This document shows positions 1 through 64,000 of a DNA stretch of 64,000 bases, piece by piece. The notes beneath the pieces were generated by a model, which had not been told where the DNA came from, searched no databases, and worked only from the letters and a program-made list of their open reading frames with translations. The translations under genes were made by a program, and so were the position numbers. The number at the start of each line of letters is the position of its first letter. Positions within the stretch are counted from its first letter, which is position 1. This DNA is from Apoderus coryli (Eukaryota > Arthropoda > Insecta > Coleoptera > Attelabidae). The stretch lies in contig OU452200.1 in NCBI GenBank assembly GCA_911728435.2, positions 29,651,715-29,715,714 of the forward strand. The letters run 5' to 3'.

Positions 1-555
1 TCTTTCTCTTCCTGTAAATTATACTCTTGTAGCACTAACGCTCTTTGACGGCAATTAATAATATAGTTTTAAAAATTATACAAATTTGCAAGTATATAAT
101 TCACATAGACGCTGAGATATACACTGTGTTGTATATAAGTTGAATACACCCTCATATTTCCGCTATTTGAAGGATAACAGCTTTACATTGTAGCGCTCCA
201 CACAAAATTCAGAGAAACAGTCAACTTTTCCAGTGACGTTGACATTCTGGAAATATTGGTCTTTATCCAACCGGTAATGCGTATCACCGAACATATAACC
301 ACAGTTTATATGCAGTTACTTCACCTCGTGTCGGCATCTTTGTTACCTCTGTCTTAAAAGCAATTCGCCGAATTCGCCGCCGCTTATAGTTATAGTCTAG
401 TATCTTATAGCATATATAGATATAGTATATATAGTAGCGGGCCCGAATGTAGCTGGGATTGCGACGAGTCGATGCCGTTTTTAGCGTCTACTGACCCTTC
501 TTATCTATAGTTATTATTCTACGATATAACGCCATGGAAGGATAACTTTGGCGCG
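1..555. other. AT-rich non-coding stretch, nothing recognised
   Basis: No open reading frame, RNA gene or repeat family that I recognise. A short GC-richer patch (about 360-480) contains short GAATTCGCCG-like direct repeats and TATA-rich sequence, but nothing that supports a promoter call. Confidence 0.5.
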
Positions 556-559
556 GCCC

Positions 560-828
560 TTTGCTATCGTTCGATCACACTAGATACGCCCGAATTCCCT
601 GGCGGGAGGCTTTATTTACGAATTGCTTGTTACATAAAGTAACAAGACTTTTAATTATGTTGGAAATTGGAAATAAAGCATCCCGCCAGGGAATTCCGGC
701 TTTTCTAGTGTTGGCAATAGGATTTAATAGACTTGTTACTTCTTGTCCGTCCATCGTTTGTAAACTGTGTCTCCCTGGGCATATTGCCTGCTCACACTAG
801 ATGTTGCCAAAAACATCTTGTTGTCTTT
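560..828. repeat. Diverged inverted copy of the 337-bp hammerhead (retrozyme-like) repeat
   Basis: About 560-666 matches the minus strand, and about 668-828 the plus strand, of the repeat unit found in tandem at 53.5-54.4 kb. Shared landmarks are GAATTGCTTGTTACATAAAG, the AATAAAGC/CCAGGGAATTC block, TCTAGTGTTGGCAATAGGAT, TTGTTACTTCTTGTCCG and GCCAAAAACATCT. The ribozyme core is not included in this copy. It is visibly older than the copies at 12 and 53 kb and no target duplication is apparent. Its right edge abuts a palindromic MITE. Confidence 0.75.
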
Positions 829-831
829 ATA

Positions 832-1266
832 CAATGTGTCCACGGAGGAAAAACTTTTTTATTTGTCGATTTAGAAGAAAAAGTCATTCTTTATGAAAAC
901 GTCTGCTTGTGTCGAAACTACAATTTCAAATACCAAATTTACGATTACTATATCAAAAATAACATTTTTAATGATTTTGATTTTTTGTTTTTTTTTTAAT
1001 TTTATACGGCGATTTATTACACCAATTGTGCAAAAAACACTACTAAACTTTTTTCTTAAAGTGGTTAATTTCATAGCTACTATTAAAATCATAAAATTAA
1101 AAAAACAAGAAAATCATTAAAAATATTATTTTTGATATACCCTGTATAGTAATCGTAAATTTGGTATTTGAATGTGTAGTTTTGACACAAGCAGACGTTT
1201 TTATAAAGAATGACTTTTTCTTCTAAATCTACAAATAAAAAAGTTTTTCTTCTCCCAAACTCTATC
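832..1266. mobile_element. Palindromic MITE (CAATGTGTCCACGG family), copy 1
   Basis: Near-complete inverted repeat. The left arm starts CAATGTGTCCACGG after a TA; the right arm ends in CCAAACTCTATCC and is truncated by the next copy. The arms carry the same landmarks in opposite orientation: AAAAACTTTTTTATTTGT, an AGAAGAAAAAGTCATTCTTTAT block, CGTCTGCTTGTGTCGAAAC and a TATCAAAAATAA block. The left arm has lost the GATAGAGTTTGGAAGAG segment. There is no coding capacity; ORFs on both strands here are products of the palindrome. The TA flank suggests mobilisation by a mariner-type transposase. Confidence 0.8.
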
Positions 1267-1760
1267 CAATGTGTCCACGGATAGAGTTTGGAAGAGCAAA
1301 AACTTTTTTATTTGTAGATTTAGAAGAAAATGTCATTCTTTATAAAAACGTCTGCTTATGTCAAAACTACAATTTCGAGTACGAAATTTACGATTACTAT
1401 ACAGCGTATATCAAAAATATCATTTTTAATGATTTTGATTTCCTTGTTTTTTTTGTAATTTTATTATTTTAATAGTAGCTATGAAATTAACCACTTTGAG
1501 AACAAAGTTTATTAGTGTTTTTTGCACAATTGGTGTAATAAATCACGGTTAGAAAATATTTTCATAAAATTTAAAAAAAACAAAGAAATCAAAATCATTA
1601 AAAATGTTATTTTTGATATACCCTGTATAGTAATCGTAAATTTGGCATTTGAAATTGTAGTTTCGACACAAGCAGACGTTTTTATAAAGAACGACTTTTT
1701 CTTCTAAATCGACAAATAAAAAAGTTTTTTCTCTTCCAAACTCTATCCGTGGACACATTG
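1267..1760. mobile_element. Palindromic MITE (CAATGTGTCCACGG family), copy 2
   Basis: A 494-bp element. Its left end, CAATGTGTCCACGGATAGAG, is mirrored at the right end by CTCTATCCGTGGACACATTG, followed by TA at 1761-1762. Arms of about 230 bp are near-complementary and meet around a short unique centre (about 1485-1555). It lies head to tail with copy 1 and shares the family with 42736-43488. The inner arm carries a TATACCCTGTATAG motif resembling the ends of other DNA transposons in the window. Confidence 0.85.
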
Positions 1761-1785
1761 TATACCTGTATGCTCAAATATAATT

Positions 1786-1832
1786 AGCCAGATATGTTTC
1801 GGAATCATAATTCTTCATCTTGCACAGCAGAT
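1786..1832 (-). repeat. Degenerate hammerhead-like repeat remnant
   Basis: On the minus strand, an ATGAAGA box is followed by CCGAAACATATCTGGCTAA, matching the right part of the hammerhead-like motifs at 22713-22749 and 36571-36609. The first box has lost its C and stem II is not convincing. I read it as a decayed member of that repeat family. Confidence 0.35.
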
Positions 1833-4240
1833 ATAGTACTGATACTTCAGGCCTTTAAAAACATGGAATTTAAACATTTATACATAGTAGGTACACCTTG
1901 TAAAAAATTTTTTAGAGATAAAACCTTAAAAGGAATTCATTACTACTACAATAAAATACAATCTTAACTAGTCACAAACATTAAACAAAAATTGTTAAAC
2001 AAACATTGTGTTGTAATTGTAGTAGAACTTTTTTCTTTTTGGATATTAATATTAATTGCATTTTAAATTTAAAAATATGTTATATGTTCGGTGGTATTAT
2101 GTTGAAAAAAAAATTATAAACTCACAAAAAAAAATTTTTATTTTAAGAAAGTAAATTTTTACCCCACCGCCCTCGTATCATAACAGTTATGGAAACACGC
2201 AGCATAAGAGTAAAAGATGTTATTTATTATGTTTAAACAAAACTGTCATTACTTCAGTGGTAGCTACGGATCTATGGTGCCTTTGTGATACCATCTCTGT
2301 GTCTACGAATCTTCCGGTTATCAATCAGGCATGTGTTACGCGTTAGAAAAACGTTTTCTCGATCTTGTACTGATAAATACGTGCGTGTTAAGGGTTATTC
2401 ACTTTCAAATGGCTTGTGGTACTATTTTTATTCTGTAGCGTAGGAGGCTTGGCAAGGTCGATTTTCATATTGCTTTGTAAATGCCTTTTATGAATTCATT
2501 AAATTCGAAATATGTACCGAGTGGTCCCCAAAAGCTGTATAATGTCACGAAAGATATGAGGCTGTACTAGCTAGCGTTATAATATATCACTAACTTTCTT
2601 GGCTTTATTTACAGGATTTAGCACAATACCATGTTATACTATGACTAACTAATATATATAATCCAACGTACCAAGTAAAGTGATTCCCGATGTGTTGGTG
2701 CAGATGGATAAACAATCTTTCTAACCTCTTAATATGCGCAGTTAACAATTTACTTATTTATTTTTGATTGTAAGTTATTAAAGCTTTGCCTAACAAATAG
2801 TATTTGAAGTTTAAAGAAAAGACCAATGAACATTATTGAGGCTCTATAATAATTAAAAATAAAGCAGACTTATTTTCATTTTAAGTTTAAATTAACTTAT
2901 AATCTTAACAGAATAATAATAATGAGTACAAAGTACGAGATTTATAAATTTAGAAAATATCTATCCTGGCATATACCTAATTTAAGTCGGCAGGATAGAG
3001 ATCACTTTTTCTTCTTGCTAAGACCACGGCTGGTCCTAGGATAATAAAGAAATGCTTCGCCTATCTAATATCATTCATAATGTCATTTAGAACCCTGCGG
3101 AGATGATCAATGATGATGATGGTGACTCAATATCAATTATTGGTTGGAAAAGTAAACGAGCCGATCAAAAATTAGCACGCTCTGCGACTATAACCTGTTG
3201 TCATATATCTAAATAGTGGTGCATGGTAACCGATTTCCTAAGGGCGGATGGAGCATTCGCCCCCTACACAACACGCTGCTGTTGACATTGTATTTATTCT
3301 CCTTACTTTTGAACTTAATTTTTAAGCAAATGTTTTCAAAAACTAGGTAAGTGAAGTAAGATTTCCTAAATCACTTCAATTCAAGTTTTATTTATGACAA
3401 CAATATTTCTTGAAATATTTTTAGTTCAGTTCTAGAGGATCATCCGGCCCATCAACTTCCAATGTTTGTAGTAATTTACGTCAAACGGCGTCTTAATTTC
3501 AACTTTGCCTACAAGTCACTGTTCTTATCCTGTCAATAATTGCATTATATTTATGTTGTGAGCAATAAAATCTTGCCAATTTGATTGAAATTATTCACCT
3601 GCCCTTATTTTAAAATTGGAGAAAATTATAATTTGCGGAGTGCAGGTTTAATTCACAATAACAAAATTATTATAAATTTCTTGAATGTATTTTTGGAAAT
3701 GTATTATAGTTTTTGTCTCTCAGGTTATTCGATCATTGGCTCTGCTCTGTTTCTTTTGTATAGTTACAGTTGTAATAAATAAATGTTTTCCGATAAACAT
3801 CTCTGTATAAAGGACCATAATGTACGCTAAAATGTACAACTTAACACTTTTGTGGCCGTACACATTTTTTGTTGTTTATTCCTTTTGTATTGAAAGTTCA
3901 GATGAAGAGTTAATGAAAACAATGACATAGCACATTATATCAAGCGTTCAGTGTCATGGTCACGATTCGAATTTCCTGCTTTTTTAATGTTGTGCTGGTG
4001 ATGATAAATAAATATGTACCCCAACATGAGCGGTGCTTAAAGGGTGGAATGCATTTTATTTCAGTGGTCTATTACAAATCTTGAGAGCTGCCTACCTATT
4101 TAACTACGATACTAAAGACTAAAAAATAAGAAACAAAAATACACTTATTTTAAGAACACTTCTATAAAGTAATGGGCGAAATTATATAGGTATTGTCTTC
4201 TCCACCAAATTTCAATATATTAACATAATATTCATAATAA
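1833..4240. other. AT-rich non-coding DNA
   Basis: No coding segment is supported; the 65-codon ORF near 3.6 kb has no recognisable similarity. An ATGATGATGATGG-type tract near 3108-3122 resembles the short-repeat tails of RTE-type LINEs, but no upstream LINE coding is visible. Confidence 0.45.
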
Positions 4241-4281
4241 TTCAGACATGTTTCGACCATATTTGAGTCATCATCAGTATA
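4241..4281 (-). ncRNA. Hammerhead-like ribozyme motif
   Basis: The minus strand reads CUGAUGA, an extra U, then a stem opening with GAC and closing with GUC, then GAAAC-AU-GUC. GUC is an acceptable cleavage triplet. Stem I is weak (one or two pairs), so this copy is probably inactive. It belongs to the same class as 11405-11445 and 36571-36609. Confidence 0.45.
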
Positions 4282-4289
4282 GTAGTGGA

Positions 4290-7220
4290 GAAGTCAGTAT
4301 ATCATTTCCTTCATTAAATTGAAACTTCACAGAAAATGGACTACTTCATGAATTTCTTCTAAAGAGTATAGACAGATGTCCATCAACAGTAGGTACTTTA
4401 ATACCAGGTTGAAAGTTATTTAGTAGTAATATCCAGGCAAGCAGTTATAAAACATTATGGAATTGTTAATAAGGCAATTATACGTAAGCGAGAGTCTATG
4501 TTCAGTTATCGCCATGTCCTGTAGGGTTAAATAATTAATTTAATAAATAATAGTTAGTAAAATATATTTGAGTCTTCTTTATGATTTTAAAATAGTTTTC
4601 TAAATCTAATAAAGCAACTATTAACTGGGTTCAAATGCACGTTCAAATGCCGTTTACGAGGGAGAATCATTAAGATACTCTCTATGTGAGCGTGATGTAC
4701 GTGGGCGATTCTCGAGTAGCTCTATAAGCCAAGCGAGTAAATCATTAAAACCAAAAGAATAGAATTCTTAAATACCAAACACATATCTTGTTCTTTTTCC
4801 AATAAATCGATATTCTGATTTATATTTGATAGATTGACCAAAGCTATTTTCTGAAAACAAAACTGAAGGTCTTCCAAATCAGTATTATGATCGAAGATAA
4901 CAGTGTCATCGCATACTAACCAGTATTTAATTTAGGTACATTCAACATAAGCTCATTCACATACAAGACAAAGAGCAGAGGTTATTTTTAAAGAAATAAC
5001 CCTGTTTTTATTTTAATTATGTTAATATTCCTTATGACCTCTAGAGATTGTTAGCTAAGCATGCCCTATACCTAAGCCTGATTGATTTCGTATACAACTT
5101 TCTTAGGAAAATTATCAACTTCTCACAAAAATTCATATTTTTTGTAAAAGCTACACTAAAGGACATGCCGCAGCCTCCAGTGATACAGATTTCTTTGCGA
5201 ATCAATAACCAATAAATCACCCCATGAATACTAAAAAAACAAAATTTTTAACAAAATGATATACCATGACCACCACCACATCTTTCTTTCGCAATTTTTT
5301 TCGAAACAGACAGGGGGGACATTTTTTAATCCTATATTAATTGAAATCAATTATGCCCCTATACAAGGTGGCAACCCCCTCAAAAATTTTAAATAACTGC
5401 CAAAAACTATTAGTAAACAAATAATAGAATATTTTGAAAATCGCCAAATATAACCAAAATTTCATCGTCGTTATAAACCTACTTTACGCTCCTAAGTATA
5501 TTTTTTTAATTAATATTAATATACGGTATTTGAAAAAAGGGTATAAAATCAAATTGAAATTAGTGTCAAATTTCAAAATTTTTGAATTTAATCCCCCAAT
5601 GTTTATATTCAGGGCTCAAAAATTACTTCCTAAACTTATCCTAAATATTAAATAATTTTTATTAGATTTAAAAGAATTTAACCTAAAACATTTAACATAC
5701 AAAACTTAGTTCACATTGGCGTTCGAAAAGAGTGTAAACAGGAGCCACAAAATAAAATAAAAAACATATTTCCTAAACATAGCAGAAAATTTGAATATAG
5801 TTATTTATAGCCTATTAAAACTTGCTTACATAGGCGTAAGTGAATATTGGAAAAATTTAAAAAACTATTTAGACTGTAAATGATGATGATGATTTAGTCT
5901 TTTCACTAGTTGGTGTTAAAAATACATGACCATAGGCGTCGGAGAAAAGTCTAAAAAAGGGTCCAAAAAATCTGTATTCATAATAACTCAAAAACCACCT
6001 AACGAATTTTAACCAAATTTGGTACAAAGATTCTACAGGATATTTATATGTGCTGTTTAACTTTTGGCAAACATTGAACGTAGGCTTAGGGTTTAAAATC
6101 AAGGGGAAAATTGTATTAATTATGCAATAATTTTTTATAGCTAACTAGATATTTTTAAGAAAATAGCTGTCTAAATTAAAAAAATATATACCTTGTCACC
6201 AAGAGTTTTACGAGAAGGGTATAGAGGATAAAAAGGTCACAAAAATATTAGGTACTATTACACTTAAATATGGAGAGATATTCGTGCCTTGAGGGCAACA
6301 GTTTATTCAAAATAAAATTGATAATTATTTGCATTGGAAATAAAATAAATAAACAGAGATCGTAATATATTATTTTTATTTTTTCCATTAACTACGATAT
6401 GAGATAAACATCACAAAGAAAGAAAGAGACCTTAATAAAAATCAATTTAAAGCCCCAACTCTTGACAACTACTCCCATATGTAGGTACAGAGGTATACTC
6501 GTATATGCGAAAGAGATGCCATGGCAGCCTTCTTATGTGTTGCAACAGAATATGCAATGACGATCAATTATGTTACCAAATTAATGATACGAATCGAAGT
6601 GTCCACAATGACAACTGGTTGGATGCATTTTAACTGTCAGATTTATATTATTATTCTTCAGCTGCGATTTTAAATCTGTTAATCTTGATATCGTCAAAAT
6701 AATAAAATAAAGATTAGAATATATATTTTATTACCTCTATAGGCTACCTTATATCAATTAGTGCAGGGAAGGACTGGAATATATTTTTTAACTTTTCTTT
6801 ATACTTAATTCTGTCAGGATTACAAGATAGAATCTATTAATGTCAATTCTTTACTTGGTTTAGGTTTTTATTTTTTATAAGAATACTATCCACGTTTAAA
6901 CAGACCATTTAATAAATGTCTCTCAAACAATTTAACTTTGAATATTATGATCATTGATATCTTTAGACTCATATTTTTGTTGTTGTTGAGTGTGAAGCTT
7001 ACTATTTTTTCAAAGGAGGTTTTTTTTTTTTGAGGCGAAGAAATGTAAATTGCCAACTCTGTTTTCTATATCAGCCGATTAGAGTGTTCTTGGTTGCTTT
7101 GGGTTAGTTTGTTTTGGCATTTCAGCATGAATAGACCCAGACCTAACTATTGTTTAGATGTATTTTGAAAAACTGGGTACAAATCGATAATTCCATCGGG
7201 CATTACGCGAATTTTATAAT
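4290..7220. other. AT-rich non-coding DNA with faint dispersed repeats
   Basis: No gene is recognised. The segment about 5900-6110 (AGGCGTCGGAGAAAAGTC followed by a GGGTCCAAAAAATCTGTATT-like block) is diverged from but clearly related to about 47713-47800, so it is a dispersed repeat of unknown class. The ORFs at 5.4-5.7 and 5.9-6.1 kb fall in this repeat and look fortuitous. Confidence 0.5.
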
Positions 7221-7224
7221 ACTC

Positions 7225-8010
7225 ATAATCATCTATCAAAGCGGTTAATTCGGGAAACTATGGATCGTTTTTGCAATACGTTTACTATAAACGATAACAT
7301 GCGTCCCTTAAGACGTCGTACAAAACAAACAATTGATGGTGTGCGTCGAAATACTTGATTGATGATCCAAATGCGTCTAGTCGTCATCGTGCTCAACGAT
7401 TAGTGAATGAACAGGATAAACACAAGCCTCCACTTTATTGAAAATGTTTAGCAAATATTTTTGATTACGTGATTACAAGAAAACTTAATCAGGGAATTGA
7501 CAAGTGGGCCGAAGATAACATCGCTATTGATCCACAATTTCATTTGAAAATTTCGTTCACTAATAAAGCACACTTTTCGGAAATGGCTATGTGTACTTGA
7601 AGTACCATAACATTCAGATAAAGTCACTGTTTGGTGCGCTTTAAGAGCCGATCTTCAAAAATTATGATGATCAGAACTTTAGAGTTAACAGAGAGCGATA
7701 CAGGGTCATGAGACTTCAGCAGAGCGCGATATACAATTAATTAACTGAAAGAAGTTTTTTTACGACATAGATCTGTTAACTGGCTACCTCGATCGTGCAA
7801 TTTGACGCGATGGCGATGTATGTAAAGTTGCATGTCTACGCCGCGCCGATAAACTACCAAACATTTAAAAACATTTTTCTGATTCATCGCCAGAAATCAG
7901 TCAGATATTCGGGGTTGTATCCTGACCATGGACACTCTATTCACAAGTTCCGTAAAGCCACAGCGATATCATGAAAGACCCCGTAAAATTTTTTAGAAGA
8001 AATGGAAGAT
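7225..8010 (+). pseudogene. Heavily decayed mariner-like (DD41D-type) transposase
   Basis: Translating in all three plus frames recovers scattered transposase blocks in the right order: WAEDNIAIDPQFHLKISFT-KAHF (first catalytic block, with the expected DE changed), DKVTVWCAL, VNGERYR, and VNWLPRSCNLT (the block before the third aspartate). The blocks match the family at 13862-14394. Many stops and frameshifts make it non-functional. I could not identify terminal repeats. Confidence 0.55.
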
Positions 8011-8554
8011 TTTCTGATTAGTATGGCCAAGGATCGTAAAACCAATGCTTATATTTATAGACTTGTAACTAGAATAAATATTACCATAAATAATTATGAT
8101 ATTAGAAGGCTAAATTTAGAAAGAACTCACCATTTCTAACATACATTTTCTGAATGTCTGCTCTGGTTTTAATGTTTAATAATAATGGACCTATTTCAAC
8201 TACCTGCAAGACTAAATAGTTAAATTGAAGTTTTGCACCAAGCTTTCAGAAGATGTTCTTTTACATGTTGTGAGACAATGAACTCGATTTATGCACGACG
8301 GTGCATCGTATTTATAACCCGATCATTTAAGCACGAGTTTCATCATCATTGGATTGGAAGGAGAAATGAATTTCTTTGAATAAGCCAAAGCCTTTGGTAA
8401 TTAGAAATAATCTCTAACTTTTCATGGCATTATACAATACACACAAAAATTGACGGTTAAAATGGTTTTCGGGTCAGGAGTTGACACTAATTTAGGAAGA
8501 GTAGATATTGATTTTATTGGTTTTTTACAAAAATAAACATTTCTTTGCGAGAGT

Positions 8555-9235
8555 TTGGTGTTTTCAAGGATGAGGTACTGTAACGCTGTCTTATGTCCTT
8601 GCTTAGATAGTGTCAACGCTTATCGAATGCAAAAAATAGATAACCAATGTTGCCGATTTGTAAGTATAATCTTCGCTGTTAACTTTGAAATGGTTAAAAA
8701 TGAAATATATTTTCCAATACGATTTCCTAAACTGTTTATTTAGGATTATTAAAACCTCATCTCCTCCATATTTGTCACAAAAGTTATTTTTCCGTAGAGA
8801 GATTCACCATCTGAATATTAGAAACGCTATAAAATTAACTATGCCTCGTCATAGTACTGCTATGTTCCAACGTAGATTCACCTATAATGCTGTGATGCAA
8901 TTTAACAACCTTACACCTGTCCTAAAAGAAAAATTTGACTTAAGTACTTATTTTCTGTATTTAAAAAATATGTAAGACAATTTTTGTTATCATTCTTATA
9001 GTCATGGTCTGCACTCTGAACTATTCTTTTTTAGCTGCCTTCTGATAAGTTGTAGTAAGATTTGGGAATTTTTGTATTATTATTGTTATTATTTTAATTA
9101 TTATTGTGTGTATTTACTAAGTTAATAGTTTTGTTAATTGGTTTTTTTTAATTATTGTATTATATAAGTCTTGAGGGTTAAGCATGAGTGGCCATTAGGC
9201 TAGACTTCGCCCTATATAAATAAAGTTGATTATTA
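8555..9235 (+). pseudogene. LINE (Jockey/CR1-group) ORF2 3' end, 5'-truncated
   Basis: Two overlapping plus-strand frames encode the C-terminal tail of a LINE ORF2 (RMRYCNAVLCPCLDSVNAYR, then SPPYLSQKLFFRREIHHLNIR and PRHSTAMFQRRFTYNAV). The same tail is seen at 32172-32980 and 52440-52757, where it follows reverse transcriptase sequence or stands alone. A frameshift near 8690 separates the two parts. It ends in AT-rich 3' UTR with a TTATTATT-type tail near 9235. The reverse transcriptase core is absent. Confidence 0.75.
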
Positions 9236-11130
9236 TTAACCTAGTATGTATCAAATACAGCTATGTTGTACATTGAATATTCCAGTTATTACAAATATAA
9301 ACATTTATCTATGCTATCAACTCGGAGGGACGTTCCTGTTACTCCTTCTGGAGCTGCATATTAAAAGGATGGAAATAATGTTGTCTTCAATATATAATAT
9401 AAATACGCTTGTGTTTTTGTTTAGTATAACTGGTTTAAACATATTTGTAAAACTATTTTTTGTTCTATAGAAACCCACCATTTTTAGTTAACAAAACTAA
9501 ATTAAAATTCCATGGGAAACGGAGATGGGACTGGTCTTAAAATGACTTTTGAAATCGACATCGAAAAAACAAATCATGAATTTATGGTGTGTTAAATGGT
9601 ACATCCGCTTTTATAGTTTCGTACAGAGAGAGCCAGTAAAATATTTTATACATATAATGTGTAAAATATCTAATATTTTGGGTTAGAAAATTTTAATGAT
9701 CCATTTGATTAACAAAATTTTATTGTATTCAAGTATTTATTATATATAATTTAGTATTTTTTTGTCGTAGTTTATCAAAATATCGATTGTGCGTAAAAAA
9801 ATATCGATGTTGTTGCATCGATATTATTCTTACGATGTTTTTTGTATACATCGATGTATATTTTTTCTCAAGAAGCTTAAGTCATGAATAGTATTTTTTT
9901 TTTAGTTAGCCTGCCATGTTGGGTTACGTTTTTTATGTGAACTCTACGGCATTACGTCACTATATGAAACTATAAGACTGTCACCGTGAGTGTCGCCCTC
10001 TATTAATAGACAAAATAATTACTGCTGAAAATTTGCCGCATTATTACAGGAATGGTTGTTGATTGTCTGACAGAAGTCGGAATATTGTTGAAGAAGGTCT
10101 TTTGTATGTCGTTATGTAGCGCATTTATTTATTGTGAATGTTTTTGGAAAATGTTTAATACTTTTAGTTTATTTACTGTAATTATATATATTGTACGGGT
10201 TGCCTAAAACCAAAAAGGTTTCACAATTTTGTCGCTTCGTTGCCGGTCCTGCGAATTAATTTCTAATTCAGAAAAATGCTGCAGAAGTAGCGAATTCTCT
10301 AAAATCACTCGAAGATCCGAGGTCCGTGATCATCACACAGTTTATAGTAAAATGTCCTCAGCATTAATTAAAAAAACAATGCCGGTTTTCACAATTGAAA
10401 ATCTATGTGTATATCTATGATGGAAGGTGCAAATAATTTTCTTGAAAATCGGAGCCCACTGTGTCATGTGTCAATCTGTATATATAAATAGTAAGTTTTA
10501 CCTTAGGAAACCATATTATGTTCGTTACCTAATTTTTGAGTCACTCTATATATAATTTTATAAGGCATACATTAAGAGCAGTTATTTTACAAAGACAGGT
10601 TTGAGTCCTGTATTTTTTTCTCCTCTTCTTCTAGATAAAAAGGTCGTCAACGAAACAATTTGTGTAAAGAGTCACGCGCTACTCTGTAGGTGGCAAGACT
10701 GAATCCGGCAGTTTTCTTTTGGTATTCGCGTTAAGAAGCGTCAAAAATAGTATATTGCTTCTCGGTACGAAGTACATTTACAGCTTTGATTTTACGCAGC
10801 GCGAATCACTAATTACCCTTCTTGTTCTGCTTGTCATTTTACCATTTAAAAAGTAGACGGCTTTTTCTATATTTTACAGGGCGATTAAGAATAATTTTAA
10901 CGTTGACAATTTTTTTTCCGGTTTGAATATTTTAAAACTTGATACAAAAATGTTTGTAAAATAACCAAGCGTCGGTGGTAATCTCTAAATAAGAATGATA
11001 AAAACAATTTTTAAAATATTCAAATCGAATAAAAAGAAAAAGGTTCTTGTAAAAATGAATACCTATATATTGTTTTGTAAATTTTAATCAGAAAAGTTAT
11101 TCCCAAACAGATAGTATAAGTTGAGTGACC
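9236..11130. other. AT-rich non-coding DNA; repeat shared with 12.5-12.76 kb
   Basis: No gene is recognised. About 10800-10890 (an ACTAATTACCCTTC...GTTCTGCTTGTC block, then AGACGGCTTTTTC and GGGCGATTAAGAATAA) is repeated in diverged form at about 12525-12620 and 12718-12760, so it is a dispersed repeat. Near 9.78-9.85 kb there is a short cluster of ATCGAT-containing segments. Confidence 0.45.
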
Positions 11131-11133
11131 CGA

Positions 11134-11175
11134 TATACTGAAGATGGCCTTTGGTAAGGCCGAAACATGTTTATA
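11134..11175 (+). ncRNA. Hammerhead-like ribozyme motif, well paired
   Basis: The plus strand reads UAUA (stem I), CUGAAGA, an extra U, GGCCUU-UGGU-AAGGCC (perfect 6-bp stem II), GAAAC, AU, GUU (allowed cleavage triplet), UAUA (stem I partner). Stem III is the minimal AC/GU pair with a 2-nt loop. Both stems differ in sequence from the other copies but pair fully. The extra U between box 1 and stem II is non-canonical, so activity is unproven. Confidence 0.6.
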
Positions 11176-11404
11176 ATTAACAAGAATGTCATTTAAGTTC
11201 AAAAAGAAGATTTAGGTGGATACGACAATAGTTTAATTCGTCAAATAATTGAGACTCCACCGCAATATGGATGGACTACTTCATAAATTTTAGATTTATT
11301 TGAATACAGCAGGATTGGATATCTAACATTTTACATTTCGATACTTTCCTGGCAGAATATAGTAAGCGACAATTTCGATGAAACTCAATTTTAGAAATTT
11401 ATCA

Positions 11405-11445
11405 GCCAGACATGTTTCGGGACTAGACCAGTCATCATCAGTTGC
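11405..11445 (-). ncRNA. Hammerhead-like ribozyme motif (left arm of inverted pair)
   Basis: The minus strand has CUGAUGA, U, GACU-GGUCU-AGUC with two extra C, GAAAC, AU, GUC, then UGGC. Stem I pairs three of four. The sibling copies at 11758 and 16817 have GGGACU in stem II, so this copy appears to have lost two G. It is followed on the minus strand by CTGATAAATTTC, also present after the 11.76 kb motif. Confidence 0.55.
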
Positions 11446-11757
11446 AAGTCAACAAACTAAGAGACTTTTCACAAAGACACACAATGACGCTTAGATCCAA
11501 AATTCCATTGAAGTCTGGAAAAACACCCCAATGTTTTAAATTTAAATTACTTAACAGCTTCTTCTCACTATCGACCTTGTGCTAGAATTCACAGTCAATG
11601 GTAAGGACGTTATTGACACTTATAGTGAAGTTTATATAAATCGTATAGATATGAATATAGACAATGTTGTAGGTGATTTCTTCCAGGCTCCAACTTACAA
11701 TATGTTCTCAATTTCATAAACATAATAATCCAAATTTAGCAACAATTAGTCTAGAAT

Positions 11758-11805
11758 CAGCAACTTTGATGATGGGACTGGTTTAGTTGGAAACATGTCT
11801 GTCCG
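11758..11805 (+). ncRNA. Degenerate hammerhead-like motif (right arm)
   Basis: TUGAUGA replaces CUGAUGA, then U, GGGACUGGUUUAGUUGG and AAACAUGUCUG. The GAAA box has become GGAAA and stem II holds partly through G-U pairs. Probably inactive. Confidence 0.4.
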
Positions 11806-11830
11806 ATAAATTTCTATTAAACTTATTTTG

Positions 11831-12178
11831 TGGACAATTGATTTTTATTCAAAACACTAAGTCATGTTTGTTTTAAATTGCAACTCCTATTTTAGGGCAC
11901 TTTTCAGTTGCTGCATGTTGTTGTTTTGAGTACAATGATGTGCCACATGTGGGGAGTTCAATAAGAAAATTTTAAGAAAATGGCAAGTTTTCCCAACGAA
12001 GTCAATTTGAGCGAAACGATACAACATTGCGAAAATTTGACCTTCATTAAAAATATCGCTTAGGACGTTTTGTAAAAACATTGTCGATTTGCAAATATTT
12101 TTTCTCAGCTCGAATTAATCTTAGTTTTTATATTATGTTTCATATTTAGCACATTAAAGAAAATACGGTGTGTTTATA
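11831..12178. other. Non-coding spacer
   Basis: Nothing recognised. A 64-codon minus-strand ORF (11887-12081) has no family features that I can name. Confidence 0.4.
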
Positions 12179-12419
12179 TATTGTATAATTAAGAATTGCT
12201 TGTTACATAAAGCAACAAGACTTTAAGTTATGTTGGAAATTTATTTCACACTACTATGCTTCCACCAGACGGCCGTTTCGTCGATCCACGACTCATCAGT
12301 GGTGATCGGCAGGTAGTGTGACCTAAACTTCCAACAATTTACAAAGAGCTTATACTAGCACGAGAATTGATTGATTGCTAGGTGTCGCCACAAACATCTC
12401 TCTCTCTATTGTATAATTA
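12179..12419. mobile_element. Retrozyme-like insertion with 13-bp target duplication
   Basis: The insert spans 12192-12406 and is flanked by TATTGTATAATTA at 12179-12191 and 12407-12419. The left part (12192 to about 12375) is the minus orientation of the 337-bp unit and includes a complete hammerhead. The right part (about 12376-12406, GCTAGGTGTCGCCACAAACATCTCTCTCT) is the plus orientation of the unit's 3' end. Outer ends match those of the larger insertion at 53394-54446. The 5'-inverted structure with a target duplication is what target-primed reverse transcription with twin priming produces. Confidence 0.85.
12263..12304 (-). ncRNA. Type-I hammerhead ribozyme, canonical core
   Basis: The minus strand gives CACCA (stem I), CUGAUGA, GUCG-UGGAU-CGAC (perfect stem II), GAAAC, GGCC, GUC, then UGGUG (stem I partner). 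Stem III is AC/GU, or ACG/CGU with a 2-nt loop. Cleavage is predicted after the GUC, between 12268 and 12267. All invariant core positions of the known hammerhead family are present. Very short stem III is typical of retrozymes and Penelope-associated hammerheads, which often act as dimers. Confidence 0.85.
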
Positions 12420-12930
12420 TTATAAGCATACTTTTGTCATTATTTACCAGTATTAAAATAAATGTTACTTGCCTACTATTATGGAACAGTAAATCCGATC
12501 TAACATTTCCGATTTTTCTTCCACAACATGGATTGCTAATTACCTATATGTCATTTTGCCATTTACAAGGTGGACGGCTTTTCCCTATGTTTGATAGGGT
12601 AATTAAGAATAAGTTGAGTGTTTGAAATAATGAACAACACAACAACTTGATTTTAGAATAACAATAATAATTGACGATTAATATTTCACATTTATTTACA
12701 GCTGAACTATCCATAAGAGTGAATTACTAATTACCCTCTTTTTGTTCTGTTTCTCATTTATTATTATGTTCACTGGTTGTAGGTACATTCCCATGTATAT
12801 ATTATGTATGAAATTAAATTAAATTCGATGGTGTTGTGTATCTATCACTAGTTAACACGTTGACTGCCGGCGTATTTTTTATTGTATTTTACGTATGGCA
12901 GGTTGTACTCGCTTCGGCGGCGGCGGTACT
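12420..12930. other. Non-coding; dispersed repeat related to 10.8 kb
   Basis: Two short blocks (about 12525-12620 and 12718-12760) repeat the 10.8-kb sequence. The ORFs here do not resemble known proteins. Confidence 0.4.
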
Positions 12931-13278
12931 TATAACGGGTGATTTTTTAGCAACTTTCTTTTTGGCAACACTGTCCACTGGCCTGTTAAAACAACAAATC
13001 TTCATGAGGCAGCTTGGACTACGTACGTTCTTGGAATATTCTTTCGATGTGCTAGGCATGTCATCGATGATCATGGGGCAACTTATACCAGGGTCATCGA
13101 TGGATTCCTTTGATGTAGTAGGTCCTTACTTATACTTATGTCTATGTCCCAACTAGAAGGTTCCAATTTTCTTCGTTTTGGTGCCTCCTCTATAAATTCA
13201 ATTATTTCATAAAAACATGTACGCACAACATTTAATAGAAGTGCGTTGTTTTCTTACCTGTATTAAGATGATGTAATA

Positions 13279-13532
13279 TTAGTGTTGCATACCATTTAAG
13301 GCTCTTCGACACCCAAACTGAAAATTATCCGGAGAAAAATGTTTCGCACACAGTAGAAGTATTTTATCAAAAGGAATGTTAAATAAACGGGGGTTGTTGA
13401 TATTTGCCAACCACTTTAGTAGCATTTCTTTATTAGGGTTCGGAAATGGGAAAAAACTACCATTTTTAGTCTCACAAACAATTGGGAACACATTTGTTTT
13501 TTGCGGGTCAACTTCTCGAACAAAAAGAGCCA
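13279..13532 (-). pseudogene. THAP-like zinc-finger exon fragment
   Basis: An 84-residue frame from the methionine at 13532 (10 more residues if the upstream ATG at 13563 is used) contains a cysteine followed by FFPFPNPNKEMLLKWL and LLLCAKHFSPDNF. These match the basic/proline patch, the invariant tryptophan and the C-x2-HF-x2-DxF end of THAP domains. Only one cysteine of the N-terminal pair is visible. An ACAG/GTAAGA splice-donor-like site lies just downstream near 13257. THAP domains occur in P-element transposases and host regulators; I cannot tell which. It lies inside the TIRs of the transposon at 12935-14504, on the opposite strand. Confidence 0.5.
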
Positions 13533-13861
13533 TAATAATTAAAATAGCACACACTGTACGCAATTTTTATGCACAATTTACCAATAAACAAACTTTTAAA
13601 CAAACTTTCAAACTCAACGAAAAAAATCAAAATAAGACTAGAAATTATAACACAAAAAAATGGCCACCTTTTGTGGGAGATACCAAAATATTTTAAACAT
13701 AAAATATGGGGATGTTTTCTGATTTTAAAATGAAAATTATTTTAGCGAGACCTAGCGATAGGAAGTCAAACTAAACGTAATAGAACAGACAGTTTTCTTC
13801 ACTTTTCTTTTGCAGCGCCTCTGCCATTTGAGTTAATCTTCGAAAGGGGTATGTTTTGTGA

Positions 13862-14394
13862 TTGCAAGAACTGCCAATGCATGCCGAAAAATGTACTGTT
13901 TGGCGTGTATTATGGGCCGGTGGCATGATTGGACCGTACTTTTTCCAAGATGAAGAAGGCAAGAACATTACTGTGAATGGCGAGCGCTACCGTGCGATGA
14001 TTACAATTTTTTTTGTCCAAAATGGAAGAGCTGGACTTGACTGACATGTGGTTTCTGCAAGACGGGGCCACATGCTACACAGCACGCGAAACAATAGCCC
14101 AATTGAGAAGCGAGTTCGGTGAACAGTTTATTTCACGTTTGGTGCCAGTCAATTGGCCGCCGAGATCGTGCGATTTAAAGCCGTTAGACTATATTTTGAG
14201 GGCTATGTTAAGGCTAATGTGTACAATAAGGACAAGCCCGCAACGGTTGACGCACTGGAAGCCAATATTGAAGAATTTGTTCGTGTGATACCGGCCAATA
14301 TGTTGGAGAGAGTATGCCGAAATTGGACCCAGCGTATAAACCATTTGAGTCGTAGCCGCGGTCAACATTTACATGAAATCATCTTTAAAAATTG
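13862..14394 (+). pseudogene. DD41D mariner-like transposase, C-terminal half, frameshifted
   Basis: Three frames in sequence give ELPMHAEKCTVWRVLWAGG...PYFFQDEEGKNITVNGERYRAMI, then MWFLQDGATCYTARETIAQL...VNWPPRSCDLKPLDY, then VKANVYNKDKPATVDALEAN...HEIIFKN and a stop. The second and third catalytic aspartates (LQD and PLD) are separated by exactly 41 residues. Frameshifts near 14020 and 14195 and the lost N-terminus make it inactive. It belongs to the same superfamily as 30251-31363, but a different subfamily. Confidence 0.85.
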
Positions 14395-14504
14395 AATTAT
14401 GTATTATATCGTTCTATCGCCTCAAAAAAATATTTCATACATTTCTCTAAATTTTACGTGTTTTTTTTTTAAATCAAATCCAAAAGTTCTTAAAAATCAC
14501 CTGT

Positions 14505-14936
14505 TACAGGGGCAGGGCGCGGACGGTGTATTTCATATGGGGCAAAAGTTTAATTTTTAGAGCCGTTTTGTGCAAAGGTAGATGTCAACGTCTAATGAAG
14601 TCCCACGTAAAAACCCCGTCTCGTCTATTGTTTAAAATCCTCAACGTGCACAGCGCGCCGCAACCCGAAATGTAATATTGCTCAGTGCCAATTCGGTCTC
14701 TAACCCAAACTGACACATACTTGCTCCTAGAAGGAGAGACAATGAGGCAGAAGCCTAACCAAGGAAATCTTTATTTCACTATTCTTTGAGTTGACTTCTA
14801 GACGCTTTACCCAGTGCTCAGTCTTGTATCTTGCGAATTGCGCATAATCCTCGAGAAAATTGCGTTTAACATTTCATCAGTTAGGTAGTTGGAACCTATA
14901 CTGTTATAAGAAGATATGTAGTAATTCAGTAAAGGG
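14505..14936. other. Non-coding, locally GC-richer
   Basis: Nothing recognised. About 14510-14760 is less AT-rich than its surroundings and may be older unique DNA or an unrecognised repeat. Confidence 0.35.
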
Positions 14937-15020
14937 TTTTGTGGCGTCATTGATAGAGAGTGCGCTTCGCAGGCGGAAGGTTCTGAGTTCGTAACCCAGC
15001 TCTGGCAATACTTTTTTTTT
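14937..15020 (+). repeat. tRNA-Ala(CGC)-like SINE head or tRNA pseudogene
   Basis: The sequence follows tRNA layout. There is an A-box-like TGGCGTCATTGATAGAG, then an anticodon arm GCGCTTCGCAGGCGG with CGC at 14968-14970 in the position used by alanine tRNAs. A B-box-like AGTTCGTAACC follows and then CTCTGGCAATAC and a run of nine T. The acceptor arm does not pair and the T loop is mutated, so it is not a functional tRNA. It could be a tRNA-derived SINE fragment or a tRNA pseudogene. Confidence 0.5.
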
Positions 15021-16816
15021 CTAATTTTTGAATAAAGTAGTTAATTAGTTACGTTAGTATATTGGAAATAATGAAGATAATACCAATATAATAATTATTA
15101 TTATTAAAATTTCAATACGCAGGCCATATATTTTTGATTATATTATATCTTGTCGGAAAAGTTTTGAGGCGACACAACCGATTTTTTGTAATGTAATTAA
15201 AATATTCTCTACTTTCAACTTCCCGATAACAAGGGGTGCCAAAAACCTTGCTAGCACCCGGGCGCTCTAGGTCTAGGCGCGGCCCCATAGACATTAATCG
15301 ATAATATTATCATGACATTAATGTACATATTATTAAATAGAGAAATATTTTTGGAACACCTCCAAATAATATTTAAACTGAAAAAAAATAACAATTTGGT
15401 GATATGTGGGAAAATATTTGTGGGCGATAAGCAGGTTGCAATAGAGCTCTCGTTTACTACTTATTATAATCCTGGCATCTTTGCATCGAAATTTCCGATC
15501 AGTATCTTTGAGAATTGTTATAGTATATTATACACTACCTAATATTATATATGTATTATATCAACTTATTTATCGGAAGATCTAAGGACCCGGCAAAAGT
15601 ACGTACAAGCGCAGGAGCTGAATGTCTTTGATGGTCAAGATATCTTTTCTGTTACTGAATGTATATACAATGAAAAAGATCTCTGTTTGTGTAGCAGATG
15701 CTATCTTTATATATTTTAGCTACCAACCATATGACTTAGCAAAGTTGTATAGGGCGCCGATCATAAATTATATTTCTAAAAAACAAATACGAAAAGTTAT
15801 AACCAAATGCTTATTGCCTTATTATAATATACAGTGCCATCAAATTAGCTGGTCCACATTTCCAACGGCTAAAACTTCTTTATTTTTCATTGTATACCTA
15901 TGTATAGTAGTGAACCAAAAAACAATTCGGTATGCAGCCTCGAACTGTTAAATATACAGGGTTTTAAAAAAGTTATATATCTAAATATTATTTTTTTTTT
16001 GTAATAGAACCAGTCGCGGCTGGTCGGGGTAGGCACCGCCTACCTTTAAAACTTCGCCCTAAATTAAATACTCAATTTATTATTATTGAATTTAAAAAAA
16101 AAATATTGATTCTTATATTAATTTCATTTTCTACCTTAAACCTTTAAAACATGCCCTTTAATTCAATAATTATCTGTAGGTATAATATAAATATTGCAAA
16201 ATAGGTTTACCGCTGGTGCTATAACCCACTACCGAGACTTCGCATTTTTACAGGCAACTGTTATCGTCGCCTACACCGTATACTCGTATACACTCGTATA
16301 TACCTATGTACATCGACATTCATTCATTTTGGTACTGAAGATGTCTTGTTTTGGATGGAACATTTTATAGCAAAGTTTGATAGGTGATACCAAAGATTAA
16401 TCTACACAATAGATAGTCAGCTCAATGCATTAAAATCAGAACATCTCTAAGTATGCCTGCCACTACGTGGCGTAGACTAGCGTGTAAAGCATAGAGCAGT
16501 ATTGTCACAGCCAGAAACCGTTTTGTAGTTTATTAATATCAAAAACAAAACGCAACGTATAACAATTATTTAGATCATTTGCAACAGATATGCACCGGCA
16601 ATGCTGTATTGTCAGAGAGAGAAATTGATGAAATTCTGTATTAATCTGAAGGGGATACGCAGGGAGGGTAGAAAAAAAAACAACCGAATGTGGTGTGTGT
16701 CGTGCTGTTGCCAATTCGTCGGTAAAAGAAACACACAGGGTGATTTATTACAAGTACAGTATAATAAAAGCCTAATCTCTATGAATTAAATTTAATATAA
16801 TAATATTTAATCCATG
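15021..16816. other. AT-rich non-coding DNA
   Basis: No supported gene. A 109-codon ORF at 15622-15951 has no recognisable domain and AT-rich composition like its surroundings. There is a GC-richer patch near 15225-15290. Confidence 0.4.
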
Positions 16817-16858
16817 TCATACATGTTTCAAGACTAGACCAGTCCCATGATCAGTGGC
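16817..16858 (-). ncRNA. Degenerate hammerhead-like motif
   Basis: The minus strand reads GCCA, CUGAUCA (G to C in box 1), U, GGGACU-GGUCU-AGUCUU, GAAAC, AU, GUA. It is the same subfamily as 11405-11445 and 11758-11805, with stem II extended by G-U pairs. The changed box 1 should abolish cleavage. Confidence 0.45.
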
Positions 16859-19800
16859 GAACAATCGTTAAATGAAAAGCTTTTAGATAGAAACATACTT
16901 TTGACTAAATATTTCACGTAGACAATGTGGCAAAGATGTAACAAGATTGTTGTAGATCTTATAATACCTATAATAAAAAAAATATCAGTGCTACCTATAT
17001 TATATTAGGTATACCTATTATAATAGTCTGTCTCTTCATCAGGTATAAGTTCCACTTTATCGGTTTAGGTACTTAAATTTTACTTCTTTTTAATGTTTCT
17101 TCGGGTAAATAATAAGTTCGGTAGGAATAGGGCTTTGGGTATGAAACAAAAAAGATAGAAAATAGAAATTTGATATAGGGGTAGTTCTAAGCATTTACAA
17201 GTTTGTTACGTGTAGCGATTTTCGATGCCGCCCCCGGAGGTATACATGAGGGCGGCGCAATGCCGTTTTAAATATCTCGTTTCGCTTTCTTGGAAAATAA
17301 AAAATTATAACTGAAACTTAGTACTTAATACGTGGGCGTAAGAGGTAAGCTCACTTCACAGGTCTCTATTAATGAAAGAAAGTTAACATTTTGAGCATCT
17401 GCGTAAAATTAAATGTATCCGTTTGGTGGATAGTTTTGATTACAATAAGTCGGTGCCAAGCCCAAGCCCGAAACTAAATAAATCTATATTTACCTACTAC
17501 CTATTTGGCTTGGTACCGACTATTATGTGCATTGTTGTCTTTTGAATGATATTTGTATTTTGTTATTTTTCGTATTTTTTATTAGTTCTTTTGACAGCTC
17601 TGGTGTCATCAATACACCTGTATCCCGAATTGCACCAAATTGCGATGCTATTGAACAAGCATATAATCCTAAATATAATATTCTTTTTGAACTACCTGTA
17701 TCTCGAAAACCAAGCCGTAGCGGACCCATGTACATATGAAATTTGTATCTTAAAATTAGTCAAAGAATGACCCTTTAAAGTTTGTACAAGTACTTATGCA
17801 ACACCCTGTATACATAGATACTTTGATTTGCAATTTGCAAATCTGTCAAACTAGGTAATGCTGTTTTTTTTTATTTACTTTCAAATATGGTGTTATGTAA
17901 TTGTATTCAAATTAAATGTTTGGGGATGATATTTACGAGTTTTATTTTTTTATATAGAGAAACTGTTATTCAGTTTTTAAGGATCAATCTGAAGCAGACG
18001 ATTGTACTTGTTAAAACATGAAAAAAGTTATTGTCGTGATACTTTTAACACCCTGTTGGTGGGTTTTTAAAGCTTTTTACGAAACGTGTTAACAATACAA
18101 TCTACATAAATCGTTAGTTTTTTAAAGTTTTATGATCATTGCACAAAAACCAATATTAGGGAGACTGTAAGTTTTTTTTCAATTCGGCGTTGCAGAATTT
18201 GAACCTAATTGTGATAATTGTGTTATTTTACTAGTATAGATATTTTTGAGTAAATTAATTCGGTTATAATCGATGAGTAGAATCTTTGGAGTAAAATACA
18301 TTTCACAAAAACCCTGAACCATATTTCTCAATAGATTTAAATTTTCATTAAAAACAGATTAAAAATTCTAATTTTTTACATCCTGCATTTCGAAACCGTA
18401 TTTTTTTAAATAATTATTGTCATGCTGGAAATTTCAAACCTTATTTACTTCAGCAACTTGTAAAAAGCACAGCCTTTTTAATATTAACATTTCTTAAAAT
18501 CGATATTACGCGATAACGATGACTTTCTATCAATATCACAGAAGGATACATTTATTACGTATATAATTTGTTAGATTTTACATCTCCGAATTGAAACACA
18601 CGCAAAAAATGTGCATAAAAAAGTTAGGGTAGCATTTCATGCCTGTATGCCCCTTTAATTTACCCGCCTCGGAGATTTATTTTTTCATTATGTTAACGAC
18701 AAGTTGAATCTGCTGTTTGAGTTTGATCCTTAAAACTGAATCAGGTAATAACCGGAAGTCCTATCTATAACGCCAAATTTAGTTAATTTAAATATAACTT
18801 TTTGATGCATCCTTATATCCGAAATTTAAAATTAAATGACTAAAATAATATTATTTTAGTCATTTAAAATTATTGTCTAAAACATTTAATAAACCAGCCC
18901 TGTATATTTATACTATTATAGTAATTTCTTTTATTTTCGTCCATACACATTAATCTTTGCGTAGATAGGTATACGTATACCATATAATTTTAAACAAAAA
19001 AAACTGCTGCACAGTAGTACATATATGATACCTATAATATAAAAACAAACTCCCACCTCGTAGGGGAAAGTATACTCGTCCTTGTCTAACATTGCCCATA
19101 TGATTATTTTATTTCAACACAATACATATAACGCCATCTACAATTTCCATGGTTGCATGTTTTTCTAATAGATGTAGCTCGTGTCGAGACAGTTTCAATT
19201 TTTGTTTTATTTCCCATATACGCTGACTATCTATTGTGTAGAATAATCTTTGGTGATACTTATGTTTATGAGATATAAACTGATCTAGCATATACCATAA
19301 TTATTGTTTATTTAAATTAAAAATAAATTCTATAACTTGCAGTGGCAATGTTGTTAGAAAGAAACATGACCATATACTGTGTAATATATAAGTGTATATA
19401 TATAACTACGTTTGATAAGCGACTCCCCTAATTAACCGTTGACACAATCACAGAATATCCCGACACGGCAGTCTTACCAGCACATAAATTTGCAAGATGG
19501 TATCGAAACAGCCAATTGTAACTCCCCTGTGGTGAGTCGTGTAGAACACCCGTCACGTATGCAACCCTATACGCTGTTTATACACATACAATATGTGTAT
19601 CGTATTCCTATTTTACCTTTTGTTTTTGCTTATTCTTCCAAACAGATAGTAATTATTCTATAGTTATGAATGTGTTTCTACCAACTACGAAACGTGTGTA
19701 TATTTTGTTTTAAAACGTGTTACTTCTAGTTTGCTGATTGTGTAAAACTTTGCGAGGAATGTTGTAAGTTTAATTCGTTCTCGACAATAGATTTTTTAAA

Positions 19801-19967
19801 AGGTGAACCACGATGTTGTAGAAATTGATCATCTAGTATGTGTTCTATGTTCATGTATTTTATAACATTTCAACACCAATCCATAGGTGCAACAAGAGTT
19901 ATTTCTAAACATTATACACAAATTCCATTTTTTGTTTAAGGCAGGAAAATTATCATGACACGTACAG
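16859..19967. other. AT-rich non-coding DNA with transposon-end motifs
   Basis: No gene is recognised. An ACACCCTGTATAC motif at about 17802-17814 and CCCTGTATAT near 18898 resemble the TACAGGGTG termini of mariner-like elements elsewhere in the window. The region about 17600-17815 (a CTATCTCGAAAACC-type block) is probably such an element. Overlapping ORFs on both strands at 17.52-17.77 kb are not convincing proteins. Confidence 0.4.
18832..18867. repeat. Perfect 36-bp palindrome
   Basis: TTAAATGACTAAAATAAT is followed immediately by its exact complement, with no loop. Purely AT-rich apart from one G and one C in each arm. Function unknown; it could be the end-to-end junction of two small inverted repeats. 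Confidence 0.8.
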
Positions 19968-20640
19968 GTTTTTTTTTTAAATGGTCCGTTCGACACGGTT
20001 TCACTGCAGCCTCATGGGCTTATTTTGAAAAGGCCCCCTATTTTATGCCACCCAATCCAACAACCCTGTACCCTTCACTAACTTGTGGAGTTCAGTTGTA
20101 AGGCTACACACTCAAATATTACATGGTAATCTGTTTCATCTGCCCCATTACCCAATCTGCATTGCAGGTCCCCGTTATACAGCCCCATCTTATTTAGGTG
20201 TTCTCTCAGAGCGCAATGCCCAGTAAGGAGTCCCATAGTTACTCGCATCTGGCTCCTGCTTAATGATAGCAGTTTGCCTGCTTGCGAATATGTAACCAAT
20301 ATCTCTGGTGCTCGCTTTTGGCTCAGCACTTAAGGAGTTCCCTCGCGGTTCTTTTAGACAAGCCCAGCGCAGGTTCCGTGCCAGTATATGGGGTTTGAGA
20401 GGCTTCTCTAGGTAGCTAATCCGCTCTCTTGTTGCCTTCTATTCCCGAGTGCCCCGGGACCCACACTAGATTAACCCTATTGTGACCAGCCATGGCCCTA
20501 AGGTCTCTTTGGCATCCCGATACCAGTTTAGTTGTAACCTTTGGGCTTTTCAGATCCCTTAACGCCGCTTGTTTGTATAAGCCATCATTCTATTTAGTTT
20601 GGCACATTGTAAAATTGCAAACACTTCGACTTGACACACG
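19968..20640 (-). pseudogene. LINE fragment with RNase H and C-terminal zinc knuckle
   Basis: The minus strand encodes an RNase H end (VNLVWVPGHSGIEGNKRAD, then a stop), then SQMRVTMGLLTGHCALREHL and a cysteine/histidine cluster. One copy of the same protein at 51487-51954 is better preserved. A poly(A) tail (poly(T) at 19971-19980 on the plus strand) closes the 3' end. Stops and frameshifts make it dead. RNase H in a LINE ORF2 points to the I/R1 groups. It directly abuts a different LINE on its 5' side, suggesting nesting. Confidence 0.8.
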
Positions 20641-21352
20641 GATGTAGGGATTTCTTATCACTTCTCTAAATAGTGTGGAACTCTATAACGTAACTAAACC
20701 TCTTCCGTAGCTTTATAAGAAGCCTCGGGTTTTTAACCCTTTTTCCATGTCGTCCCTTAATGTGTCTGCTGGTGATATTTTCCCTGTCCTCCAGTGCGTT
20801 TGCTTTCTGCTTATTATAACACAATATGTTATCTGTTAAGCAATAAAATATATTTTCTTAGTATGCTGTCTTCTTGTTGAGATCATCAGAGTCATAATTC
20901 CGCCTATTTTCTTTTTTTCTGTCACTCACATCGTAGTCGACTGCTTGTCTAACAAGTGGGTTCTCGTGGACTTCAGCCAGAGCCTGTTCTTGATTACGTC
21001 TCTAAAGGCGATGATATTCAGGTCCCTTCTGATCTGCGTATTTGACATACACCAGGCAGCGCCCAGTTCCGTTCAGATGGCTTTGTTGCTTCCAACATAA
21101 ATTAAGGCTAATAGCACGGCATCCGTGACGATATGGAGCTTGGTCTGCAAGGGCAGTTTGCTCCATTAACATACCATCGGAAAAAGGTTCGTCTGCTCTT
21201 TTCGATACGTCGTCTTCAGGTCCTGCTTCTGTCCCCTTCGTGGTTTGCAGTGTCTTGCCATTCTATGCATTTGATGAGTATTGCAGTTTTCTTGTCCACG
21301 TACATTTTGAGTTTTTCATTTGGCGTACCATTCCGTGAAATCATCGCAACAT
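20641..21352 (-). pseudogene. Jockey-like LINE ORF2 3' fragment
   Basis: A diverged copy of the element at 58345-59290. It shares the block ENPLVRQAVDYDV (ANPLIREAVNYNV at 58-59 kb), the KNPRLL/TREPYY-like 3' UTR block and the CACTATTTAGAGAAGTGATA sequence. Multiple frameshifts. Its 3' end is cut where the RNase H LINE begins. Confidence 0.65.
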
Positions 21353-22600
21353 ATTGAAGATATCTAGTAACCAGTTCGGGGCTGGGGCTTCTAGCTATGC
21401 TCTGCGTCGTCTGCGTCGGACGCTAGTGTGTTGTGCTGCGTTCGCGGTGTGTCGGTGGTGTTGATTGCGGACACAGTTATGTTTTTCTTAGATATTGAAT
21501 GAATAAAGCAGTTCTATAAAATTTGTTCAGAATCAGATATTTAGATATGGAACGTACTTACTAGACGTACTACGATTACGAAGTCTAATAAAATATCTAC
21601 CATCCGTTTACGCCGCAATAATTGGAGATTGATTTTTCTAATGTAAGTTTTCAAAACCAAAGTTTTGGAATTTGTTCCTGCATGAATTGTTTGGTTATAG
21701 TATTATAGTACATTTCCAATGTTCTTACTTTTTGAAAATTTTCAGTGCGCTTTCGGGTGTATTCGACACTTTTGGATACTGGCACTGACCTCCAAATTCA
21801 CTCTGGTTGTTGTATTTATATAAGATAATAAAACTTGGAATATACGACAATCCAATATGCCTGTAAAGACAAATAGGAAGTATGGCAAATTTAAAACGAT
21901 TTTCAGATGTTAAGTCAAAGATATTTCTAATCACGAAAATCAAATGTTCAGAATTTATTTGTTAAATCAGAGTATTCTGAAAAACTTTTAAGGCTTTTTT
22001 TTCCTAATTTAACCTATTACTTGTATACCTGTATTATATTATCCTAGATTTGGATAATATCCTAATTATTATTGCTGTTGAGTTATTATAACTATTTAAT
22101 AATTAGGAGATTATCCAAATCTAGCATAATACAAATTTGTTGCATGTTAGAATACATAAAACAAAAACAAATTAGCATAAGATTTAAAAGGTTATTAAAC
22201 AAAATAAATCATTAACTTAAATGCTATATAGACGTGACATTTTGTTGTTTTATAAATAGGTGTCCGTTAAAATACCATAACATCAACCTACCTTGCTAGA
22301 AAATAAAAATAAACAACACGCAGACAATTTATTCACGTGTAATATGTCCTTAATTCCATAATAAATAATTATTGTTGTCTAAATTAAAATTCTTTTCTTA
22401 TGTTAACTGCAAATAATAGGCATAACTGTAGATTTTAAATATCAAGTTATCAATTTAATAATGTAATGAAATTTTTCAACACTCTCGATTTCTATAACCA
22501 TTGAACAAATTTATAAATTGGTGATGTAACTGTTAAAAATAAAAATGTTACCTTTTACTTAGTTAAGTTTATTTTATTTAATTTGTTTCTTTTTGTATAG
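21353..22600. other. Non-coding spacer
   Basis: About 21370-21470 is a GC-rich island with GCGTCGTCTGCGTCGGACGC repeats; the rest is AT-rich. No gene is recognised apart from the hairpin listed separately. Confidence 0.4.
22034..22134. repeat. Imperfect inverted repeat (hairpin, about 35-bp arms)
   Basis: TTATCCTAGATTTGGATAAT...CCTAATTATTA is mirrored by TAATAATTAGG...ATTATCCAAATCTAG with a loop of about 30 bp. It resembles a small fold-back MITE; no target duplication is evident. Confidence 0.7.
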
Positions 22601-22611
22601 TTTGTTCACAT

Positions 22612-22790
22612 TGACCTGTTTTCGACAAGGTGATATGTATAGATGTTTAAATCCTAAACTACACTTATAGAGGTAACCCTCACATTCGTGTAACTAATCT
22701 AAGGTTCTTTAAGCCACTGATGATGGACATATGATGCGAAACGTCTGGCTAAAATTAGAAGATTGCAACGTATATATATATATAAATTTT
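22612..22790 (+). repeat. Hammerhead-bearing dispersed repeat, family A, copy 1
   Basis: Shares an ordered set of blocks with the minus strand of 36525-36735: GTGATATGTATA, GTTTAAATC, CCCTCACAT, AAGGTTC-TTAAGCCACTGA, the hammerhead-like core, TCTGGC, and a (TA)n tail after AACGTATATA. The tail resembles the simple-repeat 3' ends of retroelements. No protein coding. Confidence 0.7.
22713..22749 (+). ncRNA. Hammerhead-like motif, stem II decayed
   Basis: GCCA (stem I), CUGAUGA, U, a poorly paired stem II, GAAAC, GUC, UGGC (stem I partner). Stem I is perfect and both boxes are intact, but the AU of stem III is missing and stem II no longer pairs. The sister copy at 36571-36609 is intact. Confidence 0.55.
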
Positions 22791-22880
22791 ATTTTATAAT
22801 ATTTCGGCTAAATATATTTAAACTATTGTGTGTAAGGTTTTGTGGTGTCAGCCTATATAAGTTAAAACTCTTTTTACTTT

Positions 22881-22915
22881 CCAAGCTTTCGGAACACTTT
22901 AATTCCTTCTTCAGG
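22881..22915 (-). ncRNA. Hammerhead-like motif of the CUGAAGAAGG type
   Basis: The minus strand reads CC, CUGAAGA, extra A, GGAA...UUCC (4-bp stem II), GAAA, GCUU, GG. Stem III would be the self-complementary AGCU, workable only between two RNAs. It is on the coding strand of, and about 930 bp downstream from, the Penelope-like ORF, so it might mark that element's 3' terminal repeat. That link is inferred. Confidence 0.45.
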
Positions 22916-23845
22916 GCTAAAAAATACAACGACAATATGAAACTACACTTGTAAGAAAAGTCAATTTTACAATTAAATGAATATAAATATTGCTTTACCT
23001 TTTTTTTTTTTTCCTAAGTAAGTGAGTTATAGTACAATGCTCTTAGATTTTTGAGACATCACATAATTTAACAATAATGGAAGAGAACGATCTATTGACA
23101 TACACATATGTAAACAATATTCTCATAAAATCATTACAGATATAATTGTCGTTTGGTACATTTTTCAGTTTGTTTTAAACGAGACCGGTGTTTGAAACAT
23201 CCAAATTTTTATTGAATATATGTTTAAATAGTTGGTATTTATTATCTATTTTGTTAATTGATAAAGCCAGAATATACGAAATCGATGAATTTTTAATTTT
23301 TTTCATTTTCTTGATAGTTTTATATCGTATAGACCAAGATCTAAGAGCAAGTAAGTGTTTTATCATTATGGAACCACGATCTATTACCAGACTGCCACTA
23401 TCTGACAAAAACCATAGTCCACACGAAAAAAAAGGAATGTGATATGTGTTTAACAGTGTTAGGGAAATATCTCACAAAATACATCAAAAAAATGGGAGTT
23501 GGGCCTACAGCTGTCACTACTGCAAACTTCAAATCCCATGATCTCTTTTCAGGTCATCACATTCTCCCGAAGAACATACCAACCTAAGACTGTCACTCTC
23601 AGGTCTAGCCAGATCATACACGAGACACAATAACCCGTATTTTTAATTGTGTAGGTACCTACTAATTTTCATTGAGTATTAGTATAATTGTAATGGTAAA
23701 TCCTGTATTGATGGTTATGGAGTTCAGCGGCTGTCACTACCGCTGACCCCCATTTCCATGATATTGAAGATATCATCGATGTTTTTCTGAAAATAGTATT
23801 GCTCGACACTAAAAGAGTCACCCAATTAGCCGAATCATTAGTTTT
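22916..23845. other. Non-coding; possible 3' region of the Penelope-like element
   Basis: No ORF of note. The patch 23500-23780 is GC-richer and contains GCTGTCACTAC twice (about 23509 and 23731), the second able to form a CAGCGG...CCGCTG hairpin. It may be the 3' UTR of the element at 23846-25280. Confidence 0.35.
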
Positions 23846-25280
23846 CTATTCTGATAGATTTGAGTCTATTGTTGAGTCACTAACATTATCAGTAAACCCC
23901 GGATCAAGGATATTGGAATATATTATGTTAAGATCGTCGATGTCTTTTCTTTTATTGAGGCTGTTCTTATTTGTGTTTGTTTCAACCATTTCCAAAAACA
24001 ATCGCTTTCTTTGGTTTGCTTCTCTACATATCACTTTCGACTCCCCGTAATTTGGTTGATGGCCAGTATCTAGATAATGTTCGGCTAAAGAGCACGATCT
24101 TTTATGTAAGCGACAGTCGCTTTTGTGCGATGTTATTCGATCTTTAAGGACTCTGGAAGTCTGACCAATATACATAAGATTGCAAGACGAACAAGGAATG
24201 CTATAAACCACTTCGGATGTTTTTTGTGGAGAATCTTTGTCTTTTGTTTTTGAAAAAAGGTTACCAACGTTTTTTGAGAACTTTTGTGCAAATTTGAAAG
24301 GTTCATTTTTAAATACTTTAATTATTTTCTGTGTAACACCTTTGATGGCTGGCAATCCAAAATATATTTTATGGTTATCCTCCGGGGAGTTTACCGGGGA
24401 TGTTGAGGGTTGGGTGTTTTGTCTATTTGTGGGTAGAGGATTGTGATATGTTGTGTTAAATATTAATTTTTTTAAAAGATTTTTTGGATATGAATTTTGA
24501 CGAAGGATCTCTACAAGTGCTTGTTTGTTTTTGTGTTGGAGAGAAATGTGACATATCTTCTCTATTCTATTCTTTAGACCAAGTACTAAATTAATTTTCA
24601 TTTTTTCTGTGTGGTTGGAGTTATAGTTTAAGTATCGACCAGAATTAGTTGGTTTGATATACCAATCTAATATGATTTTATTATCATCTGTTCTTATGAG
24701 TTTCGTATCTAGAAAAGGTACAGATCTGTCACTTTCCTCCTCCATAGTAAATTTAATGTTGTGATTGTAGTTATTAAAGATATTTAACACCTCATCTTTT
24801 TTGTTGTGTGGAATGGAGCAGATTAGGTCGTCGACATATTTTTTTAAAAAAGGGAAGTTTAAAAGGCAATTTTGGTATACATTCTTCCAGAAGATCGTCC
24901 ATGACAATTTGAGCAGCGATGGGTGATATTGTTGCTCCCATTGGGGTTCCTAATATTTGTTTATAATATTTGTTGTCATATGTGAAATATGTGTTGTTGA
25001 ATATAAATTGTATTAAATCTATGAATCGATCTTTTGGAATGTTCGTTATTTTTGAAATGTCATTCCACCTTTTGTTAACACTGTGAACTACTAGTTCAAC
25101 GGGAATATTAGTGTAAAGGGATACCACATCTAAGCTTATTAAAACATAATCCATAGGTAGTTGTTTGTTGTTTATGAATTTAGAAAACTCAAAAGAATCT
25201 GAAATATAAAAGTCATTATTTTTAGAATACGCCTTTGTAATGATGTTAGTAACAGACATCAGACTAACAAATAAGTTCAC
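23846..25280 (-). pseudogene. Penelope-like element: reverse transcriptase and GIY-YIG endonuclease, 5'-truncated, one frameshift
   Basis: Two minus-strand ORFs (24792-25280 and 23846-24907) together give a Penelope-type ORF. Motif A is LISLDVVSLYTNIP, motif B LGTPMGATISPIAAQI, motif C KKYVDDLICSIP (YVDD catalytic pair). The C-terminus carries the GIY-YIG nuclease VVYSIPCSSCNLMYIGQTSR with RITSHKSD. This pairing is diagnostic of Penelope-like elements, which copy their RNA onto nicked DNA. The frame breaks at the TTTTTTTAAAAAA run near 24845, just before YVDD. The protein is cut at its 5' end within the early RT region, so the copy is dead. A plus-strand hammerhead-like motif lies 60 bp beyond the truncation. 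Confidence 0.9.
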
Positions 25281-25340
25281 CTATAATATGTAGTTTGATT
25301 TTAGTTAAAGTTTTCTTTCCACTGGGTTGTTATAATAGTT

Positions 25341-25382
25341 TCAACTGATGATGACCCTTACTAGGGCCGAAACATGTATTGA
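25341..25382 (+). ncRNA. Hammerhead-like ribozyme motif next to the Penelope-like element
   Basis: UCAA (stem I), CUGAUGA, U, GACCCU-UACU-AGGGCC (stem II with one A-C mismatch), GAAAC, AU, GUA (allowed triplet), UUGA (stem I partner). It lies on the strand opposite to the reverse transcriptase, so if it is a Penelope terminal repeat it is inverted. Hammerheads are known in Penelope terminal repeats; the extra U after box 1 is shared with the other dispersed motifs here. Confidence 0.6.
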
Positions 25383-25517
25383 TTGAATGAGTGGTTCGTT
25401 AGAGGGACCTGTTAATAAACAATTTATTGGATGCGACAGCATTTTATTTCCTAAAAAAATATTTTAACTTAAGTATTTGTCTTATTGATTTGATGACATT
25501 TTCATAGGCTAGTAAGG

Positions 25518-25801
25518 CGTACTCTAGATCGTTTATTTCCTGAGAAATGGATTGGCCGCGGTGTTCCATAAAACTGGCCCCCAAGGTTTCCAGAGTTAAC
25601 ACCACTAGATTTTTTGTAATGGGGATATATTAAAAACGTTGTTTATGATACGCGAATAACACGGGATGATATGAAACAGCGAATTCAAACTGTTTTTGAT
25701 ACAATTACACCACAATTATTAGCAAATGTCAGAAATCCATTTGAAAAAAGAATTCAACTGTGTATTGAAAATAACGGCCAACATTTTGAGCATTTTTTGT
25801 A
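25518..25801 (+). pseudogene. DD41D mariner-like transposase C-terminal scrap
   Basis: One frame reads RTLDRLFPEKWIGRGVP, stop, NWPPRFPELTPLDFL, stop, WGYIKNVVYDTRITRDDMKQ and ends NNGQHFEHFL, stop. It aligns with the last third of the intact transposase at 30251-31363, including the third catalytic aspartate (PLDF). Two in-frame stops. The upstream part is absent. A GACCACCCTGTACA motif at about 26082-26095 could be its right end. Confidence 0.8.
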
Positions 25802-28800
25802 GCTAGTAAATATGTATGGTATAAGTACTTAAGTCTTTTTTTGTTGTTAATTTTTAAGAATTATGAATATGTTACTGAATGTTAAAAATTTGTACCTATA
25901 TTATTATTCTTAAGTTTTAACTTTCAGAGTTTGTTAGAATTAGGTAACCAATAAATTGTAGTGTAAAAGTTTTTAAGTTATTATTAATTAGTATCGACAG
26001 GTGCTATGAAATATAGGGTGTGCTATTTAAAATAAGAAAGTTATTTAAATAAATATGATTGATAACAAAAATAAAAAATTGTGACCACCCTGTACAATAT
26101 TTTCAATTGTACTATACACCGACCGACTTTATGTCCTATTCCCTTGCCATTTTAAAATTTTTAACAGTTTAGCTAAAAAAATGAACAGAATGTTTTTCAA
26201 AATGATCCTATTTTTGCAAAAAACGCAGAAATTGGACAAACGGGTAGATTTAGGTATAGAGATCATAACAATAACTTTACTTTATTTCATCTAAAGTGTT
26301 TAAAAAATGCAAAAAATATTGGGTGTTCCATTTAAAAAAATATAACTTTGATATGCCACACTTTTCTGGGACACCCGGTATATTTAAAAACATTTTTGTG
26401 AAATGCTCCTGATAGACTTACATACACCCACGCATACAAAATTTGCAATTTCAGTTTTGTTAGACTATGAGAGACCGTGGCGAATGTACTGCCCGACCCG
26501 GTATATAATATTTTGTGGAGCTGACGTCGCCGTCGCGTCGCGTCGTTTCATTTGATCTATTAAATGTTTTAAACTTAGGCATAGGACACGATGCATGGAA
26601 CATGTCTAGAATCTTACGTAGAGTCCAAAAAGTGATTTAATATTAGGGTATCTATATAGGGTATTCTATTTACAATAACAAAGTCGCCATACTTCCGGTA
26701 TAATCGGAAGTGATATGCGGTTGCTTAGTAGGTCAGATTGGATAACCGATACCGAAATTTTCGAAATTAAATTCGAGGTAGTCTCTGAAATATTCTAATA
26801 TGACATAAGAGTGTCCTATATGGCACTCTGTATATATTTAAAAACTAAAAAATAATAATAATAAATGACTTTATTTGCGAAAGAAATCATATTTTTTACA
26901 AAATGGCGAAGTTTTAGTTATATTATTATTAATATTAAATCACACCTTGTATAATAAGTTCATGTAATATCGATACCTTCCCGTCGAACCATCGATCGTT
27001 TGCTACAATTTTAAAGAATTCAAGTTTTTCCAATATTCACATATGCACATGTCCCATCTAAATTCGAGTAAGTATCTGTTATTTGAATTCTAGATGCAGA
27101 GTCAAAGATTGAATATATTTGAATTTCATTAAAAAAGTGTTGCGCCAGGAAAGTGTATAACTGCGAGTAAAATACAACAAATACACTGATAAATACGTGT
27201 AACCTTATGTTGCTTCCTTTCACTCTTAAACTTCATTTATTTATTTATTTATTATGCTAAGCCGATTATTTTCAGTAATCTCTTAAAATTAATTATGTGA
27301 ATTCAAAAAAATGTGTAAGTTTTGATGGGTTTTTTTTTCGACATGGTGTTGCTGTTTGTATTTCAGGTATTTCCTTCAAGGTGTTGGGTTTTATAGTTAT
27401 TTGCTTAATGCTATATAAGCACTAAAATAAATGAAAATAAAAGAGACCTTAGAATAGTAATTAAACTTTTAGAGCGTTTGTTTTGTAACGTCATAATTAA
27501 CTACTAGCAAATAAGTTATTACTTAATTTATACCCAAAGAGTTTGGAAGAAAAAAATAATAATAATCTAATAATATAGGTAATTACATAAAATACAATAA
27601 TTCAAGGTTTACGCTTTATTTGCAGTTAAGACTGTGGCGGCCATTATTCTTGCGCCATACTGCATATATTGTATTTTATTCTATAGATACTGTGGCAACA
27701 TTTTTATTGTGCCACACTGTATATATGTGTCTTTTTAAGTTTAGTTATTTCTATGTAAAAATTCAGTATAGCAGTTGTAGATAATGTTTTCTAAATTTCA
27801 CCAAATGTCCAAACATCTGGCACCCATATTTCTGCTTTGTCTTTACTGTTTTTCATTTTCGGGAACAAAAGAAATCCCTAGTCTGTACCTAGAAAAAGCG
27901 GTGGTTATTGTTAAAGCCACGTACCTACCAAATGTGGTACTTTCTTAACAGAAATGCTTTTTCTATAATTTTACCCCAGTCAGTCTTCAACATAAAAACA
28001 GTCAACAACTCTCTCGTGCCAGCAACTACCAAAACTCTCTCTCCAGATTTTAACAACTTAACTCTCAGACATACTCTTTTCCGTATTAATAAATATTCAT
28101 ACATTTTGTACATACCGTGAAACAGTGTTTGAATTATTCAACCATACTACCCTAATTACCAAAAGACCACAGAACCTTAAACGGAAAATTAGGATTTTCG
28201 TGGCATTTCTTTATGAAAGAATCGCAAAATAATATTCTTCTTTATGAGTCACCATCTCGGAGGCATTGACTAATTTGTTCTACAGGGCAACCTTAGGATT
28301 ACGAAGACTTAACGTCAACACATAGATAGACCTACAGGTGTATCATATGATTGTTTTTTTTTAATTGTCGTTCAATGCAGACGCCCAGAGCCTAGATGAT
28401 GACGCTGGTAAAATAGATAAAAAGATAAATTTGAAAACTTGTGTCATTTAAAAACAATTCTGCCAGATTTAGTTTAAGTGAATAAGTTAAAATTGGAAAA
28501 TAGAGTATTTAATCAAATTCAATTTGTCAATATAGTGTGCATTGTGTGGGTTTTGCGGAAAATGTGCTGAAATATGTTTGAGGTGAAATTTAAAAAAAAA
28601 AGTGTATTTTTGTGTTGTAGATCTCTTCAGTCCCTAAAAGTTTTGTAAAGTATTTGTTTGTCTAACGCTTATAGAACTTCAGATATCTTCCGCCCACACA
28701 CTAATGGGCCACCATGTATATACACGTACTGAAAAATTGTATTACCACACTAGAATTTTAAGGTCTGTGTGATTCGTTAAAATATATTTATTATTATTAT

Positions 28801-29804
28801 TACTGTATTAGTCACGCCTTCATACTTAGTATTAAAGCATACCTACTTGTGATTGGTTGAGTTAAGTGTACTTAAACGATTCAATGTTATACGTTTCGAA
28901 AATTGGTAGCTGACATGGCTATATCTAATTTTCGTTTAGTGCTTTGCACATAATTTTATCTAAAGAGCCGCTGTTTTCTTTAGATAATCATTGCCGTAAG
29001 TATTAAAATATATTTTGTGGTGTCTATAATTAAATGCTTATAAAACTTACAATACAAATTATTTCTCTCAGAAATTTATATAGCAAATTTAGAACATATT
29101 AGTCTATCGTATTTTATTCTTTTTACATGTAATATTTAATATTTTCATTCATGATTTTGTAATTATTATATTGGTTAGATAGGCATAAAAATCTGTAGTT
29201 AAGCAGTGGTGGCGTACATTCGTTACTATTATTTTTGTGTTCTAAAATATATTCAATTATTCATTTTTGTAAATTATTACCAATTATCTACATATTTTTA
29301 TCCTAAGGTTTCCAATGAAAAACTCAAGTATCTAAACTTAAAAAAAAAATGGGTGGTCTTACATATTATGCATCTAATGACCTTATAGAAATATGTAAAA
29401 TATCTTTTTTGCGTGTTAATGAACATAAATATCCAACAATTAATTTTATCGAAAAACTTAAGACCAAAATAATGTTTGTTTGTATTAACAATTTTTTTTT
29501 AAAGTATTACAACAACATGTTTTAAGTTCAATTAATAATCATATATATTTTCTTATAGACTCTGCTGTGGTAAAATATTTAAATTTTAGGATACATTTTA
29601 TATCAAAAAAGAAATCTGAAGTTTTAGATCCAGGAACGCACCATTTAACAAAAACAATTTTATTCAAAAACCAATAATACTTGTAAAACGACCGGTGTTT
29701 TGGTTTAGTCTTTCTGAATTTTGTATTGGTTTTTTATGTTTTTTAAACCATAATAAAGTTATTTGTATCAAACCCTATTTTCTTTCCAATGCTACCCAAT
29801 AATA
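25802..29804. other. AT-rich non-coding DNA with several transposon-end motifs
   Basis: No gene is recognised. Motifs resembling TACAGGGTG ends occur near 26017 (ATAGGGTGTGC), 26085 (ACCACCCTGTACA), 26371 (GGGACACCCGGTATA), 26655 (ATAGGGTATTC) and 26823 (CACTCTGTATAT), implying overlapping decayed DNA transposons between 26.0 and 26.9 kb. A 67-codon minus ORF at 27020-27223 starts with a hydrophobic stretch but has no recognisable family. Confidence 0.4.
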
Positions 29805-29806
29805 TA

Positions 29807-30172
29807 CAGGGTGGTCCAACGAAAAGTTTGCACCTAGCTTTTCTCTTTTTTTTGTAGTCGAATGCGAAAATGCTCGGACACGTCGATTTTGCTTTTGAGG
29901 GGGACACATTTTAAACATATTTTTCGATCTGCGCCTTTAACCCCCTAGCGGGGGTGAGTAACAACCCTAAAATTTTAAATGGAAAGAGGGGTCTAATGAC
30001 ATATCATTTGAAAGGACACAAAATTGTCTTTCTAATGATACCCTATTTGTCGAATTTTACTAAAACAGTTAATACGAAAACGACTTTAAAGACATTAAGC
30101 CGATAATTTTGGTATTAATGAGAAATACAAATAAGTTTTAATTATTGCGAGTGAAAACACCTGCAATCGTTA
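29807..30172 (+). repeat. Left terminal inverted repeat of the 29.8-31.9 kb transposon
   Basis: Pairs with 31527-31893 in inverse orientation. Landmarks are CAGGGTGGTCC at the tip, CCCCCTAGCGGGGGT (itself a short palindrome, 29941-29955) and TAAGCCGATAATTTTGG. At about 365 bp it is far longer than the ~30-bp TIRs of classical mariner. Confidence 0.9.
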
Positions 30173-30250
30173 GTACATTCCAATGTTTGTTAGTTTTAAC
30201 ATTGCTTTGTAAAAAAAGTAAACAAGCTGTTAAATTGATTTATTAAAACG

Positions 30251-31363
30251 TTACATTAACAAATGTTGAAAATGTGACCCATTTGATTCCATACAATAAT
30301 ACAGATTTTGTTCAAATCTATTTCTAACATTTTGTAGCATATCAGGTGTTATGTTTCTGCACTCTTCTGTAATGCGTTGGCGAAGATCTTCTATGGACTC
30401 GGGCTTCGTGGCAAAACATTTATTTTTTAAGTGCCCCCAAAGAAAAAAGTCTAAAGGCGATAAATCCGGTGACCTGGCAGGCCATTCAATTGGGCCCCTC
30501 CTTCCAATCCACCGTCCAGGGAACCGGTCATCTAAGAACTGTCTTACAGGAGCCACATAGTGCGGAGGTGCTCCATCTTGCTGGAAATAAAGCCGATCAG
30601 CAGTATGATTTTGGTCATCTTCTATTATTTGTGTTATTAAAGGATCAATTGTGTCTTCAAGCATGTTTAGGTACACTTCACCAGTTAAATTTCCAGGAAT
30701 AAAAAGTGGTCCTATAATATGATTTCCTAATATGCCACACCAGACGTTTATTTTTTGAGGATACTGGGTATGAACCTCACGGAATAAATGTGGGTTACTG
30801 TCATCCCAGTAACGGCAATTGTGCCTATTTACAGCTCCATTCAAATAAAATGTGCATTCGTCGGAAAAACAAATGTTAAATAATAATTGCGGATCTTCAA
30901 TTAAACGCTGGCTCATTGCTTCACAAAATTGCAGCCTTCTATCAGGATCATCCTCATTTAGTTCCTGTACTAATTTGATTTTGTACGGATGAAATTTGTA
31001 CGCTTTTAAAATTCGTATTATGGACGAACGGGAGACACCTGAGGCTTCAGCTAGTTGACGGGTACTTTGACTATGATCCATTTCAACATGCCCTAAAACA
31101 GCGACTTCCACAGCTTCATTTCTGATCGGTTTCTGCGGCTGGTGTTTTACATTACAGACAGATCCGGTATCTACAAACTTTTTAACTAACTTGCCAACGT
31201 ACACATCATTCACATTTTTATCGGGATGTCTCTCATTAAATAAGCGAGCCGTAAGTCTAGCACTACTATTATTTTGAAAATAAAGTTTAACAATTTCAAC
31301 TCGTTCTAGAATGGAATAAATCATTTTGTACGGTAAAAGTAAAATAACTTGAGAAGCAACCAA
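30251..31363 (-). CDS. Mariner-like DD41D transposase, intact
   Basis: A 370-residue open frame from 31363. The methionine at codon 14 (31324, MIYSILERVEIVKLYF) is the likelier start because family homology begins there. Two helix-turn-helix modules precede the catalytic core; the second includes STRQLAEASGVSRSSIIRIL (residues 100-119). Catalytic aspartates are D168 (CFSDEC), D263 (FQQDGAPPHY) and D305 (SPDLSPLDFF), with 41 residues between the last two, hence DD41D. The C-terminus SHFQHLLM is typical of the group. It cuts and pastes DNA at TA sites by binding the TIRs and could also mobilise non-autonomous relatives here. Confidence 0.92.
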   Translation of the reverse strand: MVASQVILLLPYKMIYSILERVEIVKLYFQNNSSARLTARLFNERHPDKNVNDVYVGKLVKKFVDTGSVCNVKHQPQKPIRNEAVEVAVLGHVEMDHSQSTRQLAEASGVSRSSIIRILKAYKFHPYKIKLVQELNEDDPDRRLQFCEAMSQRLIEDPQLLFNICFSDECTFYLNGAVNRHNCRYWDDSNPHLFREVHTQYPQKINVWCGILGNHIIGPLFIPGNLTGEVYLNMLEDTIDPLITQIIEDDQNHTADRLYFQQDGAPPHYVAPVRQFLDDRFPGRWIGRRGPIEWPARSPDLSPLDFFLWGHLKNKCFATKPESIEDLRQRITEECRNITPDMLQNVRNRFEQNLYYCMESNGSHFQHLLM

Positions 31364-31526
31364 ACTGAATCAATGAAAAGACTAAAATAAACGGTGTAAA
31401 TTCTTTTCCTACACGTATCTGCAGTTTTTATTTCAACAAAAAACGCAAACGATTAGTGAGGAATTTAGTTCTGATAAATAAGATAGTGTTTTTGAAATCC
31501 CGTTTTTCTTCAAAGTAAATAATTTA

Positions 31527-31893
31527 GAAATGATTGTAGTTGTTTTCAGTCGTAATAATTAAAACTTATTTGTATTTCTCATTAATACCAAAATTATCGG
31601 CTTAATGTCTTTAAAGTCGTTTTCGTATTAACTGTTTTAGTAAAATTCGACAAATAGGGTATCATTAGAAAGACAATTTTGTGTCCTTTCAAATGATATG
31701 TCATTAGACCCCTCTTTCCATTTAAAATTTTAGGGTTGTTACTCACCCCCGCTAGGGGGTTAAAGGCGCAGATCGAAAAATATGTTTAAAATGTGTCCCC
31801 CTCAAAAGCAAAATCGACGTGTCCGAGCATTTTCGCATTCGACTACAAAAAAAAGAGAAAAGCTAGGTGCAAACTTTTCGTTGGACCACCCTG
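31527..31893 (-). repeat. Right terminal inverted repeat of the 29.8-31.9 kb transposon
   Basis: Mirror of 29807-30172, ending in GGACCACCCTG immediately before the TA target duplicate at 31894-31895. Confidence 0.9.
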
Positions 31894-31895
31894 TA

Positions 31896-32171
31896 TACAC
31901 AAGTGTTTCCAATACGCCACTGGAAGCAGTTGAGTGGTGACAAAGTGCTTCACTTTTTCGTTCGTGTTACGCGTCCTCTCTCTTTCCTTGTCTAAGAGTA
32001 ACACTGATTGATTGAATCAATAATAACAACAGTAACAATAATAATTAATAAGTATACACATATGTATACAGTAGCAAGAATAAAGGCATAATGTTCTTGC
32101 TCACGTAAAAACGAAGAATCAAAAAACTAATAATAATAACTAATCAAACAATAATTATTGTCAAGTCGATA
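31896..32171. other. Non-coding spacer
   Basis: AT-rich, with AATAATAACAACAGTAACAATAATAATT low-complexity sequence around 32020-32050. This may be a simple-repeat tail related to the LINE that follows on the minus strand. Confidence 0.35.
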
Positions 32172-33411
32172 TTAGGTTAACCAAAGCACTCAATGAATAA
32201 CGCTTTTCGTATCTCTTTTCGAAACAGTTTCACATTTAAGTATTTCGTTTCGGGCCTTAATCCATTGTAAAATTTAACCGCATTATATGTAAAACACTTA
32301 GTAAATTTTGCTGTGTGAAATCGTGGCATGGTCAAGGAATTGTATGGACGAATATAATTCGTGCCTAAAAATAAATTTCTCTCTAAGATAAACAGGATTT
32401 GAGAAGATGAAAAGTCGATTCAAATTTGAGCCACTGAAGTTGTTTTATGAATTGCGTAATATGATCATATTTTCTTAAACCAAAAACGAATCTACAACAG
32501 GTATTCCGGACATACTGTACTCGATTTTTCTTTGCCAGGTCAATGCAGTAATAGTACATAATATTGCAATAATTCAAAGCTGACATAACCAACAATTCGT
32601 TTAGTTTTTTACGCATTTTAAAATTCAGTAGGTCTCTACTTGAGTATAGCATTTTTAGGCGTAAGTAGGTTGACTTCAGAATATGATTTATGTGGTCATC
32701 GAAATTAAGCTTCTCATCGAGAGAACTACCTAGAACTTTCATAGACTCACAAAATATCAACACATTGCCATTCAATTTCAAAGTTATGTTATTTTTAAGA
32801 AACGCTCGCTTGTTCTGCTGACAAAAAATCAAATTGTGTGTCGTAGAAAAGACCGAAATGGCATCCAGATCACTAGTAATATGAGTCACAGCAGTGTCAT
32901 AATTACATGGCTCGAAATTACAGAGCAAATGAGTATCATCAGCGAATGCAGTGATTTGGCAATGCTTTATAGTGTCAAACATAGTGGCAGTATATATAAA
33001 GAACAGCCAGCAAAGGACCTAGGATGAATCCCTGTGGGACTCCAGATATCACAGATTTGGTACGAGATGACATGTTATTCATGCAGACACTTTGAGAGCG
33101 GTTTTCCAAATAACTCCGAAAGAAGGCTACTGAACGTTTGTCGAACGAAGCCATAATAATTTAATTTTGCCCACAAAAGCTCGTGATCAATAGTGTCAAA
33201 TGCCTTCGAAAACTCGAGAGATATTAACAGTGCCGCTCTTCCTCGATCAATAGTACTATTATCTGTGAGATTCGAAAGCGCTGTTTTTGTGCTGTGATAC
33301 TTCCTAAAACCTAAAACCCGATTTTTTTTTTACTAGTCGATTTTCTTGGGAATGAGGTTCAGATGAAACTAGTTTTTTGAAATAATATTTATTTCATGTC
33401 ATATCTTTTTT

Positions 33412-33450
33412 ATACAACGTTTCGACAACATTACGTTGTCTTCTTCAGGC
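33412..33450 (-). ncRNA. Hammerhead-like motif, left arm
   Basis: The minus strand has CUGAAGA, A, GACAAC-GUAAU-GUUGUC (perfect 6-bp stem II), GAAAC, GUU. Stem I has about three pairs. Stem III is the self-complementary ACGU, which could pair only between two molecules. Confidence 0.5.
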
Positions 33451-33633
33451 AACAGAGAACTTCTTTTTTTTTTATAATTTCTTACAACATCTTTTCATTT
33501 TGACCAAGGCATTTAGGTATACATATATAACAACATTAATAAGTACCAGAAAATTCAGATCATTTCTGTTTAATATTTGGCATTGTTTAAAATAGTTATT
33601 ATTGTTGTAAGAAAAAAAAGAAGTTCTCTGTTG

Positions 33634-33672
33634 CCTGAAGAAGACAACGTAATGTTGTCGAAACGTTGTATA
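33634..33672 (+). ncRNA. Hammerhead-like motif, right arm
   Basis: Same sequence as 33412-33450 on the opposite strand: CUGAAGA, A, GACAAC...GUUGUC, GAAACGUU. Confidence 0.5.
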
Positions 33673-34576
33673 AAAAAAGATATGACATGAAATAAATATT
33701 ATTTCAAAAAACTAGTTTCATCTGAACCTCATTCCCAAGAAAATCGACTAGTAAAAAAATTAAATAATAAGGTTCAAGAAAACTTTCAAGAATAATAAAA
33801 CCCGATTGAAACTTTGGAATGATATTATTAGAATAAAAGTATTCTGATATTTGACTGGCAACAACTTTCCCTAAAATTTTAGACAAAAATGGCGTAGATC
33901 ACTGACGCTCCGAGGCTCATTGGTTTTGGGTAAAGGATAAATCATCGCTTGCTTCCATGCCTGAGGGAAGTAATTTGACTCTAAACAACAATTTGTAATA
34001 TGAACAACATTAAATTGTATTATGACCACAGATCAAATGATGGTTTCCCAGTTATGAATTTACCCTTTTTACATCCCTCACCCAGCGTTTTCGCCCCAAT
34101 TTTTTTATAATATTGTATTGCCACCGAACCTACATTACCGTGCCAAATTTTGATCAAAATCGGTTCACGGGAAGTTTCAGAAAAATGCATTAAAAGATTT
34201 GACAGGCATCTAGACCAGACCAGGCAGTGCAGGTACATAAAATCGTTTAAAAATGCTATTTTTATTCTAGCTGATAAATTACCTAAATTTTACATTGTTT
34301 TTACTTTAAAAACTCTCATGAAACTTATTTTACATTATAGACCTCTGGATTTAAAAACAAACTAAATAGTTTTTGTATTTTGACCGCATGCTCCCATTTG
34401 ACCTCACCACTGTGCGTTCGTGGCTTACTTACTCTCACTGTTCGAAGTGGCGCATTCATTTTTAATAGTTCAGTAATGTACCCTGTAAATGTTAACACTT
34501 TCGAGTCTATATCATCATCATAATAGATAATATCCCAGGGAAATTCTCGCTCTTCCGTTGTCAAACTTCTATACAA

Positions 34577-35173
34577 TAAAACTTTCGTGCCTTAAGACAT
34601 AAGCTATAATACTTAAATAATTTGAGTGATATTTTAAAAAATATGTTTTTTCTTTTTCTATACTGAAATACATTGAAATCTCCCTTCTATTATCCCTCCC
34701 TGTCTTGTTAACCATTCCCAACTCATTTAATAGGCTAGTGCTTTACACGGACAATAGCAACTCGTCTTCTATATTATGTTCATCATTCAAAGTATAAAAA
34801 ATGCTGCCTCCACCGTTGTCATGATTTGGTTGGTCGGCTTTTCTCATCATGACATTTTGTGTATTTATTTAGTCTGAAATTACTGCAGCAGACACAGTAA
34901 TTATCCAATCGCCAATTAAAATAATGGAACGGTGCCACGAACTATTAGCATTTCAACAGAGCTGAGCAGAGATATTACGAAGACCGCAAAATAAAACATG
35001 TTTCGTTTTCAAGGATTATAACTGGATTACTATGTTTGATGTAAATTATTCTATGGCGTTAGTTATTAAAAAATTAATACTGGTAAATGAGAACTACATA
35101 TTAGATACATATTACCAGAAAGAATCTCCAAAATAATACACAATGGAATACTTACCTATAAATATGTTTTATA
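34577..35173. other. Non-coding, possibly decayed 5' LINE sequence
   Basis: The region immediately upstream (minus-strand sense) of the LINE linker could hold its endonuclease, but I could not recover endonuclease motifs. Otherwise nothing recognised. Confidence 0.35.
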
Positions 35174-35175
35174 TA

Positions 35176-36425
35176 CAGGGTGAACTATCACTCAGTATAA
35201 AACTTTTAACTGGAGGTAGAGAAAAATAAGATTTAACAGAATCGCCTGTCAAAAAATTTCCAACGTTTTTATTAGGGCTGAAAATAATTTTTTTGTAAAT
35301 CATATTAAACTCCCTTTTGACGACGCCTATGACCGCCTGCCCAACTAAGTTTAATTTAGACATTAGTTTAAAGGTCACATTTATAATACAGCGACATGTT
35401 GCCAAGTGTATCGATTTATCGAGCATTTAAAGTAAAAAATTTATTTAGAAAATGTAGATGATTATGTGACTTCAATCATGCGAAATATTAATTATTATGT
35501 TAGCACCTACCTTTCGGATATGTCTAACAAGCCATAGAATGATTTTTGACCTTCCTGGGGAGCGCTTGGTTTTCCTCTTTCACTCTTATTATTTAACGTT
35601 AAGGTACGCGACGACCACGACAAGGTGGATCCCCTCTGTCAGGAAAGCCCCAAAGGGTAACAAAAACACAAATGCAAATAACACTAGCACTTCATCAAAC
35701 ATTATTGCGGATTTGATTCGCTGCCCCTCAATTTGTAGACGTAACTGCTGTTAATCACCAATCTCGTTTCATAGACAATAGTCTTCATGTAGATCCAAAA
35801 TTATTATTATATTTTACATACATAGGAACTTCTCGCTCATCACAATAATAATATGTAGGCCTACAACCTATACCTTAAATTGTTGTGAAAACGATAATCA
35901 ATGCTTGAAATTGGTTCTTAAAGGTAGGCTAATTCGGCAGTTCACTTTCATCACAAAATTTCAACAATCAAATAATCATAGAAAAGTGTTTACAAACAAA
36001 TAAAAAATACAGTTAATAATCTTACGGTATAAACCTGCATTAGAATCTGATAAATAGGTATTTGGGGAATTTATTTTTGCAAAGCAGCAACTTTATTATT
36101 AACAAAATCTTTACTGTTAATAGCAAAAAATATCAACAACCAACTTGTGCAAAATGCAAAAGTTGACATTGGCATACAAAAGATATTTGACAGTTCACAA
36201 TTTCCTGAAAACTAAAACAAGTGGAATTCACGCCATGACCGATTATAACCGGTTTAACTTTTTGCATTCACGCGACCCCGGTTATTGGCGGTTCCACTAT
36301 GATGACGTCACGAAAAAGACCTTCCATTTTGTAAACATCGAATAAAAATTCCGAAACAAATTTTTTATAGTTTTTCATGCTTCTCTGAGCACATGGCTAA
36401 ATTTTTGTACTGAGTGATAGTTCTG
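35176..36425. mobile_element. Non-autonomous TIR element, 1.25 kb
   Basis: The left end, CAGGGTGAACTATCACTCAG, is mirrored at the right by the complement of CAG-AACTATCACTCAGTAC (four bases lost). TA flanks both ends (35174-35175 and 36426-36427). The interior has no transposase; ORFs of 60-85 codons lack recognisable domains. The CAGGGTG tip resembles that of the intact DD41D element, so cross-mobilisation is plausible but unproven. Confidence 0.75.
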
Positions 36426-36524
36426 TATATTCTTAAACCAAGTTAAACAATTTTGTAACATAGTGGACAAAGTAAAGAAATACAGAGGATGATTTGAATA
36501 AAACGACGTCTACTCCACAAAATG

Positions 36525-36735
36525 ATCTATATATATATATATATATATACGTTAAAACCTTGTTTAAAATGCCAGACATGTTTCGGACTACACGTCCATC
36601 ATCAGTGGCTTAAGGAACCTTATACAGTATTGTCAGATGTGAGGGTCGTACTTCATACAAATGTTAATAGAGAGCTTTACATTGATTTAAACGTTTATAC
36701 ATATCACTTTGTTGGAAATAAATTGAGTTGTTAAA
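36525..36735 (-). repeat. Hammerhead-bearing dispersed repeat, family A, copy 2
   Basis: Minus-strand partner of 22612-22790, with the same ordered blocks and a (TA)n tail (36526-36549). It contains the best preserved motif of the family. Confidence 0.7.
36571..36609 (-). ncRNA. Hammerhead-like ribozyme motif, intact pairing
   Basis: The minus strand reads GCCA, CUGAUGA, U, GGAC-GUGUA-GUCC, GAAAC, AU, GUC, UGGC. Stems I and II (4 bp each) pair fully; stem III is AC/GU with loop AU. The only departure from the textbook hammerhead is the extra U after box 1. Confidence 0.65.
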
Positions 36736-36924
36736 TTAATAAAAAAATATAGTTAAATGGTTGGAAATTTGTCAATTATTTTTGTTTTTTTTTGTGTTTT
36801 CTTCTTTTTCTCATTTTTAAAAGTAAATAAATTAAAATTTTTACAATCTGGAAAGAGCCCACAACAACAGTATGGTTGTTTGAAGATTCACAAATGAATC
36901 TATTTTTTTATTAATTTAACAACT

Positions 36925-37060
36925 CAATTTCGTTAAGATCTTTTTCGCGCACTCGGGGAGGCACTCAGAGTCGAAACTCTCTATACCTACCGATTTCTCG
37001 AAGGCATACGAAACGTTGGATCATGCGGTGATACTTCGGAAAATGACCGTTATGCGGTGT
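36925..37060 (+). pseudogene. LINE reverse transcriptase fragment
   Basis: The frame containing TDFSKAYETLDHAVILRKM matches the SKAFDTVDH block of LINE reverse transcriptases. Sequence 3' of it is unrelated until about 37440, where a thumb domain of a plus-strand LINE begins, so an interruption or two separate copies are possible. Confidence 0.6.
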
Positions 37061-37439
37061 TATCTTTTCTCCTGATTCTTCTTGGTATCCTGTAGGTGTT
37101 TTGTTATTACCTTCTTCACAGACACATAGGACTCATGCAGGGTACCAGTAATAAAAGTTGTGAACTTATCTTGATTTGTTTTTGATATTTATTTATTTTA
37201 GTAATCCTAAACAACGCAACTTTTTGAAAGTTTGTACTCTAAAAGCCAAAACGACAAATTTTTTAACGAGAGAAAAAAATTAATCTCTTCCTTTTTCCCT
37301 CGTACCGCCATAACCTCTCTAACCTTATATGCGACTCACCCTCATATGTTTTTCCCGATCAGAAATGTTCTATATAACATTGTTAAAACTGTTTTATTGT
37401 GTGGTTATTGTTTTTTATTTTATTTCTTAATTTATGAAT

Positions 37440-38075
37440 AAACATTTCCCTGGCTTGTTCATTTCATTCATTCATATGCAAGACTGAAGAATGTGTTTTT
37501 GTTTGATTATCGCCTGTTTGAGACATATCTGGAGAGGGTGGGTGGAATCAGAGATTTGGGTGTATTATTTGATTCCAAACTCACCTTTATTCGTCATGTT
37601 GACACAATTGTCGCGAGTGCTAGTAAAATGTTGGGGTTTATCATTAGAAACTGTCAACAGTTCAATGATATTGAATCCTTTGTACAATGTTCATGTATGT
37701 TCTGTGGAGTCTGTTCAGAGGCGCTTCCTCAAGTATTTGGCGTACAGGGGTGGCGGTGTTTATCCTCCGAGGAGTGTTGATCACGGAATCTTATTGTCGC
37801 GATTTGCGGAGCCGTCTCTTGCACTTATAGAAGAAACGTGTTAGCTGTAAATTTCTTGTATAAACTGTTACACAATGTTGTCGACTGTCCTCATTTATTG
37901 AGTAGAGTCGGGCTCCGTTCTTGGTACAGCGAACACCAATATATCTTTGCAGGGTCCTGTATTCTATATGTGTAGTATTTTTGATAGGTTCTGTGGAGAA
38001 TTGGACATCAATGTTACCCTGCTTTCTGCTCTGATTAGTGCCGTTTCGGCTAATTAAGTAGGTGATGTTTAGCTT
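37440..38075 (+). pseudogene. LINE ORF2 thumb and C-terminal region
   Basis: TYLERVGGIRDLGVLFDSKLTFIRHV is the post-catalytic block typical of Jockey/I-group reverse transcriptases. SKMLGFIIRNCQQFNDIESF follows, then SVQRRFLKYLAYRGGGVYPP in another frame and LLHNVVDCPHLLSRVGLRSW downstream. Frameshifts occur near 37690 and 37840. It is 5'-truncated here unless joined to 36925-37060. Confidence 0.75.
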
Positions 38076-38422
38076 TAAATCTAGTTTGATAATTTTTTCG
38101 AATTTTGGAATTGTTTATTTATTTATTTATTAATTATATTATTGTTTCTCATTCCTGCGTGTACTGTTAATTAATTTGCCGGTTTCTGGTAATTTATTAG
38201 CTATTGTTTGATTGTAATTTTATTGCTTATTTTATTTTTAATTTACATCTCAATGTAAGTGATTTTTCTGTAAATGGGTTTGTCCTGTTGAAAATAAATG
38301 CTTATTTATTTATTCCGATTAACATAATTAGACAGATGAGTTTTCCTCAAGCAAATAAGAAAACTAGGATATTACAAACATTTTTATCTCTTTTTTGTCT
38401 ATTACGGGTGGAAAAAGTTACA
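38076..38422. other. LINE 3' UTR or spacer
   Basis: AT-rich with TTTATTTATTTATTTATT (about 38114-38130). An ORF of 136 codons (38204-38614) runs into the adjacent TIR element and has no recognisable domain. Confidence 0.35.
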
Positions 38423-38424
38423 TA

Positions 38425-38924
38425 CAGGGTGAATTATTGGGATGAACCAGATATGCCAGATTTTTATATCCAGCCCTGTAAATCAATTCAAATTATGGTA
38501 TTTACCATACTGAAGCACAGTGTGTGTCGTTTCTGTTTATTTCGAAGATTTCTTTTGAATAACTCAACATTATTATACAGTAAGATATTTCATTATTGCC
38601 AATTTTCAATTTGACTCTCAAATGAATCTTTAATTGGAAATGTGAGGTGAGTGTCACAAAAAATTCAAATATCCAGGTCTATTTATGCCCTCTGAAAAAA
38701 TTATGTCAGATTTCGAAAAATCATATACAGGGTGAAGTGTTGAATATGAAGCAGTCCCACAAATTTTCTCGAAGATGGATCTGAATTTTTTCAATTCTGA
38801 ATATGTCAGTTAGTTGTCAGCAGACACAAATACACACTTTTATAAAAAAAATGGGATAAATCGACTAAATCATTGAAAAGATATGACGAAACATTGTTTT
38901 GGTGATGATCCATAATTCACCCTG
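38425..38924. mobile_element. 500-bp non-autonomous TIR element (CAGGGTGAATTAT ends)
   Basis: CAGGGTGAATTATTGGGAT at 38425 is mirrored by ATCCATAATTCACCCTG ending at 38924. TA flanks at 38423-38424 and 38925-38926. A second ATACAGGGTGAAGTG motif at about 38726 suggests that a related element sits inside, or that the element is composite. Confidence 0.75.
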
Positions 38925-38926
38925 TA

Positions 38927-39235
38927 TATTAATAATCAAAACAAGGAGACATTTTTTAATGGTCATTTGATAATCCTTTAACGTGCCTCTACTTATGGTA
39001 GAAGTATGTACAGTTCCTCGTGACTCACCCTTATAGATGTTTTTTCGAAACTCACAACTCTTTTGTAATAGTGTCCTCATACAGAAAAGGCTTCGCGTGT
39101 GCCTATAGTCCGCTACAAAATCCAAATTTTTCTTTGCCAATATTGTGTTCACATTTGGCATGAATTCTGTTGAGGAGTATCTTTAAGAGTATTTTTAAAG
39201 TATGACTCATTAGGCTAATTAAGTAATCGGAAGTC
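38927..39235. other. Non-coding spacer
   Basis: A 98-codon minus ORF (38865-39161) overlaps the preceding TIR element and shows no known domain. Nothing else is seen. Confidence 0.35.
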
Positions 39236-40750
39236 ATTACACCTACGTATATTAGCTTTGTTGTTTTTGGGTAAGGCGATGAAGATCGATTTGTGCCAGT
39301 CGCTGGGAAGTTTCCCAGTTTGGTAGACCTGGTTGAAGAATGCCGTCAGAACAGACATGCTTTCGTCATGAAGTAGTTTCACCAGCTCTATGGGAATTTC
39401 ATCGGGTCCTGGAGTTTTTCCTGCTTTTCATTGGTGTATTGCTTTTTAAACTTCGGATTTGAGAATGCTTGGACCGTGCTCTGCCATGTCATCAGTCAGT
39501 AGATTTTCTATCGTTTCGCGGGTCTCGTCCTCGAACAGTTGTTGGATATACTGTTGCCATTCATTACACTGATCTTCCTTTGCCAACAGCGCCTTTCCAC
39601 CATCGTTATGCAGCACTGTTATGTTGTTTCTTCCTTGTTATATGCCAGAAAGTTCTTTCAGCTTTTCATGTAAATTAAAGGCATCGTGTATGGTCTGAAG
39701 ATGTTCTTTGCAGGATTCCCGAGGCCACAGTTCCTTTGGTTCCTTAATTTTTTGCGAATTATAAGATGTATTCTCTTGTAGTCATTATGATTATTGTTTC
39801 TGTGCTGTTTTAGTCTCTCCTCCATGAGATTTAATATGTCCCGTGTCATCCATTCCTTTTTTCCCTATTGGCTTTACTAACTGTTGAAGTCTTCCATTTC
39901 TCAACGAAGCTTTGATGTCTCGCCAATTTTCCTCGACACTTTTGTTCTTAAGGGCATATAATATAATTGTATGTATATTACCATTTATTTCCTGTTTTAT
40001 TTCTTTAATGGTTTCGGGGTCATTTAGTACATGTTGTTGTATTCGTGAGGTCTTCGTTGGTTGTTTCATCTTTTTGAGTTTTACGTTTAGTACCGAGCAG
40101 AGCAAATTATGATCAGAGTGTACATCTGCTCCAGGGTATGTTTTCGTTGACTTATTACAACTAGGAAATCGTCGGTTGATCAAGATGTAGTCGATTTGAT
40201 TTCTTACAATGTTGTTCTGCGTATGTTGGGGGGACGTCCATGTGTACAGTCTCCTGTATGGAAGAGTGTACCAAGTATTTGTAATTGCGAATGCTTCTTC
40301 CTGGCAGAACTGTATAAGTCGTTTCCCTGTGTCGTTACGTACTCCTAGGCCGTACTGTCCGGTGACATCTACTGTTGTTTCTCTGCCCACTTTTGCATTC
40401 CAGTCTCCCATAATTATAGTGATTTCGTGTTTCTTTGTCGCCTTATTATGTCTTTAATTTGTTGGTAGAACTTTTCGACCTCGTCATCATCATGGTCAGT
40501 AGTAGGGGCATAAACCTGAACAATGTTCACGTTTATAGGTCTTATCGCCAGCTGCAGTATAGCATTACTCTGTCTGACAAGGGCACAAAGTTTCGTACTG
40601 ATCTACTGAGGGATTTATTCAGGATTATGGCCACTCCATTTCTGTGAGATGCATCTCTCGTTCCGGATGTGTAAATTGTATATTCTCAGATCGGATCTTA
40701 TCTGTCGATTTCTTTCTCGAGGTTTTCGCATGCAATTACGACCTGAGAGG
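39236..40750 (-). pseudogene. RTE-like LINE: endonuclease and start of reverse transcriptase
   Basis: Minus-strand frames give an exonuclease-endonuclease-phosphatase domain: NVNIVQVYAPTTDHDDDEV, MGDWNAKVGRET (catalytic GDWN block), NQIDYILINRR and HSDHNLL. These continue through ENWRDIKASL into the early RT block DEIPIELVKLLHDESMSVL and GKLPSDWHKSIFIALPKNNK. The pieces lie in different frames, so the copy is dead; it lacks the RT catalytic core and 3' end (stops at about 39236). The endonuclease nicks target DNA for target-primed reverse transcription. The longest open part is 39791-40411. Confidence 0.85.
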
Positions 40751-41110
40751 CTCGTGGTTTAAATGTGCTCTCATGCCGAATCTTCGCCTCTGATTTACAT
40801 GATTATTAACATTTTGCAATTGAGGTATCAATTCCATGGTGATTTTTCCTGGGGAATCTTGAAGATATTTAATACAGTGGTTTCCCTTTGCCTTCTGTAT
40901 CCTTATGCCTTTGGCCATTTTATTGGTTCATCCGCCTGCCTAAATCTTTGATGTCGGTAAACAGACGTCGTAAAGACGTTGTGTTTTTTACCATAAGCTG
41001 TCTTGACGCCTTAAAGATGTCTGCAGGCGTTAATAAGACATCTTGAATGTCTGATTCCAACGTTTTTAAGATGTCGTTGTGCTGTCTGGGAATGGCAGAT
41101 ACGTACACCT
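40751..41110. other. Non-coding, with repeated GATGTC/GACATC words
   Basis: Between about 40950 and 41085 the words AAGATGTC, AGACATC, GACGTC and AAGACGTT recur at irregular 10-30-bp intervals on both strands. A 62-codon minus ORF here reflects that word repetition. No known family. Confidence 0.35.
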
Positions 41111-42439
41111 GAGTTTTCTGACTATCAACAATTTAATGAAAATCGCAGGTCAACCAAGATTGTACTAATTACTTAAATAGTTGAAATATATTCACATACC
41201 GGTATTGAAAAACGTCAATATTTTTAACGTAAACCCTGTCGTGTAAATATAAATTGCGTAAAACACATAATATAAACAAGTAGTAGGTTGCATAATAAGA
41301 ATTGCTCCCACATTTATAAAATTGTGTGTTTATTTTATTTTACAATTTACACCTATACCTACAATGAACAATTTTTAACAATATTTTTAAAATCTCTTAT
41401 TATGAAAGTCAATTAAAATTGAGCACGACACAGTAGGTATAATAATAGATCAAACACCAATAAACTAGGAAATAACGTAAAGGCAACCTAAAGCGCACAT
41501 TTTTGCCTGCTCTATCTCTGTCCTTTCTTCTATCTCACTCTGGTATCCGTTGGTATACATTCTAAAAGGTCCCTGAATATGGGAGGACGAACCGGTAAAA
41601 TATAATAATGCCAATAGCCCTGGTAGCTACGGCCAATAAAGAAGTGGAAATATATCACAACATAACCTCTCTCGACATACAGAAAATAGTGAAAGTTCGA
41701 TAATAATAAATAGTGTACTAATTGTTGATATTTCAATTCATCATAAAATCATCTGAAAAAGGGTGAAACATAAATAAGAATCCAAAATTAGACAATAATA
41801 AAACAAGACGATAAACAGTACGTAATAACTACTAAATAACACTATAATGTTTACAGTGGTTCAAGTCGAAAGGAAGGTACAGGGACTGCCAACATTAATA
41901 AACATTTTAATCTCGAAGATTTCTGTTTCGGAGTGAACAAAAGTACAAAATAACAATATCGGGCTTTAAAAAAATAGTGCTTTGGAAAAGAAACAACACC
42001 GTAAATTGCTGTTATTTATTGTTTCGTCCAGATTAGAAGTAGGTACCTAGATTACCTAGATATAGGTAATTTTTGTATTAAGAAATCCGAAAATTTTGAT
42101 TTACGTAACAAACACACCAGTGGAATCTGTTCAATAAATGATTGATTATCACGATTGTAATTAAATTTCAGGTACCTTCCTACACATGACTATTTAATAT
42201 ATTTTTCCAGCATTGTCTAGCTGCACATAGAGGGGCTGAATATTCCAGGAGGTACAAAATGTTTAATTCGTTAAATTTGAAACATTTGAGTTGAATAATT
42301 GTTTTATTTATATGAATAAAGAATATAATACATTTTTACGTGCAGTTTTCTTTCTAAAGTTTTTCACTTAAGTAAATGTAAAAGCTAACTAATAGCTCGC
42401 ATAATAACCAATTATTTATTACTATTACTATGTTTTCAG
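41111..42439. other. Probable intron of the LSD1 gene, 5' of the exon
   Basis: AT-rich, no supported ORF, no obvious repeat. It ends in a pyrimidine-rich tract and TTTTCAG acceptor (42433-42439). The upstream LSD1 exons were not found anywhere in the window, so this intron may be very long. Confidence 0.55.
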
Positions 42440-42592
42440 TTAGGAATGGATATTCATGCGTTCCTGTAGCTTTAGCCGAAGGATTAGACATCAAATTAAA
42501 TGCAGCAGTCAGACGAGTTGAATATAACAATGGTGGTGTGGAAGTTACGGTATACAATCCAAGAAATCCACAGTCCACTAATACATACCAGG
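42440..42592 (+). CDS. Su(var)3-3: Exon of lysine-specific histone demethylase 1 (LSD1/KDM1A)
   Basis: A 153-bp exon between a TTTTCAG acceptor (ends 42439) and a GTGAGT donor (42593-42598). It reads [20 protein letters not shown] and AAVRRVEYNNGGVEV, then NPRNPQSTNTYQ. It closely matches animal KDM1A at the segment [26 protein letters not shown] within the flavin-dependent amine oxidase domain. The enzyme removes mono- and dimethyl groups from histone H3 lysine 4 in the nucleus. The exon starts with the last two bases of a valine codon and ends with one extra base. It is the only convincing host coding sequence in the window; no lesion seen. Confidence 0.92.
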
Positions 42593-42735
42593 GTGAGTTT
42601 TTAAATTGTTTATATTTATACATAATTTCAAGAAGTTTATCCAATAGGTATTTTTGTTTTATTTTTTACTGAATTAAAATAATTTTTAACAATTTAAATT
42701 TTCTAGTTATCTATCGTTTTTTTCATATATAGGTA
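42593..42735. other. Start of LSD1 intron
   Basis: Follows the GTGAGT donor. AT-rich; a palindromic MITE starts 143 bp in. The next expected LSD1 exon (the DAVLCTLPLGVL segment) was not found before the end of the window. Confidence 0.6.
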
Positions 42736-43219
42736 CAATGTGTCCACGGATAGAGTTCGGAAGAGGAAAAACTTTTTTTATTTGTAGATTTAGAAGAAAA
42801 AGTCATTCTTTATAAAAACGAAACTACAATTACAAATACCAAATTTACGATTACTATACAGGGTATATCAAAAATAATATTTTTAATGATTTAGATTTTT
42901 CTGTTTTTTTTTTTAATTTTATGAAAATATTTCCAAAACCGTGATTTATTACACCAATTGTGCCAAAAAAGCTAATAAACCTTTTTCTCAAAGTGGTTAA
43001 TTTCATAGCTACTATTGAAATAATAAAATTAAAAAAAAAAGAAAGAAATCAAAATCATTAAAAATAATATTTTTGATATACCCTGTATAGTAATCGTAAA
43101 TTTGGTACTCGAAATTGTAGTTTCGACACAAGCAGACGTTTTCATAAAGAATGACTTTTTCTCCTAAATCTACAAATAAAAATGTTTTTCCTCTTCCAAA
43201 CTCCATCCCTGGACACATT
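42736..43219. mobile_element. Palindromic MITE (CAATGTGTCCACGG family), copy 3
   Basis: Begins CAATGTGTCCACGGATAGAG after TA and ends CCATCCCTGGACACATT. Arms of about 230 bp have the same internal landmarks as 832-1760, including TATACAGGGTATATC in one arm and its complement in the other. It lies in the probable LSD1 intron, 144 bp after the splice donor. Confidence 0.85.
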
Positions 43220-43488
43220 AGATAGAGTTTGGAAGAGGAAAAACTTTTTCATTTGTAGATTTAGAAGAAAAGGTCATTCTTTACAAAAACGTCTGCTTGT
43301 GTCGAAACTACAATTTCAAATACCAAATTTACGATTACTATACAGGGTATATCAAAAATAATATTTTTAATGATTTTGATTTTCTTGTTTTCGACACAAG
43401 CAGACGATTTTACAAAGAATGACTTTTTCTTCTAAATCTACAAATAAAAAAGTTTTTCCTCTTCCGAACTCTATCCGTGGACATATTG
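43220..43488. mobile_element. Palindromic MITE, copy 4, internally deleted
   Basis: Starts at GATAGAGTTTGGAAGAGG (outer 14 bp of the left end missing at the junction with copy 3) and ends CTATCCGTGGACATATTG before TA (43489-43490). The centre of the palindrome is lost, leaving arms of about 135 bp. Like 832-1760 this is a head-to-tail doublet. Confidence 0.8.
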
Positions 43489-43539
43489 TATATTTATATT
43501 GTATCTAGGCGGTGTTTCACGGTCGATGGTAGGTTAGAC

Positions 43540-44430
43540 GTGTATGGAAAACGAGACATAGGATTATTTTTAAAATTTGGTTACTTCTATTCTAGACTTC
43601 TACAATAATTTGACATTCGTGCCACTTCCGATTTCCGGAAGTCTATACCAACTTGTAATATTACAAAATAATTTAATTAATTAAGGCTCAAATTTAAAAG
43701 CGCCTCCAACAGTATCAAAACCTGTGAATATTCTATTATTTGTTTATTAATAGTGGGTGTCAGTGGTAGACTAATTATAAATAAAAAATATATAAATCGA
43801 AAATCTACTTTTCCGACTGGCTGCCATCGGGATTTTTTACATTTGAAGCTTAAATATTTTGAGAGCATTCTAGAATTAAAACAGCCTGTGTTCAAACATC
43901 AATTTGGTAACACCAATTCAAAAATTGGTCGATAAATAGCCCAAAAAATTTACTTGAATCAGCCGGACATATTCCGAGTTCATCCATGTTAATTTTTTCC
44001 AGAATTTCTACTGTGGATTGTCTTGTTCGGCATAACACAACATTTGTTTTCTCTTTATTCAAACTTAGTTTATTTTACATGAACTACATTTTTACCCTGG
44101 ATATTAGAGTTTGCCCATCACGAATTACGTCTTTTATTTGGGTGTTAGCTGCTTTTAGATTTGTATCGTCTGCATAATTTCTAATCTGAAATGTACTATT
44201 TTGAGTTATAATGTTTATGTCATTTATAAAAATTATGAAAAACATTGGTCATTGGAGTATGCCCAAATCATTATGCAATGAACCTATCTACATTGTTGTT
44301 AATTAATGTTAGTCTACTTTTCTCTGTCATATTACTTAGATATGATTTACACCACTGCACTCTAAAGCAAAACCACGGATTCCATACCTTTAGTTTTAAA
44401 TTATTAAAATGTCAGTCAACCCACCATCTA
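43540..44430 (-). pseudogene. LINE reverse transcriptase fragment
   Basis: Minus-strand reading recovers WCKSYLSNMTEKSRLTLINN, MFFIIFINDINII, the catalytic RNYADDTNLKAA (about 44163-44198), NKLSLNKEKTNVVLC and KFFGLFIDQFLNW. The order is as in LINE ORF2. Many stops and frame changes. The GIPQGSVLGP block is replaced by diverged sequence. This is a different, older copy than the LINE at 32-34 kb. Confidence 0.78.
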
Positions 44431-45567
44431 AAAAAATAAACCAAGGTTTCGTTTAAATTACAGACGTATTAAATAGTGCGAAACGTACCAATTTTTTTCC
44501 TGGAAAATATCAAACTATACCAAGTGGCACCTGTATTGATTATATACACTTAATTAAATTTCCGCTTGCCTTCTTCAAAATAATGTGATATAAAGAACGT
44601 ACAGGTCCTATGTGGGAAATTTACGGACACGATTTTGTCGCCTATAAGGTACACAAATAGGTTTCGATTATAATTTGGTACTTAACCGTAACATATATCC
44701 AAATTGTTCGAATATAACAATTGTTATGTGTTTTTTACTCATATCCTGTATAGGTATGTAATCTTATTTATTATATGTACGTTATAATAATGTAACGAAC
44801 CTAATTTTCATTTTCCGTTATATGAAATCAAGTGCTTACATACATAATTCATGTGAGTATGGTTTTATAACAAAATGCAATAATTGAAAATGTACAGTAT
44901 TTTTCTTTTCTTTTTCTTCAGAATCTCTTTTCTCAGAGGTAGTCACGATAATTTGAGAACAGTTAAGTTCTACAGAATGATGTAGTTGTTAAATGCATAT
45001 TTATTTTTTCTAATATTATGTCGTTCTTTTAAATTATATGGAATGCTAAATCTAAGATTACCTATAGTAAAGTTATAATTTGTCTAGTAAACCATGTGTG
45101 ATAATAAAAGGTTTCCAATAGAAGACTACAGAGTTGCTATAAAGTTAAATAATATCAAAATTTGTTTAATTGAAATGTCTTCAGTTTGTTCCAACATATT
45201 ATGTTGAAGCAGTGTTTGGGACTGTTTTTCGAATTATTGTAACTTCAGTTTGCATAATTTCATAACGCTATTATCCTATGTACTTAGCTTCACAGTTTTC
45301 GTTATCACACTCGTATAACAGAGCAGCTCGTTAGTTAGCTGCTATTAAATAAATGTTAAGGTTAAAGAAAACTTAATGGTGCAAGGCTTAGAGGTTTTTC
45401 TTGAGAATAATTAGATAGTCATTTGAATATTTGAAGTAGATTTACAATCCTGGTTATACTTACTCTTTGGTTAATATGCTTCAGCAAAATACATGACGAA
45501 ATAAGTTTGCTACAGAGTGTGACACTGGTTGATATATAAAGGACATGTAATTTACCACCAAAAGCTA
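44431..45567. other. AT-rich non-coding DNA
   Basis: No recognisable gene or repeat. Confidence 0.4.
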
Positions 45568-45702
45568 TAATAGTATATTGTGCAACGAACATGAAATGAC
45601 ATATATTTCCTACGAGTATGATCGTTTGCAGCATGAGCCGCAGGCGAGTGCTGCAAATCATACGAGTAGGAAATGGTCATTTCATGTGAGTTTCACACTA
45701 TA
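45568..45702. repeat. Fold-back hairpin, about 60-bp arms
   Basis: CATGAAATGAC...TTTCCTACGAGTATGAT...TTTGCAGCA is mirrored by TGCTGCAAATCATACGAGTAGGAAATG..CATTTCATG around a 15-bp GC-rich loop (GAGCCGCAGGCGAG). Outer flanks also pair imperfectly. No coding. Confidence 0.8.
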
Positions 45703-45856
45703 CTTTTTCTACGACTGTTTTAATACTTTTGAATAAATTTAACATAATTTTTAGGAAAATATTTGTTTTTCGAAACTTACCCTTGTTAGCATATAAGCCT
45801 AAATACGATAAATTAGAAGTATTAAATTGACTAGGTGGTGTTAAACTATATTCACT

Positions 45857-46049
45857 ATAAATGAAAATAATTTCGTGGCAAAGCGGACTAAAATGTTGGC
45901 TTTACCTACACAAGGAATTTTGTTTAATTTAGCAGGGCCCCAGTCTAATTCGATAGAAACCAGACCGAGGCATGGGTCGACAGGTACTGTCCTTGTGTAG
46001 GTAAAGCCAACATTTTAGTCCGCTTTGCCACGAAATTATTTTCATTTAT
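45857..46049. repeat. Perfect 60-bp inverted repeat with 73-bp loop
   Basis: Arms 45857-45916 and 45990-46049 are exactly complementary by eye. The loop contains GACCGAGGCATGGGTCGACAG, related in inverse orientation to the sequence following the LINE at 51955, so this is a dispersed palindromic family. Perfect arms imply recent origin or gene-conversion-like maintenance. Confidence 0.85.
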
Positions 46050-46257
46050 TATATTTACGGACATGAAATCCTCTTAATATATTCACTATCACTGTTTATG
46101 TGTTTTGAAATTAGCGAAATACTTAATTATAATTATTATTAATTATAAATACCAAAACTGTCAATTTGGTGTTTGTATTTTCGGCGTTGCTATGGTGATT
46201 TTTCATGCCCGCCGCTACTTTTGTCATTACAATTGATTACACAATGAAATTTTATCC

Positions 46258-46355
46258 GTGCGTAATAATATTTCCCACTAGTTGCTAGGCAACTAGGGGG
46301 AAATACTATTACCCCACTAGTTGCTAGGCAACTAGGGGGAAATATTATTACGCAC
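46258..46355. repeat. Double hairpin with two GTTGCTAGGCAAC sites
   Basis: Outer arms GTGCGTAATAATATTTCCC and complement enclose two direct copies of CACTAGTTGCTAGGCAACTA (about 46276-46295 and 46315-46334), each itself nearly palindromic. GTTGCTAGGCAAC (46281-46293 and 46320-46332) resembles the X-box recognised by RFX-family transcription factors; functional binding is not implied by sequence alone. Confidence 0.75.
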
Positions 46356-46446
46356 TGATAAATGATAAACAGCATTACAATGTACTACATTGTCAAATCA
46401 TGATTGAACATATAATAAAGGCATTTAAAGACAGTCGTAGAAAAAA

Positions 46447-46677
46447 TTGTTTTATCTACAACTGTCATGTAATAGGTACGATTTGACACTATTTTCAATG
46501 TCATAATGGCGTATATTACCGCACTAGTGCGTTTTTGAATACATTGCGGACTAGTGCGATAATGAAATGAAGAAAAAGTTCAACCAGAATTAACTATTTA
46601 TTTTACGATACATAATTAAGTTATTTATTATATATACTTACAGTTTTTTTTTTGTTTTTTTCTTGAACCTTTGTTTT
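46447..46677. other. Non-coding, with short CGCACTAGTGCG palindromes
   Basis: CCGCACTAGTGCG near 46520 and CGGACTAGTGCG near 46548 form a small imperfect hairpin. The rest is AT-rich. Confidence 0.4.
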
Positions 46678-46982
46678 TAATTTTAATTACTTTTTTTTAT
46701 TCCTTTTGGGTAATCAGGTTCGAATTTTTGAAATGAAGATTCCTTAATTCATATTTGTAAATAATTGGTTTAGCCAAACCATTAAAATTTGTCTTTTATT
46801 TTTTTAATTTTATCATTCGACGTTTCGACAATGGTTATTGTCTTCTTCATGGATCATATTATACTATTTCCTAATATCTTGTTTCTATCCCTACAACATC
46901 GTGTTGAATTTTCGTTTTGTGAAAAAAAAAAATAATAATAATAATTACCCAAAAGCAATAAAAAAAAAGTTATTAAAATTAT
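46678..46982. mobile_element. Fold-back element with hammerhead-like motif
   Basis: AATTTTAATTACTTTTTTTT...CTTTTGGGTAAT at the left is mirrored by ATTACCCAAAAG...AAAAAGTTATTAAAATT at the right (arms about 36 bp). The interior holds a minus-strand hammerhead-like motif of the same type as the 33.3-33.8 kb element. Confidence 0.6.
46811..46855 (-). ncRNA. Hammerhead-like motif, box 1 altered
   Basis: The minus strand reads AUGAAGA (C to A), A, GACAAU-AACC-AUUGUC (perfect 6-bp stem II), GAAAC, GUC. Stem II has a compensated pair relative to GACAAC/GUUGUC at 33 kb. The lost C should impair activity. Confidence 0.45.
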
Positions 46983-47493
46983 ATTTACAGTGCACTTTTT
47001 AGAATTAAATAGATGCTGTTTTGGGCATTTGCGCTTTATCCAACAAAAATCGCTTATGTTCCATATTTTTAGGCCTCACTTGAACCTAATTTCTGACCTC
47101 CACCAGATTCACGGCATCAATATTTCCAGATGTTATAAAAAATTCTTGAGACACTTTTGTTTTGGTACTTGCTGTAGTAATTTGATAGCATATTCCTTGA
47201 TTTTCATATCTTCAACGAACATGTTTGTTAGCTCTTACCGCCGACATACGCCAGCCAAACCAAATACCAATATAACGTTAAAGTAAATATTATATGAATA
47301 CACCTTTTTATAATCCACACAAGAGTCTTACCTATCCACAAATATCTCTCATCGCATTTGTTAAAAATCTGGTTATTTCCTCCTTTCTGAATACCTTTGA
47401 CGATTTAGGTTTTTGTGCGTTAATAGTGTCCATATCCCACTAATTACGTAAATAACTATTACCTCCCGCACATTATACTACACCTTTTCCAAT
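46983..47493. other. Non-coding; unrecognised 98-codon ORF
   Basis: A plus ORF at 46990-47286 has no recognisable domain. On the minus strand MFVEDMKIKEYAIKLLQQ is a short amphipathic stretch, insufficient to call. I see no gene here with confidence. Confidence 0.3.
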
Positions 47494-47660
47494 TATTGTA
47501 TTTCAGAAAGGGCCAAGAAAACACCAATAATTGTAATTCAGATTTTTCAAATGTAATTCATAAAATTTCAATTGTAATTCAGATGCAATTCAGATTTTGC
47601 AAATGTAGTTCGGAAAATTTCTATTGTATTTCGGAAAACATCTAGTGTAATTTAGATTCA
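47494..47660. repeat. Imperfect tandem repeat, about 21-bp period
   Basis: About seven units built on (A/T)TTGTAATTCAGAAAATTT: repeated cores TGTATTTCAG, TGTAATTCAG, TGTAATTCAT, TGTAATTCAG, TGTAGTTCGG, TGTATTTCGG, TGTAATTTAG, mostly spaced 20-22 bp, with one insertion. A minisatellite-like block with no coding. Confidence 0.7.
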
Positions 47661-48660
47661 GGAAGATCATTTTAAAGTGTTAAAAATACACAACAAAAAA
47701 ATTCATGTATACCGTAGGCATCCATGAAGAGTCTGAAAAAGGGTCAGAAAAATCTGTATCCACGATCACTCGAAACTCACTCAAGGGGTCAAAAAAATAA
47801 TACAAATTTTATTCAAACTATGGAATAATTTAAAAAAAATAGCTGTTCGTTTGACATACAATATCCCTTATACAGGGTGTCCCGAAATTAACTTAAAATA
47901 ATTTAAGGGGACATTCTACAAGCGAAAATCAGATTTGTAAATTCCTGACGATGGATTTTTAGTAATATTTCCGAAACGCGTCTCGATATCAAAATGAAAT
48001 TTGGCAAACTTACGTATCTTTGTAGAATTATTAAAAAATATGATATCCCATGGTTAGGAAAATGTCAGGGGTGGGTTAGGCTGGGGGGGTCAGAACAAAT
48101 TTTGTCCAGATTTTTTTTAGTGCGCTTTTGTTACTTTTTCTAAAAAGAATAATAAATTTGAGACATAAAAAATGTTCACTTGTTTCATAACGCTAGAAGA
48201 AGCTGTTTTCAAGATAAAAGACTTTGAAAATTTCTATGCGACGTCTCCAATATTATTATACGGCTACCATAATACAAGAAACAGGGTGGAAATGCGTATT
48301 AAGGGTTGACAGATTAACGACTAATGTATAGTTTTTTTGCAGATTGTTTTCTTAAATTAATGAAGCCTCAGTTTTCTCCTTCTGTTAGTTTTAAACATAA
48401 ATCATTTATTTTCAGGGGATCTAAAAACATTACACAGGGTGTTTCAAAAAGACGCGGTTGTAAATAACGGTTTTAGAACTATTATTATGAAGTACAGTGG
48501 CGTTAGGGGGACAACTTAATAAAAATTCATCACAAGGAAATGTACGCCCCTGACTATAATTTCATTTCGATATTGTGAACTAAAACTACAACTTTTTTAT
48601 CTCTTGTATTTTTTTTCATATGTTGCTTCGTTTACGAGGGAATTTAATGTTATTAAGGAG
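47661..48660. repeat. Decayed DNA-transposon ends
   Basis: About 47713-47800 is related to 5900-6110. A TATACAGGGTGTCCCG terminus occurs at about 47873-47888 and ACACAGGGTGTTTC at about 48434. The block 48500-48650 (GTGGCG-TAGGGGGACA, ATGTACGCCCCTGAC, TACAACTTTTTTATC) is a diverged copy of the long TIR of the 60.6-62.7 kb element. No transposase coding is visible. Confidence 0.55.
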
Positions 48661-49818
48661 AATCCCTGAACGATATCTTAATGCTCGGTTTAACCGTAAT
48701 ATGTTTTTATTACTAGCATAGCCCCTCTGGTGCAACGGGATATATTTCTTTAATAGTGGAATTTACATAAAAAAAGTTTATAGACCCACATTTAGAGATG
48801 CAGCCTCCCATTTTGATAATTAACGCCGTACAATCTATTTAGCTTAGAAACAGTAACTGTCTACACAAGTATATTAACTGAGACGTTTTACTGTAGTAAC
48901 TTTCCTTCCGCGTACTATACTTAAGTGGAAATACTCACTAGTAACTACTTAAGAAAATGAAATCAACTTACCAAAGCCGTTCGTCTCTACTTTATGTTGG
49001 CCTCAAGACATCTCTGAGATGCATGTAAGTATAGTTTTCAAAAATTAAACTGGAGAGCAGTGATGAAGAGAAAAAATGCACACCTTCTTACATGGTCGCA
49101 CTGATAATTCCCTTAACGTAATTGAGATAATTGTCTCAAGAGAATATCGGTAACATATTCAGTGCGACTGGGAACTGCCTGGCCTAACATACAGGTTTGG
49201 ATTCAGTTGAAATCCATGAAGTTTCTTGAATTTGACCTTATTTTCATTTGATGCATCCAGTTATATAATTAAAAAAATAATTTGACTTAACCTAAAATTA
49301 TATTTTCTGAAAATAAGTGCAATAAAACCTAATAACACCCACTGAACTCAATGCATTTTAATATTTCTCTATTGTCAATATAGGTGCCAATACAATTTGT
49401 CAATTTTCGATTTTTTATTATGAATTTTTTAGATAAAATATTATACTTTAAAAGTGTTTTACAAGAAAAAGTATCGAGTGGTGTATCTGCCTGATGAGTA
49501 TAAACGAGTACGAGATATGCGCAAATAATAGTCTACTTGATATTTTGTAATAATAAACTTGAAGACAAAAGTAAGTAAACCGTATTTTTATTTTTCTTAA
49601 ATGTCTTAAATATGTGAATAAAATGAGTTTCTTTTAACATCTGATAAATTATAATTTTATGCTACATGCCACAAAATTATTTTTCCTTTATTATATTCAG
49701 GGGCACAAATTGCTTTTATAATTTTCATTATTTTTTGGCATTAAAGATCAACAACCGAGACCACCGTCCGAATGGTTGCTGATACCGAAACATTTTGGGT
49801 GATAAAAATGGTCTCCTG
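48661..49818. other. AT-rich non-coding DNA
   Basis: About 49650-49715 (GCCACAAAATTATTTTTCC, TTTATTATATTCAGG) is a copy of the end of the palindromic family at 45857-46070. Otherwise nothing recognised. Confidence 0.4.
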
Positions 49819-50021
49819 AGTTTTATCTTTGGTTTCCCAAAACCGATTTTTAAAAAAACAATACAAAATTCGTAAATGAAATTATAAGGTCTTTATCCTC
49901 TGAGCTTACAATCACGAATGAGTTTGAATTATATCTTAAATGTAATGCAAAATAATTCTTATGAATTAAGTACAAACTAAGCAAAATGAAAATAATATTA
50001 AATTACTGTCTAATATAACAA
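49819..50021 (-). repeat. 3' LTR of the deleted provirus
   Basis: About 85-90% identical by eye to 50835-51027; both share AATGAAATTATAAGGTCTTT and TATGAATTAAGTACAAACTA. The env-like frame ends within or at the edge of this repeat, a known arrangement in errantiviruses. Confidence 0.7.
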
Positions 50022-50640
50022 GTATAGCAATTTCTGCTCTCTCTTTTCGAATCCTGGTTTGGGGTGTTGCTTTGACCTTCTTCGATATTGGGTTCGATCT
50101 TCTTGGGGTGTCTTAAACGTTTCCAGATGGATTTGCTTTTCTTCCAGGTTATTAGCTTATTATTTATGATTATTACTATTGCAAATACGCTTCTAAGTAT
50201 TATTGATTGTTGGCTTTCGATCTGTTTTAATTGGATGGTATTTAACTGTTTTGCAATTTGATGAATTTCGTAAATGTCTGTGAATTCCAATTTTGTAAAG
50301 TTAGCTGCTTCATAGACTTGTGAGGTTTTAATTTTCTCATTATTGATTTTAGGTGGGATTAATGGTTTTCTTATATGAATATCAATATTGTTTACAAATT
50401 TTCTATTGTTAGCTATGATTTCGCATTTTGCAGGTATTTCAATTATAGTTAGATGTTCAACGTCTAAATATTGATTCGTATGACATTTCTTTTGGATTCG
50501 TTCTGACTTTGATGGGATTATTAATATTGCTTCTTGCGCTATTTGTTCGACCACTGGTACTTCGATGTATATTTTGAGGGTTTCACAATTTGGGGGTGCA
50601 TTTACTTGTATGAATTCGATTGTACATTTGTCTTCTGCGA
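50003..50640 (-). pseudogene. Envelope-like protein fragment (C-terminal half)
   Basis: A minus-strand open frame: 183 codons are open from the methionine at 50554, and it extends upstream in the same frame to about 50640. It encodes the distal half of an insect errantivirus-type envelope: spaced cysteines, a stretch with alternating hydrophobic and basic residues near the end (likely transmembrane anchor), and a charged tail. The N-terminal part, including any cleavage site or fusion peptide, is missing. It sits between LTRs with no gag or pol, so it cannot act as a complete envelope. Family assignment rests on context and pattern, not on a search. Confidence 0.6.
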
Positions 50641-50816
50641 TGAACGTTACTTGGCAGAAATAGGCTTCTTGATTTTATGTTGATTGTCGTGCCAAAGAGA
50701 GATATTTGGGGGTAAATATTTTATGATTTTGGATTTGCAGTAAAGAGTCCGTCCGAAACTCATAGTTTGAAAACTTTCACGCACGATGCGAAAACTATTT
50801 CTTTCAAACCGCACAA

Positions 50817-50834
50817 ATCCTGTCGACTGCGCCA
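50817..50834 (-). promoter_or_regulatory. Primer-binding site, tRNA-Ser type
   Basis: The minus strand reads TGGCGCAGTCGACAGGAT directly after the 5' LTR. It would pair with the 3' end of a serine tRNA to prime minus-strand synthesis, as in gypsy-group elements such as 17.6 and 297. Confidence 0.75.
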
Positions 50835-51027
50835 GTTTTATCTGTGGTTTTCCAAAACCGATTTTTTAAAGACAATACAAAATTTTTAAATGAAATTATA
50901 AGGTCTTTATTCTCTAAGCTTACAATCAAAAATGAATTTAAATGATATCTTAAACGTGATGCAAAATAATTATTATGAATTAAGTACAAACTAAGCAAAA
51001 TGAATGAGTAATATTAAATTACTGTCT
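50835..51027 (-). repeat. 5' LTR of the deleted provirus
   Basis: Partner of 49819-50021, bounded internally by the primer-binding site. The outer boundary is uncertain by about 10 bp because TTATATTAGACAG is shared at both repeats' outer edges. Confidence 0.7.
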
Positions 51028-51475
51028 AATATAATAAATTTAAATTATTTTTATAGTATTTTTATTTCTATTTTTACGACTGGTGTTACCTATACATTGG
51101 ATTTTTTCGGTCTCTGTAGGGAGGGGTATGCATTTCTACATCTACTATTGTTCTGTGTGAGCAGGTATGAAATTCGTTTTCCTCATTTAATTCAGAAACG
51201 AAAAGTTTTTAATGGTCAGAGGCTGACCATTTCTGAACTGTAGTGAGTAGGTGTGGGAAATCCATTCATATTTAGGCGAATGAAAGATGTCCAGAAATCA
51301 ATTTCAGGGGCTTGTACCTCTTGGAAACTTCAGTTCTTGATAATGTAGATGTTATGGTTTACATATATGTGCTAGTGTATATCTCACTGTGCTTAAAGGC
51401 AGGCTGATATTATAGGTGGGCAACGACTATGATACTCTGACGAGCTCATAATAAAAGCGAAACGAATTCGTTAGT
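51028..51475. other. Non-coding spacer
   Basis: Less AT-rich around 51060-51240, where a 79-codon ORF of unknown nature occurs. Nothing recognised. Confidence 0.35.
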
Positions 51476-51965
51476 ATCTGTCGACCAAACGCGAGCACCA
51501 GAGATATTGGGATCATATTCCCAAGCAGGAGCATGGGAAGAGATTCATACCTGGTACAGCAACAAAACGCACGGAAAAACTGCTATCATTAAGCAGGAGT
51601 CAGATGCGAGTAACTATGGGACTCCTTACTGGGCATTACGCTCTGAGAGACCACCTAAATAAGATGGGGCTGTATAACGGGGACCTGCAATGCAGATTGT
51701 GTAATGGGGCAGTTGAAACAGACCATGTAATATGTGAGTGTGTAGCTATACAACGAAGACGACACGCTATTTTTGGGCATGAGCTGATTGCGCCAGCACA
51801 TATTGACACCCAACACATTACTGAACTCCACAAGTTAGTGGAGGGTACAGGGCTGCTGGATTGGGTGGCATAATATACGGGGACTTTCACAATAAGCCCA
51901 TGAGGCTGCAGTGAAACCGGGGACTTAGGTCGTACGGACCCTTTATAAAAAAAAATCTGTCGACC
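51476..51965 (+). mobile_element. 5'-truncated RNase H-type LINE with 11-bp target duplication
   Basis: ATCTGTCGACC flanks the insert at 51476-51486 and 51955-51965. The 468-bp insert ends in a short poly(A) tail and carries only the LINE C-terminus. A clean target-primed insertion. Sequence on either side belongs to the palindromic family of 45857-46049, so the LINE landed inside an older repeat. Confidence 0.88.
51604..51873 (+). pseudogene. LINE ORF2 C-terminus with CCHC-like cluster
   Basis: An 89-codon frame: MRVTMGLLTGHYALRDHLNK, then a cluster C-R-L-C-(x5)-TDH-(x3)-C at about residues 35-49, which is the C-terminal zinc-knuckle-like motif of RNase H-bearing LINEs, and HITELHKLVEGTGLLDWVA. 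It matches the minus-strand copy at 20078-20329, which has stops and an extra residue. The 5' part (RNase H and RT) is missing. Confidence 0.8.
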
Positions 51966-52310
51966 CATACCTCGGTCTGGTTCTACTGAATTAGCAGCAA
52001 TTTTGTCCGCTATGCCACAAAATTATTGTTACTTTATTATATTTACGGACACAAAGCCTTTTATAATTTTATTATTGCGAAAAAGCGAAAAAAAATAATT
52101 TTCAGTCTTGCTTTTACCAGTGTAGAGTTTTGCCGGGTTCTCTAAATTCATACATTAGCGAATACTAATAATAATAAAATGTCTTTATTAGCAATGTACA
52201 ACAAAAAACTTGAACATGAGTTAAATATAAAACCTCAATTGCTGAAAGGTGCTATATCAGCAAAGGTGTTTTTTGTATAGAACAAAAAACCCAATTACAA
52301 TACCCACACT
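51966..52310. repeat. Palindromic-family remnant and A-rich spacer
   Basis: About 51966-52060 (CATACCTCGGTCTGG, TTTTGTCCGCTATGCCACAA, TTTATTATATTTACGGACAC) corresponds to the loop plus one arm of 45857-46070. After that AT-rich sequence with AATAATAATAAAATGTCTTT-type LINE-tail sequence near 52166. Confidence 0.6.
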
Positions 52311-52314
52311 TAAA

Positions 52315-52757
52315 AATAATAATAATAATTCTTTATTCACATAAGAGATTCAATGTATAAACATTTTTTAGATTTCTTACAATAGATTATTTTAAAAAAA
52401 TATACAATTGAACAATATAAAGAAAATAATAAACTAATTAAATCATAAATTCTAAGCGTGCAGCAATGAGAGGCATTGCTCATTAAACAGTTCTCGAAAA
52501 AGATTTTTTCGAAAGCTGACCACAGAAAGAACCTTGAATTCTCCTTTCAGATGATTGTAGAGTGCGGCAACATTATAAGAAAAGGATCTCTGGAATATGG
52601 CCGTTCTATAAAGAGGTGTATCGATAAGGTCTTTACTCCTAATATTAACCCTATGAATATCAGTGCCAAAAGTCAGTTTTCTAAACAAATATGGAGGCGT
52701 CCCGTATTTTACTATCTTATGATACAGAACCAACGCATGCAAGTCCACTTTGGTTAA
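52315..52757 (-). pseudogene. LINE (Jockey/CR1-group) 3' end, 5'-truncated
   Basis: A minus-strand frame of 98 codons (52452-52748) encodes TPPYLFRKLTFGTDIHRVNI, PLYRTAIFQRSFSYNVAALY and a FRKNLFRELF tail. This is the same C-terminus as at 8555-8975 (+) and 32172-32400 (-). It ends in an AATAATAATAATTATT-type tail on the minus strand near 52315. Confidence 0.8.
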
Positions 52758-53393
52758 ACATGAGCGCTTTTATACATTAAGATACCTAAAAGATACATCG
52801 TATAATCTGATCCACAACAATTTCAAATTTTGAAACATTACAATTACAGAAACATAATGTTAACGGTGTAAATATAAATCAGTATAATGATGCATTTGAT
52901 AATTATTTGTAGTGGTCGGCATTAGAATCATTAACTATATCAATTTTATAAATAATGTATTGTAAAAGAATTGTGTTTGGCGACATTTAGTGTTTACTTA
53001 GCAATATCTCGTGTGAATAGAGAATAACTATAACGGCCAATTTAGCACTAGCTGTCGTCAAACTTATTTCTTTTACAATGTATATCCAGCTAAATCCAGA
53101 GTCTCGCTGACAACTGACCACTAATGGTCTTGGATCGACGAAATGGTGAAAGTACAGTGTTTGACAGACAAACTGTCAAGTTTTAAAGTCTTGTTTCTTA
53201 AACAAGTCCGAACTTGGCAAGTAGAATATTGGCAAGAGTTCCAAATAGATAAAAGTTTAACATTCTTAAAATAATGCTTTATGGTATTATTATAATTGTT
53301 GCTTTTCATGGTTTTATTATGCATGTTTATTTTGTTTGCCAGATCTTTTTTAATTTAATATTATATTTTGATTCAAATGCGTTCAAAGTCGAA
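52758..53393. other. AT-rich non-coding spacer
   Basis: No recognisable gene. Confidence 0.4.
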
Positions 53394-53477
53394 CAATTAT
53401 AAATTAAGAATTGCTTGTTACATAAAGCAACAAGACTTTAAGTTATGTTGGAAATTTATTTCACACTACCATGCTTC

Positions 53478-53519
53478 CACCAGACGGCCGTTTCGTCGAT
53501 CCACGACTCATCAGTGGTG
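53478..53519 (-). ncRNA. Type-I hammerhead ribozyme, canonical (inverted unit)
   Basis: Same 42-nt sequence as 12263-12304: CACCA, CUGAUGA, GUCG...CGAC, GAAAC, GGCC, GUC, UGGUG. All stems pair. Confidence 0.85.
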
Positions 53520-53526
53520 ATCGGCA

Positions 53527-53863
53527 TGGTGGAAGCATGGTAGTGTGAAATAAATTTCCAACATAACTTAAAGTCTTGTTGCTTTATGTAACAAGCAATT
53601 CTTAAATAAAGCCTCCCTGCTAGGGGATTCGGGCGCATCTAGTGTTGGCAATAGGATATAATGGAGTTGTTACTTCTTGTCCGGCCATCGTTAGTGAACT
53701 GTGTTTCACCCGGCATATTGCCTGTTCACGCTAGGTGTCGCCAAAAACATCTCTCTCTCAATCAATTCTCGTGCTAGTATAAGCTCTTTGTAAATGTTGG
53801 AAATTTAGGTCACACTGCCTGCCGATCACCACTGATGAGTCGTGGATCAACGAAACGGCCGTC
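53527..53863 (+). repeat. 337-bp unit 1 of the array
   Basis: Runs from the predicted post-cleavage base (UGGUGG...) to the next cleavage site after GUC at 53861-53863. It includes TTGTTGCTTTATGTAACAAG (a small hairpin), AATAAA, TTGTTACTTCTTGTCCG and CTCTCTCTCAATC. Identical by eye to unit 2. Confidence 0.9.
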
Positions 53864-53868
53864 TGGTG
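53827..53868 (+). ncRNA. Type-I hammerhead ribozyme, one stem II mismatch
   Basis: CACCA, CUGAUGA, GUCG-UGGAU-CAAC, GAAAC, GGCC, GUC, UGGUG. A G-to-A change makes one C-A mismatch in stem II relative to 53478-53519. The core is intact, so some activity is possible. Confidence 0.8.
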
Positions 53869-54200
53869 GAAGCATGGTAGTGTGAAATAAATTTCCAACA
53901 TAACTTAAAGTCTTGTTGCTTTATGTAACAAGCAATTCTTAAATAAAGCCTCCCTGCTAGGGGATTCGGGCGCATCTAGTGTTGGCAATAGGATATAATG
54001 GAGTTGTTACTTCTTGTCCGGCCATCGTTAGTGAACTGTGTTTCACCCGGCATATTGCCTGTTCACGCTAGGTGTCGCCAAAAACATCTCTCTCTCAATC
54101 AATTCTCGTGCTAGTATAAGCTCTTTGTAAATGTTGGAAATTTAGGTCACACTGCCTGCCGATCACCACTGATGAGTCGTGGATCAACGAAACGGCCGTC
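53864..54200 (+). repeat. 337-bp unit 2 of the array
   Basis: Second direct unit between two predicted cleavage sites; a third partial unit (54201-54432) follows and stops at CTCTCTCTC before the target duplicate. Confidence 0.9.
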
Positions 54201-54205
54201 TGGTG
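54164..54205 (+). ncRNA. Type-I hammerhead ribozyme, one stem II mismatch (second copy)
   Basis: Exact repeat of 53827-53868, 337 bp downstream. Confidence 0.8.
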
Positions 54206-54446
54206 GAAGCATGGTAGTGTGAAATAAATTTCCAACATAACTTAAAGTCTTGTTGCTTTATGTAACAAGCAATTCTTAAATAAAGCCTCCCTGCTAGGGG
54301 ATTCGGGCGCATCTAGTGTTGGCAATAGGATATAATGGAGTTGTTACTTCTTGTCCGGCCATCGTTAGTGAACTGTGTTTCACCCGGCATATTGCCTGTT
54401 CCCGCTAGGTGTCGCCAAAAACATCTCTCTCTCAATTATAAATTAA

Positions 54447-55018
54447 ATTTAGTGAAGAAGACCTGTTTTATTTTCCTATTGGGATCACGCCCTTTGAACA
54501 TGGATTATTTATTTCATAAACTAAATACTGTTTTTATTTTGTTCTGAATATTTTTGCTGCATATAAAAACAAATCCGACCCTGGCAAAACTTGAATTTTC
54601 GAGGCGCAAAATTAGAAGCGGTCCCTAGTGTAGCCCATATAGACAAATGACAATCGACCTGCTGGTTTATGGGTATCGACCACCGAGCGGCGGCATGTTG
54701 GATTTGATGTCTTGGAACTAATGGCCACCTACTTTTAATGATTGCGTATATTGTAATCCCGGGTGTTTAAACCTGACCTTAATTGGTTACTGCATCAAGA
54801 TGCTGTTATATTTTGTTTGACGTTCTGGTGTTACTACTTATGACGATTTATAGGTTTTATGGACACAGTCTAAAGTGTGTTGTGCTCCCAGGAGATTGTA
54901 TGTTTCTTTATTAATAAATAAATGATATTGAGACCTTTTGTCATATTACAATTTAGGTATTTTTCTAATACATGTTTATGTTAGATACAAAGTATATTTC
55001 GCAAATATACTATACAGG
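54447..55018. other. Non-coding spacer
   Basis: Nothing recognised. TATACAGGG at about 55012-55020 begins a zone of transposon-end motifs. Confidence 0.4.
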
Positions 55019-55700
55019 GTTATTCACGCCATTAATGGGTTCGATAAAAATGATTTATGTACATTTCACCTAAACCTGACAATTTTTTAAATATCTTAAT
55101 TTTTCTAAAAATATAGACATAATTTGAATGAAAAAAATCACACCTATTCGTTTGTTCTTTTTAAGCCAGTCTGAGCTGATAAATATACCCACTCATCACT
55201 TGTTACGCCAAATATAAAAAACACCCAATACTAAATACAGGGTGTCCAATAATATAAGTTATATGAACGTAAAGTTTAATTCTAAATAACTTGTTTATTT
55301 CAAATGGAACACTGCGTATATGAGGTCAAAATTAGATGCACAAAGTAATTATCTGTCAAATATTATAACACTTTCCTATGGATAACTCTTGACGTTTTCG
55401 TGGAAAATGCACATGTTCGTAATATTAGGCGAATTTTTAATTGAACCTGTTAATTTCATGTAGACCACGCTGTATTTGATGATGATGAAATTAATTATCC
55501 ATTAAACACTATAAAGTTTTCCTATATATATGTATATTTTTAATTTTGCATGGAAAAAGCACATAGGTATGGGTAGTAATATGAAGAATTTTTCAAAATT
55601 ATAATATTTGTCAAGTCAGCCATGAGAAATTGACAACCCTTATATTTGAACAATAACATAATAAATAAATACATTTTTAACTTAAATTAAATAACAAGAT
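55019..55700. repeat. Overlapping DNA-transposon termini
   Basis: TACAGGGTTATTCACGCC (55014), TACAGGGTGTCCAATAAT (about 55238) and CCACGCTGTATT (about 55465) look like ends of at least two non-autonomous elements. Boundaries cannot be paired confidently by eye. Confidence 0.4.
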
Positions 55701-55704
55701 ATAC

Positions 55705-56321
55705 ATAAATACTGATCTAAAGCCGATTCAAGAATTGCATCCTGGGGATAGCGAGTTGCGCTTACGATTTTGTAGATTTTTTTTAAATTGCCTGGACACA
55801 AATGAAGACATTTTTAAACAAGTACTGTGGAGTGATGAAGCTCAGTTTAACCAGCAAGGAGTGGTCAATCAGCACAACTTGCATTGTTGGACTTCAAAAT
55901 CAGCACCAAATTAGAGAATCACATAAGCAAGCACGCTTGAGCTTAAATGTGTGGATTTGTCTGTTGGGAAATATGATAATAGAACCACAGTTTCTAACTA
56001 GGATAGTAAACGTCGAAAACTATGCCAATTTTTGCGATAAAAGAGTACCAACTCTTCTGGAAGAAGCTCCTTTAGTATAGCGGCCAAATATTGTGTTTCA
56101 ACATGATCCCTGGATCTCAACCCTTTTGGCTTTGGGGTTATCTGGAAAATATGGTTTACCATGTCCTATCCAACATTGAAGATGATGTTATTGTTTGCAT
56201 TTATGGAGCTTTAGCACAAATTAGAAACGAAGCAATAGGCCGTATAGAAAACCATTTTGTTCGCCGTTTGTACGCATGCATTGAACAAAATGCTGAGGAT
56301 TTCGAACACTTGCCTTTGTAA
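55705..56321 (+). pseudogene. DD41D-type transposase remnant, copy 1
   Basis: Fragments PIQELHPGDSELRLRF, FKQVLWSDEAQFNQQGVVNQ (first catalytic block), then after stops FWLWGYLENMVYHVLSNIED and NAEDFEHLPL with a stop at 56319-56321. Compared with copy 2 it lacks the QHDGAPAHY region, a deletion joined at the GATCCCTGGATCTC block. The third catalytic aspartate is deleted in both copies. Confidence 0.8.
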
Positions 56322-56389
56322 ATTGAAATGTTTTTGTTTTATTATGTGTTTAGTTGATAAATAATTTGAATGTGAACATTTTTTTTTTT

Positions 56390-56645
56390 GATTTTCGAAA
56401 ATTACTTCATTTTAATATTCAAAATGGTCATAATTTCATAAGGAGACATTTTTCCAAATTTTGACTTAAGCGATTTTCCTCTTATTTTTAGTCGTAGATT
56501 CTACCCTCACCCTGTATATACCTGGTGGGAAAAAAAAATTCCCCACCCTTTGAGGGTAGAATCTACGACCAAAAATAAGACGAAAATCATTTATGTCAAA
56601 TTCTCGAAAATGTCTCATTATGAAATTATGACCATTTTGAATATT
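56390..56645. repeat. Adjacent inverted transposon ends forming a large hairpin
   Basis: 56390-56519 (AAAATGGTCATAATTTCAT, CTTATTTTTAGTCGTAGATT, CTACCCTCACCCTGTATA) is mirrored by 56545-56645 (GGGTAGAATCTACGAC and so on). These are the right TIR of copy 1 and the left TIR of copy 2, separated by about 25 bp. Confidence 0.75.
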
Positions 56646-56754
56646 GAAATCAGGCAAATCTTTCACTTGGAATTATTAATCTAAATCTAGGCATCCTTGA
56701 TAAAGACAATATAGTAAATTTCGAATGTCAAAGTCTAGTTGTCACATAAATTGT

Positions 56755-57760
56755 AAACTGGAGTGAAAAGTTGAAAAAGTGCAATTCAAGTATGACTTGG
56801 AGTTTGTAACAATAATGCCGTGTCGCAGAACGTCAACCGCGAACGTTTTCCAACTAGGCGACACCCAGATCATAAGTCAGTAACTGATGTTAAAAATCAC
56901 CTTCAACTGGGTGCTTTGTACCACGGAAAATTAATTCAGGTCGCCCTAGAAAACTTACATGGCAACAGGAATACCAATTACTTCATGGCATTGAACAAGA
57001 TCCTTCGGTGAGCACCAGAATTATGGAAAGTAATCGTCATCATCCACGTTGCACCATACACAGATTTATGAAAAGAGAAAATCTGCATCCTTATCATCCA
57101 AAGCCGGTTCAAGAATTGCATCCTGGGGATAGTGAGTCGCGCTTACGATTTTGTAGATTTGTTTTAAATTGCCTGGACGCATATGAAGACTTTTTTAAAC
57201 AAGTACTGTGGAGTGATGAAGCCCATTTTAACCAGCAAGCAGTGTTCAATCAGTACAACTTGCATTGTTAGAATTACGAAAATCCGCGCGATTGGTCTGT
57301 CAGGAAATGGGATAATAGAACCACAGTTTCTACCTAGGATACTAAACGCCGACTATGCCAATTTTTGCGATAACATAATATTACTAACTCTTCTGGATTG
57401 CTTTAGTACAGTGCAGTGGGCATATATTGTATTTCAACATGATGGTGCACCTGCCCATTATTCTCGAAATGTGCGAGAGATATTAAATCGATGATTTCCC
57501 AACCAATGTATCGGTCGTGGAGGAACTATTTCTTGGCCTCCTAGATCCCTGGATCTCAACACTTTTGGCTTTGGGGTTATCTGGAAAATATGGTTTACCA
57601 TGTCCTATCCAACATTGAAGATGATGTTATTGTTCGCATTTATGAAGCTTTAGCACAAATTAGAAACGAAGCAATAGGCCGTATAGAAAACCATTTTATT
57701 CGTCTTTTGCGCACATGCATTGAACAAAATGGTGAGCATTTCGAACACTTGCCCTTGTAA
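56755..57760 (+). pseudogene. DD41D-type transposase remnant, copy 2
   Basis: Longer than copy 1. N-terminal helix-turn-helix region (GNRNTNY, EQDPSVSTRIMESNRHH, then MKRENLHPYHPKPVQELHPG), FFKQVLWSDEAHFNQQAVFN (D1), IVFQHDGAPAHYSRNVREIL (D2), CIGRGGTISWPPRSLDLN, then a small deletion removes the third aspartate and shifts frame into LWGYLENMVYHVLSNIED, ending NGEHFEHLPL. Several stops. About 90% identical by eye to copy 1 where they overlap. Confidence 0.85.
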
Positions 57761-57764
57761 ATTT

Positions 57765-58340
57765 AAATATTTTTGTTTTATTATGTGTTAATAAATAATT
57801 TGAATTTGAACATTTGATTTGATTTTCGAAAATTGCTTCATTTTAATATTAAATTCGATATTTTGACATAAGTAATTTTTTTTTGCACACTCTTTTTATT
57901 TTTTTTTCATAGATGGCGCTACTGTTAGATTTCCAATAACGTTAACATCAGTAGTTTTCACTCACTTAACTTAATGTGCATTCCATCTAGAGGATAAGTT
58001 GACAATTAATTGAGAAAGTTTACTTAGGTAGTCGTCTGCCATTCCGCTAAACTCATTTAATTATGTAAAATTATCCATTATTAATTAGTAATCACTTTTT
58101 AATTATCATTGTAGTACCGAAATATACCTAAGATTCTAAAATCAAATTTCTATAGCGTACACGCTCAGATAATAATTTGACAGTTTCTTTCTACATTTAA
58201 AATACTCAACATTGGCATGTGAGCCTGTCACATAAGTTTATCTGATCTGAGTTTGTCAAAGGATAACGCCTATTATCATGTACGTCAAAAAATACTCCCA
58301 TTAATTACTGTCAAGAACTGTCAGTAGTTCATAACAGTAA
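57765..58340. other. Non-coding spacer
   Basis: The first 110 bp resemble the right end of copy 1 (TTGAACATTTGATTTG, ATTTTCGAAAATTGCTTCA), so they are the right flank of copy 2's element, truncated before the CCCTGTA tip. The rest is AT-rich. Confidence 0.45.
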
Positions 58341-58344
58341 TAAT

Positions 58345-59290
58345 TAATTATTATTATTTTTTTTTTGATTAGGCCAAGGTAGAGAAATCATCATGACACC
58401 TAGGGAGTTCCTTACCACTTCCCTAGGTAGTGTGGGACTTTAACCCAAACTAAAACTCTGCCTTATCTTTGTAGTATGGCTCGGGAACCCTCCCTTTTCC
58501 ATCCTCGCTTGATTGTCCTCTGTTGCTGTTGTCTTCTGATGTTGATTGTCGTCTGTTGCTGTTGTCCTCTGTTGGTGGTGCCTAGAAAACACTATGAAAC
58601 ATACCTTTAGATGAGTATACCTGACCTAAAAGAAACAATATTAATTGGTGTCCTAATCCTGTGGATTCCTTCGTCAGAGTTGACTCCTCGGTCTCCGGTA
58701 CCACCTGGCACCGTCTTCTACGTTGTAGTTGACTGCTTCGCGAATCAGTGGGTTTGCATGGGTCTCTGCCATTGCAAAGACCTTCTGGGCTCTCAACCTC
58801 ATGACGTCCCTGAGGGCGTCGAGTTTGAGGTCCCTTCGGATCTGTGCGTTTGACACAAACCAGGGTGCACCCACTGCCATCCTTCTTGCCTTGTTCTCCG
58901 TGGCTTCCAATCGTTTCAGGTACGATGGTGCCGCGTATCCCCATGCTGAACTGGCATAGGTCAAGGCAGGTCGCACGACTGCCTTAACCATTTGGAGCTT
59001 GACCTGCAAGGGCATCTTGCTCCTTCTGCAGATCATCGGGTAGAGCTTCGAAATGATGCCTTTGGCATTCGCGATGCTCTTCTCGATGTGCGGTCTCCAT
59101 GACAGGGATCTGTCCAAAGTTACTCCCAGGTACTTTGCAGTGTCCTGCCATTGTATGTCAGTACCCTCGATGTTGACGCAGTCGTCGGGGCGCACTTCTC
59201 TTCTTCTGATGAGGAGCGCGGTGGTCTTCTCGGCATTAATCTTGGTCTTCCAACTGGTGCACCATTCGGTGAAGTTGGACAACTGAATTA
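58345..59290 (-). pseudogene. Jockey-like LINE, 5'-truncated
   Basis: Minus-strand frame to 58674 encodes the RT thumb and C-terminus: LSNFTEWCTSWKTKINAEKT, DTAKYLGVTLDRSLSWRPHI, KAVVRPALTYASSAWGYAAP, ETHANPLIREAVNYNV, then a stop. A 3' UTR rich in CAACAG/GACAAC words leads to a poly(A) run (poly(T) about 58349-58366 on the plus strand). GC content is well above the surroundings. 5'-truncated at about 59285, upstream of the thumb. A diverged copy sits at 20641-21352. Confidence 0.88.
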
Positions 59291-59362
59291 TTAAAATAAA
59301 GTTCTTTTGGTTTAATATTGTAGTATGAAGAGGCAGGCGAAAAACAGTTGTAAGCACCACTG

Positions 59363-59463
59363 GCGGTAAAGCCGCTGTAGCCCTTCGCTGTATAGCTGCC
59401 CTCGCTCGCTTCGCTCACTCGTGCGTCTATACAGCGGCGGGCTGCAACGAATGATTTACCGCC
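59363..59463. repeat. GC-rich interrupted hairpin
   Basis: GGCGGTAAA...GCCGCTGTAGCCC..CGCTGTATAG pairs with CTATACAGCG...GGGCTGCA..TTTACCGCC around CTCGCTCGCTTCGCTCACTC. Arms about 40 bp with mismatches. It is strikingly GC-rich for this window; probably a small fold-back MITE. Confidence 0.75.
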
Positions 59464-60607
59464 CTTTATACTTAATATACTATTTTGTTTGATGCGTCTA
59501 GATATTTTACTGTTAGATAGGGGAGGGAGATTGGTCTCACATCGAAAAAATCTAAATTCACTTTCTTAATTTCTACATATTTTTTTTCCCGACAGTAAAA
59601 TTTGTTTAGGAAATATTGTTTAATGTTTTGATCCCTTAAAAATACTTCTTCTACGCCTATGGCCAACAAAAACAATATGAACTTGATTTCTCTGAAAGAA
59701 AATAATACACATAACGCATTTTTGATTTATACTATCACCAGATTTTAGTCTGAACGCTTTGAACTGTTTTAAATAATTTCAGAATAATTCAAAGTAGTCC
59801 GTTACTGTTAACAAGAAAACCAAGAAATGTATATTGGTAGTTGATGATCAGGTATGAAATCACATTTATTAAAAGATGGTGTTAAGTTGGATTCAGCTTA
59901 TTAATTTAGGAAAAATGTGATTTTGTGAGCGTGGTTTTTATAGTTTTAATTTATAGTTTTTATATGTTAATTTAATAGTATGATGGTGGAATGTAATAAT
60001 TGAGATGTTATCCCTAGGAATGATTAATAATATTACGAAACAGAAAGCAGAAGCGACAAAAATACAAAATATGATTTTAGTTAAAAATTGAGTACATTTA
60101 TCAAAATCTAATTTTGCTTGAGGCGACAATGAAGCCGTAAGTCATGAACTATTAAGAGAATATAACTTCAACTATAGGTATACATTAGTCTTAATCAAAT
60201 TTTAATGTTTCGATGAGAATTATATACAAATAGTATGTGAGCAGTTCTACGGTTTTTGAATTCGCTAGAGCATTATTTGTAATCTTGGAAATCAATGCAA
60301 TTATAACTATAAAATATTTTGCTCTCCTTGAGGCTATAATTTTCTTTGGTTGTTACGCCAACTCAGATAGTTTTCTCACAACCACATAGAACTAGAAAGC
60401 AGTACCAAGAATAATTGACCATAAACCTTTATTGCCGCCTATAACGTCTAATGCTTGCTTTTGTGCAAAAATTTTGTGTAGGAAATTTTAGAATTTGTTC
60501 GAGGATCATGAATCTAGAAATCATTAGTTGTATTGGATTATTTAATACAATTAACAATTTATCAAATCACATTATAGGATCATAAATTAATACGGTATAG
60601 CTCGATA
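59464..60607. other. AT-rich non-coding DNA
   Basis: No gene recognised; ORFs of 60-70 codons on the minus strand lack known domains. TCTACGCCTATGGCC near 59650 may be part of the dispersed repeat seen at 5.9 and 47.7 kb. Confidence 0.4.
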
Positions 60608-60609
60608 TA

Positions 60610-62684
60610 CAGGGTGTCCCCTCTCAATTGGAAAAAACTTCTGGGGCATATTGAGGAACCATAGACAAGCAGTTTGAGATAAGAGACTGATGTCCGGAAG
60701 TGCATGGTTTTCAAAATACAGGGTGTCAAAGTTTTTTTCAAAAAACCTTTTTTTATCAATATCTCGAAAGAGACGTTAACCGATTTTCTTGAAATTCGCT
60801 GGTGATGTAAGCTTAATAAGACGCTCAGTTAGCACTAATTAAATGTTAATTGTGACTTCCAGTGGCGCCCCGGGGGACAGTGTCACGAATAAAATTGACA
60901 AAAAAATGTACGCTACTGACTTTTTTTGAAAATTTTATATTTTTTTCCGAAAGCTCAGTTAAAAATACAACTTTTTTGTCACTTGATATTTTTTCGTATC
61001 TCTCTCCGTTTATGAGAAAAAATTTGTATTAAAAACTTTATTAAAAGGTCCATTATTATTGAAAGAAAAACAAGGAGGCTTTTTTACAAATAATTTATTA
61101 TTAATAGTGGAGCAAATGCTCAAAGTGTTCACCATGCATTTCGATGCATTTTCTGCACCTGTCGAGCCAGGATTCGCGCACCCGAGCAAACACGCCTGGA
61201 TCGTTCGCGATAAATTCCGCTGCCACCACAACTCTAGCAACTAGGTCCTCTATTGTCGGCACAGGAGTTGCATAGATCAACCGTTCCATTTCGCCCCAAA
61301 GAAAAAAATCCAGGGGGGCCAAGTCTGGCGACCTTGCTGGCCAAGGGACGGGACCACCTCTACCAATCCACCTGTTGTTGTAGGTTTGGTCGAGGTAACA
61401 TCTCACGGTGCGCGCAAAATGCGCTGGACAACCATCGTGTTGGAACCAGGCCTCTCTACGCAACTGGAGGGGTACATCTTCCGGGAGCTCGGGCAGAATA
61501 TCTCGCAAAAAAACTAGATCGCTATTCCCGTTGAGGTGATCAGGTAGAACGTATGGCCCAATCAAATGGTCGCCCAGAAAACCTGCCCAAACATTAACAC
61601 CAAACTTCTGCTGATATCCTCTGATGTGCCTAGTCGCTCCACTCGTGGTTATTACGAGGATTGAATGTCCCCTCGCGCGAAAATCCTTTTTCATCGCTCG
61701 TGAAGATTATACTTAAAAAATCAGCGTTTTCATCCGCTTGACCGAGCAACCACTCGCAGAACTCGAGCCGCCGAGGAGCGTCGCCAGGCAGTAGATGCTG
61801 CACCTTTTGCAGTTTAAATGGATGCAGATCGTGGATTTTCAATACTCGATAGACAGTATTTTTGCTGCAATCAAGTCGCGACGCAATCTGACGAGTGCTA
61901 ATGTTGGGCTCATTCTGAATGCGTGCCATGACTTCATCCTCAACGGCATCTCTGATCGGACACTGCCTTGCAAATTCTCGAATAGGCTGCAAAGATAACA
62001 AAGCCTCTTAGATTGGCTGTAAATAGAAACGCGCAAGAAAAAAACACAGAAAGTTGCCATTTCTGCAATACTTACCACGAATGAGCCGGTCTCCCGTAGA
62101 TTTTGATTAATTTTGACAAAAATCTTATGGTTTGGCAATTCACGATTTTGGGAAACGCTGCCCGTACAACCGTTGTGCTAACAAAGAATTACCGCGCGCT
62201 TCCCCATACAAGAGATGCATATCTGCAAGCTCGGCTAATTCAAAACGATTCATTTTTGCAATTAGTGTAACGTTTGAAGATAATTAAGTACTTATAAACT
62301 GACACTTTTACTAAAGTTTGACATGTTTATGTGTTACCATGACAACATTGTTTTGTTTTAGATTTTCACTAATAATAATAAATTATTTGTAAAAAAGCCT
62401 CCTTGTTTATCTTTCTAATAATAATGAACCTTTTAATAAAGTTTTTAATAAAAAAATTTTCTCGAGAACGGAGAGAGATACGAAAAAATATCAAGTGACA
62501 AAAAAGTTGTATTTTTAACTGAGCTTTCGGAAAAAAATATAAAATTTTCAAAAAAGTCAGTAGTGTACATTTTTTTGTCATTTTTATTCGTGTCACTGTC
62601 CCCCGGGGCGCCACTGGAAGTCATAATTAACATTTAATTAGTGCTAACTGAGCGTCTTATTAAGCTTACATCACCAGCGAATTT
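60610..62684 (-). mobile_element. DD41D mariner-like transposon with very long TIRs, right end truncated
   Basis: The left end CAGGGTGTCCCC (after TA at 60608-60609) begins a TIR of about 500 bp reaching about 61108. Its mirror at about 62370-62684 stops at CATCACCAGCGAAT, lacking the outer 190 bp. Shared landmarks are CCCCGGGG near the GGCGCCACTGG block, TACAACTTTTTTGTCACTTG and CAAGGAGGCTTTTTTACAAA. The interior holds a frameshifted transposase. Dead through both lesions. Confidence 0.85.
61101..62001 (-). pseudogene. DD41D mariner-like transposase, one frameshift
   Basis: Two overlapping minus frames. 61630-62001 carries the helix-turn-helix STRQIASRLDCSKNTVYRVL and DLHPFKLQKVQHLLPGD and reaches D1 (IIFTSDE). 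61101-61694 continues QQKFGVNVWAGFLGDHLIGP, D2 (WFQHDGCPAHF), then WPARSPDLAPLDFFLWG with D3 41 residues after D2, ending HFEHLLHY, stop. A frameshift just after D1 (about 61630-61695) is the only clear coding lesion. Distant relative of 30251-31363, clearly a separate lineage. Confidence 0.9.
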
Positions 62685-64000
62685 AATTTATAAATTAGTA
62701 ATATACAATTCGCGCAGAATTATTATTATTAGATTTGCAATGATATTTTCACTTTTTTATAAATACATTCAGACTCTGACATTTTTTAACATTATCTGGT
62801 AAGTTGTTAAATATTGTATTGTTATTGTTTCTTTCGCAACACTTTTTGTACTAACGCTTGAACTTGAATTGACTTTAACTGGTAAATTCGTATTACTAGA
62901 AATAACTGAAATTGCTGTTGTAACCTTAGTTCGAATTGTTTGTTCAATTAGTTCTCATATCCAGTGATAACGCTGTGACAGAGTGATAACAAGAACGTGT
63001 GATAACATTTGCTGTCACACACCCAAGAAAACACAAATCATCACCTAAAGTTGTTAAACTACCTAATAATACATAATTTCGAAAGTTTTGAATCTGCGAG
63101 GAATTTGATGAAGTAATAACGAAGACGTATGATACAAAATTTTCCAAAGTTACCTCATAAAAACATTACCGCCATGATTATTACCAGGTACTGATTAGTA
63201 TCTACAATTGTCATAATTGTTGATTATTTTTGACAAGTGTCATATTTATCCGCTTTCAAACGCCATTATGGTCAACTAAAATCAATTAAATTTGAAAGTT
63301 CTATCACCATTGTAATAGAAAAATGTAAAATTGTGTGTATTTTGAAAACTATAAATTTTTTGAACAGACATCCTTTAATAAACTTGCATTTATTTTTTAT
63401 GCAAAAAAATATAAAAATTGGCGGTTGCCATTTAAAAATTTTAAATTTTGACTTTTCAATTTGATTGTACACCCGTTTTTTTAAATATTAATATTTATTA
63501 ACAAAATATACATAGGCGCCTAAAGTAAGTCTATAACTATTAGGATATCGCAACAAATTAAATTATTAAAGCTTCCATATACTAAAAAATTCTAATTAAT
63601 TTTTAATCTGCAAACGTAACTTTTGACAGAAAATTTCAATTATTTCGAAAACGGCTGGACATAGGCATAATATATTTATTATACATGAACTATCTTTAGA
63701 AGAAATATCACTCGATAAATGTTCTAATTGCCATCAAATACATAAGTTCATTGTAAAAAGGAAATCTTATATACTTAATAGTTGGAGCATTTTGTTTATA
63801 TCGAACTCTAATATTTTGCATCGATGTTATGTTAAAAACAATTACCTAGTATGAATGAACATATTTATTTAGTTCTTTATACATCCATTATTTAATTATG
63901 AGAATTTGATCTTTATTACCTCAATTCAACAGTTCATTTTTAAAATACCAAAGCACCTAATAATTCCAAATTATTTCGTTTACTGTCTAATATCCATTAT
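62685..64000. other. AT-rich non-coding DNA
   Basis: No gene or transposon end recognised. Overlapping ORFs on both strands near 63.2-63.5 kb are AT-rich and without domains. Confidence 0.4.

Follow-up and report, generated by a model that had tools for sequence, protein, structure and literature searches.

The window, that is, the whole 64,000-nucleotide stretch of Apoderus coryli DNA that was analysed, contains an insertion (copy A) of an element that is almost certainly a non-LTR retrozyme of the metazoan kind: its non-coding RNA of 337 nt carries a type I hammerhead and is mobilised in trans. The identity follows from the unit size, the type I hammerhead, the tandem array, the target duplication, the self-pairing of the RNA and the further copies, and by these features the match to known retrozymes, which an earlier sequence-only reading had proposed, was well supported. 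We consider the element a further member of this already known class, and the anatomy of its insertions points to double-sided priming, most plausibly with a Penelope-like helper. Dispersed copies were found at four loci within the 64-kb window, one of them weak. The parts of copy A were as follows.

53395-53407, no strand: left target-site duplication of copy A, AATTATAAATTAA, with a 4-nt overlap with the left arm
53404-53526, minus strand: inverted arm of copy A, from unit base 79 back via 1/337 to 294, hammerhead included
53527-54436, plus strand: direct array of copy A, 2.7 units of 337 bp, from unit base 1 to 233-236
54434-54446, no strand: right target-site duplication of copy A, AATTATAAATTAA

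Tandem Repeats Finder returned a period of 337, 2.7 copies and a 99% match at 53527-54436, which bore out the proposed 337-bp unit and its copy number. Units 1 and 2 of the array were identical at 337 of 337 bases and the partial unit 3 was changed at one of 236 (position 54402); the insertion is therefore young or was recently homogenised. No ORF of at least 120 aa (stop to stop) overlapped copy A, and at this threshold the description of the unit as non-coding held. The GC content of the unit was 0.436, and the predicted self-pairing of its RNA reached -113.4 kcal/mol as compared to -83.6 kcal/mol in 100 shuffles (z -5.9).

A stepwise comparison placed the first base of the direct arm, 53527, at unit base 1, right after the GTC of the hammerhead. 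As the two arms do not overlap at the junction 53526/53527, the direct arm starts exactly at this base, which confirmed the reported array start. The 123 bases upstream of the array were an inverted arm of the same 337-bp unit and not flanking DNA, which gives copy A a head-to-head structure, and this inverted arm crossed the cleavage junction without interruption. The flanking repeat CAATTATAAATTAA was located at 53394-53407 and 54433-54446. Its first C belongs to the unit as well (base 233), which leaves 13 bp for the duplication itself; the earlier statement that a target duplication of 13-14 bp brackets the whole insertion thus stood, the 14th base belonging to the unit. At the other edge, the last 3 bases of the array (to unit base 236) were common to array and target. 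Among 400 site pairs drawn at random from the window and searched with the same slack, none gave a direct repeat of at least 11 nt.

The hammerhead cores of copy A, and that of a second copy (copy B), were identified at the following positions.

53832-53863, plus strand: first type I hammerhead core of the array; helix II has a C.A mismatch
54169-54200, plus strand: second type I hammerhead core of the array; helix II has a C.A mismatch
53483-53514, minus strand: hammerhead core in the inverted arm of copy A, helix II C-G intact (unit base 323 is G)
12268-12299, minus strand: hammerhead core of copy B, helix II intact (C-G)

Comparison with the Rfam hammerhead models, which the sequence-only reading had recommended, recovered RF00163 at 53826-53869 (+), 54163-54206 (+) and 53477-53520 (-), but with 30.1-32.3 bits (E 0.0004-0.0022, for the whole window) all three copy A matches fell below the gathering score of 34. 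Since they lie just under that score, a default Rfam scan was empty, the gathering threshold being reached by nothing in the window. The ribozyme had been called a canonical type I hammerhead: the type was upheld by RF00163 and by the complete core, whereas the word canonical needs qualifying, both array copies having a C.A mismatch in helix II. The strict hammerhead motif occurred four times in the window versus none in 40 dinucleotide shuffles. Helix III consists of two pairs with a palindromic GGCC loop, which would make pairing between two units possible. Unit base 323 was A in both array copies and G in the inverted arm, in copy B and in a third copy, A'. In a model without tertiary contacts, and for three fragments that differ in length, the hammerhead fold lay 14.7 kcal/mol above the best fold in the array form vs 8.7 kcal/mol in copy B and the inverted arm, and the hammerhead was the predicted best fold in none of the three. 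MicroRNA matches on 53404-53605 were discarded; all were below their gathering scores and arise from the inverted repeat.

BLAST of the unit and a profile search from the single unit located three further loci in the window, B, C and A'. A second profile was built from all copies, including A' and C, and its E-values for those two are not independent evidence. The features of the three loci are listed below.

12179-12191, no strand: left target-site duplication of copy B, TATTGTATAATTA, with a 3-nt overlap with the left arm
12189-12374, minus strand: inverted arm of copy B, from unit base 79 back via the hammerhead to 232
12377-12406, plus strand: direct arm of copy B, unit 204-233
12407-12419, no strand: right target-site duplication of copy B, TATTGTATAATTA
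577-668, minus strand: inverted arm of copy C (older), unit 119 to 27
671-818, plus strand: direct arm of copy C, unit 78 to 226
52959-53018, minus strand: inverted arm of copy A' (decayed), about unit 236 to 178, outer end at about 233-236
53044-53201, plus strand: direct arm of copy A', from about unit 201 via a decayed hammerhead to about 60 (E 0.00015)

The tandem array is confined to copy A, and the head-to-head arrangement, with the RNA 3' direction pointing outward, was seen in all four copies found, that of A' on a weak match. The inverted arm of A' was weak by itself (nhmmer E 1.2) and was helped by a local inverted repeat (52959-53002/53036-53079, 44 nt, 77%). Two extra bases separated the inverted and direct arms of copy B. 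The direct arm of copy C could extend to unit 233 at about 825, where the last 7 bases match poorly; an extension of its inverted arm to 522, given by one profile hit, was poorly aligned and was not counted. By eye, no target duplication was seen around copies C and A'. In the hammerhead of copy A' (53120-53160) exactly unit 330-337, the 8 bases before the cut, were missing and the sequence resumed at base 1. This gap may be an ordinary deletion, as copy A' has other gaps, or it may be a trace of a cut end.

Outer ends at unit 79 and 233, together with 13-bp duplications, were common to the young copies A and B; with freely placed ends, the probability of coinciding twice to within 3 bases would be about (7/337)^2, or 4 in 10,000. 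At 233 the fit was exact for A and B, to a few bases for A' and to the 7 poorly matching bases for C; at 79 it was exact for A and B, about 10-20 nt short for A' and lacking for C, which ended at unit 119. The target duplications were rich in A+T (13/13 and 12/13 bases vs 0.67 for the window).

The inner ends were scattered. Only the direct arm of copy A, one arm of eight, ended at the cleavage base, an exact coincidence with a chance of 1/337 for one arm and 0.023 for at least one of eight, and the other inner ends lay at unit 294, 232, 204, 27, 78, about 201 and about 178. The long arm of copy B stopped at unit 232, beside the other outer end, 233. Across copies, the cleavage site was no general starting point. 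The idea that the array derives from a self-cleaved RNA copied to its 5' end thus fits the direct arm of copy A and not the seven other inner ends. Copies starting at random unit positions had been named, together with a lack of cleaved or circular RNA, as evidence against that idea, and such scatter was found for the inner ends, while outer ends 79 and 233 recurred in A and B.

We regard it as rather probable that the retrozyme was copied from both target ends, giving a Penelope-like insertion anatomy, with a Penelope-like enzyme as the likeliest candidate helper. A staggered cut would open the AT-rich target, and both exposed 3' ends would prime reverse transcription at separate sites within the retrozyme RNA (about base 79 and base 233); the two cDNAs would then be joined at their far ends with little or no overlap. 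The template would be circular or multimeric, because in both A and B the arms primed at 79 run on past the cleavage junction, and copy A has a direct arm of 2.7 units. In that copy, hammerhead cleavage would have produced the 5' end at which the direct arm stopped. The priming sites (79 and 233), the form of the template and run-off at the cleaved end in copy A are all inferred. The two cDNAs of copy B may have met on one circle, since its long arm stops beside the other start site. More broadly, and with slightly less than an even chance, the retrozyme insertions would be the trace of a Penelope-like enzyme that copied a small circular RNA with both ends of the target as primers and with fixed priming sites inside the RNA.

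Unit base 323 bears on the template. The arms of copy A differ at this base, which means separate templates unless a later substitution accounts for it. The derived A in both full array units indicates one kind of template, as in rolling-circle copying of one circle. One circle copied more than twice would explain this simply, and a homogeneous multimer or a later exchange between units would do so too. Some observations weigh against the double-sided reading. There are four copies only, two of them old, and the array hammerheads are weakened. The end of copy C at unit 119 and the short, weakly matched arm of A' do not fit base 79, and around neither copy was a duplication seen. In both A and B there is a 3-4 nt overlap with the target at base 79, and base pairing alone may set this end.

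The same overlap can be read as 3-4 nt of homology to the target, and would suit a retrozyme mobilised by a LINE (L1/Jockey/RTE type) through ordinary twin priming, its head-to-head arms being 5' inversions. Twin priming of this type gives the same topology, duplications of such length and 5' inversions, unit 225-233, up to outer end 233, is a CT repeat that may resemble a LINE-type 3' tail, and LINE-like ORFs were seen by eye in the window, with one endonuclease domain match under its cut-off. About a quarter of L1 copies are inverted, and such a minority is not what was found here, where four of four copies are; nor do A and B show any additional poly(A) or repeat where their arms meet the target, and both outer ends are internal to the unit and common to two insertions. 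We judge a LINE rather unlikely. An origin of the inverted arms in assembly or amplification is extremely improbable. Inverted chimeras are a known artefact, but A and B are each bracketed beyond their arms by a different duplication, the head-to-head shape recurs in the old copy C, and the arms of copy A differ at unit 323.

Perfect 13-bp duplications at A and B, where random site pairs gave none of such length, as well as inverted arms and dispersed copies, make it very unlikely that the array is an ordinary satellite-type tandem repeat with a hammerhead, grown by unequal exchange, in which the start at the cleavage base is coincidental. Recent exchange would give the identical units 1 and 2, and the probability of 0.023 for a cleavage-base end among eight arms would leave room for coincidence; exchange could also have enlarged an array that was first inserted shorter. 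A last alternative differs from double-sided copying of a circle in the form of the template only. Here the RNA would be a linear multimeric transcript with its 5'-most hammerhead cut, which we hold possible, at a little under an even chance. A 5' end exactly at base 1 requires a linear end, the weak array hammerheads with their C.A mismatch would leave multimers, and PMC7229834 reports multimers in axolotl; against this, circular RNA is described as abundant in the animals of that study, and a circle could cut itself while being copied.

A Penelope-like element lies in the same window.

23846-25280, minus strand: Penelope-like element fragment with two overlapping ORFs, apparently 5'-truncated; RVT_1 and GIY-YIG slightly under the Pfam cut-offs
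25345-25378, plus strand: minimal Penelope-type hammerhead, pointing away from the Penelope-like ORFs of the other strand and head-to-head with them

The ORFs had 63 protein relatives, 13 of them with an organism name, namely 12 from beetles and one from an ant. The beetle relatives (Diabrotica 6, Molorchus 2, Coccinella 2, Exocentrus 1, Harmonia 1) showed 36-54% identity, and the best relative outside the named set showed 62%. Judged by these relatives, the host is probably a beetle-like insect. No intact Penelope-like copy was shown within the window, and no sequence common to the unit and the window's Penelope-like copies was demonstrated. The minimal hammerhead motif with a paired helix II occurred eight times in the window, four of them outside the retrozyme (40 shuffles: mean 0.025, maximum 1). 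Minimal Penelope-type hammerheads were noted at 4245-4277 (-), 11138-11171 (+), 25345-25378 (+) and 36575-36605 (-), with the core CTGAnGA, GAAACATGTn. By eye, a loosely similar block follows them about 40-80 nt downstream; a resemblance of this block to the unit around base 79, also judged by eye, was too weak and was rejected. Elsewhere, the inverted arms at about 33325-33477 and 33605-33759 each contain a hammerhead-like core and lie head-to-head like the retrozyme copies; their outer ends are A-rich and lie about 90 nt from the cut.

Penelope-like elements are described in PMC3846280 with an inverted pseudo-LTR and direct copies and with duplications of 8-10 bp, the head-to-head form being the most frequent and one family having mostly direct pseudo-LTRs; that paper favours self-priming on an antisense template for the inverted pseudo-LTRs and reports no cross-mobilisation between Penelope types, which counts against the proposed helper. 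The Penelope-like enzyme studied in PMC11167929 cuts and extends both strands, starts inside the RNA and prefers AT-rich targets. Its start sites at +111-118 lie 85-92 nt past the hammerhead cut at +26, and the corresponding distance of retrozyme base 79 is 79 nt past the cut. In the same study, and against the proposed reading, hammerhead cleavage was unnecessary for insertion in vitro and no RNA-seq reads ended at the cut.

The insertion features of Penelope-like elements were found here in the form of head-to-head arms in four of four copies (one weak) and a duplication in two of four. As described in PMC3846280 and PMC11167929, EN-containing Penelope-like elements share with the retrozyme the head-to-head combination of inverted with direct copies, the partial tandems and a hammerhead near the start sites, and like it they have short duplications and AT-rich targets. 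Unlike them, the unit has no RT or GIY-YIG gene (no ORF of at least 120 aa) and its hammerhead has a helix III loop. The gap between start sites is 154 nt in the retrozyme (79/233) as against a 30-40-nt 'tail' in the described Penelope-like elements, and the duplications are 13 bp in copies A and B as against 8-10 bp. The likeliest enzyme to move the retrozyme would be a Penelope-like one, a proposal to which we give about even chances.

Among known systems, the metazoan non-LTR retrozymes of coral, mussel and axolotl described by Cervera and de la Pena in 2020 (PMC7229834) resemble the element in the type I hammerhead with a short helix III, tandem units of 170-400 nt, low GC, the lack of a protein, duplications of more than 4 bp and co-existence with Penelope-like elements; this likeness is one of described features. 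The main text of PMC7229834 nowhere uses the word 'inverted', and head-to-head arms are not so described there. The texts and listings surveyed contained no account of retrozyme insertions that lie head-to-head and have ends in common, and no priority is claimed. The cave cricket repeat pDo500 (PMC2837043) is likewise described as an insect repeat with a hammerhead, but it is listed as a satellite DNA family. Plant LTR retrozymes (PMC4918200, and as contrasted in PMC7229834 and PMC7761336) are also hammerhead-processed non-autonomous retroelements; they differ from the copy A unit in their type III hammerhead, LTRs with PBS and PPT, and 4-bp duplications.

The exact 32-base hammerhead core had no matches in the prokaryote and viral collections, which are not the right collections for an insect. 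A looser pattern returned at least 120 viral and 38 prokaryote stretches. These 158 loci were screened for repeats of at least 40 nt at the hammerhead; among the matches listed the longest was 191 nt, and the only inverted repeats among those listed were two of about 60 nt (L122, L156). The stretches look like scattered phage and bacterial hammerheads and were set aside.

Two papers of 2020 (PMC7229834, PMC7761336) present Penelope-like elements as strong or likely candidate helpers of animal retrozymes, on the basis there described of shared type I hammerheads, tandem copies and co-occurrence. Recurring outer ends and head-to-head arms make this helper hypothesis testable in any assembled retrozyme-bearing genome, and unit 79 and 233 are concrete candidate start sites for an in vitro assay. 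If true, the anatomy would provide an insertion-level fingerprint that names the metazoan retrozyme helper. A stop at the cleavage base, if repeated, would be genomic evidence of hammerhead-cut ends on the RNA during copying.

Other repeats were observed in the window. Two large related palindromic repeats, at 828-1764 and 42734-43492, were about 78-95% alike, and the first adjoins copy C. Long inverted repeats at 29803-30179/31521-31897 (98%) flank a transposase-like ORF at 30251-31369, and others at 60792-61109/62367-62684 (95%) flank a transposase-like ORF at 61101-62007. Both loci are consistent with fairly young DNA transposons.
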